The position numbers were made by a program, and so were the translations under genes. DNA of 64,000 nt from Castor canadensis (taxonomy: Eukaryota > Chordata > Mammalia > Rodentia > Castoridae), in the NCBI RefSeq assembly GCF_047511655.1, contig NC_133390.1, positions 157,167,583 to 157,231,582 of the forward strand, written 5' to 3'. This document shows, piece by piece, positions 1 to 64,000 of this stretch. Positions within the stretch are counted from its first letter, which is position 1, and each line of letters begins with the position of its first letter. Under the pieces are notes generated by a model. It was not told the DNA's origin. It saw only the letters and a program-made list of their open reading frames with translations, and did not search any database.

Positions 1-70
1 CTCTCTGAGCTTGGCAAGGTAAGGAAGTTCCCCATCTGTGACTCTCCCCAGAGACCGTTGCATCCAGCAC

Positions 71-387
71 TTTTGTTTTGTTTTTTGGTGGTATTGGAAT
101 TTGAATTCAGGACTTTGAACTTGCCAAGCAGGCACTCTACCCCAGCCCCTTTTTGCTTCAGTTATTTTTCAGGCAGGGTTTTGTGGTTTTTGCTGGCCTC
201 AGACTATGACCGTCCTACCTAAGGCCTCCTTCACAGCTGGGACCACAGTGTGCGGCCAACGCTCCTAGCTTATTGGCTGAAAGGGTCTCACTAACTTTTT
301 GTCTCAGCTGTCCTCAAACCTTGATCATCTCAATTTCTGCCTCCCAAGTAGCTGGGATTATGGCAGTGAGCCACAATGCCTGGCCTC
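71..387 (-). repeat. Trimeric SINE: ID-like plus two B1/7SL-like monomers
   Basis: Read on the minus strand this is a 7SL-like monomer (about 387-270), a second 7SL-like monomer (about 262-155) and a tRNA-derived ID-like unit (about 145-85), ending in an A-rich tail seen as T-runs at 71-86. The plus strand shows the typical reversed B1 phrase near 340-360 and the reversed ID phrase near 100-135. The same B1-B1-ID order occurs at 61031-61355. Family name not assigned. Confidence 0.65.
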
Positions 388-391
388 AGCA

Positions 392-480
392 CAGTTATTT
401 TATAGATGAGAAAACTGAAGCCCAGATTGGGGAAGGGCTTGAGGTCACACAACTAATGGGTGGCTGGACCAGGGCTTGGA
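392..480 (-). repeat. MIR SINE fragment
   Basis: The reversed MIR core is recognisable: a 'tagatgagaaaactgaag' phrase followed by 'gaggtcacacaacta'. It directly abuts the trimeric SINE. Boundaries approximate. Confidence 0.6.
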
Positions 481-1330
481 TCTCTGTCTTGATCCCTGCC
501 TGGTACTCTCCATCTTACAGACAGCCTCTGGCCATGGCCACTTTGATGTGTAGAACTTAGGAAGATCAAGTTAGTAGCAGAGCCAACGGACGTCCTTGGG
601 CTCATCTGGGGCTGAGGGAAGAGAGGAAGAGAAAACTCAGGCGTCACTGTGTAGGAGTTCAGAGCTAAGCTACGCATAGGAGGTATGAGGTGTGCGTGGG
701 GGGTGTCTAGGAACATGAGGGGAGACTGGGGACTCCTGGTGGAGAGAAAAGCAGGAGCAAATGCTGGAGTCGGGTAGCAGGGAACACTCATCACAGGTGG
801 GGAGGTTATGTACCAGGTCAGGTTCAAACTGATCTTGAGGCTGGTGGCTGGGGCTGGAGGAAGGCTTCCTAGTGGAGGAGGCAAGGGATGAAGCAAGGGC
901 TGGAATTAGGCCTTGAGGCTGAGCAAGTGACTGGTGGGTGGAGCGCAGGCATTCTGAAAGGGAGGCATGGCTTAGGCAAAAGAAACAGAATCCTGGCATC
1001 AAATGTTTCTCCTAGAACACCCTCACGACCTTGTTGATCTAAGCCTCTTGTTATTCTTAGAGGGCAAAAAACCCTGAGCTGGAGTCCTTCCTGACTACTT
1101 TGTCTCTCATCCCATTCCAGCTTTTCTCATTGTCCCCCTCTAGGCTTTAAGATCCCATAGAAGGGTCACTTTGCAGCCCTGCCAGCCTGGCACCTGCATG
1201 CACATATTAAATGCGAGCTGGATGAAGCGATGGATGAATGCAGGAGTAGGCCTGGGCTGGGAGGAGTTAGGGGAACCCCAGTGCCTAAGTCTGCTGTCAG
1301 CCAGAGTCTGGCTGGAGCTCCCCCTCTCTC
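481..1330. other. Upstream intergenic sequence, no gene seen
   Basis: This non-coding stretch lies between the repeats at the window edge and the BPIFB6 promoter area. The short open frames on both strands carry no recognisable domain and no coherent splice structure. In human the neighbour on this side is BPIFB2, but I see no BPIFB2-like terminal exon or polyadenylation signal here. Confidence 0.5.
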
Positions 1331-1339
1331 AGCCAATAC

Positions 1340-1434
1340 TGGCCAGGCTGCCATTGCCTCTTATTGTTCCTTTGAGTCAGAACTTGAACCTGAACTACAT
1401 GCTTGGTCCCGGGTTGGGAAAATTTCAGGTCTTG
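1340..1434 (+). promoter_or_regulatory. BPIFB6: Candidate BPIFB6 promoter and non-coding first exon (tentative)
   Basis: A good splice donor (GTAAGT at 1435) lies about 155-170 bp upstream of two possible acceptors (AG at 1589-1590 and 1603-1604) just before the BPIFB6 ATG. By analogy with BPIFB3 and BPIFB4, which both have a short untranslated first exon, this could be the BPIFB6 first exon. A CCAAT motif lies at about 1332-1336 but no TATA box is visible, so the 5' limit is a guess. The ATG-bearing exon could equally be the true first exon. Confidence 0.3.
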
Positions 1435-1612
1435 GTAAGTAGAGCAGAAGAATTTTGGTGGGGGCGGGCTGGAGTAGGGCTTTCTTGGGAACTCTGATGG
1501 GTCCAGGTGGGAGGTCTTTATTCAGCTTGTCATTCACTGGCTAGGAGACCTCGTGTGTACCTCAGTTTCCCTATTGTTGCACCAATCCAGGCCTCTTAGC
1601 ACAGGTGGAGCC

Positions 1613-1712
1613 ATGCTGCAGATCCTGTGTCTGACACTCTGTGGCCTGCTGATGGGCACCCGAGCTGACCCTGGGGCAGTGCTGCGGTTGGGCTTGGACA
1701 TCCTGAACTATG
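1613..1712 (+). CDS. BPIFB6: BPIFB6 coding exon 1
   Basis: Encodes the signal peptide and the start of the mature protein ([10 protein letters not shown]), 33 codons plus one base. The ATG sits in a good context (GGAGCC ATG C). The donor is G|GTGAGC. An ATG 60 bases upstream is in frame but lies in presumed intron or UTR and would spoil the signal peptide. Confidence 0.92.
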
Positions 1713-4700
1713 GTGAGCTTGCAGGCCCAGGTGGGGGCCCGGAGGGGAGGGCGCAGGACAGATGGGAAGTAGTGACTGTTCGTGTCTACAGGCCTTGAAG
1801 ATCCTATGATCTGCAAATCAAACTTACAAGCAATGTGTTGTTATTATGCTCCCATTTTACAGAAAGGGAAAGTGAGGCCCAGAGAAAATGAAATGACTTT
1901 CCCAAGCTCCCCCAAATTAGCGGCAGAGCTGGAAATTCTGTTCTCTTGGAGTCCCTTTTTGGCCCTGATGGCAGGGGTCACTGGCCATGTGTAGGGCTAT
2001 GGAGATGGCAGGTGTGTGTCAAATTCCAGCTCTGCCAATTTGCTGTGTGACCTCAGGCAAGTCACTTGTCATCTCCATGTTGCTGTTGGCTCATCTGTAA
2101 ATATAAAGAAATATAAAACACAAGGTGACCAGTCCTTCTCTGGCAGGATCCAGTGAAACGTAAAGCTAAAATCCCCCGAGAGGGGTCTTAGTAAAGCCTA
2201 TTTTCCAGCCCCAGTTCCAGGGTCACTGGGACATGGAGTGAGTTGAGTTCAGGCACAAAAGGCTAAGAACAGCTCCTTCAGCTTAGCATTTGTCCCCTCT
2301 CTGGGATTTACTCTGAAATCACGGAGGAGTTTCTGACAGGGTACCATTTGGATTGGGGCCTCTGCATTGGAGAATCAGCATCTTTTGGTGTCAAGCCTAC
2401 AAGGTCCTGCATGAGTCCCCTTGTCACCCAGATTGGGAGTGCCAGGGTCACAAGAGAAGCCACTGCCCTAGTTTGGCGTTCAAGGCCTCCATGATATGCC
2501 CTGCAAACCAGTTTCCACGTGTGTCCCTAACCCTCCAACCACAAGGAGCATTCACCCTTGCCTGCTACCTCCTCCCCTGCCCCACCTCTGTCCTCGCCAG
2601 GCCTTCTGCCCAGCACACCTCGCTTCATCCCTGTGTCTTGATGAGCACTTCCATTCCTCCTTCGAGGACCAGATAGCCTCCTCCAACAGCCTTGCCAGCT
2701 CCTCCCTTCCAGGCCGCACTTCTCCTGTGACTTTTGTCACTTGTTAATGTCATTGCTGGGATTCTGCTCGGAAATGACAGGGGCTGGGCTCATCTCTAGG
2801 TCGCTGGCATTGCCCAGTCCAGGGCGAGGCACACTGGCTGTAAATGGTCTGGGATGCCAAGAGATTGGTGCAGGGAAGGGAAGCAGTGGTGATCCCAGCT
2901 AAGTGTCACTTGGACCCTGTCCCCCGCAGAGGTCCAGAGTGCCATGGAGGAGAGTCATATCCTAGAGAAGATGGCAGCTGAGGCTGGCAAGAAGCAGCCG
3001 GGGGTGAAACTCATCAAGGGCCTCAGCAAGTAAGTAGAGCCAGGGCCTGGGGACAGCTAGGGTTGGGGTGGTATGGATGCTGTACCAAGGCCTGAGATGC
3101 CTTGTTGAGATCACTGCTACCTTTTCCCTGCCTTGGGATGTCTTGCTCTGTGACCTTGGGCAAGTCACTGCCCCTTCTTTTCTGGGCTTCCTCACCATTT
3201 CCTGGAGATGCCCAGGGCCATTTTGAGGAAGAAATGCCAAGTTCTAACACCCGGCATGCAATGCCATGAGCATAGGTGAAAGTAAATGAAAAAGTCCTCA
3301 GCTGGCAGAGCTGGGAGGGGTCAACGATTCTCTTGATCACTGGACAGTGGAGGAAAGTGGCTCATGGCAAGTGCCACGGAGGATACTGCCTGATACACTG
3401 GGGAGGGTTCTGCCCAGTCTGGACTTAGCACGAATAGGTCCGTGATCAATTAGCAATGTCTGCCAAGGGCTCAGGACAGGCAGGGGAAGGGAATGTATGT
3501 GCCACATCTTCATCATCCAGGATCCCGAGTGGTGGTTCTCAAGCAGGGGTGACTGTGCCTCTGGGGGGACATCTGTCAATGTCTGGAGATATTTTTGGTG
3601 TCACAGGGGAGTGGGAGAGTGCTACTGGCATCCATGAGCCGAGGTCAGAGCTGCTGCTGACCATCCTACAATGCGCAGGACAGCCTGCCACAATCCCAAA
3701 TATCAACAGTGCCCCACTGAGAAGCCTGGATCTAAGCAAGTCTCCTGATTTTGCTGATTGGGGAAATTGAGACCCACAGGCAAGAAGGGAACAGCCCAGG
3801 TCATGTAGAGTCAGCTGAGCGTCTCACCTTCTATATGATGAGTGCTTCCTGTATACAAATTGGTTCATGTCCAGCCTTTGTTTACATTTCACGATGGCCC
3901 TACAAGATAGGTTTATCCCTGTGACATGGGATAGGTTTACCCAAGGCCTCCCAGCAAGGTGGTGGAGGAGTGGGTTGAGGGCTCAGTTCTTGTGGCTGTG
4001 CATGCCTGTCCTCTCCCAGTATGAAGGTCAAGGATGTCCTGGTACCTGTCATCACACTGAACTTTGTACCTGGAGTGGGCATCTTCCAGTGTGTGTCCAC
4101 AGGCATGACCATCACTGGCAAGAGGTGAGTATGGCAGGGAACAGGGTAGGGGAAGAGAATGGCCTCTTGGACACTTACTGTGTACCTACTGTGTGCCGTC
4201 TGGGTGCTGTGATGCGATGATGTGGAGTTGGTCCTTACTTTAACGGGAACCAGACCAAGATAACCAAAGACTAAATGACTGATCTGGAAGAGAGAAAGTA
4301 TTGAGCCGGGGAGGAGGGAGGTTAGAAAAACTTTGGGGGAGGTGATGACAGCTGAGCAGAGTTTTAAAGGATGTATAGGAGTTCACCAAAGCAAGAAGGG
4401 AGGGAGAAGTCTGGTTATGTGAACTCAGACAGGTCCCATCCCCTTCTCTTTCCTTTATGGTAGTCCCTTGCCCTCCTCTCCTCCCAGAGATGCTGAGATA
4501 ATGGGCAAAGAGGGGGTAGGGGATAGCAGCCCCCGTGGCAGAGGTACCCATGTTGCCCTGCCCATCTACAGCTTCACGGGAGCAAGCATGGAGATCATTG
4601 TGGTCTTGAACATCACGGCCACCAACCGGCTTCTGCAGGACAATGAGACTGGCATCCCCATGTTCAAGAGTGAGGGCTGTGAGATCACCCTGGGCAGTGT

Positions 4701-7700
4701 GAAGACGAACCTGCCTAGCAAGTGAGGGGCTCCAGCTGGGGAGGAAGGCTGGTCCACACTGCATCTCCCCGTGTCCCTCTTCCTGAGCAAGAGCTTCTGT
4801 AACCATGTCCCTTCATGTCTTCCGCCTGACTTGCTGCCACTGGTGCACCTATTCACCCACCTCTGCTGCTCGTGTCTAGCATGCTGCCCAAGGTCATCAG
4901 AAAATTCCTGGATAGCACTCTGCATAAGGTCCTTCCAGGCCTGGTGAGTGGTCGGAGCCTCCACCCTTCTGGCTGAGGTTGCTTTGGGCAGGGTGGGAAG
5001 TGTTTTTTCTCTTGGGTGCTGACCTTGATTGGTCGTTGGTGGCTGAGGAAGGCTCTGAGGCTGTAGCTGGATCGGGGGGAGGGAGTGTGGTGATCATATC
5101 ATGATGTCTCCCATGAGCGTGGGCAGAGGAAACACAGCCTGTGTGTTCCAGCTTACCAAAGCTGGTCATCTGCTTGGATGACCAGCCCCTGGGGCATGGT
5201 CAGATCTGGGTCCTATTCCAGACTCTGCCATTGACTTTCTGTGTGACTTGGATCCTCAGTTTCCTCACCAGCCCCTGTCCCATTAGGGCTCTTGGGACTG
5301 CCTGTGAAATACCACTGAGGTGTGAAGAGTAAGACCCTTCATGTGGGACCCTCTCATCCTGTGCCTCTGCTTGTAGATGTGTCCAGCCATTGATGCAGTC
5401 TTGGTATATGTGAACAAGAAGTGGGTCAACATGAATGGTGAGTGCCACCCTGGCCATACCCCACCCCTACATGGGGACATCAGGACGGCTAGACTTTGAT
5501 GCCCCACACTCCATTCAAGGGGCTGCTTTCAGCCCCTTGGAGACTAGGGGTCATGGCATCTCCCACTGTCCAGATGGGAACCCCAGGCCTGGAGAGTGGA
5601 GCACTCTTCACTCAGTGCTCCATCCAGCAGCTACTCTGCCTGTGTCCCCAAGTCTTGTGTCCTGCCCAGTGATCCTGATAGTGGTAACGCCAGCCCTTCT
5701 GTTGAAGGCATTATTTTGGGGTCCACAGGGTTCCCTAGTATGGGAGAAAGGAAGTCCCAGTTGCTAGGATGAAAAAACTGGTTACATCCCCAGTAGGGTG
5801 GCCTGGGGAGTCACTTTACTCCTCTGAGCTCTGGTTTGCTCCTCTGGAATACAACTGATAAACCAGATCCTGCAGGCACTGAGATCCAGGTTGTGTGGGC
5901 CCTTAGTGTGTGGGCTGTGTGGGCTGGCAGAGCCAGGCCAGGTCCCATTGCCTCCTTCCTACAGCTGAAGTTACTGAAGCCCAGAGACACTGAGCAACTT
6001 AACTCAGGTCACAGAGAGGGCCAGGCTCAGGCACCAGTTGGCAGTGCTGGATTTTCTGGCTGCTCCTGGGGACGGTACCTCTCTGAGTGGAACCTCCTCT
6101 ACACAGATGCCATGCCTGTGGGCCAGATGGGCACCATCAAATATGCCCTGACAGCCTCACCGGCCACCACAGCCAGCCATATCCAAGTGGACTTCAGTGT
6201 AAGTAGTGAGGGCCTCCAGGGCAATGGGGCTTAGGCACAGAGTCCTGGTGGGGTGGTCTGCTCCCATTGAGCAGGTGGCTGGACTGGGGATGGGGAGTGG
6301 TGAGGGTCCCTTGGGCTCTGGCAGGCCAAGCCTACCATGAGGGTTTCCCCTGATCCTGGGCCCTCTCTCTCTCTCTCTCTCTCTCTGCTCTAACACTGTG
6401 CCCATGTCCCCAGCTGATTTCTCCCAGACCCATTTGCTTCTCCTGAAGAGTGGCTCACACAGCTGGACCCCACCATTGTACAGATGGGCACATTGAGACT
6501 CAGGGAGGAGGAGTTTGGTGAGGGTCCCATAGTGAGTTGGCAGCAGCATTGGGCCCTCACTCAGGTCTCCAGATTCCCAGGTGACAAGGGGAGATGCATC
6601 TTGCAGGAAAGGGATGCAAAGTCCCATGAAGTCACCTCCCTAGAAAGTGTCCCTCCAGTGGGGCTCTTCCCAGCCCATGGTGTTGGCCTCTGACCTCTCA
6701 CTCCTGAGAATAAAGCAGGAATCATGGATAAACGAGGGTTCCAACCAGTCAGAGTCAGACTGATGAGGCGACCAAAGCTCTCCCAGGGGAAACTGGGAGG
6801 GGTCTAGTGACTGACTCTCTTATCCCTTCAGGCCCCAGTCTACCTACCTGTGCACTAGGAAGCTGCCATGGCCTGCTCTGGCTCTAACTTTCACTGGCTT
6901 GATTTGAGCTCCATTAGTCTGGAGGGCTAGAGTTCTACCCTGACCACAGTCCCTAATGGCAGTGTCTCCCTTCCATAGCCTGTGGTGCAGCCTCAGAAGG
7001 GCAAAGCCATCCAGCTAATGGATGAAGGGGAAGCCCCCGAGTTTCCTGAAGGCTTGGCCGAAGGCTCATCACAGCTGCTGCTGTCAGCCACCTTCCTCAC
7101 AGCAGAGCTGGCCCTTCTACAGAAGTTCTTGAATGCAAACATCCAGGACAAGATGGTGAGTTGTCCAGTGCTCCACCCCTGTCTGCCTCTGCCCTGGGAT
7201 TGGCAGTCCTGCCTAGTTTGTGTATCTGAGAATAATTCTGGGGCTGTGGGCAGCACTAGGACTGGAAGATGCTAGAGTTGTTCTGGGTTCTACCATCAGT
7301 TTTTCCCCACTACTCACCACCTCTCCATCCATGTGACCGCCACCTACCCATCCATATGTCCAGCTGTCCATGTGGCTGACCTTTTGGTCATCAGTCTGCA
7401 TCTCTCATGCCTTGGCGAGCCACTGTCTTCTCTTATTCCGTCATCACCCACCCACCCACCAGGTATTCATGTCCTAGCTCTCTCTGCACCTCAAATCCAT
7501 CTAGCCTTCCGTGTCATCTACACAGCACCCAGAGCTTTGAACAGGTGGATTTGTGCACCTGCTGTTTATCAGCGAAACAGCTCTATCCACATACAACTTT
7601 CCACCATCCGTCTTTCTGCTCACCCACTCATTCAGTCATCCATCCATCCAGCTACCCACCCATATATCTTCCCATCCTTCATTGACCCACCAATCCATCC

Positions 7701-10700
7701 TTCCATCCATCCATGTGCCTTCCCATCCACGCTCTCACCCACCAATCCAGTCGTCTATTTCCCATCTACTTCCCACCTCACCATCTTCCCACCCACCCAG
7801 ACTGCTGCTCTTCATTCCTTTCATTCACCCACCCATCCACTCATCCATCCATCCTCCATCCCCACACTTTCCCCTTCTCCCACTCACCCACCTATCCATC
7901 CATCCTCCCAACCATTCACTTATTCACTTATCTATTTCCCCATCTACAGTCCCACCCCCTCCCATCCATCCCCCCTGTCCATCCTCCCATCCACCTTCCT
8001 TCTCTTCCACCCAACATTTTCTCAGCATTTGACCTTATGCTGAGAGCCACAGGCACTGGAATTGTGTAATCCATGGTCTGGGCCATGCAGAAGCTCCCTA
8101 TCTAGTTGAGCACAGAGTGGTAAATGAGTGAGGAAGGGAGGCTCTAAGGGTGCACCTATTGAGTCAGGGGATGGTTGTTAGGATGCACCAGGGACTTCAG
8201 TAATCCCAACCTTGACTTTGATTTTGTAGATTGGTGAGCTGCCTCCACAAACCACCGAGACCCTGGCCGGCTTCATCCCGAAAGTGAGCGCTCCAACTCC
8301 CTAAGATCACCGCATTCTGTCCTGCCCTATCAGCAATGGGGAGGGACTTGGGAGGTGGTTTTTCAATGCCACATGTCCCCTGTCCAATATGGAAGCATCT
8401 TGACTTCTCCATAAAGTACTCTTTGAGAACTAGCTCAGCCTTCATGCATTGTAGATTCTATGTCCAACAGAGAAATAGCTCAATTGTGTATTTTGCTCTG
8501 ATTATTTCCCGATAGACACATTCCAGCCTTTGTAAGCCATACTTCCTGTGTCCTCAGTAAAAAGCACCTTTTATGAAGGATCCTTGGTTCCAACTGAAGC
8601 CACCAGGCTAAGGACAACTTGTCAGTGGAGTGTCCTGGTTTCTGCAGGTAGCTGAGGCCTATCCCAAGTCAAAGCCCTTGGTGACTCAGATCAGGATAAA
8701 GAAACCCCCCAAGGTCACCATGGAGCCAGGCAGGAGCCTGCTGCACCTGCATGGCACCCTGGAGATGTTCGCTGTTTGGCGGCGGGGCAAGACTCCAGTG
8801 TCCCTCTTTCTCCTGGAGATTGTGAGTGGAGTCTTCCCCCCCACCCCCGTTCATTCCCAACCTCACGGATGTTTGAGGCTGGAAGGTGGACTTTAGTTGG
8901 TAACTAAGAAGTGGGCGGAAGGGTCCTTAGTTAATCTCCACTGTGTGCCACCTGCACCTGTGCATGGTTGACAGGATTAGCATGGTGAGGCTCAGTGGTT
9001 CAGTCCCTCCCTTCTCCCTCCTCCCTCCCCCAGCAGTCCTTTGCAATTACAAGGGCAGTGAAGGGCTTGCCAGCAGGGCAATGGGAGAACAGATGGACCC
9101 CAAATCCAGTTTGGGGATATCAGAAAGGACTTCATGGAGGAGGTGCTAGCTGAATTCTGTTTCAAATGCTGAACAGGTGTTGGCCAGAGGAGGGGTTGAG
9201 GTTGGGAGGTTGGGGATGCCCCAAGCAGAGGTTACAGCATGGGCAAAGGCCTGGAGAAATAGCACGATGTGTGCAGGAATCCACCATGGTGCCCGGTATT
9301 TTGGAAAGTGCTGTCCTGTTCAAGGAAAAGGGGACAAGGAGCCTAGGCCAGGAGGTTGGGAGGCTTCCAAGTTCAGTACCTGAGGGCAGGATGGGCAATG
9401 GTGGTGCTGACGGGAGAACACCCTGCCTTCCCTCTACTTCCTCCCCACCACCAGCATTTCAGTCTGAATATCCAGTACTCAGTGCACGAGAACAGACTGC
9501 AGATGGCCACATCTCTGGGCAGGTAGGAGCCTGCTGTCTCCTGCTGGCATCCCTGTAGATCTGTATGGGCATTTTCAGCCTCTTGGCTTCCTGTTCCAAG
9601 CTCTCACCCTGATCTTCCACAATGACCAACACTAATACCCTGCTCTGGCCATGATCCCAGCTCAACAACACTCAATGGATCCCTAGTCTTCTTAAATGTC
9701 AGCTTGAGACTCAAAGTCTTTCCCAAATTCTTCTACTTCTTCCATGAGGCTTTTTTACAGTGAGCCTGGTCAGGGGTCCGTGTACCCTTCCCATTCAGAG
9801 GCCTTTGCCCATGCTGCTTAATGCCACCTGAGAGTCAGGGCCAGGCTCCGATACCTCTCCTATGGATCTCTTTCTATGCGAGGCACTGGCACAACATTCC
9901 ATCTGGTATCCCACTCCATTCTTACACTCAAGGAGGGTACTGTTCACATCCTGGCTTTCCATTCACTTTTTGATTCTGCACTTGCCTTGGGAATCATATT
10001 ATGTCAGGATTCTTTCAATTGCAAGAGACAGAATTCCATCTTTAACTCCCTTAAGCCTGGAAGGGAATCTTTTGGCTCCTCTAACTGAAAACTCTAAGGA
10101 TTGGTAAGTTTTCAGGCATGGCCGGATCCAGGCACACAAAGAATCTGTATCTGTACTTCCCTTGCTTTGCTACCCACTTTGTTGAGTAAATCTGCAGGAA
10201 CCTCTCCCCACAGGGTGACAGTGAGCCCCAACAATAAGAGAAAGCCTCTGGTCCAAGAGTTCTAACAAAACTTGGATCTAGTTTGGGTCATATGACTGAC
10301 TCTAGCCAATCACCATGATGGAAAGAGGGTATGCTGTGTTGTCCAGGTCCAGAATGTATGCTCCCGGGCTTTGGTTCAGCCCTGCATGAATGGTTTGACC
10401 AAGAGTGGAAACAGAGGGTCAGTTGCTAAAATAGAGAATGGACAAGCAGAGCCCCCAGATAACCATCACGTGACCTGTCCTGGTGCAAGGCGTATTAGCG
10501 CATGAGAACAGGAGAGCCCAGGGGTGCAAGTGGTGGGAACGGAGTGGGTGATAATGACAGGTGGTCAGTGTCCCATCATAGGTGACATGCAAGCAGAGAC
10601 TTATGAGCACCTACAGCCTGTGGAGGATACCCGTGAATTGGGAGGGGGTGGGAGCTTGTAGATCCTCTTCCTCCAGGGCCAGGGCCAGTGGCTCTGAACA

Positions 10701-13574
10701 TTCCTTCACCATCCTTTTCCTGGCTTTCCATCCCTTACAGATTACTGAGCCTGTCCCCGGGATCCTCATCAGTTGGCAAGTTCAATGTAAGTGTCCCAAG
10801 TGCCTCTGTCTGGCCTGGTTGGAGGGCAAGACTGGCCTGATTTCCCTTGGGTCTACAGAGAAGAGACCTTGGAATGGGGCCCAAGTGAAAAAGTCAGGCC
10901 CGAGTGGGAAGCCCGTGAGCACATGCTATCATACCCCTATTCACAGACACACAGGGGCAGAGGATGAGTGGATGAGTGAAGCTGCTGGTTTTTTGTTAAG
11001 CAGGGGTGGGTGGGTGGGGTCCACAGAGCCCCTCCTGTCTCCTGAATATCCCCACTATTGTACCATGACTCAAGTCTTACATATCACGTGGACAGGGACC
11101 AAGTGGACAAAAGGTACCGACCTGCAGTCGCGCGGAGCCAGGGTGATGCCCAGGTTTGCTGCAGGCTGGACAAGCTATTTGACGTCTCGAATGTCCATCG
11201 CAATGTGGTCCCCAGAGGCTGAAGAGATGTGTGGAACTGGGTTGGACTGGAATGTGTTGCACCGAATGCTGACATGTGAGGTCCTCTTCCTTTCTTTCTC
11301 TTCCCCAGGCCAAGGAATTAACAACCTTCATCACTGATTACCTCCAAGAGGCCTATATCCCCATGGTGAATGGTGAGCACTCCACAGGCTTCAGATTTAC
11401 TGGTTCAAGAAGCACTTTAAGCAAGAAGGATGCCATCTGCCTGGTCTCAAAGCCCTGTCACTGGCTCCAGATGGGGGAGGCTAAAAGGGAGCAGGTGGTC
11501 AATGCTGAATCTTTGTAGCAATGACTTTTTTTTTTTTAATGGTATGGAGTTGAACTCAGAGCTTCACGCTTGCTAGGCAGGCACTCTTACTGCTTGAACC
11601 ACTCCGCCAGCCTCCAATGCAGTCTTTTTTTTTTTTTTTTTTTCATTTTTCTTTTATTATTCATATGTGCATACAAGGCTTGGTTCATTTCTCCCCCCTG
11701 CCCCCACCCCCTCCCTTACCACCCACTCCACCCCCTCCCGCTCCCCCCCTCAATACCCAGCAGAAACTATTTTGCCCTTATCTCTAATTTTGTTGTAGAG
11801 AGAGTATAAGCAATAATAGGAAGGAACAAGGGGTTTTGCTGGTTGAGATAAGGATAGCTATACAGGGCATTGACTCACATTGATTTCCTGTGCGTGGGTG
11901 TTACCTTCTAGGTTAATTCTTTTTGATCTAACCTTTTCTCTAGTTCCTGGTCCCCTTTTCCTATTGGCCTCAGTTGCTTTAAGGTATCTGCTTTAGTTTC
12001 TCTGCGTTAAGGGCAACAAATGCTAGCTAGTTTTTTAGGTGTCTTACCTATCCTCACCCCTCCCTTGTGTGCTCTCGCTTTTATCATGTGCTCATAGTCC
12101 AATCCCTTTGTTGTGTTTGCCCTTGATCTAATGTCCACATATGAGGGAGAACATACGATTTTTGGTCTTTTGAGCCAGGCTAACCTCACTCAGAATGATG
12201 TTCTCCAATTCCATCCATTTACCAGCGAATGATAACATTTCGTTCTTCTTCATGGCTGCATAAAATTCCATTGTGTATAGATACCACATTTTCTTAATCC
12301 ATTCGTCAGTGGTGGGGCATCTTGGCTGTTTCCATAACTTGGCTATTGTGAATAGTGCTGCAATAAACATGGATGTGCAGGTGCCTCTGGAGTAACAGTC
12401 TTTTGGGTATATCCCCAAGAGTGGTATTGCTGGATCAAATGGTAGATCGATGTCCAGCTTTTTAAGTAGCCTCCAAATTTTTTTCCAGAGTGGTTGTACT
12501 AGTCTACATTCCCACCAACAGTGTAAGAGGGTTCCTTTTTCCCCGCATCCTCGCCAACACCTGTTGTTGGTGGTGTTGCTGATGATGGCTATTCTAACAG
12601 GGGTGAGGTGGAACCTTAGCGTGGTTTTAATTTGCATTTCCTTTATTGCTAGAGATGGTGAGCATTTTTTCATGTGTTTTCTGGCCATTTGAATTTCTTC
12701 TTTTGAGAAAGTTCTGTTTAGTTCACGTGCCCATTTCTTTATCCAATGCAGTCTTAATGTCACCTGCCTGGGGACAAAGGTCCATCCTACAGTTCAGACT
12801 TGACTCTTGATTTAGCATCTTGAATGAGATTTTGCTGAGGTGTAAACACCTGGCAGCTCCACTGCCACTCCTGCACAGCTGGTGAATACCATGAATCAGT
12901 CACAGCGCTATTTGCCTCCTTGGCTCTGGGTTTCTTAATAGTGGCAGAGCCATCAGGCTGAGCTGACTCTTCCTGTATTTTTCAGATGCTCTCCAAGTTG
13001 GATTCCCACTCCCAGACCTTCTGGCCATCAATTACAACCTGGCAGAGCTGGACATAGAAGAGGTGAGGGGAGGGGCTGGGGAAAGTCCTGTCAATCCACA
13101 CCTTCAGTCAATGGGTGATGAGCAAGAGCCTACCCCTCAGATCCTGGGGCCCTCTTCCCAGGGTTGCCACAGAAGGATGGCTTGAACTCTGACACCTTGG
13201 GGAAAGGGCATGACCTTTCCCTATGCCTCCATTTTCCTGTGCTTAACATGGGGATGAGAACAGGACAACAGCCTCACAGAGCTGCTGTTATAATTTATTG
13301 TGCAAAGTCACCTAAAGGCATACAATAAGTGCTCAATAAATTCGAGCTTTTGGGCTGTTGAGGAAACAGACTCAGAGAGGAGAGGGGACCTGCCCAGGGT
13401 CGCAAAGAGAATCTACTTCAACCTTTGCCGAAACACTTCTGTGGGCTCCACCACCTTTGGTCATGACTCAGTTCCATCCCTTCTGGGATGGCCATCCCTC
13501 TTCCTTCCATCCCTGCTGACCTGATTCTTTTCTCCTGCCAGAATGCCCTGGTGCTGGATTTGAAGCTGGATTGA
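1613..13574 (+). CDS. BPIFB6: BPIFB6, BPI fold-containing family B member 6 (15 coding exons)
   Basis: The joined exons are 1613-1712, 2930-3029, 4020-4124, 4572-4721, 4880-4943, 5377-5437, 6107-6198, 6979-7155, 8230-8283, 8648-8821, 9455-9522, 10741-10786, 11309-11372, 12986-13062 and 13542-13574. They total 1365 bp, or 454 aa plus TGA; the human protein is about 453 aa. Residues 1-18 ([18 protein letters not shown]) look like a signal peptide. The rest forms the two barrels of the BPI/LBP fold, with the conserved cysteine pair at 138 and 175 and N-glycosylation sequons at 115 (NIT) and 126 (NET). Related BPI-fold proteins bind lipids. In human cells BPIFB6 is reported to stay in the ER, bind sphingolipids and phosphoinositides, and control secretory trafficking and Golgi structure. 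All boundaries are GT-AG and the frame is intact, so the gene appears functional. Identity rests on recognising the protein along its length and on cluster order. Confidence 0.95.
2930..3029 (+). CDS. BPIFB6: BPIFB6 coding exon 2
   Basis: The acceptor is CCCCCGCAG and the donor GTAAGT. It encodes [14 protein letters not shown] through IKGLS, residues 34-67. It lacks the glycine-leucine segment found in the matching exon of BPIFB3 and BPIFB4. Confidence 0.92.
3130..3215 (+). repeat. MIR SINE fragment
   Basis: Carries the MIR core phrase 'ctctgtgaccttgggcaa' followed by the degraded 'cctcaccatttcc' segment, in BPIFB6 intron 2. Confidence 0.6.
3530..3724 (+). mobile_element. MER5A-like hAT-Charlie non-autonomous DNA transposon fossil
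   Basis: The sequence follows the MER5 consensus in order: 'gtggttctcaa' at the start, 'ggggggacat', 'caatgtctggagatattttt', 'gtgctactggcatc', 'catcctacaatg', 'caggacagcc' and 'atcaacagtgcc' at the end. It lies in BPIFB6 intron 2 and is an ancient, inactive copy. Confidence 0.75.
4020..4124 (+). CDS. BPIFB6: BPIFB6 coding exon 3
   Basis: At 105 bp it is the same length and phase as exon 3 of BPIFB3 and BPIFB4. It encodes [15 protein letters not shown] and [12 protein letters not shown], residues 68-102, strands of the N-terminal barrel. The donor is GTGAGT. Confidence 0.93.
4572..4721 (+). CDS. BPIFB6: BPIFB6 coding exon 4
   Basis: Encodes [25 protein letters not shown] and VKTNLPS (residues 103-152), including Cys138 of the conserved disulfide and two N-glycosylation sequons. 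The acceptor is CTACAG and the donor GTGAGG. Confidence 0.94.
4880..4943 (+). CDS. BPIFB6: BPIFB6 coding exon 5
   Basis: The 64-bp exon encodes [16 protein letters not shown] and VLPGL and ends in phase 0 at GTGAGT. Its length is identical in all three paralogues here. The acceptor is TAG rather than CAG. Confidence 0.93.
5377..5437 (+). CDS. BPIFB6: BPIFB6 coding exon 6
   Basis: The 61-bp exon starts [16 protein letters not shown] and contains Cys175, the second cysteine of the conserved pair. The acceptor is TTGTAG and the donor GTGAGT. Confidence 0.93.
6107..6198 (+). CDS. BPIFB6: BPIFB6 coding exon 7
   Basis: The 92-bp exon encodes [15 protein letters not shown] and [12 protein letters not shown], a length shared with exon 7 of BPIFB3 and exon 8 of BPIFB4. 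The donor is GTAAGT. Confidence 0.93.
6362..6386. repeat. (CT)n microsatellite
   Basis: About twelve uninterrupted CT dinucleotides in BPIFB6 intron 7. Confidence 0.9.
6979..7155 (+). CDS. BPIFB6: BPIFB6 coding exon 8
   Basis: Encodes 59 codons, [14 protein letters not shown] through LNANIQDKM (residues 225-283). This is the proline-rich linker and the entry into the C-terminal barrel. It is phase 0 at both ends; the acceptor is CATAG and the donor GTGAGT. Confidence 0.93.
7435..8012. repeat. (CATC)n-type tetranucleotide repeat region
   Basis: Long, impure array of CATC/CCAT/CACC words on the plus strand within BPIFB6 intron 8. It keeps three frames open over part of its length, which explains the long Pro/Ser/His open frames here; these are not genes. 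Confidence 0.85.
8230..8283 (+). CDS. BPIFB6: BPIFB6 coding exon 9
   Basis: The 54-bp exon encodes [18 protein letters not shown]. The length and the ELPP...T...FIPK pattern match BPIFB4 (FEELPPLTT...ALIPK). The donor is GTGAGC. Confidence 0.92.
8648..8821 (+). CDS. BPIFB6: BPIFB6 coding exon 10
   Basis: Encodes [24 protein letters not shown] and [13 protein letters not shown] (residues 302-359), part of the C-terminal barrel. The acceptor is CTGCAG and the donor GTGAGT. Confidence 0.93.
9455..9522 (+). CDS. BPIFB6: BPIFB6 coding exon 11
   Basis: The 68-bp exon encodes [15 protein letters not shown] and QMATSLG. The donor GTAGGA is weaker than its neighbours but keeps the frame into exon 12. 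Confidence 0.9.
9523..10740 (+). other. BPIFB6 intron 11, no feature recognised
   Basis: 1.2 kb of unique-looking sequence between exons 11 and 12. I see no repeat that I can name with confidence and no coding signal on either strand. Confidence 0.6.
10741..10786 (+). CDS. BPIFB6: BPIFB6 coding exon 12
   Basis: The 46-bp exon encodes [15 protein letters not shown]. It is one codon longer than the 43-bp equivalents in BPIFB3 and BPIFB4. The acceptor is CTTACAG and the donor GTAAGT. Confidence 0.92.
11309..11372 (+). CDS. BPIFB6: BPIFB6 coding exon 13
   Basis: The 64-bp exon encodes [18 protein letters not shown] and ends in phase 1 after VN. Length matches exon 13 of BPIFB3 and exon 14 of BPIFB4. 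Confidence 0.93.
11529..11613 (-). repeat. ID-like tRNA-derived SINE
   Basis: The plus strand shows the reversed ID-like sequence: a T-run at 11529-11539, then the reversed B-box ('gagttgaactcagagc') and A-box side ('aggcaggcactctt'). It lies immediately left of the L1 target-site duplication in BPIFB6 intron 13. Confidence 0.75.
11614..12755 (-). mobile_element. 5'-truncated L1 retrotransposon with target-site duplication
   Basis: The element lies antisense to BPIFB6 in intron 13. A poly(A) tail (T-run from about 11625) is followed by the 3' UTR. The C-terminal end of the L1 ORF2 reverse-transcriptase protein then reads on the minus strand from about 12742 to a stop at 12128, uninterrupted for about 200 codons (motifs such as [38 protein letters not shown]). 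Identical 13-base flanks (CCAATGCAGTCTT at 11614-11626 and 12743-12755) mark the target-site duplication. The copy lacks ORF1 and most of ORF2, so it cannot move by itself. The clean duplication and open frame suggest a young insertion. Confidence 0.9.
12986..13062 (+). CDS. BPIFB6: BPIFB6 coding exon 14
   Basis: The 77-bp exon encodes [18 protein letters not shown] and LAELDIEE, the conserved G-x-PLP motif near the C-terminus. Length is identical in all three paralogues. The donor is GTGAGG. Confidence 0.94.
13542..13574 (+). CDS. BPIFB6: BPIFB6 terminal coding exon 15
   Basis: Encodes [10 protein letters not shown] and a TGA stop at 13572-13574. The acceptor is CTGCCAG. BPIFB3 ends in the same style (NAVVLTVAS). 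Confidence 0.93.
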   Translation, partial: NALVLDLKLD

Positions 13575-13728
13575 CTGTGGCAGGACCCTTGGCCATCTGC
13601 TCACAACCACTGATGACTGCATCCCACAGACGAGTCCCTCAGTGGAGCTGGGGGGGCCCTTGCCCCTCCTGCAGAGGCTGCTTCCTGTGCTGAGGCATGA
13701 GTAGGACAGGCCTGAGTGTGGGCCTTGC

Positions 13729-13734
13729 AATAAA
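13729..13734 (+). terminator. BPIFB6: BPIFB6 polyadenylation signal AATAAA
   Basis: Canonical AATAAA 155 bp after the stop codon, followed by a T/G-containing stretch. Cleavage is expected about 15-25 bp downstream. Confidence 0.88.
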
Positions 13735-13904
13735 CAGGAAGAGGCCCTTACTAACACCGCGCTTCTGTCTCTTTATTGTGGAAAATCAACATGTTGTATT
13801 TTTCCTTTGGTGGATTTTGGGGTCTAAGACCAGCTTGGGGTCTGAAGGGCAGCTGGCAGCCTTGGGGGTGGGCTGAGCACGTACCTACTGACAGCCCTGC
13901 ACAG

Positions 13905-14050
13905 GCATGTATATGCTTCATTAACCTGCACAACAACCCTGCGGTAAGGTGTCCCCACTGACAGGCAAGGGAATTGAAGCATGGGTTACATTGTCCAAGG
14001 TCACACAGTTTAGCAAGTGGCAAAGTTCTTCCCACCTCAGCTGTGTGCCC
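13905..14050 (-). repeat. MIR SINE fragment
   Basis: Reversed MIR phrases are visible: 'ccccactgacaggcaaggga', then 'ccaaggtcacacagttt' and 'agcaagtggcaaag'. Confidence 0.65.
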
Positions 14051-14129
14051 CCAAATCTTGAGACTGTGGAGCTGGTTCCACTCATTGGGAACCCATGACC
14101 CCAGTCTGTCCTGTGTTACCTCCTTCAAC

Positions 14130-14270
14130 CCTCATAGCAATTAAGGGAGGTGAAGACTGTCCCCATTTCACAGGTGAGGAGACTGAGGCTTAGAGTGAAT
14201 GGACTGGCTCAAGGCTACCTGGCAAGTGAAGGGGCAGAGCTGGGACTGGATTCTGGCTCTGGAGTTAGCC
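14130..14270 (-). repeat. MIR SINE fragment
   Basis: Reversed MIR core: 'ccccatttcacaggtgagga' followed by 'gactgaggcttagag' and 'ggcagagctgggactgga'. Confidence 0.7.
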
Positions 14271-14787
14271 TGCTTGTTTCCAGTCTCGGCTCTGCCTCCA
14301 TGCTGCTGCATGTCCCAGGCAAGCGACTCCATCAATTCAAGTCTCACTTTCCTCCCAGTGGAACAGGGATGATGTCAGTGACAATCTCAGGACTGTTGTG
14401 GGATCAGGGGACTTGCTTAGGACAATGGCTGGCACACACTAAGACTTCATGAATGTAAGCTTAGGTGGGTTTCCTGAGACAGGCCGAGAGAGACAGGAAT
14501 AGGTGTCTCAGGGTCAAGGTGTGGTCATGCCCTGCTGAGTGTGTGTGCGTGAGCCTCTGCCCACAGCTTAGGGACCAGGGCCTGGGAAAGACCTATGCAC
14601 ACAGGAGGGACCAGGCTTAGAGGTTCATGTGTAAGGAGCCTTGGGTGTCCTTCAACATCTGCGGGTTCCCACATTCACCCACACACGCTTGTGCCGAGGA
14701 TGTCTGTGTCTCACAATCCCGTGACAGCCAGCATCCTGACATTTGCAGCATTTCCCATCACCTCTCCTGGGATTCACGATACTGTTC

Positions 14788-14888
14788 TTTTTTAATTTTC
14801 TGAATTTATTTTTGGCATTGCTGGGGATGGACCCTGGGACCTGGCATGTGCCAGGCAAGTACCCTACTGCTGAGTCATGCCCCAACCC
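14788..14888 (-). repeat. ID-like SINE, diverged
   Basis: Reversed ID-like pattern with 'ggcattgctggggatggacc' and 'ccaggcaagtaccctactgc'. More diverged than the copy at 18236. Confidence 0.6.
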
Positions 14889-17800
14889 TATTATTCTAAA
14901 ATTGACTCTTTTAAAACTAAATGTATATTTATACATAATTAAATTAAAATACATGTTCTAAGTAGATCCTGAAAATCAATGTCACTTGCTAGAATGTGAA
15001 AACACACAAAATAAGCTCATAACTTTGGAATGAAATGTACACAAAGGGTCTCCCATGATCAGCTGGTCTCCAGCCCTGGAAATCATCAGAGTGGTGACTG
15101 TGTGTCCATGTGTCCACACTGCTATGTGCATCTGTCAGGATGTCTGTGGACTGAGTCTTTGGAGTGGGGTCAAAGACTGCAAGTGTGGGTGGGTTCATTT
15201 CTGGGTGCACGCCAGAGGCCAGGTCAGGAGATCAGTGCTCCCCGAGCACTGATAGGCCCTGGCAGATGGGCCTATCTCAGCCTGGCACAGGTCCATGCCA
15301 AGGAGGAGGGAGGCCCGGATGTCAGGGCTGTGCCTTGTCCTTCACATCAGCCTAATCCTCTCTGCCAACACCTATCCAGCTCCGGGACAATAGTAGCCTT
15401 GAGGCAGATCTGGCAGGTCCAGGTGCCTGGGTAATCAGTGGATGGTGACACCTGATCCCGGGAACACCGGTGACACCCCCTACCCCCGGCTCCGCCCTGT
15501 GTGTCTGACAGCATTGTTCATGGCCACCGACAGTCTTTCTGCCACTTTCCCAGTGTGCAGACAGAGAAACCAGGCACAATGCCCTTAGAGTGGGAAGGTC
15601 TTTGTTGCCACCAGACCTTGGACACTGTGGCCTCAGATACGCAGAAGCTCCTCTCTGGGCCTCAGTTTCCCTGTCTATACAATGGCAAAAGGGTTGGATG
15701 TTTTGACAAATCTGATTCAATAATCATTGAGTGGTCAGCTACTCTGGCCTCACTCTGAGCTGGCAGAGTGTCCCCACTCCCTGGAGAAGCTGTGATGGAC
15801 ATTCTGTCTCCCTGGGCGCTGCTAATCTTCTAGGACCCTCCAACCCTAAGTTGAGGAAGAGCAGGACAGAGTGGCCTGCCTGAGGGCTTGCCCAAGTTCA
15901 AGCCTCCTCCCCATTCCTTCACACCACACTCCGCAAAAGGGTGCACCGTCACCTCAAAACAAAACAAAACTGAGGCACAAGATCATGGAGGGAGAAGGGA
16001 GTAGAGGCAGGTCTTTGATCTTGGGCTGCAGCTATCACCCCCCAGGGACAAGTTGGGAAGAGGGAGACCTTGAGACTTTCCACCTACCTCACTTCTCCCT
16101 TCCCCACCCACTGTCCACTGAGGGGCTTCTGGGAGGACTTTCTGGACATCACCCTCATCTGAAACCCCCTGGCAACCTCGATGCTCTAAAGTCCATTTCC
16201 AGCACCTGTCCTCCAGCAGGACCAGGCAAGTGAGGGTGGGCGCCTTCAATATTAGCCCCTTTTGCAGACAGGCAAACTGACTCTGGGAGTCACTCAATAG
16301 TGACAGTCCAGGAATTCTGTCCCCTGATTTCACTGAAGGAACTGTGCTCAGGGTATTTTCCTCCTTTGCTCAGTCCTTTCTGGGACGCCCGTCACCCTCC
16401 CTGGGCTGCATATCCATTGTCTCTGGAGACTTGTTCTAGGCCTCCCATCCCCAGTCTACTGAGTCAGAGCTGCCAAAGGCGGTAGGGGGAGGGCAGAGGA
16501 GGCATTTTAGTGAATCTCTTCCCACATGCAGGTCCGATCCCTGATCCTGCTTTGGCACCTGAAGGGTGTGGGGATCCCTGGGGAACAGGTGAGGTAGGAT
16601 GGGAGTGGGTCTGGAAGGAAGAGGGGAGAAGGGCAGGCATTTTCCTGCCTTTGAGAGACTGGCAGGGGCTGGGAGAGTGAGTGTAGAGTCAGACAGCCTA
16701 GCTGGACTCCTCTGTGGCCTTGGCCAAGACGCTGCCCTTGCAGAGCCATGGCTCCAAGGAATACGAGCAGGAAATAATAAAAGTGACTGATCTCTCTGGA
16801 TTAGTGAGGTGACTAGATGTGACCACATGTGTCAGATGCCATGGACACAGTCAATGCTCAGTAAAAGCTAGATTTCCTTCTTCCTCCTTCAAACAAATGT
16901 CTTCAGAGCATTGGTGATGCCCCATGCTGACCAGGCCTGGGAGCAGCAGTGGTGAGTCTCACTTACTCAGGGTAGGAGAGAGTGATGGCTTCGAATGACG
17001 ACTTGGGAAAAGCAGAGCTGTCGCTAGTGGGGCTGAGTGTGCTTGAGCTGCTTGGATCCAGCAATTCCACTCCTGGCTGAAAAATAAAACGCATGTCTCC
17101 TCAAAAGACTTGACAGCAGTCAGAGCAGCTTCACTGTAAGAGCCAAACTGGGGAGCGAGGTGCCTCTGGACCTGGAAGGCAAAGCGAACCAAACGGTGGG
17201 GTGCTCAGGCAGGAGAGGTTCGTGGTGAGAATTCACCGTTGCCTCCTGTGGCCTCGGGAATGAGTTCCACAGACCCCGTGTGCGGGGAGCCACTCGTGAG
17301 GGCCCATGGGCCACTGCACTTGCATGACTCTCCCCCTCTGTGTCAGGACCGTGGTCACCCTTGGGGACAGCGACCTGAGGGGACACCGAGGGCTTCTGGG
17401 GTGCTCAACTTAAAATTTGTGATCTGTGCCCCTTTCTGTCCGTGTCTTATATTTTAAAAAAAACGTTTATTTTGTAGGAAGTGTGCTTGCCCGGGGCCCT
17501 GCTATCAGGGAAGAAGGTGTGGGGTTCAGAGGCTGCTGAAGGAAACAAGGTGACTGCCACTCCCCTCCTTGTCTCCCAGGCAGGGACTCAGGGCCTGTTC
17601 AGGAGACAGACCCATGTGTACAGTCAACACCCCTGTCATGGACTCTGAGACCAGAAAGGCCAGGGGACTGTGGAGCTCAGAGGCCTCAATCCAGGTTGAG
17701 GGCCAGAAGGGCTTTCTAGAAGAGGAGATGCCTAAACACGGATCTGCAGAAAACCCGTGAATAAAAGACAGAGTCCTTAAGGCCACGCAGTAGCCTGCAG

Positions 17801-18235
17801 GGCCACATCACCTCATGGTCCTATCTCGCCCACTTGCCCCCCTGCTGTTCCTTACCTCAAGAGTTCCAAATTATGATCCTTCGCCTGGCACACTCCACCC
17901 CGAGACCCTTCTCCTTCGGGTCCAGCTGACTTTAGTTGAGGCCTCGGGACTGCCATATTGAACACTGCCTGCCGTGCGTGCTCCTGGGCCTCTTCCCTGA
18001 TTTATTTCTGGCTATATCATTGTGTTTGCACCCTCCCGAGCGATGCGTCCACTACAATGGCCAACAGCCACACAAAGCCACTGCTTCAAGTGTGGCAAAT
18101 CTAAATTGTGGAGGGTTGTAAGCACATCTGGAAAAAAGGGAAGTTACCTCACTTATAATTTTATGTTGAATACATAAAATGATAATATGTTGTATATACT
18201 GGGTTAAATAAGCTATACGATTAAGCTTAATTTTA

Positions 18236-18326
18236 GGGGCTGGAAGTGTAGCTCAAGAGGTAGAGCACCAGCCTAGCAAGTGTGAAGTCCTGAGTTCAAG
18301 CCCCAGTACTGACAAAAAAAAAAAAA
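18236..18326 (+). repeat. ID-like tRNA-derived SINE, near full length
   Basis: A plus-strand copy with a tRNA-like A-box region ('tgtagctcaagaggtagagc'), a B-box region ('gagttcaagccccagtac') and a 13-base A-tail at 18314-18326. This monomer is the clearest indicator of a rodent genome in the window. Confidence 0.85.
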
Positions 18327-18989
18327 TTACCTTCACCTGTTCCTTGTCACCTTTTACAAAAAGTGACTGCTAGAAGGCCTTAAATGGTACTATTTCTACA
18401 GGCCAGCTCCCTCAGGACACAGGCTCATGTCTTGTTTATGAGGGTAGCCCCAACAGACAGTAGCAGATAGTAGGTAGTCCACAAATGCCTGCTGTAGAAT
18501 GAATGAGTGAATGAATTTCTCTACACTGTTGTCTGGATCAGCCTCAGAAACAGTAGAGGTAGAGTTGGTGACCATCCTCCAAGTCTGCCCTCTCCCCAGA
18601 CCCATGGCCATCTCCATGTTAGGCCTGGGGCCCATGGCAAGGGTCAGGAGGCCTGGCCTTTAGCTGCTTCTTTCCCTCCCTGGCCTTTGTGGGGTGCAGG
18701 GGAAGGTAGGTTGGATTCTGTTCCATTGGGGTGGCTCTGGGGAACCTGGAAAGGGCCCAATAGGGGCTGAATGGGGTGGCACAGCTGGGGGCGGGTTAGG
18801 GAGATAGCAGCCTCTGCAGCCCCCATGACTTCTCCCCCATGCCTGGGCACCGACCCCAGTCTCCCTCTCCCCCCAGAAGGAAGGCTTAGTTCAGGCCCTC
18901 GGGGAAAACCGCAATTTGCTTCTGACATGACATATTGACGGATTTCTGGCGACTGGGCCCCCTTTGTGTCCCCAGAGCTGCCGTGGGCA

Positions 18990-18995
18990 TATAAA
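18990..18995 (+). promoter_or_regulatory. BPIFB3: BPIFB3 TATA box
   Basis: TATAAA in the context GGGCATATAAAGGCC, about 25-30 bp upstream of the inferred start of the non-coding first exon. Confidence 0.75.
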
Positions 18996-19019
18996 GGCCG
19001 CTCCTTGGCTCGGGAAGGT

Positions 19020-19081
19020 GGAGAAACCAACAGGAGGCCTGGACTCCCCACCCACCTCTGTGGAGTAGCAGGAGCAGGTCG
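19020..19081 (+). other. BPIFB3: BPIFB3 non-coding exon 1 (inferred)
   Basis: The 5' end is inferred from the TATA box and the 3' end from a strong donor (GTAAGA at 19082). It would join to the AG at 20482-20483, 14 nt before the ATG, after a 1.4-kb intron. BPIFB4 has the same arrangement at 39915-39970. Confidence 0.6.
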
Positions 19082-20497
19082 GTAAGACAGCCTTGGCCCT
19101 GGACCCAACTCCTGCCATCTACCCTGAGATCTTCTGGCATCCCATCTGAAAAGCAGGCACAGAAATAATTCACTACGGGGGCCTGGGGTATCTGGGGGGT
19201 GGCAAGAGAAAAAAAATCCATTTTCCAGATCTGGGGCCCTTCATGGCAGGGATGGGTGTGCTGGGGACAGACTGTCCTATGGACAGAGTTGGAGGGTGCC
19301 TATTTTTATCTAAACCTTGGAATTCAGCTGGCTTCCCATCATGGGGACATTTCGTTCTGTGAGAGACCCAGGGGGTGACAGGGCCACTCTTACCTTTGGG
19401 CCAAGGAGGAGAAGGTGCCCACCAGGGCACATGGTCAGTGAGTGAGTTGCTGCTGGAATTCCACCCCAGGGCCCCTCAGCAGACACCCCTTCAGCACACA
19501 CGGGTGAGCCATGTGGAGGCCCGAGACACAGTCCCCGCCTTTGTGGGGCTCACAGAGATGGCAAACAAGGACATTAACACATACTGCATAAATGCAAATT
19601 GTCACCAGCAACTTAAAATAAATATTCTGGGTGCTGTTTAGTGATGGGCAAGATTCTCTTGACAAAGTGAAGCCTCTCCCGAGGGGGTGGCAATTGGTCA
19701 CAACCTGACAGATAAGGAGTCAGCCATGCGGTGACCCAGGGTGAGAGCCTTTCCAGCAAAAAGAACAGTATGTGCAAAGGTCCTGAGGTTGGAGGGGACT
19801 TGGCAACTTAAGACAAAGAAGTCAAAGAGGCAGGAAGGGACTATGTGGGTAATGGAGAGGAGCCTGGGTTTTATCCCACAGGCAGTGGGAGCCACTGAGG
19901 GTTTCAGAAATGGTGACATGAGGGAATAGTTGGGTATATGGTCAGGTCCCTTCTATGGAACTAGTAATTAGCCATGCTCCACCTCCCACCCCATTTCCAT
20001 TTTTGGAAATATTTGGAATGGAGGTGGGGAGGAGGAACATGTTAAGTCTAAGTTTTGCATGTCCCTGACCAGTCACTCCTTCTGAGCCAGTGGAAAAACA
20101 GTCTGGAACCAGAGCTCTTATCCTGCAGTCCTGGAGGGGCCCAGCTGAGGCTCTCGCTCCACGCTTTGCCATGGACTCGCAGTGGAACTCTCTGCCCCTT
20201 CCACAGATTCACTCTGTGGCCTTAGTCAAGTCTCCTCTAATCTCTGGCCTCAAGTTTTCTCATCTGTGAAAGGGGAGAAGGCAAGGCCTGTGTGTGCTGG
20301 AAGCTGAACAGCAAGGTGCAGGTGATGGTTGCCATGCACTTCACTGGAGGGCTTTCCTGGGAGAGAAGCTGAACTTGGGCTGTGCCACGTGGGCCAGAAG
20401 ACTCCAGAGTGATGATGGGCAGCAGGGAGGGAAAAGCCTGGGCACGAGGCCTGTCTCCAAGGTCCTGCTTCAGCCCCTTCTAGGTGCTAAGCCAACG

Positions 20498-20609
20498 ATG
20501 CTGGGTGTGTGGTTCCTGCTTCTGCTCTGGGGCCTGGCCGCTCCATGCCAGGGGCTGCTTGAGACAGTGGGCACGCTTGCTCGGATCGACAAGGATGAGC
20601 TCGGTAAAG
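20498..20609 (+). CDS. BPIFB3: BPIFB3 coding exon 1 (transcript exon 2)
   Basis: Encodes the signal peptide and [18 protein letters not shown], 37 codons plus one base. An acceptor (CTTCTAG) ends at 20483, 14 nt upstream of the ATG. The donor is GTGAGC. Confidence 0.93.
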
Positions 20610-23600
20610 GTGAGCTGGAGGCAGGTGGTCTGGGAGGGCTCGGGCTGCCTGTACGGGCTGTTTAGACAGCGTATTCTCCCAGGACCCTGGGAGTGGAGGG
20701 CACAGCATGCTCGGAGAACTTAGTGGTGCCCAAGGCTTGGGGACAGGGGCAGGGTGGGGTGGAGGAGTCACAGAGAAGTTGCTAACTGGGTCTTGCCTCT
20801 GCCCCATGTTCCTGAGGTGTGGAAACTCTAGTTGGCATTTGGTGCTGCAGGACCCAGTGGCTCGTGGTGACAATCTCAAAACTGCAGTAGAGTGGTCATG
20901 AATAAGAAACACTTCCGAGAGGCCACCCCGGCCTGCTCCGATCCCAGAAAGCAGTCTCTTCCACCTTGTCCTCTCATCACACAGGCTGGGGTGCTATGGG
21001 AGGACCACCCCCTTCACAGCGAATAAGCCTCAGTGACTGTGGGCCCCTCCTGCTTTGGTTCTGCCCTCCTTTTAATACAGGGCAGTCCGGGATCGGGAGC
21101 CCAAGCCTGATTTGCTGTGCGACTTTGGGCAAGTTTGTATGTGTCCCTAGGCTTTCATTTACCCACCTCTAAATGAAGGAATTGCCAGGGAATTCACTCG
21201 ATTAACTCCAGACACTCACTGGGTACTTTCTGCATGCCAGGCAGGGTGGGTGGTCACCCTTGCTGTGCTAGGAGTAGGACACTGTCACAGTTCCCACCAC
21301 TTGAGTGATCTCTGGGTCAATTCCAGTAAAAATGGAGTTACTAAACTCAGAGGACAGGGGCAGCTGGCACAGTCCTGCAGATAAGGTAGAAATTTATTAT
21401 GTCTTCCTACTTCTCCCCTTCTCTGCAGCCATTCAGAACTCCCTGGTCGGGGGGCCTGTTCTGCAGAATGTGCTGGGCACGGTGACATCTGTGAACCAGG
21501 GCCTCTTGGGCTCAGGAGGGCTGCTTGGAGGAGGTGGCCTGCTGACCTACGGAGGAATTTTTGGTGTAGTGGAAGAGCTCTCTGGGTAAGTCCTCCAGGG
21601 CCTGTGCATGCCCCACAGGAAGGCTTGACTTGGTTTGCTTCAGGGAGCAGAGGGGAGAGGGACTCTAATTTGCTGGAAGGCAGTGGGGGCGTGTGGGGAG
21701 GGTGGTGGAAATAAGATTCTACTGCATGCTTGGCAGGACAAGAATGGCTGCATGCCACGGTCATCCAGGGTTCCTGTGCTGAGGTCAATTTTTGTTACTC
21801 CCTGTGTGATCTAGGTCAGGTTGCTTGGTGGTAATGAGTCTAAAGGTCAAAGACAGGCCCCGGAGAAGACTCAGGGCCAAGGCCAGGGCCGGCAGGAGGG
21901 TTGGGGCCGGGAGCAGAAGGGAGATGGTATCCATCTCCTAAAATGGCACGAATGCCTGAAACGGGGACTGATGGAGGCTGATGTGGCTCCACTCCATGTC
22001 AGTCTGGTAGATGTCATAATAAACCTGGAAAAACCAGAGCAGCCCTGTGACTTGCCTGGAGTCCCATAGTCAGTAGCTGCGCTGGTGTTTGAAGCAGCTG
22101 GTGCTGACTGGCTGCAATGTTAGCAGCTACTTGGTGCCAGGAAAGAATTAATCTGTCAAGCAGCTAAAATAAAGCCTGGCACACAGGAAGTGCTCCATAA
22201 ATGCTATTGCTATAATTATATTCAGTATCTCTCACCCTGTAGACCACCCCTGCTGGGTGAGTCTTGGGTCTGAGACAGGAAGCTGACATAAGAATCCCAC
22301 TATGTAGCAAAGCCTGATGTGACAATCTCACCAGCTCAGGCAGTGCAAGAGTTAATTGGGTGATCAGAAGCATTTGCCTATGGCTTTCAGTCAGGGAGGC
22401 TTCCTGGAGGAGAGGACATCCCAGCTGAAATCAGGAGAGCTGGGAGGGCTCAGCTAGCTGGAGGAGGATGCAGAGGGAAAGAGCCAAGAGAAGGGCGTTC
22501 TAGGCAGAGGAAAGAACCTGGGTAAAGACAGAGCACAGAGGATGAATTGTTCAGAGCCTTGTCTGAGAACTTTCTTGGGTTGCATTTGTGTGCAGGTGGG
22601 GGACAAAGTCAAGGTCAGAAACCAAACCAAACCAGGCTGAGGCAGTGGGATAGCCTCTGATTGTGATGCTGGAATTATATTTATTGAGCACACAAAGTAC
22701 TCGTGTCTGCACTGCATAGGCTCACTTTCTGGGCACTTGTACCACCCCACGTTACAGATGAGGACACTGAGGCTAAGAGAGGCAGAGTCCCTGGCTCCAG
22801 GGGTCTCAGATGGTTCTTCAGGCTGCAGGTGGGATAGGGGACTGCCCAGACTCCTACCCTGCCTGATCAGGGACATCCAGGCACTGGGCGTGTCTGGGAG
22901 TGATAGCTCACCTCCACTGCCACACCAGGCTGAAGATAGAGGAGCTCACACTGCCGAAGCTGTCACTCAAGCTGCTGCCAGGATTTGGGGTACAGCTGGG
23001 TCTGCACACCAAAGTGGGCCTGCATGGCTCTGGGTGAGTATGCCCTGGGAACCCCTACCCTAATTATGCCTTGAGTCCTAACAGGTTGCTCCCTATCCCC
23101 TGTTCCTTCTCACCCTACTTCCTTCCCAAGGGACTCCCACCCTGCTCTTCTCCCTGGATCCTACTCCATTACCCTGTTCCAGAGACCACTCCACTGACCC
23201 CCAGGAGTAGCATCCTCACTTTCCAGATCCCCTCTTCACTGCTGGGGCTAGCAGGAGGACAGGGGCACGCAGACGGCAGGGACGCAGAGTGTGAGAAGAT
23301 GGCAGGACACTGGACTAGGCCACTTGCTGCCTCTCCCAGGGCTCAGAGGGACCCGAGTAGATGTAGCTGGGCATGGGCAGGTGGGAGAGGCTGATCGCCT
23401 GGCCACACCCACTGTCCTGTCTCCCAGCCCCCTGGGGGGCCTCTTGCAGCTGGCAGCCGAGGTGAATGTGTCATCACGGGTGGCGCTGGGCATGAGCCCA
23501 CGGGGGACACCCATGCTGATCCTCAAACGCTGCACTATGCTCCTGGGCCACATCAGTCTGGTTTCGGGGTGAGTTGCCACTCCATTCTGTGTTCCACCCA

Positions 23601-26600
23601 CTCAGAATCAGCTCTCTGGCACCTGGGTGTCTGCAGGGTATCCCAGGAACACCAGAGTTGTCCCCACTGCCAGATTCAACCCCTGCACAGAGGGCATACC
23701 AAGGCCCACCAAGGCAGAGTCTCCCACCCCAACCACTGCTTGTGCCACCCACTTCTGGGTGTCCTTCCTGCTCCCAGTTACAGCAACCCCTATCTCCCTC
23801 ATCTGGGATCCCTCATCTGAGGTAATCATTGTCTCTGCTCTTAGCACACCAGAGGCCCAGCTGTGCCTTGATTTGCTGTGTGACTGGAGAGAGACCTCTT
23901 CTCTGCCTGGAACTCAGTGTCCCCATCTGTATAGTTAGAGGCAGGTTTTGGCTAACCAGAAAACACTTTTACGTCCCTGTTCAGGACACCATGCCCTCAT
24001 TTCATTTGTGTTGAATGACGAGCCCCAGAGATGGCAAACTTGCTCAAGGTCACATACACAGATGAGGCAGGGACAGTGATGTGCTGGCCTCTGACCAGGT
24101 CCGGGCCAGGCACTGTTCTAGAAAGAAGCAAATGCCCCTTGTCTACAAATGTAGGGGCAGACGGGGGACCAACAGGGGGGCAGACGCTTTTTCGAGCACA
24201 GATCGCCTACCAGACACATACCAACTCTCTTAATCTGGGCCACAGTACTGTGTAAGGTGGGGAAACTGAGGTCAGCCCTGGGTCCCATGGTGAGGTGAGC
24301 CAAGGGTTGAAACCCAAAGCCCCAGCCAACCCCACCAGGAGAGGAGACAGAAGAAATGCAGAGCCCCCAATATCTACCTGGCCCGACCATCCATGTGGCG
24401 CTGTCCCTTCATGGTGGCCACAGCCTCTATGTCTCCCTCCACCCAGATTGCTGCCTGCACCACTCTTTGGAGTTGTGGAACAGACCCTGTGCAAGGTGCT
24501 GCCTGATTTGGTGAGTGTGGCCCCGGGCCAGGCTTGTCCCTCCCCTTGGCATTCCCCTCTCCAGTTTTGGATAAAGCTGGCGCCAGGTAGGATTAAGCTG
24601 CGGTTCCCTTCCCAGCCCTTGCCACCAGGTGATCGTGCCTGGCCTGCTGATGGGCCTCCCAGGGGAATCTGCTAGTCTGGGGGTACAGCACACATTCCTC
24701 CCCAGACCTCCAGCCTGTGTTGGCAGCATCTCCGCTCCCAAATCTGTCTCTTTCTTCCTCCTGCTCTATTTTTGCTACTTGCCTCATAACTGACTTTATG
24801 GTTTTTTTAATTAGCTTTAAATTATAATTGGGTCATAAGCACAGTATGCTTAAGCTGCTCATGTATGTGCATCCCTGGCCCACCCCAGGCCATCCCAGCA
24901 TCCATCACTTGGGTCTGGCCTGAGCCCATGTCACTGAGGAAAGGGTAACACACACCAGGGTCACACAGATAGCCAAAGACAGTCAGGCTGGCTGTCCCTG
25001 TGAGTTCCTGTGAAGGGTGCCTGTGTGGGTGACAGGGCTGGAGGAGGAAGGCAATGTGAGAAATCAGGGGGGCAGCAGAAGGGGCAGTTCCAGTAGTCCC
25101 CACCCCCAGACCCATCTCAGGTGGATTACAACAAGGGGGTGTGATTGCATTTACAATTTACACCGCGCTTCCACCTCTACCAGATGCTGAGTTCTGTGTG
25201 ACACAGAGGTCTGAAGATAAGAGTTGATTGCTAACATCAAGAAATTGTGGATCTCTCTCTCTCCCCCACCCTCGTAGAACTGGGGTTTGAATTCAGGGCT
25301 TCACACTTGCTACACTGGTTCTTTCCTGAGCCATGTCTCCAGCCTGAGATTTCTCTTAACAGTCAGACTTCTGGCTTCTCTGAGCAGATGCTCCTGAGCT
25401 GCCCAGTGCCTCCCTCCTATAGTCCACACCCAGCTGGCTGCCACCTCCACGCATGCCCCTCTTCTCTCCTCCTCTAATTTCTGTGACGTGCCTGACCTCA
25501 GAGGCCTGGAGTTTGGGGTCCCAGGTTTGCAGTTGCCCTCTATTGTCTGTCTGCAAATAGGCAGGTGGCCTTTCTTCTCTGACACCAGCTATAGAGCGAA
25601 GGCACTAGACTGGGGTCCCACTTTGGTGGGTGATGGGTTCTGGAAGCTAAACCACTTGCTCCCCGCTCTCATTTTGGCACCGGGTTGGTAAACACATGGC
25701 GGATGGGCAGCAGGTGACCTGACCCAGACTGCCTCTTAGGTGGAAGAGAGGAGGTGCTCCTCTGTGGGCTCTTGATTCTAGGCCTCCAGGTGCCCACCTG
25801 GGATGGCAGGACGGGCCTATGACCTCAGGGGGAACCATATCTGCCTTTGCCTCCTCGGGTGAGGGCATTGTCCCCACGCCCCAACTGGCCTCTTAAATAT
25901 CCTTCTGGCTCCCCTCTGCATGCTTTGGGGTTTCTGATGGGGCTCGGGTAACAAAGGGGTGTAGGCTTGGAGGCCCACTCAATCTGTCACTGCTCCCACT
26001 CGTGTCCCTCACACTGGCACCACATTCTGCCTTGCCTTGGCTCTCAGCACCACAGAGCCAACCATTTAGAGGAAACGCAGCTATCCTCAGCACAAGTGGG
26101 GTCTGCTTATTTTCCCTGTAACATCTGTCTCCTCCGGCAGCTGTGCCCTGTGGTGGACAGTGTGCTGGGCGTGGTGAACGAGCTCCTGGGGACTGTGCTG
26201 AGTAAGTCGGGGCCTGAACCCTCCTCTTTGTCTCTTCTGCTCCCTGCTTCCATCATCCATACAGGTTAGGTACTGAGAGATGCAGAAGGGCACGGGATCT
26301 CAGGACCTCTCACTTCCTCCTCAGACTGGCAACGCTGCCACTTCATAGAGGTCTGAGGAGGAGCATGGGGCCGAGGCCTGTTGGGCAGGCACAGAGGCTC
26401 TGAGGGCATGGAGGCTCAGAGCATCTGTGTCAGTGGTCCCCAAGCATTGACTGCTGCAGGCCAATGTTTATCGGGCACTTATGGTCAGAACCAGGAGGAA
26501 ACTATTAGTCTCTGGCCAAACAACCAGACTGAGACCCAGAGAGCTTAAGTAAGGCAGCATGGGCCCATAGTCACAGTGAACCTGTCTCTCTGCATCTTAT

Positions 26601-29600
26601 GGAAAAGGTCAGAGCACAGCTAGGAAAAGGAAAGCGTACAGGGGAATTAGGTAAGAGAGCAGTGCAGCCGGCTCTGGAAGACAGGAGCCTACCTCTGCCA
26701 CTCTGGGGTAGTGTGACATTGGAATGGTGACCTCCTCTGTCTGAGTCTTGGTTTCTTCCCTTGTGAAAGAAGGTGACAGTAGCTGACAGCCAAATGAATA
26801 TAGAGTAGAGGACTAGGCATGCATGCAGCAGGCACTCAATAAATGCAAGTAGGGGACTGGACTCATGGGGTCTTTCTGCCTCTGCCCCTCCTTTTCCCTT
26901 GCAGGCCTGGTGCCCCTTGGGGCTCTGGGATCTGTGGAGTTCACTCTGGCCACACTGCCCCTCATCTCCAACCAGTACATAGAGCTGGACATCAACGTGA
27001 GTGGCATGGAGGCCCTGTTGAGGCTCAGGCACGGGTGTTACAGAGGGCAGGACGGGGTGCTGGGACAAGGCCCAGTGGATGAGTGCCCTAAAACCCTCCC
27101 GTGCCTGCTTCCTGCCTCCACAGGCCATTGTGAAGGGTGTAGCTGGTGACATGGTTGATTTCCCCAAGCCCCACGTCCCAGTCAAGGTGCCCCCTAAGAA
27201 GGACCACACCTCCCAGGTGACAGTGCCATTGTATCTGTTCAACACTGTGTTTGGAGTCTTGCAGACCAATGGTGCCTTGGACCTGGACATCACCCCTGAG
27301 CTGGTAAGTGTGGCACTAGGGGAATTGGGGTGGGAGCTCCCTGCCTGGGCCCTTGGCAGTGCCACATGGTCACTGATTAGCCTTGCTGAACCCTTTTCTC
27401 TGTAACAGAGAGCTGGACATGTTTATAGCGTGTACACTGCTAATCCTTAATGGCCCCAGACTCAGTTACACCTCAGTGGAACCTCTGAATCCTTCTCAAC
27501 TCAGTGCTTCAGGAAGTCGCTTTCAATTGGTCCAAACTGGCCTAGAAAATGAAGCCAACTTGGACCAGATGAGCCCTTTTTGAATCTAAGCTCATTTTTA
27601 CCCTAAAGTGTGAATGACTAACACCTTCACTACCTGCTCAAGAGCAGATTGAGTTGGAGGAAAGAAAACTAGGGTTGGACCACACCAAAAATCACTTCAC
27701 TTTTGTTCTGCCTCTTCTGGGACCTCCGTGCTTCCACTGTGGCCCCTCTTACACCCTCGTGGCTTACAAGGCCCAGCCCCTTGATACTTCGTGCAAGGAG
27801 GTTCCACCTGCAGCTTAGGCCCCAGGGAAGAGGGGTTGTCCTCTCAGATACTGCAGGTGAGGCCTACAGGGGACAGAGGTGGCCTCTGGGAGGTTGAGTT
27901 GGGAGGTAAGAGTCTTTAAACAAGGGCAGTCACAGCCAGGCAGAGACTGAGGGTGAGCACGCATGTGTCTGAGCAGCCTGTGGATGTGGGTGTGGGAATA
28001 TAAGTTTTGTGGCAAGATATCAGACCCCGGAGGCCGTCCTGGTGCTGTGGTCCTCACGGTATGTTGGGTGAATCTAGGAGTCCAGCCTGGAGGCAGCGTG
28101 TATGCTGATCCTGTGTGAACTGGCCCATTATGAGAAGTGAGAATGTACAGTTACACTGGGGGTGGTGAGTATGGGGGTGGTGGGAGGGTACAGGCTATAA
28201 ACACGTCCAGCTCTCTGTTATACAGAGAGCTGTGTAGTCCCTAGTTCTGAGCTGCTGTACAGGTGAGGTGAGCGAGGGCGTGCAAAGCCCTTGGCATGCC
28301 TGGTGTGGCACGTGCTCAGTAACCACTGCTCAGCAGGAACTTGAGTGTTGGTAGTGTCGTGTGGTATAACAGCAGGTGGAGGGTGGGGGTGGACAATCTG
28401 CTTTGTGTCTGCTGAGGGACTCTGTTCTCTCTCTGTGCTCACCACCCTCCTCCCCCATTTGGTCTTATGTCCAGGTTCCCAGCAATGTCCCACTGACAAC
28501 CACCAACCTGGCAGCTTTGGTCCCTGAGGTGAGTGGTCCTCCGCTGGGCTTTGAGCGCGGTAGCTTCTTCCCCAGGAAACTAAATAGACTCCGGAAACTC
28601 TCAACACAGTTCTGCAGACAATTGTGATTGGTGGTGAGTCTGAATTCACACTAAGGTGTGAGAGACTAAAACCATATCTTTTCCTGATACAGAGTTGGCT
28701 TAGAGAGGAAAGGACCAGGGTGTGACTGCCCTACAAGCCACGTGGGCATTTGTCCTGTGACTGTAGATGTTCTAGCAGGCAGAGAATAGGCGCCCCCTCC
28801 CTGCAACTGCCTTACTTCATCTTGACCTTAGATTTTCTGTCCTCAGAAAGAAAAGGGAAAAGAGTCAGGGAGGAGAGACCAATGGGATTAATGAGTGACC
28901 CCAGGGCCCACCTCAGCTTTCCCATTCATTCAGCTGGACCGGCCACTTTTCAGCAGTGAGGGACTGAATTCCTACTGAGGTTGAAATGACTACTCTCAGG
29001 TCCTTATGTAACAGCAGATTCTGAGAGCGTTTGGAGAGGGGCCCAGAGACCATGGGTGTTCACCAGAAAGGAGGCAGGTGGCAGCTGAGTTTGGGGTGCA
29101 GAAGATAAAGTGTGTGGGTCTGTGAGGTTGAGGCTTTCACTTCTAAGAGTCCCTGGGCTACAGGGCAGAGGAGTCTCAGGGAAGGAGCAGGGCAAGGATC
29201 AGACTTTCAGAAGGACCTCTCAAGGGCAGGACCTGTGAGGTGGTGGAAAGGGACTTGGGCAGGGATTTGTGGATGTGGCCACTGGGCTGCAGGGAGGGTG
29301 GGCTCATCTTAGAAGCCAAACCCTTTGGTTTCCTCCAGCTGGCCTGACAGCTCCAGGGCCCCATGGCCCAAGCTGTGTGTCTGGTTCTGTGGCTTCAGAC
29401 TCTGTGGAACCAAAGAGGATCTTAGACTTTCCTGATTCTGTGATTCACTCAGCCGATCAACTAACATCCCTTTAGCACTGACTGAATACCAGGCTCTGTA
29501 CTGGTTCAGCTGGTTCAGGGATGTGCTGCTCCTCACCATGCAGAAGCAAGAAACAGAGGACAATGGATAAAATGTCCCTGTGTCCAGGGGCTGTTGTGGG

Positions 29601-31166
29601 GCTACCATGCTGGTGGGGGCGGCAGACATTGCAGAAATAAACAAGCAGACTCTAAGAAATGTCAGAGGTGGAGGGGATGGAGTGGCAAAGGTGGGGTGGG
29701 GTGCCAGGGTGTGCTTTTCACGTGGGGTGCTTGCAAGGCTTCATTGAGGTGACACATGAACAGAGGCTGTAACCTCAGTGACCAGCATGATGCCTGGTGC
29801 CCAGTAGATGCTCAATGACTGTTTGTTGATTGACTCTGATACCGGGGCACTAAGCTGTCCTCACTCTACTCTGTGCCTGCCTTTCCCAGGCTCTGGGGAA
29901 GCTACCCCCAGGTCGGCACCTGCTGTTGTCACTGAAGGTGAAGGAAGTGCCCACGGTCATGCTCCAGAGCAAGAAAGCCACAGTCTCCATTGCAGCCATC
30001 ATCCATGTTCTGTCCTTCATCCCTCAAGGGACCCCTGAAGCTCTCTTCCAGCTGAATGGGGTGAGTGGGCCCAGCACTGGGGTTCTGAAAGAGTACCCTG
30101 ATTGCAGCGTGGGAGGCCCATGTGGCATGGAAGGCCTCGCCCCCATCATCATCTCCAGGCTGAGCCCTAGAGCACCCGCCTGGTCTCTCCTACCTGCCCC
30201 TCGTCATGCCCAGGCCTGTCCATGAGTTGCTCTCACTTGCCCAGCTTCTGCTCAGCTATCTCTTGGATGAGCCTCTAGCTCCCTAGCCTCTACTCCAATC
30301 TTCCTCCTGCCTCTACCCAGCCCCCTTCTCGGCATCCTCCTTCCTTGCACCCTAAGCCTCAGTTGTGCAGGCTGCCAGGCTCTCTTCCTAAAGGCTGCCT
30401 GGAGCGTCCCTCCACTTCCCTCTGCTAGCTCCTGGTCTTTTGAGGCTCAGTCTTCCCTGAGCCTCTCCAAGCTCCCATAGCCCTGAACTCAGCACAGACC
30501 TGACACCCAGCAGGGCCTCAGCAGGGCTCTTGGAAGGAAGACATGGCAGAGATTCACCTGCTGGCCAGCGCAGGCTGTCCTGTGCTCTTCGGGCATGACC
30601 TCTGCTTGTTCTTCCTATCAGGTGTTGACTCTAAATGCCCAGCTGGCTCCCTCAGCCACCAAGCTGCACATCTCCCTGTCCCTGGAACGGTAATGTGGGA
30701 TCCTGGGAAAAGGAACTTGCTCCTGTCACTAGGAACAAGAATTAGGGACCATCTCAAGCAAGAGTCACTTGCCATTTATTGAGCATTCACTAAGCTGGGT
30801 GTTTCATCAGCATCGTCCAACCTAAGGGGACATCTTTCTGCCAGGGAGGGGACAGTGGTGACCAACCTGCTGCTGAGACAGTAGGGCTCAGAGAAGCTGG
30901 CTGCAGTTTGGGGGCCTCCACAGCCCCCACTCTGCTCTGAGTGTCTCTGGAGGATGAGCCTACACCAGGACACAGAAGTTATATCCCTGCAATGTCAGCC
31001 TGAGCTGACCACCAGGACAGCTGTCCTGGACTGTAGGCAACACTTTGTTCCTCACATGACTTGTTATTTCTCTGCTCTGCCCATCCCCATGGCGACTAGG
31101 CGTCTTGATAATCATAGTAGCCAAGATGATGACATCACTGACAGCTCTTCCTCACACACACACACA

Positions 31167-31211
<45 letters not shown>

Positions 31212-33702
31212 CACTTTATAGTTTGCAAAGCTCACTGTGACCCAGGCTCACAGTGGCTCCCTGAGCAAGTCTGCAACCTCGGCCTCACTCTCCAGGCCAG
31301 AGCTCTTGTGGCACAGGTTTTCCCAGGGGCCTCAGCTCTGCGTGCTTTGCGCTATAGGTGCCTGGAGCACCTAACTGCATTTCAGTGTCCCCCTCTCACT
31401 GCTGCCCCAGATAACTTCGCCCGAGGGCCTGGCCCGTGCCTGGGTCCTCCTCTTTCTGGTGGCAGTTCTTGTCTCAGCCTTCCAGGAGCTGGGCCTGTAA
31501 CCCCATTTCTGGACCCTGCCAAGCTGTGGTGGGGGTGGGTTCGGGGTTGGCGGGGGGCAGAACAGATCTCAGGAGGGGCCACTGTGGCCATGGGGACCCT
31601 GAGCATCCCTCTTCTCTCTGCCAGGCTCGATGTCAAGCTGGCCTCCTCCTTTTCTCGTGCCTTTGATGTAAGTTCCTGGAGGGGTGTAGGGGCTGGAGGG
31701 GAAAGAACAGGGCTGTCAGTGCTGAGCTGACCTCACTGTGGGCTCTACCAGAGCAGGCGGTTCTCAGAGCAGGTGTGCACAGGGGTAAAACAAGCACCTT
31801 AGGAAAATGAATCTTGCGTGGATATCCTCAGCCCCTCACAGAGCTGTAAACGTCTAGAACTCACAAAGGTCCAAAGTTTGGAACGTCACACAGGGACTAA
31901 GGTCCCAAACTCAGGGAGTAAAAGCATTTCAGGGCATCACAAAACTCTGATGTTCCTGCTTCTCAGAGTGCTCCATTCTGGAATGCCATGAGCGTCTTGG
32001 GTTCTAGAACATTCTAAGAGTCCCTAAACTGACAGGAACCTAAGGGCAGCCTTCCACCTTTCTCAGGCACTGTTCCCTACAGGAAGGGCACCTGTTCCGA
32101 GATAAGAGGCCAGTGGTGAAGCCAGCCTAAATCAGGATTTCCTTTAGTGTCACTAGTGCACCCCCTCCCCCAGGGCTGGGTGCCTGCCAGGAACTGTGTC
32201 CTCACATTTGGGGGAGGCTGGGCGGCCGGGCCTCTCTGCCCAGGACAGGGGCGGAGCTCCCCGTGAGCCCCGCCCACTGCGCTGTTGCAGGCATCCCGGC
32301 TAGAAGCATGGCTCAGCGATGTGCTCCGGACCGCGTATGTGCAGAAGCTCAATGGTATGGCTGCCTCTGCTATCTTCCTGGACACACAGACGGTCTGAAT
32401 TTGGGATCATCTAATTCGTTGCCTTTTTCCATTGCTGTGATTCCCATTAGTAACATGAGAAACTGAAGCACTCAAACAACATGGATTAGTACCCACCTCA
32501 TGCAGGCTCTGGGTTTCCTCAAGGGCTGATCTGACCTGAATCCTGCTTAAAGCGCCCACAATCCAGTGGAAAGCAGTCAAATCAACAAATGATTAGAATA
32601 AAGACCACTAGGGTATGCATGCCATTGATGAGCTTCCAGGAGGCCTTGCCAAATCAGAAAAGGGACTTTTCCATTTGGGTGTAGGAGGATGAGTAGGAGT
32701 TTGCTAATAGGAAGCAGAGTTCCCAAGAAAAGAAATGACTGCTTCAAGGATAGTTATATAATAGAGTCAAGAGGATCCAAAGGTCCCTAAGGTCTGAGAC
32801 ACCAGAATATCTTTGTCTTCAATCATCCCTCTTCACAGTGGACCTGGAGGTTGGGATTCCCCTGCCGAAAATTCTCAATGTGAATTTTGCCAATTCGCTT
32901 CTGGAGATCATTGAGGTGAGTTTTCCCTGCAGATGTGATCCAGGTGGCCGTAGCTTGTGTCTGGAGAGCCCCGTTTGACACTCACGAGGGCCATTATCCT
33001 CTGGTGTGTCCATGCACCATTTTCTAAATCATTCAGAGAATTAGAAATGACTTAAGTCGGGAACAGCAAAAACATGGCACGCCAGCTTTCACTCCTCCTT
33101 GCCATGCACAGGGCAGGCATTGCCAATCAATCACAGAGCTCTTTCTTGTTGAATTCAGACTCGTCTGGACTTTAGAATGAAATCGCAGATGCGCTCACAG
33201 AATCACAGTTCTCCTGGTTCTGGGGCAGCAAATACTTGTGCTCTCCCTCCCTTATCCCGTGGCTATGGCAGACATGGCTAACAGTGTGGTATTCCTTCCT
33301 GTTGAGTATCAACCTGCCCTCACAATCCTGTTCAAACCAGTACAACTCTGAGTTGTGGGACAGTTCTGGGAGGTGGACAGAGCAGGGAAATCTGTACCCA
33401 TTCTTCAGGTGAGGTCAAATTTCTGATCCAAGGGTACACAATACGTTACTGGCAGAAAAGGCTCTTGAAATTGAGCCTTTTAAGTCAGCAACCTAACCCA
33501 CACTGGATATCATTTATTTATCACTCATCCATTTAATGAGTGCCTGCAGTGTTCCAGGCACAGTGTCAACTGCAGGGTGCAGGTGACCGATGGTGCAGAA
33601 GGCATGGGAACAAGGTAAGGATGTTGGGGCACGAGGACTCTGAGGCCTGACTGAGAACTATTATCCTTGCAGAATGCTGTCGTGCTGACTGTGGCATCCT
33701 GA
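20498..33702 (+). CDS. BPIFB3: BPIFB3, BPI fold-containing family B member 3 (15 coding exons)
   Basis: The joined exons are 20498-20609, 21429-21585, 22929-23033, 23428-23568, 24447-24510, 26141-26201, 26905-26996, 27124-27303, 28475-28528, 29890-30060, 30622-30689, 31625-31667, 32291-32354, 32839-32915 and 33673-33702. They total 1419 bp, or 472 aa; the human protein is about 476 aa. A signal peptide ([19 protein letters not shown]) precedes a glycine-leucine segment at about residues 63-83 ([14 protein letters not shown]) and then the two BPI barrels. The conserved cysteine pair is C160 and C195, with an NVS sequon at 138. Human BPIFB3 (RYA3) was first noted in olfactory tissue. Later work places it in the ER, where it restrains a non-canonical autophagy route and influences RNA-virus replication. 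The frame is intact and all introns are GT-AG, so the gene appears functional. Residue 187 is an extra cysteine. Confidence 0.95.
21429..21585 (+). CDS. BPIFB3: BPIFB3 coding exon 2
   Basis: Encodes [17 protein letters not shown], the glycine-leucine segment [18 protein letters not shown] and FGVVEELSG. It corresponds in phase to the hugely extended exon 3 of BPIFB4. The donor is GTAAGT. Confidence 0.94.
22160..22230 (+). repeat. MIR SINE 3' fragment
   Basis: 'ctggcacacaggaagtgctccataaatgc' type ending of MIR, in BPIFB3 intron 2. Confidence 0.55.
22675..22800 (-). repeat. MIR SINE fragment
   Basis: Reversed MIR: 'atttattgagcac' near the start, then 'cgttacagatgaggacactg' and 'aggctaagagaggcagag'. 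Confidence 0.65.
22929..23033 (+). CDS. BPIFB3: BPIFB3 coding exon 3
   Basis: The 105-bp exon encodes [35 protein letters not shown]. Length and phase are identical to exon 3 of BPIFB6 and exon 4 of BPIFB4. Confidence 0.94.
23428..23568 (+). CDS. BPIFB3: BPIFB3 coding exon 4
   Basis: The 141-bp exon encodes [15 protein letters not shown] and [10 protein letters not shown], with Cys160 of the conserved disulfide and an N-glycosylation sequon at 138. Confidence 0.94.
24447..24510 (+). CDS. BPIFB3: BPIFB3 coding exon 5
   Basis: The 64-bp exon encodes [16 protein letters not shown] and VLPDL. Cys187 is unpaired with respect to the family disulfide; as I recall it, the human protein has phenylalanine here. 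The donor is GTGAGT. Confidence 0.93.
24511..26140 (+). other. BPIFB3 intron 5 content
   Basis: A 1.6-kb intron. The only repeat I can name is a reversed ID-like SINE at about 25252-25346. The rest is unique sequence without coding signal. Confidence 0.5.
25252..25346 (-). repeat. ID-like SINE, diverged
   Basis: The plus strand reads 'actggggtttgaattcaggg', then 'cttcacacttgctacactgg' and 'gagccatgtctccagcc', a reversed ID-like copy. Its tail is replaced by a CT-rich run. Confidence 0.6.
26141..26201 (+). CDS. BPIFB3: BPIFB3 coding exon 6
   Basis: The 61-bp exon starts [17 protein letters not shown] and carries Cys195, partner of Cys160. The donor is GTAAGT. Confidence 0.94.
26905..26996 (+). 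CDS. BPIFB3: BPIFB3 coding exon 7
   Basis: The 92-bp exon encodes [18 protein letters not shown] and QYIELDIN. The acceptor is CTTGCAG and the donor GTGAGT. Confidence 0.94.
27124..27303 (+). CDS. BPIFB3: BPIFB3 coding exon 8
   Basis: The 180-bp exon encodes [31 protein letters not shown] and LDLDITPEL: the proline-rich centre and the start of the C-terminal barrel. Confidence 0.94.
28475..28528 (+). CDS. BPIFB3: BPIFB3 coding exon 9
   Basis: The 54-bp exon encodes [18 protein letters not shown], in phase 0. The length is the same in all three genes. Confidence 0.93.
28529..29889 (+). other. BPIFB3 intron 9, little recognised
   Basis: 1.36 kb without coding signal. A weak MIR-like tail ('gcccagtagatgctcaatga') is present near 29800-29825; the rest is unique. 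Confidence 0.5.
29890..30060 (+). CDS. BPIFB3: BPIFB3 coding exon 10
   Basis: The 171-bp exon encodes [32 protein letters not shown] and [10 protein letters not shown]-terminal barrel strands. The donor is GTGAGT. Confidence 0.94.
30622..30689 (+). CDS. BPIFB3: BPIFB3 coding exon 11
   Basis: The 68-bp exon encodes [18 protein letters not shown] and LSLE. The donor GTAATG is non-optimal, but the join to exon 12 restores [10 protein letters not shown] in frame. Confidence 0.92.
31152..31210. repeat. (CA)n microsatellite
   Basis: About 29 CA units with one interruption, in BPIFB3 intron 11. Likely polymorphic. Confidence 0.95.
31625..31667 (+). CDS. BPIFB3: BPIFB3 coding exon 12
   Basis: The 43-bp exon encodes [14 protein letters not shown]. 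Length matches exon 13 of BPIFB4. The donor is GTAAGT. Confidence 0.92.
32291..32354 (+). CDS. BPIFB3: BPIFB3 coding exon 13
   Basis: The 64-bp exon encodes [16 protein letters not shown] and VQKLN. The donor GTATGG is weak for this gene; the acceptor GTTGCAG is good. Confidence 0.92.
32839..32915 (+). CDS. BPIFB3: BPIFB3 coding exon 14
   Basis: The 77-bp exon encodes [17 protein letters not shown] and LLEIIE, the conserved G-x-PLP-K motif. The donor is GTGAGT. Confidence 0.94.
33673..33702 (+). CDS. BPIFB3: BPIFB3 terminal coding exon 15
   Basis: Encodes NAVVLTVAS and a TGA stop at 33700-33702. The acceptor is CCTTGCAG. Confidence 0.94.
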   Translation, partial: NAVVLTVAS

Positions 33703-33944
33703 GGCTGGCATCACCGCTGCCCTCCCTCTTGACTACAGAATCCTCTCTACCTGCCCATTCTGCCTTTGTTCCCCTCCTTGTCTCTAGCCTGCGTGGGTGA
33801 CAGTATAAGTGCCCCCTCTCCACCCAGGTCCACCTTGCCGCTGGTCCATCTTGCAGTATGCCCCAGTCTGGGATGGGATCTATCGGGACACCACAGTTCT
33901 GCTTCAGAGAGCACTCTAGGGCCTCAGTACAAGTCTAGAGTGTC

Positions 33945-33950
33945 AATAAA
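33945..33950 (+). terminator. BPIFB3: BPIFB3 polyadenylation signal AATAAA
   Basis: Canonical AATAAA 243 bp after the stop, followed by a T/G-rich stretch (about 33955-33970) of the kind expected downstream of cleavage. Confidence 0.88.
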
Positions 33951-35333
33951 CATCTCTTTGGTCTCGGTCTCGTACCACTTTGTTCCCCAGTCACACAGGG
34001 CTGCCTTGGCTCAGCCTGCCCTCCCAGCTCCAGGCAGAAACTCCTGGGAGGTAAGAGGACTTGCAGCCCAGTTGCTGCAGTGTTGAGTCTCAAACTTCCC
34101 TGGTGACCTGGGCAACCTCTGGGTCCCCTTCTTCCCCCTAACCTCTCTCTGTGTCGCTCCTCTCCCACCCCTGATACCTCTGTCTTTCACTCCGTCTCTC
34201 TGAGTCTCTATCTTTGTCTCTGATTTCGGGACACTTCTCAGAAGGTACATGTGAGTTGTATTTGGGAAGGGTGAGGAGGAGGTTTCCAGGGCAAACAGGA
34301 GTCTGTACTGCAGGAAGAAGCAAGGATGATGAAGCCACGCCCTACCCTGGAGGGACCCCATAGGCCGAACGGCAGATGTGGATGCCCCTAGAACAGAAGA
34401 GCTATGCCAAATGCTCTTGGCGCACATGGGGAAACTGAGGCTGGAGCTGGGCCTGGCTCACTGGGCTGCACAGAAGCAGAATTGGGATGAGAGACTAAGG
34501 GTCCTGTCTCTTGGTCCCAGGCTCCACTCTGCTGCTAACAATGGGCCTTGTTGGTGAGGAAAAGCCCCATGAACAGCCTTGGCAACTGGCTTAGAGCATT
34601 TGGGGCTAAGGACAGACAGAGGAGGGCTTGAGCCCACTGAAGGACTGCCCACCAATAGGAAAGAGCCCGAGACTTCCTCCCTCCCCCCTTCTTCCCACCC
34701 ACCACCTCACATTGGCCTCTATCATATGCTCATGCAGTGCTGAGTGACATGTCTGGGGTGACCTCTGATCCCTTCCTTCCCAAGTCTCTCTGACCCCCAC
34801 CTGGTGAAATGAGGGGCTGTGATTCCTGCCTGTGCCGAATCCCATCCTGACTGCTGCCTAGTGACATGGCCTCAAGCAAGTCATCTCACTCGTGATGCTT
34901 TGGAATTAGTGCCCAGTGGGGTGTTAAACCTCTGACACAGCATCTGGTATACAGGAAGTGCTCAGCAGACATTGGCTGTTCCCAGCACTCCTCTGCACAG
35001 CCACAGAACTCACCATGACACACAGACGCTATCCCCGACTCTAGGGAGCTCTGGCTCAAGGCGGAGAAAAAGACAGTCAGGAACCATCTACTGTGGCAAA
35101 GGCAGTCTGGCCCTGCCTACTTTCTGGGTTGGTGGTGCCCTGTGTGTAAGGATGGGAGGAGTGTGCCCTGCACGCCTGGGGAGAAGACTCCGGGAAGACA
35201 CAGCTGTGCAAAGGCCTGGCTGCGTGTTACTCACCACGTGTGTCGGTCCCTCGCCCCAGCACTTGACGAGGGGTGCCAGGCTTAGTCCTCCAATGACTTG
35301 AGTACACTAATGTTCCCATTTCACACAAGTACT

Positions 35334-35713
35334 TGCTATGGTCTGAATGGTTCCGCACACTTCCTGTGTTGGACACTCTCCCCCAGTGTGATGGTGGGGC
35401 CCAGTGGGAGGTTTCTGGCTCATAGAAGCACCACCCTCACCAATGCATTAAAGCCACTGTGGCAGAGGTGGGTTCATGAATGTGGGAGTGGGTTCCTTAA
35501 GAAAGGACAAGTCTGGCCTGCTCAGATTCTCTCTTGCCCTCTCTTTGACCTTCTACATGCTGTCAGGATGGCACAGCAAGAAGGCCCTGCCAACCAATGC
35601 CTTGGTCTTGAACTTTCCAGGCTCCAGAACTGTGAGCCAATACATTTCTGTTCATTAAATAAGCCAGAATTGGGTAATCTGTTCTAGTCCAGCAGCACAA
35701 AATAGACTAAGAC
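35334..35713 (+). mobile_element. Solitary LTR-like repeat, MaLR/MLT-type (tentative)
   Basis: It opens with 'tgctatggtctgaatgg', continues with 'cagtgtgatggtggggccca', 'cagcaagaaggccctgcc' and 'ccagaactgtgagccaatac', and closes with 'gcagcacaaaatagactaag'. This order is familiar from old mammalian MaLR-type solitary LTRs. No internal coding region is present. Family naming is from memory and not verified. Confidence 0.55.
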
Positions 35714-35724
35714 AAAGCCTGAGG

Positions 35725-35822
35725 ACCAGGTGTGGTGTGCACACTTGTATCCCAGTACTCAGGAGGTTAAGGCAGGAGGATCATGAGTTTGAGGGCAGCC
35801 TACGCTACACAGTGAGACCCAG
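35725..35822 (+). repeat. B1/7SL-like SINE monomer
   Basis: Plus-strand copy: 'ccaggtgtggtgtgcacac', 'cccagtactcaggaggttaa' and 'aggcaggaggatcatgag', ending at 'cacagtgagaccc'. It lies immediately after the LTR-like repeat. Confidence 0.8.
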
Positions 35823-36394
35823 GAGTAGGGACAACTGATTGGACCCCTCTCCATGCCTTAGCAGGAGGCCAGGCCATGGGCAGCAAGGAATGCCCAGCTT
35901 GGGAGCTTGGATGGTTTCCTGCTGGTACTGAGGAGCTGTCACTGGGGAGGGGGCAGCAAGGCCAAATGCAGTTAAGAACAGGTGGGAAGAGGAAAGGGTG
36001 GAAGAGGGGCTGCCAGGGGCTGTGAGTGGAGGAGGGAGTAGGTGTACCAGAGAGGAGATGGGATGGTGCCGTAGTGACAACAGCAGGCAAGAATTGGGCA
36101 CCTCTATGGATGAGGCACTGTCCACAGTACTGATTTAAAACTCCAAGCCCGTTACTGCATCATCCTGTGATGACGTGTGAAGAAACCCTGCAGGGCCAGA
36201 CGGTCCCTGCCCTGTTCTCGTTCTCCCTCTTGACCCAGAGCTCCCTAGAGTGTAGGACAGTGTCTGTGTGTCATGGTGTGTTCTGTGACTGAGCAGAGGA
36301 GTGCTGGGAGCAGCTAATGTCTACTGAGCACTTCCTGTATACCAGATGTCAAGTCAGATGCTTAATGTCCCACAAGGGGTGGGGGTTTCCATTC

Positions 36395-36758
36395 TGCTAT
36401 GGTTTGGATATGTGTCCTCCACAGGCTATGTGTCCCTAGCTGGTGGCGCTACTGAGGGGTGATTGGATTAGGAAGCACTAATTTCATCACTGGGTTGAGG
36501 CCTGGTTGGAGGAAGTGGGTCAGTAGGGGTATGCCTTTCAAGGACACATCTTGTCCCTCTCCATGCCTGTTGCTCTCTGCTTCCTGGCTGCCATGAAGTG
36601 CCATGCCCTTCTGCCATGATGTTTCTGCCTTGTCACAAACCTAAGAGCAACGGAGCCAACAGACTGTGGACTGAAACCTCTGAATCCATGAGCCAAAATA
36701 AATCCTCCTTTAAGTTGTTTTCTCGGGTATTTTGTCACAGCAATGGGAAAACTAACAC
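36395..36758 (+). mobile_element. Second LTR-like repeat, MaLR/MLT-type (tentative)
   Basis: It starts 'tgctatggtttggatatg' and ends with 'ccaaaataaatcctccttta' and 'tattttgtcacagcaatggg'. It resembles the copy at 35334 only at its ends, so it is probably a different subfamily. It contains a possible polyadenylation motif (AATAAA near 36698), as LTRs often do. Confidence 0.5.
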
Positions 36759-39700
36759 CCATTCTATTTTGCATATAAGGTGCTGAGGAATGGGACTGGA
36801 TACCTCCTGGTGGTAGGAGCAGGAAGTTCGTGACTCACACCAGATTCTTCTGCCCTGAGCCCCAGCCTTTCATGGCAATGCTGCAAAAATGATCCCACTG
36901 CATTTATTGTGCACCACCAGACACCATTGTATGCGCTTCAGGTCCCTTATGTTACCACGCCTTGAATTAGCACCCCTTCTAGAAACTATTGAGGAAACCA
37001 AGACAGAGAGGTTCAGTATCAAATCAAGGCACATGGTTAGGAAATGACAAGGTCTGAACTCAGTCCTGCCTCAGTCCCCAGGGCCAGAGCCCAGTGAACC
37101 CCTGCCCTTCGGGTGGGGGGATGGAGTTAAGCAAGTTGTGAAGGCCTCCTCCCACATGGGCAACCTCTGCGGCCTCTGTGAGCTGACCATTCAAGAGGAG
37201 GACAAGGGCTGAGGGGAATGGTTGGTAGTGGGTCTGGGCTTCTTTCCTGATCTCAGCACCTCTGGGTGACCCTGCACACATGCACACACTTGGCCCTCTG
37301 TGTGACCAAATGACTTTCAGGGCATATCACCTCCCCTGCAATCTGGATGTCCTTCTGTCATCCCCATCGTGTCGCAGCAGTTCCAGACAAAGGGGCCTTT
37401 TGGACGCTAAGCCCAGGTGATCTCCCAGGCGCCAGGTTACACTAATCCTCCCGTGATGGTCAGAGAGTCCCCAGGAGACAGGCCTAAGGGCGGAAAGACA
37501 CCAGCCATCTCTGTGCAGAAACTGCCCTCTGCTGTTGGCAGTGTGTATTGATCCCTGCTCTCTTGGGTGGAAAGAGGCAACTTCAGTCATTCTGCATTTT
37601 ATTTCAATGTAAAAGGTTTTATGTTTTTTTAACAAGCATTTATATCGCACTTACTAAGAGCAAGCATGGGGAGCACACATGCCCAAGAGCTGACTGACCC
37701 TGTGTCATCATTTTAAAATTCTCCCATTTCACAGGGGTGGGGATGAGGTACAGAGAAGAAAGGTTACTCAGCAGGCAGCAGAATTCACTCCTATGTGCCA
37801 ATTTGGGGGCTGCAGTATAGTGAGCATCAGGCACATTCCAGACTTTTCTTAATCCTTGACACCTCATTGGGAAAGAGAATTATGCCCATTATGCAGGAGG
37901 CCAGACAGAGATCAGGGAGGAGGTGTGACCACCCAGACTAAGGGGACAGATGGGGCATGGAGAAATGCAGGTGTGTGGGGCTCTTGGGGTCTCTGTCCCC
38001 AGAGCTCTCCAGCCTCCACAAGCAAAGTAAGGCATCCCAAACCTGGGGCTACTTTCTCATTCCCTCCAGGGTCTCTCCAGACTTGCTGCCACGTGGAGCC
38101 AGCAGGGAGCCCGGATGATGGGGATAAAACTACCACACACCGAACATTGCTGTGTGCCAGGCCCTATTCTCAGAGCTTCCCAAGCCTGGAAGGTTCTCAT
38201 CACCATATTATACCCAAGGAAACAGAGAGCTGGCAACAGAATTCAAGCCCAGCAGCCAGCCCCAGCCATACCTTCGACTATTCCATTAATGCACCTGCTG
38301 CAGATGGAGAAACTGAGTCCCAAAGCTAGGCTGGCCCAGGGGCACAGATGACACTGGTGGTGACATAAGCCAAGCTTGGTAGGCCTTGATGTCAATGCTA
38401 CCTGTCTTCAGAGCCCCTCTACTACCAGGAAGGGGCAGGAAGCATCTCCTTGTGGAGGGCCTGCAGTGCATTTGAGAGTGGCCTTGGTTGGAGAGAGGTC
38501 TTCCCAGTTCAGTGGAGAGCAAGAGGTTCATTCATTCACTCATTCATTCATTCACATGCTACTGGCATCAGACCAGGGCTGGCCTCGGAGCATGGCACAT
38601 ACTGGATTTGCCTAGAGATCTGACGCATCAGATGGGGCCCAGGAATCCCAGTGGTTCAGAGGGAGAGTAGGGCTACTGAAAACTTCTCCAGCATCTGACA
38701 ATTTGACCAACGGAGTCAGGAGAAAGACATTCTAGATCACACATGCATGGGCCCCAAGGCAAGGAGGCAGGGGGAAGGAGGGAGGTGACAAGAAGATGAT
38801 GGAAGGAACAAGCAGCACTGTGTGAGGAAAGGACTGAAATCTGAGCGTGGACAGCCTTGAATGCCAAGGGCAGAGTCTGGTTCGTGTTCAGGTAGACCTT
38901 GTAGGGGGCAGAGGAGGCCTCTAAGTAAGCAGGGATTGACTGGGGGAAAGAAGGAGGGAACTTTTGGGTGACAGAAATGCAGTGTGTATGAACTATGTGT
39001 TTGGGTGGGTGTGGGGTGTGGGCTACATTTGCATGAAGTTGTCAAAACTCCTCAAAGGATCACTTAAGGTTAGTGTGTTTCACTGTGTGGATTTACAGCA
39101 AAAGAAAAGAGTCATGGTGGCATGCATGTGGAAGTGTGTAGTGGGTCACCTACTGACATCTGCACCTTACTTCAAATGCATAAAAAGATGGACTAATGGG
39201 TGGTTGCCTAAATATGTGGCCAAACAAATATAATAGGATGCAGATGGCAGATGTAGCTGCAGTACAAGATGATAAGTGTATGTCACTCACTGTGCAATGC
39301 TTTCAACTTTGCTGTATGTGTGAAAATTCTATGACAAAATATTTGGGGAAAACCTTCTGCAGGTCCAACAAAGCCCACCTGTGCACTGGCACCATGTTTG
39401 AGGAGTTGGATCCATATTCATCTTCCTTAGTCTTCGTATCAGCTCTAGGAATCAGGTGTCAAATCCATTTAACAGATGGAAATAATGTGGGTGGCTCAAG
39501 GTCACCCAGTGAGGGTTGAGCAGGGTGTGAAGCCAGGTCATATGATGCTGAGTCCAGTCCTGGGCACCCCCAATCTTCCCCCTCCCCCGATCACCTGGAA
39601 TGGGGAGGGGGTGTCTGCTAGGGGCTAGAATCTAGATGTGTCCATTTGGGGACCTTTCAGGAACTCCAGGAATATACTCAGACCAAGGCTGATAAACCCT

Positions 39701-39883
39701 AGCTCATGTAACACCATCTGGGGCTGAGCACACTTCTTGGAATTAGTCACAAACAACAAACTCTTGTGGTTTGGGGGCTCAGTGCTCACTTTACAGAGAA
39801 AATCTGAATTCCGGTCTCTTGTAATTGATCTATCATAATTACAGGTGCTTCCCTCTCTGGGTCCTGGCTCAGACTGCAGGTAC

Positions 39884-39890
39884 TATATAA
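39884..39890 (+). promoter_or_regulatory. BPIFB4: BPIFB4 TATA box
   Basis: TATATAA in the context GTACTATATAAGGGC, about 25-30 bp before the inferred transcription start. Confidence 0.75.
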
Positions 39891-39914
39891 GGGCAATCCA
39901 TGACCAGACTCAGC

Positions 39915-39970
39915 TAAAAGCAGCGTCTGGTGAAGGGACCTCTCGGGACTGAGCTACAGGACCTCTTGGG
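39915..39970 (+). other. BPIFB4: BPIFB4 non-coding exon 1 (inferred)
   Basis: Placed between the TATA box and a strong donor (GTAAGG at 39971). It would be joined to the AG at 41510-41511, 15 nt before the ATG. The layout matches the 5' end of BPIFB3. The exact start is not determined. Confidence 0.6.
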
Positions 39971-40829
39971 GTAAGGAGGAGCCCCTTCGCTATTCTGTGT
40001 CCTGGCCGGCAGTGAAGGCTGAGGCCTGGGGAGGTGATGAGGAGAGAGCCCCAGCTGGAGACTTGCTGGATGGAGCCCCAGTGTCTTGTCTGTAACATCA
40101 GCTGAGTCAAGGGCATCAACAAATAGGCCTGAATTGCACCAATTACACATATGAGCAGAGCCCCACTCGGCTTTCCCAGGGATGCTGGCTACCTGGGACC
40201 TTTGCTAGCTGCTACCTCCTACATGTCTCAGCTGCTGGCTGATCAGAAATCCCTCCGCTGGTACCCAGCTTTTTAATGGAGGCACTCATTTTTAGAGCTC
40301 TGAACCTCCAAAACTCTGCTGGGAGCAGATGGGAATGGGAAGGTTGGAGGTTTTGTGACGTTCAAGAGAAGTGGAAACAAGGAAAAGAGAAGAGAATCTG
40401 TAAATGAAAAGGGCTGACACCAACAATTTCAGTGTGACCCACACGGGAGACTGTGATAGAGCTGACTCTCTGAGGCAGGTGAATAAGTAGCCTGGGAGAT
40501 GGAGTGGGAGAAGTGGATAAGGGCATGGAGGCAGCCAGAGTTTCCCAGAGGCTAGCCAGCTCACCCCAAATGCAGCCTTCACCCTCCAGTCTCATATTCC
40601 CCACCCACTTCCTGAGGGTCTGAAATAACAGCCCAAACAGTAAATTCAGTTTACTGAATGTCTGCCATGTACTAGATATGACATGTTTGTCGTTATGAAG
40701 CAGAGGTTCAAAAAAGTAAACCCAATTGCCTAGGGATTAGAACCCAGCCAGATCTGACCCAGGGCCCTGGATCTTAACTATGTGGTATAGAACCTACCTA
40801 TCCAAAGCAGTGGGAAGGGTATTTGCTGG

Positions 40830-41140
40830 CTGGCTGGAGGTATGGAAGGGTGACTAGATGAATGGGTTGGTAGTGGATGGTTGATGGGAAGATCTGTGGA
40901 TAGATGGATGGATGGATGAATGATTGGATGATGTGGGGGTGGATGGGAGGAAGCATGGATGGGAGGATGGATGGGTGGATGATATGTGACTGACTTGCTG
41001 GTTGTTTGGATGTTGGATAGATGATTGATGGGTGGGAAATGGATGGATGAAGGATGGATGGATGGATGGATGAATGGATGAATGGAGGGAATGTGTAGAT
41101 GAGCAGATGGTGGGTACATGGTTGGATGAATAGATAGGTA
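40830..41140. repeat. (GGAT)n-type tetranucleotide repeat
   Basis: Impure GGAT/GATG array in BPIFB4 intron 1. It is the reverse complement type of the CATC array in BPIFB6 intron 8. Confidence 0.85.
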
Positions 41141-41526
41141 GATCCTGGAGGGATTGCCCCAGAGTCTTACTGCTACCAGTTGATCATGGTTGGAATTCCC
41201 ATAACCCCTCTGCCTGGGGCTCAATTTATAAATTCCTTCTTAGGCAATAACCAGATATGCAGGCTCGGGGACAACTTGGTTAAATGACTCTGCATTGTCT
41301 CACCAGATTCATTTCAGTCTGAAAAATTCAAAAGCTTGTACCAGGAATTCTGGACCGTGCCCTACTATGTGACCTTGGTCCATTTTCCCTGTCTCAGAGT
41401 CTCAGGGTTCTGATGTGACTCTGGGCCAAGGGTGACCAGCTCTGCCTGCTGACCAGGGTGGTGATGCCTGGCCACAGCCATGAACCAGGCAGCACACTGT
41501 GTCCTCAACAGGGAAGCAGCGCCAAC

Positions 41527-41641
41527 ATGTGGACAGCATGGTGTGTGGCTGCTCTGCTCACGGCAGCTATGTGTGGCGTCCACACCCAAATCCAAAAGAC
41601 AAACACAGTCCTCAGGGTTACGAAAGATGTGCTGAGCAACG
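41527..41641 (+). CDS. BPIFB4: BPIFB4 coding exon 2 (first coding exon)
   Basis: Encodes the signal peptide and [11 protein letters not shown], 38 codons plus one base. The acceptor is CTCAACAG at 41511, 15 nt before the ATG; the donor is G|GTGAGT. Confidence 0.93.
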
Positions 41642-44600
41642 GTGAGTCCAGCCCCAAAGCGAGTGGTGGGTGGCATGGGGTGGGCTGAGGGCCCAAGGAC
41701 CTTCCCCACTAGATTCCATACCGTGTGTCTAGGTGACTTCTCCTCTTTGGCCTAGTTTCCCCTTTTTCTTTCAGCTGCCATTTCCTGGTACTTACTGTGT
41801 CAGGCATCATGCTGGGGGCTTTCCACTCGCTCTCATGAGGCAATAGAAAGCAGTGGTTATGAACTTTGGCCTTGGAGTCAGCCTTCCTGGGTTTCAAATC
41901 CTGATTGCATGACTTGACTTCTCTGAACTCAGTCTTCCCATCTGAAAAGTGGGTATAATTATCCATATCTCCAAGGACTGGCATACGGATTAAATGTAAT
42001 GACCCATGGAGACACACAGTTCCCAGTGCACAGAAGGTCCTCAAATGCGGGCACTGTCATTATTCCTGCCCCCAATCCTTAGGTCCCTACTTTGTCAGCT
42101 GGCGAATGAGGCCTGGCTCCCAGCCCCAATCCTTGCCTAGGGCACAAGGAGAATAAAAATGAGAGCATTTTATCCCACAGTGGTCTCCAAGCACTCACAG
42201 GCCTTAATGTCTCCATCCATCAAGTGGGGACAGTGATTCTGGCTTTGATGTTTCCTAGCGATTGCTAATGCATGAGGAAGCAGATTTTTTTTTCTTTTTT
42301 TAATGCTGCAGTGAGGACCACTTGGAAGGGAAAGTGATGGGAGGAAATCCACCAAAGTTTGGCTGAATGAGGTGGAAATTTAGATAAAGGGAAACCAGGC
42401 AAACCAGGATGGATAATGAGCTTATTAGATAGGGATGTGCACAGGCCTGGAGAGTCTTCTCCATCCGCCTCTGCCTTTACTGGGGGGAGAAGTGAGGCCT
42501 GGACAGCAGGGAAGGCCCAAGGTGGGGCTGGGAGGAGACCCTGACTGACTGCCATGCCTCTCCACAGCCATCTCCGGCACGCTGCAGCAGAGCGATGCTT
42601 TCCGCTCAGCCCTGAGGGAGGTGCCCATGGGTAAAGCCCGTGGTGACGGTGGCGGGCCCCTCCTGGGAGGGCTGCTTGGTGGCAGTGGAGGCGGAGGTGG
42701 TGGGGGAGGAGGGCTTTTGGGGGGCCTGCTTGGTGGTGGGAGTGGAGGGAGTGGTGGTGACCTGTTGGGTGGAGGCTTACTAGGAGGCAGTGGAAGCAGA
42801 GGTGGGGGGCTGCTGGGGGGGAGTGGGGGGCTTCTGGGTGGTGGTGGTAGCCATGGTGGGGGGCTGCTGGGGGGCGGTGGTAGCAGTGGTGGGGGGCTGC
42901 TGGGAGGAAGTGGGGGGCTTCTGGGTGGTGGTGGTAGCCATGGTGGGGGGCTGCTGGGTGGCGGTGGTAGCAGTGGTGGGGGGCTGCTGGGAGGAAGTGG
43001 GGGGCTTCTGGGTGGTGGTGGTAGCCATGGTGGGGGGCTGCTGGGGGGCGGTGGTAGCAGTGGTGGGGGGCTGCTGGGGGGAAGTGGGGGGCTTCTGGGT
43101 GGTGGTGGTAGCCATGGTGGGGGACTGCTGGGGGGCGGTGGTAGCAGTGGTGGGGGGCTGCTGGGGGGAAGTGGGGGGTTTCTGGGTGGTGGTGGTAGCC
43201 ATGGTGGGGGGCTGCTGGGGGGTGGTGGTAGCAGAGGTGGGGGGCTGCTGGGAGGAAGTGGGGGGCTGCTGGGAGGAAGTGGGGGGCTTCTGGGTGGTGG
43301 TGGTAGCCATGGTGGGGGGCTGCTGGGGGGCGGTGGTAGCAGTGGTGGGGGGCTGCTGGGAGGAAGTGGGGGGCTTCTGGGTGGTGGTCTTTTGGGCGGT
43401 GGCCGACACCATTACAACGACTACAGACGCGCTGAATTCCCCCGAGGTGTCGGTGGCGTTCCCTACAACGACTTCCATGTCCGAGAGCCTCCCCCAAAAT
43501 ATACCAATGGCAGACAGCTTGGCGGTAATTACAAATATGGTCACGTTGAGGCCAATGACAACACCGCCCAGCTGGGGGGCAAATACCGGTACGGTGAGAT
43601 CGTGGAGTCGGACGGGAGCACCAGGGACCTCCGGCGGGAGGACTACCGCTACGCGGAGGGCGCGTACGGCGGCCACCGGGGCCACGGGCGGTACCGGGCG
43701 GCCGCGGCCCGGCGGAGGCGAGAGCTGCGGCCCGGGGAGCTCCCGCCCGGCGTGGCCACCGGCGCACTGGGACCCGGCGGCTTGCTGGGCACCGGGGGCA
43801 TGCTGGCGGCCGACGGCATCCTGGCGGGCCAAGGCGGCCTGCTGGGTGGAGGTGGTCTTCTTGGCGACGGGGGACTTCTCGGAGGGGGAGGCGTCCTGGG
43901 CGTGCTCGGCGAGGGCGGCATCCTCAGCACCGTGCAAGGCATCACGGGGTGAGCAGGGGCCAGGCCCTCCCTCCCAGACCCTCCCTCCCAAGGCCGGGTG
44001 CACAGGGGCGACCACCCCCTGAGGTTTTCAGAGAGCCCCGTGTTAACGTGGTTTGGGCTCTTGGTCTGAAAAAGAACTCAGTCTGAGACCCAGTTCTGCC
44101 TTTTATGTTTGTGTGTGACCTTGGGCCATTCCTTTCATCTCTCTGGGTCTCAGTTTCCCCATCTGTAGAATGGGCAGAGTAATACAGGGTAAGTGGAAAA
44201 AGCGCAAGGATTTAAAATTACAACACATATGTAGCATATCAGATGATTTTACATATTGTTATATGATAATGTAATATAATTATATCATAATTATAATTTC
44301 AACCATGCCTAGGCTCCTCTTCATAGCCATTTAATTCAACAACTTAGGCAGAGCTCCTATTACGTGACAGTGTGTTGGCTCTGGGGACAAACTCAATGGC
44401 TAGCTCAGAAAGGACACATCCCTGAGCCCATGAGCTTGAGCTGGTGGGTTAAGTGGATAAAGAAGCCAGGGAATAGTGGACTGATCACATGGTGCGGAGA
44501 AGTTCCCGGCCAGTGGGAGGTGCAAAATGAGGGATTTGCTTGAGGGACTTGCTTATACAGAGATCAGACAGCGTCCTGGAGGATGTCCTTGCTGACTCTG

Positions 44601-47600
44601 AAAAATGTGTGGGAGAGACAGCTGAGGGCCAGAGACAAGCAGAGTCATTTTGACAGGGAGAAAAAGACCAGAAGAGCCGCAAAGAGTGGAGTCAAGGGAT
44701 GGAAGGGGTGCAGAGAAGGGGTGCGAGGGAGGCTCTCCAGGCAAGTGAGTAGCAGTGGGCCGCCTTCTCACCGACCTCATCCCACAGGCTGCGAATCGTG
44801 GAGCTGACATTGCCTCGGGTGTCCGTGCGGCTTCTGCCTGGTGTGGGTGTTTACCTGAGCCTGTACACCCGGGTGGCCATCAATGGGAAGAGGTGTGTGG
44901 AGGGGTCCCTGTCACTCTGTGCCCAATGGGGGAGCTTGGTCAAGTGGCCTCCCTCTCCTCTCTACACTGGCCTGCGTAGCTGTAATGTGGGGACCAGAAA
45001 ATCCCATGTCCTAACTCGAAGTCAGCCTGTGGTCTCCATCAACAGGGCAGGCAGCCGGGTTAAGCTCTGGATGGTTGGAGTCCAGGGCACAGCTTGGGTT
45101 CCATTTCTGTTTTATAAGCCTCATGACCTTGGATCAATCTCTTCACGTCACTGAGCCTTAGTGGCTTCACCTGAACAGGGATACTAAGACCACCCATTCT
45201 TCCAGGTGGCCATGGCCACAGACAGATTCAGCCTCCCAAATGATACCTGCCATGCAGGAGATGCTTATTAGAGGATATCAGAGCGTGGACTCTGCATTGT
45301 TTTGTTCCCAAGGGATAAGGTCATGTATACAAAGCTAAGTGACTGGATGGTTACCTTGGAAACCAGAGTTTACACTGACCCCTGTTCCCAGACTTTGATG
45401 CTCTCATGGTCTGAGTAGGAGAGAGATTTATGCGTGGACACCTTGAGGGATCCAAGATGGCTTCAGATTTGGGACCCCTGCAGATGAGCGAGGGGTTTAA
45501 TAGATGACAGAGAGAGCCAGGGCTCAAGCCTGAGGTCCAGGTGCCAGTTAGGCCTGTGCAAGGGTGAGCTGCCTGGTGGCTGATCTATGGCTCACTGTCT
45601 CCCTGGCCTCTTGGTTTCCTCCAGTCTCATTGGCTTCCTGGACATCTCGGTGGAGGTTAACATCACAGCCAAGGTCCGGCTGACCATGGACCGCACAGGT
45701 TATCCTCGGCTAGTCATCGAGCGCTGTGACACCCTTCTGGGAGGCATCAAAGTCAAGCTGCTGCGGGGGTGAGCACCGCTGGGCCTTGGGAGGTGCTGAA
45801 GGGATCTGTCCCTGTCAAACAAAATTGTACCACTCCCCTGCCCCATGGCCCTGGGGCAGCAGAGCAGTGACACTGTGGGGACAGTGAGGACTCATGCTGA
45901 GCCATCCCAACTCCCTTTCTGGCTCTGGTCTGGCACTTGCTTGTTGGGAATTCAAGGGCTGTGCCATTGAGCCCAGGATGTGGGCTTCAGCTAGCCTGAG
46001 GAGGGGGTCATGACACACCACATTAACTTTGAAAAGACCTAGATCATGTGCTCAGGAGAACACCTGGGTTCAAAAATCAGCTCCGCTATTCCTTGCTGAG
46101 TGACTTTGGCCAACATATGTACACATGCACACACACAGGCACAGGCACACCCTCCACCCCCCACATGCATAGGCATGCACACACACATGCACATGCACAG
46201 GCATGCGCGCACGCACGCACATATGCGCACACCCCCACATGCACATGCACACCTGGGCACAGGCATGTACACACATGCACACAAATGCACAGGCATGCAC
46301 ACACACACATGCACAGGCATGCACACACACGTACACACATGGGCACACACCCCCACAAATGCACACACACACATGCACAGCACAGGCACAGGTACACACA
46401 CATATGCACACACACATACACAGGCACGGACACACACGCACACCACACACACATTCACACATGGGCACACACACATGCACAGGCATGCACCCACACCCGC
46501 ATGTACACATGGGCACACACACATGCACAGGCATGCACACACACATGCACACACGCACACACACCCACATGCACAGGCATGCACACACACATGCACACCC
46601 CCCAAATGCACAGGCATGCACACCCCCCACATGCACACCTGGGGACACACGCACACACACATGCACAGACATGTACACACATGGGTACACACACCCACAC
46701 ATGCGCACACACATGCACACATCCATACATGCACATGCACAGGCACACACACATATGCACACATACGCACAGGCATGCACCCACACCCACATACACACAT
46801 GGGCACACACACATGCACAGGCATGCACACCCCCCACGCACCCCCCCACACACACGGGCACACACATGGTACATACACATGCACATGTGTTCTCAACCAT
46901 CCAAAGAGGACTAGAACCTGGATCAGCCCCCTTAGGACAAACCCACTTTAAAAGGGGACTGGCATGCACAGTAGGCTTTGGGGACTTACTCTAACAGGAC
47001 TTTGCGTTGTCAACCTGGCATGGCAGTAGACAGTCAGCTGCCACCTGGGAGGAGGGAACCAGGCAGTGTCCAGTGGGGCACCTGGGGGCATTTTGAAGGG
47101 GCAAGTTCACCAGGGATGCTTTTGTGTTAGGGTTGTCTTGCTTCCCTCTGCTCCTTACTGCAGTGCCCTGAATACAAATTCTTGGATTACAAGTCTGTCT
47201 GTCTGTCCATCTGTGTGTCTTGTCTATGAGTCATCAACCCATCATCCTCCTTAGTCACTGGCTAGGATGGTTAGTTAGGAGCCTGCTGGGGCACTAGAAC
47301 TTGCTCCAGGTCACTTTTCAGGACCTCAGTTTCCTTGTCTGTAAAATGGATCACACATATCCTGATGTTTTTAGCACCATTATCCTTTAAGTGTGGACCA
47401 CAAGAGCACATTTTACCCACCACATTTCTTCCTCCATCCCTTCCACAAATATTTGCTTAGCCCCTGGAATGTTCTAGATACAGTGTGTTGTGCTTGGATA
47501 AAGTAATGTATTCCTCTGCCCTCTGGGAAGATTACACAGGCTGCAGGGCATGGATTTTGCAGCTGAGAATCAGGAACACCCCAGTTCATGCCCGGCATGC

Positions 47601-50600
47601 TGGAAAGCCCAAGCAGCTTTTGTTTGTTGAGTGAATGAATGAGTGAAAAGATAAGCAATTTGCTGGTGGTCTGTCTAGGTCCAGTGAAGGGCATGCATTC
47701 TGTCCTTTTTGTGTGACCGTCCAGTGCTCAAAGGCTCTCTGTACTCCAGGACTGGGCTGGGCACCCTGGTGTAGACATCCCTGGGCCCCTCCATGGCTAC
47801 ACCCTGCTCCTCTCTCCTTAGCCTTCTCCCCAATCTTGTGGACAACCTAGTGAACCGAGTCCTCGCCAATGTCCTCCCTGACTTGGTAAGAACGACGGGC
47901 GTGTGAGAGCTGCATCCCTTGGTGCACCCGGAGGGGTGGAGGAGGCAGGGGCCTGGCATGTCCTTGGAAGTTGGAAAGGACCCTGGGAAACATGGAAGGA
48001 CAAATAGGCCTGACACAGCTCTGGGCTCCACCCCACTGGGCTCTTCCTAGCTGTGCAGCAGGTGGCATCACCTCCCTGAATCCCAGCTTTCCTGTGTCTA
48101 AGAGCACCCTGGGCTGTGGGAGGATAGGGCCTGGCCTAGTCAGTCAGCATCAGCAGTAGTCAGTATTACAGGTGCCTATCCTTTCCCAGCTCCCTGCAGA
48201 AATCCACGCCTTTTCTCCCCACAGCTCTGCCCTATCGTGGATGTGGTGCTGGGCCTCGTCAATGACCAGCTTGGTCTTGTAGACTGTGAGTGCTTCTGCT
48301 CTGTGGCATTTGGCCAGTGTCTGAGAATAGCTGCTCAGGGCCCAGCCCCAGGGACACAGTGGCACTTGGGAGAAGGTTCCAGTATGGGGGGATTGCAGGC
48401 CTGCCCACCAAGTCTTTCCTCTTGTCCACAAATACCCCATCAAGCCCCAGAGGCAGGAGCTCCCACCTGGACCAGGGAGGCTCCAATCTGAGACTGCAGC
48501 ATTGCTCAGTCCTGGCTGCTGTGGACATGAGAAGACCCCCAGTTTCCTTGTCTCTAAAATGAGGGGGGTGGTTTCCACTCACAGAGGGACCTGAGAATAA
48601 CAGCAAGAGGCTGCACAGATACTGATAGGACCACAGAACCTCAGTCCTGGATTTCTGCATGAATATCCGCAAAGCAAGGCTGCCCTGTACTGTAGTGCAG
48701 CTTGTGCACTGCACAATTCTTGGCCCCCTCCTTTCTCGTAATGACGACACCTCAAGTTGTGTAGTACTTAGTCTCTTCAACCACACAGTGCAGCCCTCTG
48801 TGAAAGTGATCCACATCTCTGGGATCACCAGGCAGTTTGAGGATGGCTTTTCTGCACAGGTAGAGCTCCCTTTGCAGCCAGAGATGAGGAAGGAAAAGCC
48901 CAGAGTGACACTGCCTATTACAGCAGTCAGGGAAATACCAGATCCAACTAAGCACATTGTGGAGTGCACAGCACTTCACAGTTTACAAAGCTCATCATCA
49001 GCTGGGATCTCAACCCCCCAAAACACCATAAAGTCCAAGAGGTTACATTAACCCTTTTTACAGAGGATGAAATGGGTCCAGAGAGGTGCACTGACTTGCC
49101 TGAGGTCGTACAGTAAGGAAGAGGCAGAGCTGGGGTTTGAGCCTGGAATGTTTGCTCTTTGTTCCTGGAGCTGGAACCTTGGTCCACACCCCACACACAG
49201 CCATCCACAGGCACAGGGAGGACAGAGGGTGTCTGGGTGGGTGAGGGGAGGGCCCTGTGACCCCTGCCTTTGCCTGCAGCGCTGGTGCCTCTGGGGATCC
49301 TGGGGAGTGTGCAGTATACCTTCTCCAGCCTGCCGCTAGTGACCGGGGAGTTCCTGGAGCTGGACCTCAACGTGAGTGCTGGGGCTCGGCCAGGAAGCAG
49401 CCTCCTCCCTGAGCGGGGTGTGGGCGAGGCCGGGGGCTTAGGGGCAGATGGGTGGGAGCACTGTGTGAACAGACCCACTTCTGATTACAAGCGATGCCCT
49501 AGGCATTGTGCCAGGATACCTGACGCTGGCTCTCTGTGCACCAGACACATTGTAAGTGCTCTGTGTAGATGGATTCAGTCTGTCCTCCCAGCAACCACAT
49601 GAGGGCTTACTGAGGAAATGGAGACACAGAGAGGTTATGCCACTTATCCAAGGTCACACAGCTAGTAAATGCAGACCTGAGGTCTGAATCCAGGCAATCC
49701 AGCTTCCAGCTGCTAGAAGCTGCTGCTGTGGCTTGGGTTTGCTGGAGGAATGACTGGCCTTGCGGTGCTGGTAAACGTTTAGCAACCAGCTTCCATGAGT
49801 TCTTTCTTTCTTTTTATAAAGTCCTGATGGGCAGTGTTTTCTGCTTTCCATGGTAGAAAACCTGCCATGGCCAATTGCAAGCTGCCAATGTGACATCCCT
49901 GAACGTGAAGCTGAGAAGAGATGTGTGAATTGAAGCTGGTGTGCACTGGTGTGAGCTGGCTCCTCGGCCCCTGTGGATCTGGCCCTGATAGCACACAGAC
50001 ACAGTAATAACTACCCCAGGCCACACAGACGTAGGCACCTCTCCACCAGCTCCATCAGCATCATGAGACTCACCTGCATAGACAGGCACGCCTGTGCACA
50101 CGCATGCACACCTAATATATGCATAAACAGAGACACTTGTTGCTGACCTGCTGTGTGCCAGGCCTTGGCTGGGCGTCAAGAGGTGCAGTGATGAGCAAGA
50201 CAAAGTCTCTTCTCGGAGGGAAATTGCAGTCTATTAGAGTCCAGGCCACAAAGAATCAATTATTGATCTAGGGCTGGGATAGAGTATAAGGCAGGGGAAG
50301 GTCAAGGAGGACTTCCTGGAGGTGACTCTTGAGCTAAGATCCACCAGACAAGAGAGACCATCAAGGGAAGAGTGGAGGAGGGGCTTGTCCTAAAGGCTGC
50401 CTCCATGTCAGGGGTAGAGAGATGGTCAGAGGACTGACGAGGCCCTGGAGGCTGAGCTTCAGACAGAAGGCAAGGGGCAGAGGGCCTGGAGAGGAGGCTG
50501 GAGAGGCCCCTGGGGCAGATTGCACAGAACATCGTAGGCATGGAGAGGACTGTAGTCTTTGGGGAGAGGCAGTGTCAATGCGTATTGAGCAGATGCACAC

Positions 50601-53600
50601 ATGTGGTGTGACTGAGACAGAGAATCTGTGCCATATTGTATATCTATGTATGTGTGTAAACTTGTAATTACAAGTGATCGTTAGGCAAGGACCATCATAG
50701 GTCCCATTCCATCACGGGCCAAAGAAGAGCTGGAGCCATATGTAAGTGGCCAAGACCTCTGGGCTTCATCAGGGTAGGCTTCCTGGAGGCCTCTCTGCAG
50801 TCCCCAGCCTCCCTTCTTGACCCACAGCCTCTCTGCTCCCACAGACTCTGGTTGGGGAGGCAGGAGGAGAACTTGTCGACTACCCGCTGGGCCGGCCAGC
50901 CATGTTACCCAGGCCCATGCCAGAGTTGCCCCCCATGGGTGACAATACCAATTCCCAGCTGGCCATCTCTGCCAACTTCCTGGGCTCCGTGCTGACCATG
51001 CTGCAGAAGCAGGGTGCCCTGGACATCGACATCACCAACGGCATGGTGAGTGCTGTCCCCGTAGGGCGAGGCGGGTGAGCCTGTGATAAGTGCCTCCCCT
51101 CATCCTGCCTGGCCTGTGGCCTTGGAGAATTTGCTTCTGAGTGAACACTGGGGACGGCTGCCCCTGCCTGACCTCCAGGTTTCCGATGGACATCTGTCAT
51201 GCCACCCATCCACATCTACCCATCATCTCTCCCTTCCTCCCTCCTTCTCTCCCTCCCTCCATCCTCCCGCCCATCTACTCAACCACCTACCGTCCACTTA
51301 TCCATCCGTCATCCTCTATCTGTCCATCCTGTGTAGTGAACAGTTTCGGGTGATTTTAATTAATTAATTAAGTTGTAGGACTGGGGATTGAACTCAGGGT
51401 CTGTGCATCCTAGGCAAGTGCTCTGTACCACTGCAGCCACGACCCCAGTCTTTTCGTATTTAGTTTGTTTTTCAGATAGGATTTTATACTAACTTTTCCC
51501 CTTACTGGCCTTGAGCCATGATCCTCCTACCTCTGCCTCCTGAGTAGCTGGGGTGACAGGTGTGGGCAACCACCTAGTTCTACAATTTCAGTTTTTTGAA
51601 ACATGGCATTTGGCTCCACAAACTTCATTATTTCTCCTAGGAACAAGGTGTTCTCAAAAAAAGCTACACGAATTTTGTCAGTCTTTGATTCCATTGAGAG
51701 GAAAGTCTCCATTTAGTGCCAGTGTATAGTTAACCCTATCCCCTTTGTAGTTAAAAGAGAACAGAACTCATGGCAGAGCTCTCCACAAACTGTGACATTT
51801 GAGCAGGAGCTTACAGCCCTGCCTCATCCGATTGCCTTGGCCTTTTCTCTTTCTGTCAAGTGCACTGCATCTCCATCTCTTAGCATCTGAGCTCTTAGAA
51901 AGTGAGTTGATTTGAAGGAGACACAAAGTAAGTGACAGTACAGGTGGCTGGGATTATAGCAGAAGTCAAGTGTTTGGTGGATACTGGGTTACGAGAGTGG
52001 ACTCAACAACGCTTGCATTTTAGGAGAAGAAAGATTTGGGTCTTGCTTCCTGTTCTTAAAATTACAGATCCGATGAGTTTAAGTGGCTGCCCTGCTCACT
52101 TAGCCATGAAACGGCCATGTGGTCTACACGTGGCCATTGTTGGAGGATGGGGCTCCCCAAAGGATGGGTGGAGAAGACAGACAACCCTGCTGGCTGTCTT
52201 AGAGTGTGTAGGAGTCTAGCCATGTGTTAGCAGATCCAGTCTGTCTCTGTCACTTGGGACTCACACGACCCTTGTCCTTGTCTCACAGTTTGAAGAGCTT
52301 CCTCCCCTCACCACATCCATGCTGGGGGCCCTGATTCCCAAGGTAAGTAAGTAATCCAGGCGGGGCCCTTGTCTTCAGCCTCTCTCTCCCTCTCGCTGCC
52401 CTAGGAACTAGGGTGTAAGGTAAGAGGTTTAGCACTAGAGTGGCTGCTCTAACCTGCACCCCTGGAGTGCAGTGACAAAGCAAGGAGGCCAGAGCCCTGG
52501 GAAAAGGTGCATCCTGAACCCCAGCAGTGGACCTGCCTGCTGAGGTCTAATCCTGGCCTGGCTACCCCTTTACCGTGTGACTTTGGACAAAAGTCCTGTT
52601 ATCTCTGAGCCCTATTTCCTTCATTTGTTTAAAAAAAAATAACAAAAGCATGCTAACACCTATCCCATGGTCCAGGTTGTCTTGAAGGGTAGAGGCATGT
52701 AAAGATGCCAACACAGATCCAGGCACACACGGGCACGTGGGAACTCAGAGGGAAAGAGTCAGGTTTTGGAGATGACAGGCTGACTCAGCACATCCCAGTT
52801 TTATCACCACAGGCAAATGACTCATCTCTCTCAGCCTCAGTTTTCTTATCTGGAAAATGGGGGCAACAGTGCTCACTCTGCAGGGTGACCTGGAATCTGA
52901 AACCCAGGCCCAGAACAGGCATTGGGCAAATGTTAGCTACTACTATTGTTAATAATTGCAATTTCTTTAAAAAATAAAGTATGTTTTTGCCCAATTAGTG
53001 GCCACATGTAGGTAGAACAAATGCCTATCTGACGGCATAATCCGGAAAACAGCTCTGTGTAGGACATGCTACGCATTGATGCTGTGGTCTACAGCCATTT
53101 TAGGAATTTTCCATCTCTTTCCTGTCCTGTCTAGTTTGGGTGGAAATCGAAGGAGTGGGATGGGAGGGGGGTGATGTTAGAGACCAAACTCAACAAGTGG
53201 TCACTATCGCCCTCGTGTGGTTGAAATCAAAATGGCAGAAGCACTATTCTCCCAAGTCCTAAGCAGCAGCTCCGGCCGGCGGGGGGAGCCCTCCATCCCC
53301 GAACCTTCTATTAACTAGACTGCTTCCTATGCGCACTACACTTTACAACGTATGAGGCGTTCTTAGAATCTGCTCTTGCGTGTGGGTCTCACCACCCCTC
53401 CCACTCCCACAGGAGCACTAGGGACAGGCTCAGAGAGGTCTCACAACGAGGAGGCAGTGCAGAGCTGGGCTAGAACAGAGGCCCAAGGCTAGACACAGAA
53501 GCAGGTGTCCAGGTGACCCAGGCTGGGTGGAGTCACCCAGCGGGTCGGGCTGCCTGCCGTTGAGGGCAGACAGTGCAGGGTGCTGAGGGTCTCTCAAAAG

Positions 53601-56600
53601 GAGCCTTAAGTCTCAGAGATGCCGAATTTCCGTGTAAATGGGCCTCTTTTTGTTCCTTTAAAAGTAACTACATCTGTGCTCTTTTAACACACTGAAGAAT
53701 ATTCCTTAAAACGTATCTCTTGCAAACCAGTTGTTTAGTAAATACGACAGATGGGTCATTTGGCAAACTTTCCCTTAGCAAATCAGCTTTTGGGGAAACA
53801 ATCTGCAAGAAGGGCTCCAGCCCCTCCTAACTCCACCATGCTCTCTAACTGAATTCAGGTGGGTGGGCAGCCCAGGCCTTGCTTCAGGAAGTCACTGGGA
53901 GATGTCCCAGGCACAGACTTTCTCATCCCAGAAAGGGTAGCAAAAGGCCTGGGCTCTGAGCTGCAGACCTGAGCTGGGCTTCCAACCCAGCTGCTGGCCT
54001 CGGATGGCTTGCTTGACTTTTCCTCCAGGCCTCAGTCTTACTGTCTGTAAACTGGAAGAAAAATACCCCCACAGAGCTGTGGTGACTGAATGGATGGAAT
54101 TAAGACTCAGCCCCTAGCCCAGGGCCCCAGGAGATCCTGCTGGGCTCAGTGCTAGGTTTGGAGTTTTTGCATGTGTCCAGGATTGAGCAATTTGACAATC
54201 TGCCAACGTTGTCAGAGGTAATCCTGATGATTCCCCATGTGACTCGAGATCTCAGCGCACAGTAGTTAGTAGGGTTGGCTTTGCTGGGGCTCAGGACTGG
54301 AGAATCTGAAGGTTCCATGTGGGAAACACTGTGCTCTGTGGTTGGAGGTTGTCTGAGGACCCCTAGGTACTGCCTACTGTGTAGGGCTCGGTTCACAGCC
54401 TGGTGTCACCCACAGGTGTTCCAGCAATACCCCGAGTCCTGCCCACTCACCATCAGGATCCAGGTACCCAATCCACCCTCGGTGACGCTGCAGAAGGACA
54501 AGGCGCTGGTGAAAGTGTTTGCCACCTCTGAGGTCATAGTCTCCCAGCCTGGTGATGTGGAGACCACCATCTGCCTCATTGATGTGGTAAGTGTCTGGGG
54601 ATGCAGGAGCTTCCAGCTGGGCCTCATGACAGAGTCACGTGGTCTCCTGAGGCTCCCAGACCCCGGCACATCCCCCAACACAGTGACTACTTGCCCAGAT
54701 TTGGGCCAGAGTATCTACTTCACATCCAGCCCTTACCACGTCTAGCTGTGTGACCTTGGGCAAGTCACTCCCCGTCTCTGGGCCTGGTTTTTCCTCTACT
54801 ACATGGAGGTGTCAAGAATGGATTAATAAGAGGCTTGGAGCAGTACCTGGTGAGGCATAAAGGCTCCCCCAAGGCTGTCATTCACCTTGCAGGGTGTATA
54901 CCACAGGGAAGGGCAAAGGGCCATTTGTTAGGCAATATTTATGTCTTATGCTCAGGGTTAATGAGGCCCTGAGTGGGAGCCAAGGCCCACAGTGAGCCCT
55001 CACCAAGCAGAGGCCCCTACGTGATGGCAGTGGTGTTTCACTCTCATTCGTCCCCCAGGACACAGACCTCTTGGCCTCATTCTCCGTGGAAGGGGACAAG
55101 CTCATGATTGACACCAAGCTGGACAAGTGAGTGGGTTTGCTGCCTTGGCTTTCTGCCTCTCAGAAAGAGCTCTTTGACACTGCACTGGCCAGTACTGGCT
55201 CACAGAGGGCCACCAGGGATGGACTGAAGTTTCCTGCCTCACTGTCATAGCTGGGTAAATTTGAGAGGCTGCAAGGTGAACCTGCCAGACCACTGTCAGA
55301 GACCCACCAGGGGGTGAAGCCATGAGCTGAGCAGAAAGAACCTGCTGACACTGGCAATTGTCACCATGCTGGTGTGGAGGCACAGCTGCTCTGAGTCCTT
55401 CATCCATGTGTTGCACCCTCCCAGGGAGCCTGTGAGTCAGGGCCATTATTCTCCTTTTTAAAGATGAGAAAACGAGGGCCTAGAGAGATTTACTGACAAG
55501 CAAGTTCAGAGACGGGCTGGCAGCCTTCCAGGTCTGTGTGACCTCCTTCCTCAGAATCGTGCAGCAGTAGAGAGCGAGCACTGGCCTGGGCGTGAGTTCT
55601 GGGCTCCTGCTGTCCAGCTCTTCCACTGTGCCATGTCACCCCAGAGCCTCAGGCTCCCCCTTCCCTGGCTGCTGTGAAGATTAACTGAGGAAGTGATGAT
55701 ACTGTCCACGCAGGGCACCAGTGGTGTCACACATGGTTCCAAGTGCTTTACCTGAACCCCGACTTAGCCCCAGCAGCCACCTACCCTGCAGATGAGGAAA
55801 CCAAGACCTAGAGCGGTCATGTAGCTTAGCTAATGTCACACAGGCAGTAAAGCTACGACTTTACTTACATCCATGGTATATAAAGCCCTTAGCATGGCAT
55901 CTGGTCTGTAGCCAGAATTCAGCACATGGAAACCAGCATTGTTCTTCCAGATTCCCTTGGCCAAGAGCCTCCAGAGGGTGAGGGTAGAGGGACTGTGACA
56001 TCTGTTTAGTTTGCAAGTGTTGTGAGTTCCAGGGGAACACTGCTTCTAATGGGTTGTTTCCATCATCTGCAGGACCAACCTCAACCTCAGAACCTCAAAC
56101 GTGGGCAACTTTGACGTAAGCACCCTGCTTGCACCTGGGGCAAACAGAGCCCAGATCTTCTGAAAATAATCTCCGTGAGGCTGGCTGGATCCAGTATGGG
56201 TGCAAATTCCAGAGGGCTAGTATCAAATGTCAGGTCTCGTTTTACAGATAGGCAGATGGAGAAACTGAGGCCCACAGAGCAAGTGAGGGGCAGAGTGAAA
56301 AGTCCCGGCTCCTGCCACTCTTCCAATAGTGCTGTTCCATCTTAGCAGGCTGTCCCCAGGGGCCCATGGCCCAGATCTCTGTGCTAAGGGCAAGGAGGCC
56401 ATAGGGGTCCTAGAGGACCTCTTTCCTCCTAGATTTGGGAGAACACTAATCCCCGTGTAACCTTGAACACCACTAGCCCTGACTGAACCTCAGTTTCCAC
56501 TCCTGAAACAAACAGCTTTGGACTCATTTCAACCCTCTTCTCATCCCTAGTTCTGGAATTCAGCTTTTCTAAGGACCTGTGAGTCTGAGATGTTCAGATT

Positions 56601-59600
56601 GTAGGATTGGGGTCCTGTTTCATCTCTGCTCATTCGTGGGTCCCCGGCTTGCCTAAGGCTTCAAAAGTTCCCTCCCTCACTCGCTCTCTCTTTAAAACCA
56701 ATTAACAGATGCTTGTTTTCTGGGGTAAGCTTGGGTGAGATTTCTGCGTGTGCAGAGAAAGGGAGACTTACTCGTTTTGTTGCTTGTTTTTGAGCTTTTT
56801 TGACCCCCAAAATTGCAGCCTGTGAAGTAGGTGTCACTAGCTCATTTTTAGGTGGCGAAATTATCCCCAGCTTCACAGCTGGCTGGTGCAGAGCTGGAGC
56901 AAGACTTGAAATCGCTGGACTCCAAATGAAGGAAGGACTATGGCTTGGTGTGACATGAGCGCTACTCACACAGGGCTGTAGAGATGTGCACCCAGCATGA
57001 AAATAAGCTCTTTTTTTTCTCTTTAATAAGTTCTTCTCTTTAAGCCTCACAGCCTTTGTATGGTTTGGGCACTGTTAGCAATCCCACTTTCCAAACAAGG
57101 GAGCTGAACTCAGGGAAGCGACGTGACCTGCCCAAGGTAACAGAGTGGCGAGGGAACTTGTCACTCACGAGTCCCACACATTCACCCTGTGCAGGTCATG
57201 GCAGGTTCTTTACACACAGGTGCTTGTATTTGTTTTCAAAACCATCCTATGAGATAAGGGTTATCTACTCCCACCCTCAGATATGGAACCAAAGGCTTAG
57301 GGACATTAAGAACATTGCTCAGTCACTCATTGGTGTCCCCAGGGGATTGGTTCCAAGGTCCCCAAGTATACCAAAATCTGAGAATGCTCAAGTCCCATCT
57401 ACAAAATGGCGTTATATTTGGATGTAACCTGTACACATCCTGCTGTGGACCTTAAGCTATCTACAGATTACTTCTAATACTTAATTCAATGTAGATTCAT
57501 TCTAAAAACACTTCAGTCAGTGATTGACTGCATATATGGTGGTCCCACAAGATAATGTCACAAGGTTATATGACATTGTAGCCATCTTAGCTCATGAAGC
57601 ACACTCTGGTGTTCATACAAGATGAAATGTCCCAGCCACACATTTCTCAGAAGCGTCCCTGTGGTTAAGTGCCATAAGTAACATATACTGTAGATGTTGT
57701 GCTGTATGTTTAGGGAATAATGACAAAGGGTCTGTTCATATTTAGTACAGACACAATTTTGTGTCAAATATTTTTAATCCATGGCTGGTTAAATCTCCAG
57801 ATGTGGACTCCATGGATGCAGAGGGTATACGGTGCACTAAAAGCTCAAGGGCAGGCATGCTGTGTGAACTGCCCATATCCTTCCTGCGTCCTTGCAAGCT
57901 GACGGTCTTAGAGCTGAGGGTCAGGAAGGTGCTGGCCCCAACGGGGCTGAACTGAGATGGGTCTCTGGAGTGTTGGCTATGGGGCCAGAGGCCTCCAGTG
58001 ATGCTAGCATGTCTTCAGGACAGGCACCCTGTGCCTCCCAGAGAGGCCTCCCTCAGTCCTTGGCATAGGAACCTTGGACCAGCACCTGTCCCCTCCAAGC
58101 CTCAGCCTCCCATGTGTAGGGTGAGCCCTGGGACTGTTGGCTGAGAGTCCCGGGGACTCTGCTTGTCAGATGCCTGGGCTCTCCCAGAGCAGCAGCAGCT
58201 ATTCATCTTGGGCTGAAGGGAGGGGTCCCAAGGGGCCCTTCAGTCTGGGTGACCCCCTGCTAGGCTCAGTTCTCTCTCTCCTGCAGGTGTTCATCTTGGA
58301 GAGGCTAGTAGGGAAGATTTTTGACCTGGCGTTTATGCCCGCGATGAATGGTGAGAGTGGGGATGTGGGGGACAAGCCTCTCTGGGGCACATAGCTTGGG
58401 GACATGGTGACTGCTGGTTTGTTGGGCACATTGGATGTACAGCTATGCTACCTCAATAGCATTTCTGAGAACCTCATTCATTGACTTAAGCCTCTGAATG
58501 CAAATGTTTTCCAGGTTTTAAAAAGTTAATTAATTTAAAACATTTTTTAGATATATTTATTTTGAGGGAGGGTAGCCCAGGCTGGCCTCAAACTCTCAAT
58601 CCTCCTGCTTCAGCCTTCCCAGTGCTGGGATTACAGGTGTGAACCACCATGCCCAGCTTAAGATTTATTTTTATATAGCAAATACTAATTGTGTATATTT
58701 ATGGGGTATAAGTAATGCTGCCCCATGATGTGTCAGCCTTCGTATTTTCTTCTGTCTTTTCTGATTACATATGAAAATTGTACGTGTGCAAATTTTAGAA
58801 AGTATACAATGATTTTTAAAAAGCTCTCGCTTCCCAGAGGCGATTCATTTGAGCAAGCTAGGTGTTCCCTGGCTTCCTTTAACTGCGTGTGTACTTTTAG
58901 GCCCAGCACAAATGGCTTCTGTTGTGAAAGCTCCACTGGAGTGTCCTGACCCATGTCCCTCCTACTAACCCAGAACCGTACCCTCCCCCCCACGGCTATA
59001 TTATCGGTGGGAAGGGCTGCTTGCTCACTTCATAAACAGGGCAGACTGAGGGGGCTTTATTCTCTCAGTGGCATCCTAAGAACACTGAGGGAGGCTCAGT
59101 TGAACTGAGGCTGGGAGCCCCATTGTGATCGGGGACCTCAGCCCCACTCGAGCTGAGCTTCATGAAGGAGAAATGAAGGGTGGTATTTCCTGCTCATGTC
59201 ATCAGCCATACCAGTCGCGGCTCCTTCAGATACCTTGATGCTAAACAGACCCTTATTCTGGGACCCATCGCCAGAAGAAGTTGGGTGTCAATGACAGAGA
59301 AAGAACTGGTCACAAAGCCCGTGCCTATTCCTCAGGGAGAGAGCATAGTGTCAGGAGCTGGGCTGGGCTGGCCTGGGAGGTGAGTGCTGGAGAGTGCACT
59401 TGGGGCAGAAGTGAGAGAGTGGACTAGATCCATGATTCACCAGGTAGCCACACAAATACTTGGAGAAGGTGCTCTGTGGCTAAACAAGATCAAGTTGCTG
59501 AGTGTAGGCTACTGTGTCCTTAGCTCTCTGAAAAGTCCTGCTGGATCAAGGTGTCTGTTTAACTTCACTTAATCCCTGTCCCCATCTGTCTTTCCCTCCC

Positions 59601-60212
59601 CGCTTCTCCTTTCTTCTCTTCTTCCCTTTCTTTCTAGAACATTAGCCAGTGAGTCTAGTTAGGCTCGAACAATCTAAAACCAAACAGCATTTCCGTGGCA
59701 TTCATGTGTTAGGGTCCCACATGTGCCATGTCATTCCTCATCTGTCCTCTCCTCTGTGCTGGACCAAGGGCTCCAGGATGCGGGGGACACAGTCCTTGTC
59801 TATAAGGAACCACAGTGGGGCAGGAGCGACAGGCACAGAAGCAGAGAATTTGTGCTTTGTGACTTCTCCATAGTGGAATATAGAAGTCGGGTCTGCCAGG
59901 GGCCAGGAAGCCCCAAAGGTGACAGGACATAAACAGAGTCTCAGGGAAGGCTTGGAACTCACGGTGACCAGTGACCTGGTGTGCTCCAAGGCAGGAGGAC
60001 CTGCCTGGACCAAGGCAGAAGCACAAGAGAAACTGCTAGGCTTGTTGCGAATGCTGGTGACTTGTGGCAAGGCTGACACCTCTCAGCCACACTGAACACA
60101 CTTGACCTTTTCTTTCTGTCTTTTTGTTTAAACAGCCGTGCTGGGTTCTGGGGTCCCTCTCCCCAAGATTCTTAACATTGACTTCAGCAATGCTGACATC
60201 GACGTCTTGGAG
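41527..60212 (+). CDS. BPIFB4: BPIFB4, BPI fold-containing family B member 4 (partial; terminal exon not found in window)
   Basis: The joined exons are 41527-41641, 42568-43948 (or 42568-42630 plus 43447-43948), 44788-44892, 45625-45768, 47822-47885, 48225-48285, 49280-49371, 50845-51045, 52289-52342, 54416-54586, 55059-55126, 56073-56115, 58287-58350 and 60136-60212. They give 880 codons with the 816-bp glycine-leucine tract or 608 without; the final exon would add about 7. Human BPIFB4 is about 614 aa. A signal peptide ([17 protein letters not shown]) leads into an N-terminal extension, a GGLLGG-rich segment and the two BPI barrels, with RCDTLLG and LCPIVDV supplying the conserved cysteines. 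In human the protein is known from olfactory and airway tissue, and a longevity-associated variant is reported to activate eNOS through PERK and 14-3-3. The frame is intact. The uncertain points are the tract and the missing last exon. Confidence 0.93.
41845..42065 (+). repeat. MIR SINE, nearly complete
   Basis: Follows MIR from head to tail: 'gaaagcagtggttatgaact', 'tggagtcagccttcctgggt', 'cagtcttcccatctgaaaag', 'acggattaaatgtaatgacc' and 'cccagtgcacagaaggtcct'. Lies in BPIFB4 intron 2. Confidence 0.75.
42568..43948 (+). CDS. BPIFB4: BPIFB4 exon 3, single-exon reading with glycine-leucine tract
   Basis: The acceptor is CTCCACAG and the donor GTGAGC. The entire 1381 bp is open in the BPIFB4 frame. 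It encodes [20 protein letters not shown], then 272 codons of GGLLGG-type repeat (42631-43446), then [20 protein letters not shown], an arginine-rich stretch, and the conserved [18 protein letters not shown] and [17 protein letters not shown] segments. Entry and exit phases match exon 2 of BPIFB3 (157 bp), so this is its expanded counterpart. Alternatively the tract is spliced out at GTAAAG (42631) and CCCCCGAG (43446), leaving 63 + 502 bp and the human-like junction [13 protein letters not shown]. Confidence 0.75.
42631..43446 (+). repeat. BPIFB4: 87-bp minisatellite encoding GGLLGG modules; stop-free possible intron
   Basis: The core is six copies of an 87-bp (29-codon) unit, marked by GCCATGG at 42850, 42937, 43024, 43111, 43198 and 43306. 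Spacing is 87 bp except the last step (108 bp, with an extra 21-bp module). In the gene frame each unit reads as modules [18 protein letters not shown] and [11 protein letters not shown]. The left flank (42631-42800) is a looser glycine-rich array. The right flank ends in a non-repetitive segment reading [13 protein letters not shown]. The plus strand is very G-rich with dense GGGG runs, so RNA quadruplexes are likely. Total length is 816 bp, a multiple of three, with GT at the start and AG at the end. Confidence 0.9.
44075..44180 (+). repeat. MIR SINE fragment
   Basis: 'tgtgtgtgaccttgggccat' followed by 'tctgggtctcagtttcccca' and 'tctgtagaatgggcagag', in BPIFB4 intron 3. Confidence 0.75.
44205..44310. 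repeat. AT-rich low-complexity segment
   Basis: About 100 bp made almost only of A and T (TATAATTATATCATAATTAT-like) within BPIFB4 intron 3, in strong contrast with the G-rich exon just before it. Confidence 0.8.
44788..44892 (+). CDS. BPIFB4: BPIFB4 coding exon 4
   Basis: The 105-bp exon encodes [34 protein letters not shown]. The donor is GTGTGT, weaker than GTGAGT, but the AG+T join to exon 5 restores [12 protein letters not shown]. Confidence 0.93.
45625..45768 (+). CDS. BPIFB4: BPIFB4 coding exon 5
   Basis: The 144-bp exon encodes [34 protein letters not shown] and IKVKLLRG, with the first conserved cysteine and an NIT sequon. The donor is GTGAGC. Confidence 0.94.
46115..46880. repeat. 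Long ACACATGCACAGGCATGC-type repeat region
   Basis: About 770 bp of alternating purine-pyrimidine words (CACACACATGCACAGGCATG) in BPIFB4 intron 5. All three frames are open on each strand over most of it, producing long His/Thr or Cys/Val open frames that are not genes. The region is likely length-variable and able to form Z-DNA. Confidence 0.92.
47822..47885 (+). CDS. BPIFB4: BPIFB4 coding exon 6
   Basis: The 64-bp exon encodes [17 protein letters not shown] and LPDL. The acceptor is CTCCTTAG and the donor GTAAGA. Confidence 0.94.
48225..48285 (+). CDS. BPIFB4: BPIFB4 coding exon 7
   Basis: The 61-bp exon encodes [17 protein letters not shown] and LVD; its cysteine pairs with the one in exon 5. 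The donor is GTGAGT. Confidence 0.94.
49280..49371 (+). CDS. BPIFB4: BPIFB4 coding exon 8
   Basis: The 92-bp exon encodes [18 protein letters not shown] and GEFLELDLN. The donor is GTGAGT. Confidence 0.94.
49485..49700 (-). repeat. MIR SINE, long reversed copy
   Basis: 'cctcccagcaaccacatgag', 'gaaatggagacacagagagg', 'ccaaggtcacacagctagta' and 'ggtctgaatccaggcaatcc', in reversed MIR order, in BPIFB4 intron 8. Confidence 0.75.
50845..51045 (+). CDS. BPIFB4: BPIFB4 coding exon 9
   Basis: The 201-bp exon encodes [32 protein letters not shown] and LDIDITNGM. It is longer than the BPIFB3 (180) and BPIFB6 (177) equivalents by whole codons. The donor is GTGAGT. Confidence 0.94.
51190..51330. repeat. 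CATC/CCTC simple-repeat region
   Basis: Short pyrimidine-rich array of CATC and CCTC words in BPIFB4 intron 9. Confidence 0.75.
51367..51578 (-). repeat. B1-ID composite SINE
   Basis: On the minus strand a B1-like monomer (from about 51578) is followed by an A-rich linker and an ID-like unit (about 51450-51376). It resembles the B4/ID_B1 class of rodent fusion SINEs. Confidence 0.7.
52289..52342 (+). CDS. BPIFB4: BPIFB4 coding exon 10
   Basis: The 54-bp exon encodes [18 protein letters not shown]. The acceptor is TCTCACAG and the donor GTAAGT. Confidence 0.94.
52343..54415 (+). other. BPIFB4 intron 10 content
   Basis: A 2.1-kb intron. MIR-like fragments are recognisable at about 52555-52640, 52785-52960 and 53985-54100, all plus strand. 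The sequence between them is unique, with no coding signal. Confidence 0.5.
52785..52960 (+). repeat. MIR SINE fragment
   Basis: 'cacaggcaaatgactcatct', 'cagcctcagttttcttatct' and 'ggaaaatgggggcaacagtg' follow the MIR consensus order. Confidence 0.7.
54416..54586 (+). CDS. BPIFB4: BPIFB4 coding exon 11
   Basis: The 171-bp exon encodes [32 protein letters not shown] and [10 protein letters not shown], with two further cysteines in the C-terminal barrel. Length equals BPIFB3 exon 10. Confidence 0.94.
55059..55126 (+). CDS. BPIFB4: BPIFB4 coding exon 12
   Basis: The 68-bp exon encodes [18 protein letters not shown] and TKLD. The donor is GTGAGT. Confidence 0.93.
55735..55870 (-). repeat. MIR SINE fragment
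   Basis: 'ccctgcagatgaggaaacca' and 'aatgtcacacaggcagtaaa', reversed MIR core, in BPIFB4 intron 12. Confidence 0.65.
56073..56115 (+). CDS. BPIFB4: BPIFB4 coding exon 13
   Basis: The 43-bp exon encodes [14 protein letters not shown]. The acceptor is TCTGCAG and the donor GTAAGC. Confidence 0.92.
57345..57480 (+). mobile_element. MER-type DNA transposon fossil (tentative)
   Basis: 'ggttccaaggtccccaagta', then 'taccaaaatctgagaatgct' and 'cctgtacacatcctgctgtg' recall a common mammalian MER element of the Tigger group. Naming is from memory. Confidence 0.4.
57505..57700 (-). mobile_element. Second MER-type DNA transposon fossil (tentative)
   Basis: 'gactgcatatatggtggtcc' and 'cacaagataatgtcac' near the left and 'cacatttctcagaagcgtcc' near the right look like an internally deleted non-autonomous DNA transposon. 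It abuts the previous element in BPIFB4 intron 13. Confidence 0.4.
58287..58350 (+). CDS. BPIFB4: BPIFB4 coding exon 14
   Basis: The 64-bp exon encodes [16 protein letters not shown] and MPAMN. The acceptor is TCCTGCAG and the donor GTGAGA. Confidence 0.93.
58570..58659 (-). repeat. B1/7SL-like SINE monomer
   Basis: The plus strand shows the reversed copy ('cccaggctggcctcaaactc', 'gtgctgggattacaggtgtg'). It is inserted in an older LINE-like AT-rich stretch that continues to about 58735. Confidence 0.8.
60136..60212 (+). CDS. BPIFB4: BPIFB4 coding exon 15 (penultimate)
   Basis: The 77-bp exon encodes [18 protein letters not shown] and NADIDVLE. The acceptor is TTTAAACAG and the donor GTAAGG. 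By homology one short exon of about 7 codons should follow. Confidence 0.94.
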
Positions 60213-61030
60213 GTAAGGGAAGGTGGAGCCCATTATGCCTTCTCTCTCTGCCCTTTGCTGTCACCTTTGGCCACTGCATAAAGTCAGGCCAACGACTGGG
60301 AAGAGGAGAAGAGGAGGGACCCAAGGCCTCTCCCTTCAACATAGAGGCTGAGGGAACAAGGAACAAGGCTGTTACAAATCCTTAAAGGAAACTCATACTC
60401 ATGATCCTAGTTAGTCCTAACCACCATGACACTGCACCCATCTTTCAGCAGGGAAAACTGAGGCTCAGAGCAGTGACGTGTGTGCCCAAAGTAGAAGTGT
60501 GATGTAGTTCATTGGGAAAATGTTCACTGAGCACCTACTGTGTACTGGACAGTGTGCAAGGGCTGGGACCCAGCAGTGAGCCAGGACAACCCTGGCCCTG
60601 ACAAAGCTCCCCCAGCCTGGTGGGGAACCAGGACTTCAAGTAAATATTCCTGAAGTAATTAACCAATTAAAATTATGGCAGGTGCCTTGAAGTTCAGATG
60701 CAGGCGCTTGTTTCTACGATGAAAACCACACGTGCTCAGCATTTGAAATGTGGAACATATGCAAAAGATGAAACTAACACCTGTATCTTCTCCTAGACAT
60801 GCACGCACCCCAGAATCATCCCTCAGAACACTTTGCTGTTTGTCATTCAAGTCTTTCTGGAGTTTTGGCTTTAAATGTGGCTTTGATCAGAGTCAGGAGA
60901 GCATTGAGGCTAAAGAACGGGGGCTTGGAGCCCAACAGCCCACATCTAAATCTTGCCTCTACCAGTTTGCAACTGGGAGAGCCTGGGCAAACTACTTTAC
61001 TTTTCTCCTCTATAAAAGGAGGCTATTCAA

Positions 61031-61355
61031 GACAGGGTGTGGTGGCTCATGCCTACAATCTGACCTACTTGGGAGGTGGAGATAAGGAGGGTTGTCGGTT
61101 AAGACCAGCCTGGGTATAAAGTTCTCCAGATCCCATCTCAGTCAATAAAAGCTGGGCATGGTAGTGCATGCCTGTCATCCCAGCTACTCGGGAAGCATAA
61201 ATATGGGAGGACTGTGGTCCAGGCCTGCCCAGGCATCAGTGTGGGGAGAAATACTTAAAGCAAACAGGGCTGGAAGCATGGGTCAAATGGTAGAGCACCT
61301 GCCTAGCAAGTGCAAGGTCCTGAGTTCAAACTCCAGTACCACCAGGAAAAAGAGG
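61031..61355 (+). repeat. Trimeric SINE: two B1/7SL-like monomers plus ID-like unit
   Basis: The first 7SL-like monomer starts at 'gggtgtggtggctcatgcct', the second near 61151 ('gctgggcatggtagtgcatg'), and the ID-like unit near 61269 ('gctggaagcatgggtcaaat'), ending in 'ccagtaccaccagg' and an A-rich tail. Architecture is the same as at 71-387, in the opposite orientation. Confidence 0.8.
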
Positions 61356-62576
61356 TAAAGAGAAAGGGGGGCTAATCATAGTATTTTCCATAGGGCTGCT
61401 TTGAGGATAAAATGATTTTCCATGTGTAAAGCACTTGCACAGCCCCTGGACGGTAGTAAGCATTCTGGAATCGTCCACTCTTACCAGGACCCCCCTTATG
61501 ATAAAGCTGCAGTGAACATCTTGGTGCCTAAAAATGCTTCCAGATTCAGAATTTTGTTCCTTGGAACACATCCCAGAGATGGAATCCATGGCCCTATGCT
61601 CCAGACTGGAAATTTCCTTCCTAATTCACTGCACCCATCCACCCTGCTATTGGCAGTGTGCAGAGCACCGCTCCTCGCACGTGCACCAGGCTTGGACCTC
61701 AGCCAGGGGAGCAGCCCTCCCCATCACGTTAGGGGAGTGGTGAAGGGAGCTGGACAGTGACCTGGGGTAAGCAGTGTGAGCTGGAGTCAGAGTAAGCTCT
61801 GAGACAGTCCCCAGGGGTGCCTGTGCTGGTCCCAACCTGAGCTCCTGTAGGACTCGGACACCGTTCTGAACCTCAGACACTTCATCTGACAGTGGGGATC
61901 AGTGGTCCCATCTTGGGAGTTTGTGGTGAGTCACAGGATTGTATTGCTAACTGGTATCATTCACTTAAAAGAAAGGGTCAGGAAGTAAGAATAGGATTGG
62001 TACAAAGTTGTCACCGTTGTTCAGCACGTGCTCCAGGCACTGTTTGATTTTAGTTTGGGGCTCGCTACAGCCCTGGCTGGTGTTTGTCTTCACAGGCTGG
62101 GTGAAGGACTTGAGTATCTATCAGAGAGCGCTAGCCATTTACCCAGTTGGTGAGGGGTGGAGTTTGCACTGACAAAATGTGAAGCAGCTCAAACCCCTGG
62201 GGCTGCACTGTACCCCACTTTTCTCCAGAGCCTTTAGGACATTGATGGGAATGAAGTTTTCCTTCCTAAACAATCATGGTTTAGTATTTTCATATCAAAA
62301 TACACATTGTTTTATTATAAATAACTTATCTCTTATCCCAGTAAAGGGAATTATGCTGGTTTTTAAAATATATGTGTAAACAGGTTACATAACCCATGGG
62401 TTTTATTCCAGAACCGTAAAGGAGATGATTCAGGTACTATAGGAATTGTCATCGGTGTTAGGTCAGCAAGTTTAAAGACAACCTCAGTCCTGTGTCTGCC
62501 TTTGCAGCCCTGTAGATGGCGCCTTGACTTTTCTTTTACCATTTTACATCAATCTAGCTGGCTTTTACCTTTTTTA

Positions 62577-62870
62577 TTTTGATATGATTTTAACCTTTCA
62601 GAAAAGTTGCAAAAATAGAACAAATTGTTACAGAATATTCTTTTCCCAGCTTCCCCTTGTGTGAGCATCTTATGTAACCAGAGCACAAGATGGAAAGCAG
62701 GAAATGACAGTGACACATAGTCAATCCACAGACCTTACTGCCCTGTCTCCCACATGTCCGTTGTCAAGTCCAGGATCCCAGCTTGGATTTTCTTGTCAGT
62801 CCTCGAATCCTCCAACCTGGACAGCCCCTCCCTTTTTCTTATGTTTCATTACTGTGCCATTGTGATAAAC
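62577..62870 (+). mobile_element. Old L1M-type LINE 3' fragment
   Basis: 'gaaaagttgcaaaaatagaa', 'ttcccagcttccccttgtgt', 'gagcatcttatgtaaccaga' and 'cacatagtcaatccacagac' follow the 3' region of old mammalian L1M elements. Diverged and inactive. Confidence 0.55.
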
Positions 62871-63822
62871 CTGCCTGTTTTGTGAGAGGGACCTCAGTTT
62901 GGTACTGAGGTTGTGTCATTTGGGCAGGAGCCTCAAGGAGTGGTGCTGGGCCCCTCTCATCTCTGTGCTGTGTACACACACTCAGGGCACATGGTGTCCC
63001 CTTGATTATTTCCCAACAAGTTCACTTTTGTCACTTGCCTCAGGCTGTTCCTGCCAGGCTTCTCCCAGGGGAAGTTCCTATCGTTCCCTTGTCACTAATA
63101 AACCTCTTGGAGGACTTACTTTGAGATAATGCGAATAGCCCGCTTCTCACCACACATCTCCCACAAACTGTGGCTTCACTAGTGGCTCGCCTGCCACCAT
63201 TATGTCCACGGTGGTCACTATAGGGGATTTTCATTCCTATAAACCCTTTTATGTTTATTAGTTGAATTCTTCGGTCAGGAAGAGCCGTCCCTTCCCCCAT
63301 TTATTCATTCACTCAGTTTTTTATTTGCATTATATCCCATGGGTTACAATCTATTACTTTTGTTATTTATTTTGTTGTAGAAATTTTTTTGGGGGGGTGT
63401 GGTAGAATAGCTTTATTTACCTTTATTTATTGAGTCACCTGTTCTACCACGTGAGGAAAGAGAAAAAGAAGGGCTGGAGTCTTTTGGTTCGTCATTTTTA
63501 TATCACCTTGAACTTGGAGGTGGGAAGAGAATACATCATCACCTGACTCCTCCCTGTGGGCTAGGGAGAGGAGCCCTTGAGTCAAGAGGGGGAGCAGTCC
63601 CATCCCAGACTGTCCCTACCCTAGCCTGCCTCACCATCCGTTTCATCTGTATTTATCCAGTACACTTTCTGACCATTTGTTCACAACGCCAATACTGGTA
63701 CCCACTAAAAATGAGTAGGTCCCGAGTCTCACCAGCTATCTACTGACCAGTTGTTTCCTACTGTACTCATGTTTTACTCTGTTTGAATAGGGATCCCAAT
63801 GAGACTGGTGATATGTCTAAGT

Positions 63823-64000
63823 CTTTTTCTTTTTCTTTTTTTAATTTTTATTTTATTCACATGTGCCTACAATGTTTGGGTCATTTCTCCCCCTTCCCCC
63901 TCCCCCTCTCTTACCCCCCACTGCCCCCTCCCTCTCCCCCCCATCCCGTTGCTACCCGACAAAAACTATTTTTCCCTTATCTCTAATTTTGTTGAAGAGA
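63823..64000 (-). mobile_element. L1 retrotransposon 3' end, cut by window edge
   Basis: A T-rich tail (63823-63852) is followed by the same L1 3' UTR sequence as at about 11641-11810: a C-rich block of CCCCCTCCC words, then 'aaaactatttttcccttatc' and 'tctaattttgttgaagag'. It is antisense to BPIFB4, and the body of the element lies beyond 64000. Confidence 0.88.

Follow-up and report, generated by a model that had tools for sequence, protein, structure and literature searches.

The 64,000-nucleotide stretch of Castor canadensis DNA analysed here (the window) carries coding exons 1–15 of BPIFB4 on its forward strand. The gene, which appears in the literature as BPIFB4, LPLUNC4 or RY2G5 (PMC3253384; PMC1839098, both in part), served as our compared system. 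We rebuilt it using GT-AG borders and an open reading frame, with coding exons 1–6 placed by eye and coding exons 7–15 found by a search that took the sizes of the chicken exons as its starting point and gave preference to strong splice sites. Between the second and third exons lies a Gly/Leu-encoding tract that can be read either as an intron or as coding sequence. The features of this part of the gene are as follows.

41527–41641, + strand: coding part of the BPIFB4 signal-peptide exon, read from the sequence
42568–42630, + strand: 63-bp exon (length measured), the size reported for LPLUNC4 in all species (PMC3253384, in part)
42631–43446, + strand: candidate exitron (intron or coding insertion) with Gly/Leu repeats; 816 bp, phase 1/phase 1, stop-free in the BPIFB4 frame
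42631–42636, + strand: weak 5' splice site, TGG/GTAAAG, score 3.91 (13 other introns 5.70–12.47)
42666–42820, + strand: diverged 5' repeat units with an excess of third-codon-position changes; 155 of the 816 bp, mostly outside the array
42786–43273, + strand: homogeneous array of 5.6 tandem copies of an 87-bp (29-codon) unit, 96% matches
43429–43446, + strand: 3' splice site GCGCTGAATTCCCCCGAG, very weak at a score of -0.56, against 5.36–12.98 in the 13 other introns
43447–43948, + strand: 502-bp exon with a Tyr/Arg-rich part and a GGLLGG part of its own, the latter used as a coding control

The rebuilt coding exons measure 115, 63, 502, 105, 144, 64, 61, 92, 201, 54, 171, 68, 43, 64 and 77 bp. 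Through coding exon 15 the frame comprises 608 codons with the tract spliced out and 880 with it retained, the retained form being free of stops. A candidate last exon (encoding DLLVLSA, then a stop) is found at the equivalent of window position 65013, about 1 kb past the window end, and its inclusion gives proteins of 615 aa (spliced) and 887 aa (retained), in agreement with the lengths of about 615 and about 887 aa put forward in the sequence-only reading that preceded this work. Both BPI domains were found by Pfam (PF01273, E 8.4e-29; PF02886, E 2.8e-28) with a query in which the repeat array had been shortened. A retrocopy recording the spliced mRNA was considered and rejected: among the best candidates scored, the downstream exon's sole match in the genome is itself.

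The tract begins with GTAAAG, ends with CCCCCGAG and is 816 bp, or 3 x 272 bases, long. The BPIFB4 frame runs through it without a stop, the two other forward frames containing one and 16, and G accounts for 458 of the 816 bases; the earlier description of the tract as an 816-bp G-rich GT...AG stretch of 272 stop-free codons is thus confirmed. Counted together with the border codon it encodes 273 residues, among them 159 Gly, 55 Leu and 30 Ser. Its GC content (0.694) is the highest of the 14 introns scored, the 13 others ranging from 0.485 to 0.584, and its 52 G runs amount to about 6.3 per 100 bp, compared with 1.1–2.7 in the others. It also holds seven non-overlapping G-quadruplex motifs. 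Length divisible by three is shared with five of the 13 other introns. A search of the source genome gave at least six matches to the tract, all of them inside the tract and the adjoining exon, and no relatives were confirmed among 280 pattern matches in GTDB genomes and 27 in viral contigs.

The openness of the tract exceeds what its composition gives. None of 2000 dinucleotide shuffles was open in the BPIFB4 frame (mean 7.4 stops), and each of the 13 other introns has at least two stops in each forward frame. Openness alone is nonetheless weak evidence, because repeats yield long open frames elsewhere in the window. Two antisense frames are open across the tract, one of 552 codons (42268–43923) and one of 328 codons (42428–43411), the latter open over the repeats with two stops close to the 3' end of the tract; a second forward frame, open for 412 codons (42784–44019), overlaps it as well. 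A (CA)n-type tract at 46100–46950, in a BPIFB4 intron, serves as a warning control: several of its frames are open on both strands by repetition alone, and open frames of 273–306 codons were found there.

Codon-level comparison of the repeats is more informative about coding use. In aligning the diverged units at 42666–42820 with the array consensus we ignored codon boundaries, and the comparison is one between repeat units of a single genome and not between orthologues. Mismatches fall 9, 6 and 29 times at codon positions 1, 2 and 3, so that the third position accounts for 29 of 44, a share of 0.66. This excess was matched in none of 1000 neutral simulations that used base-specific rates and a spectrum drawn from the data (mean simulated share 0.38, sd 0.06). 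Across five gap settings the third-position counts were 27/41, 29/44, 17/27, 32/52 and 11/18, with p between 1e-5 and 0.014; one of the settings gives gaps of 3 and 6 bases, but gaps of 1 and 7 bases occur in others. A cruder count of unique site-and-base changes among 13 distinct core variants places only 11 of 20 at third positions.

Scoring the differing codons for synonymy gives 23 of 32 in the BPIFB4 frame, compared with 2/32 and 0/31 in the other forward frames and 2/32, 0/32 and 17/31 in the antisense frames. The 552-codon antisense frame scores 0/32 and is therefore not coding-like, whilst the frame with 17/31 shares its wobble position with the gene frame. We prefer the forward frame to the latter because it runs on into known coding sequence at both ends and preserves Leu through CTN/TTR changes: the 27 Leu-Leu pairs of the tract use seven codon pairs, TTA CTA and CTT TTG among them. 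Given equal treatment, the GGLLGG segment of the accepted 502-bp coding exon has 10 of 12 differing codons synonymous. We conclude from these comparisons within one sequence that the tract has, by all appearances, been under selection as protein in the BPIFB4 frame. The large synonymous divergence among the units suggests that it is old, in which case other mammals would be expected to have it too, with an open, Gly/Leu-rich intron following the 63-bp exon in human. Among the five array copies at 42822–43256, five of six distinct recent changes are at third positions, and these six are synonymous four times in the gene frame and five times in the antisense wobble frame, numbers too small to demonstrate that selection still acts.

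Both splice sites of the tract are poor. Scores were calculated with a consensus frequency matrix for the 14 introns that lie wholly inside the window, and the donor and acceptor of the tract are each the lowest of the 14, a comparison biased by the fact that nine other exons came from a search that both required and rewarded good sites. Measured against the window as a whole, 15% of 3607 GTs score at least as high as the tract donor and 41% of 4980 AGs at least as high as the acceptor. The acceptor at 43446 has a G at -3 and a short C run only, and 15 GTs within the tract outscore the proposed donor (5.26–7.82). Such a poor acceptor, together with so many better internal GTs, means that splicing at the proposed sites may not occur or may be imprecise. 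A stronger acceptor at 43427 (score 2.52), 20 bases upstream, was rejected since by our reading joining there shifts the frame. We also considered a tandem duplication across the acceptor, which was not significant, 556 of 5000 shuffles being equally good.

The upstream border of the tract, by comparison, looks ancestral. The exon at 42568–42630 is exactly 63 bp long, its start having been fixed before the comparison with published exon sizes, and a 63-bp LPLUNC4 exon has been reported 'in all species', chicken included (PMC3253384, in part). This match makes the donor at 42630/42631 look old; the start of the tract then coincides with the reported end of an exon in orthologues, and hence with the start of an intron. 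In Table 3 of the same source the 63-bp exon stands in column 2 and the chicken exons are given as >112, 63, 100, 105, 144, 61, 61, 92, 213, 54, 171, 68, 43, 64 and 77 bp (PMC3253384, in part). As Table 1 lists neither a sequenced EST nor a peptide record for chicken LPLUNC4 (PMC3253384, in part), the published exon structure rests largely on gene prediction. The exons of 63, 105, 144, 61, 92, 54, 171, 68, 43, 64 and 77 bp have the same size here, agreement that for exons 7–15 is partly built in because chicken sizes guided the search. The two genes differ where chicken has exons of 100, 61 and 213 bp and the present gene has 502, 64 and 201 bp, and in the 816-bp open tract found here. The third exon is therefore 402 bp, or 134 codons, longer than its chicken counterpart (502 against 100 bp), and it may be that coding sequence previously grew into the intron from its 3' side and that the tract represents a further such step.

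The human BPIFB4 reference protein, which we take to be about 614 aa long, apparently lacks the tract. Set against four published residues, our working version of the human sequence fits at 229, does not fit at 488 and 494, and has the other allele at 281; agreement is thus incomplete, and we treat absence of the tract from the human reference protein as a lead only. The residue that fits, Ile229, is published in PMC9737551 (in part).

Exitrons are marked by weak splice sites, high GC content, a length of 3n, absence of stops and synonymous change (PMC4494720; PMC4484396, both in part), and about half of those known are divisible by three in length (PMC4484396, in part). The tract has all of these marks, its synonymous excess being one between units of one genome, and shares with exitrons a stop-free GT-AG region and a probably disordered product (Marquez et al. 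2015, PMC4484396; PMC4494720, both in part). Nearly all Arabidopsis exitrons align to coding sequence of plant orthologues and up to 3% to introns, the latter having lost coding capacity in those orthologues or possibly being ancestral introns that gained it (PMC4484396, in part). In this the BPIFB4 tract differs: the Arabidopsis exitrons are mostly coding in orthologues (PMC4484396, in part), whereas the tract starts at a conserved exon border and is exitron-like as judged from its own letters. The sequence-only reading had called it exitron-like, a possible intron that is also open as coding sequence, and had suggested that both isoforms may be made. The hallmarks (3n length, open frame, GC content, weak sites, synonymous excess) and, on the intron side, the 63-bp exon favour that view, but the very poor acceptor speaks against the spliced half of it.

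The reading that fits best, to which we assign a probability of about one half, treats the tract as exitron-like coding sequence. Tandem repeats encoding Gly and Leu would have expanded at an ancestral BPIFB4 intron position, and selection on the protein, to which the codon-level constraint observed between units points, would have kept these repeats in frame whilst the GT and AG of the intron persisted in weakened form. Many transcripts would then retain the tract, and in the secreted protein of 887 aa that they yield the signal peptide would be separated from the BPI barrels by a long linker of Gly, Leu and Ser that is probably disordered; some transcripts would splice the tract out to give a 615-aa form, the presumed counterpart of the human reference protein. 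We prefer the exitron reading because it alone accounts both for an old border with a surviving GT-AG pair and for the codon constraint.

With an acceptor this poor, coding use of the tract may simply be constitutive in the source species: the ancestral intron would be permanently retained in this lineage, its splice sites vestigial, so that only the 887-aa protein is made, from a 1381-bp internal exon. This is the main rival, and we consider it possible if rather unlikely. It draws on an acceptor that scores -0.56 where the other 13 introns score at least 5.36 (its C run is short and position -3 is a G), on the 15 stronger GTs within the tract and on a codon constraint like that of the accepted exon; tandem repeats are, moreover, enriched in long internal exons (PMC12457776, in part). 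It sits less well with a GT and an AG that are still present, in matching phases, at a published 63-bp exon border, and with a donor that beats about 85% of the window's 3607 GTs.

An intron that is always spliced is less likely, and we hold it improbable that the tract is an ordinary constitutive intron with a G-rich minisatellite whose open frame and codon pattern arose by chance or as a relic of repeat copying from the adjacent coding GGLLGG segment. Other repeats in the window do produce open frames, and the human reference protein apparently does not contain the tract; the length of our working version agrees with published Ile229 though not with all four residues. That the 63-bp exon border has been reported for every species, chicken among them, points the same way (PMC3253384, in part), as does the high density of GGG, an intronic splicing enhancer (PMC1831480, in part). 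Because GGG density is lower in human introns that are often retained than in those that rarely are (PMC1831480, in part), the 52 G runs of the tract are a point against easy retention under the exitron reading too. Against an ordinary intron stand the third-position excess, seen in none of 1000 neutral simulations, the absence of an open frame in 2000 shuffles, and splice sites that are the weakest among the 14 introns scored. Selection might instead have acted on the RNA, through G runs, G-quadruplexes or hnRNP H/F sites, a reading for which the 52 G runs and seven non-overlapping G-quadruplex motifs speak. G-run selection leaves unexplained why Leu is kept in 27 pairs despite CTN/TTR variation, and we regard the RNA reading as very improbable.

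If retained, as the exitron reading envisages, the tract product might act as a flexible, self-associating or membrane-seeking linker before the lipid-binding barrels. A single-sequence AlphaFold2 prediction for the retained N-terminal part (42570–43946, 459 aa) gave no fold and a mean pLDDT of 35.8, a low value that is compatible with disorder without being proof of it. BPIFA1 has a GGLLGG-type Gly/Leu-rich segment ahead of its BPI domain, and a BPIFB3-like neighbour gene region in the window has a short Gly/Leu stretch of its own (21515–21560, + strand), so that such segments recur in the gene family. Like the tract, these segments of BPIFA1 and the BPIFB3 region precede the BPI domain, but they have few repeats compared with the tract's 27 Leu-Leu pairs. 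Gly/Leu-rich antimicrobial peptides such as leptoglycin resemble the tract in composition only, which is a lead and not a claim of homology.

Human olfactory mucus contains BPIFB4 (PMC6249231, in part), and a human BPIFB4 haplotype has been linked to long life. Should the intron prove to be coding elsewhere among mammals, longevity work would have used a reference protein that lacks a domain. We put forward tentatively, with the odds somewhat against it, the wider proposal that BPIFB4 has an exitron derived from an ancestral intron at a position shared with birds, where a repeat tract gained coding capacity and is conserved and translated in mammals including human, regulated splicing switching the secreted protein from a carrier of 615 aa to an 887-aa form that bears a Gly/Leu-rich domain, or back. 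If true, an annotated human intron would hide a Gly/Leu domain. If coding, the tract would also be a candidate case of an ancestral intron gaining coding capacity, a route mentioned by the exitron authors (PMC4484396, in part). Among the matches listed from open-licence full text, we found no paper on BPIFB4 that describes a coding tract of this kind, a VNTR or a retained intron.

Several other repeats were noted in the window. A (TGGA)n array at 40830–41140 lies about 400 bp 5' of the BPIFB4 start codon. At 61030–61350 (+ strand) there is a composite SINE, a 7SL/B1-like part followed by an ID-like tRNA-derived part, which we take to represent B1-like plus ID-like families, a combination that points to a rodent, perhaps one of the beaver group. 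An Rfam tRNA match at 18242–18314 (+ strand; 30.6 bits, cut-off 29) has an A-rich tail; ARAGORN reported no tRNA gene at this position, and the match is probably a tRNA-derived SINE. Finally, a degenerate, C-rich (CCAT)n tract, with C reaching 51%, extends from 7600 to 8050.
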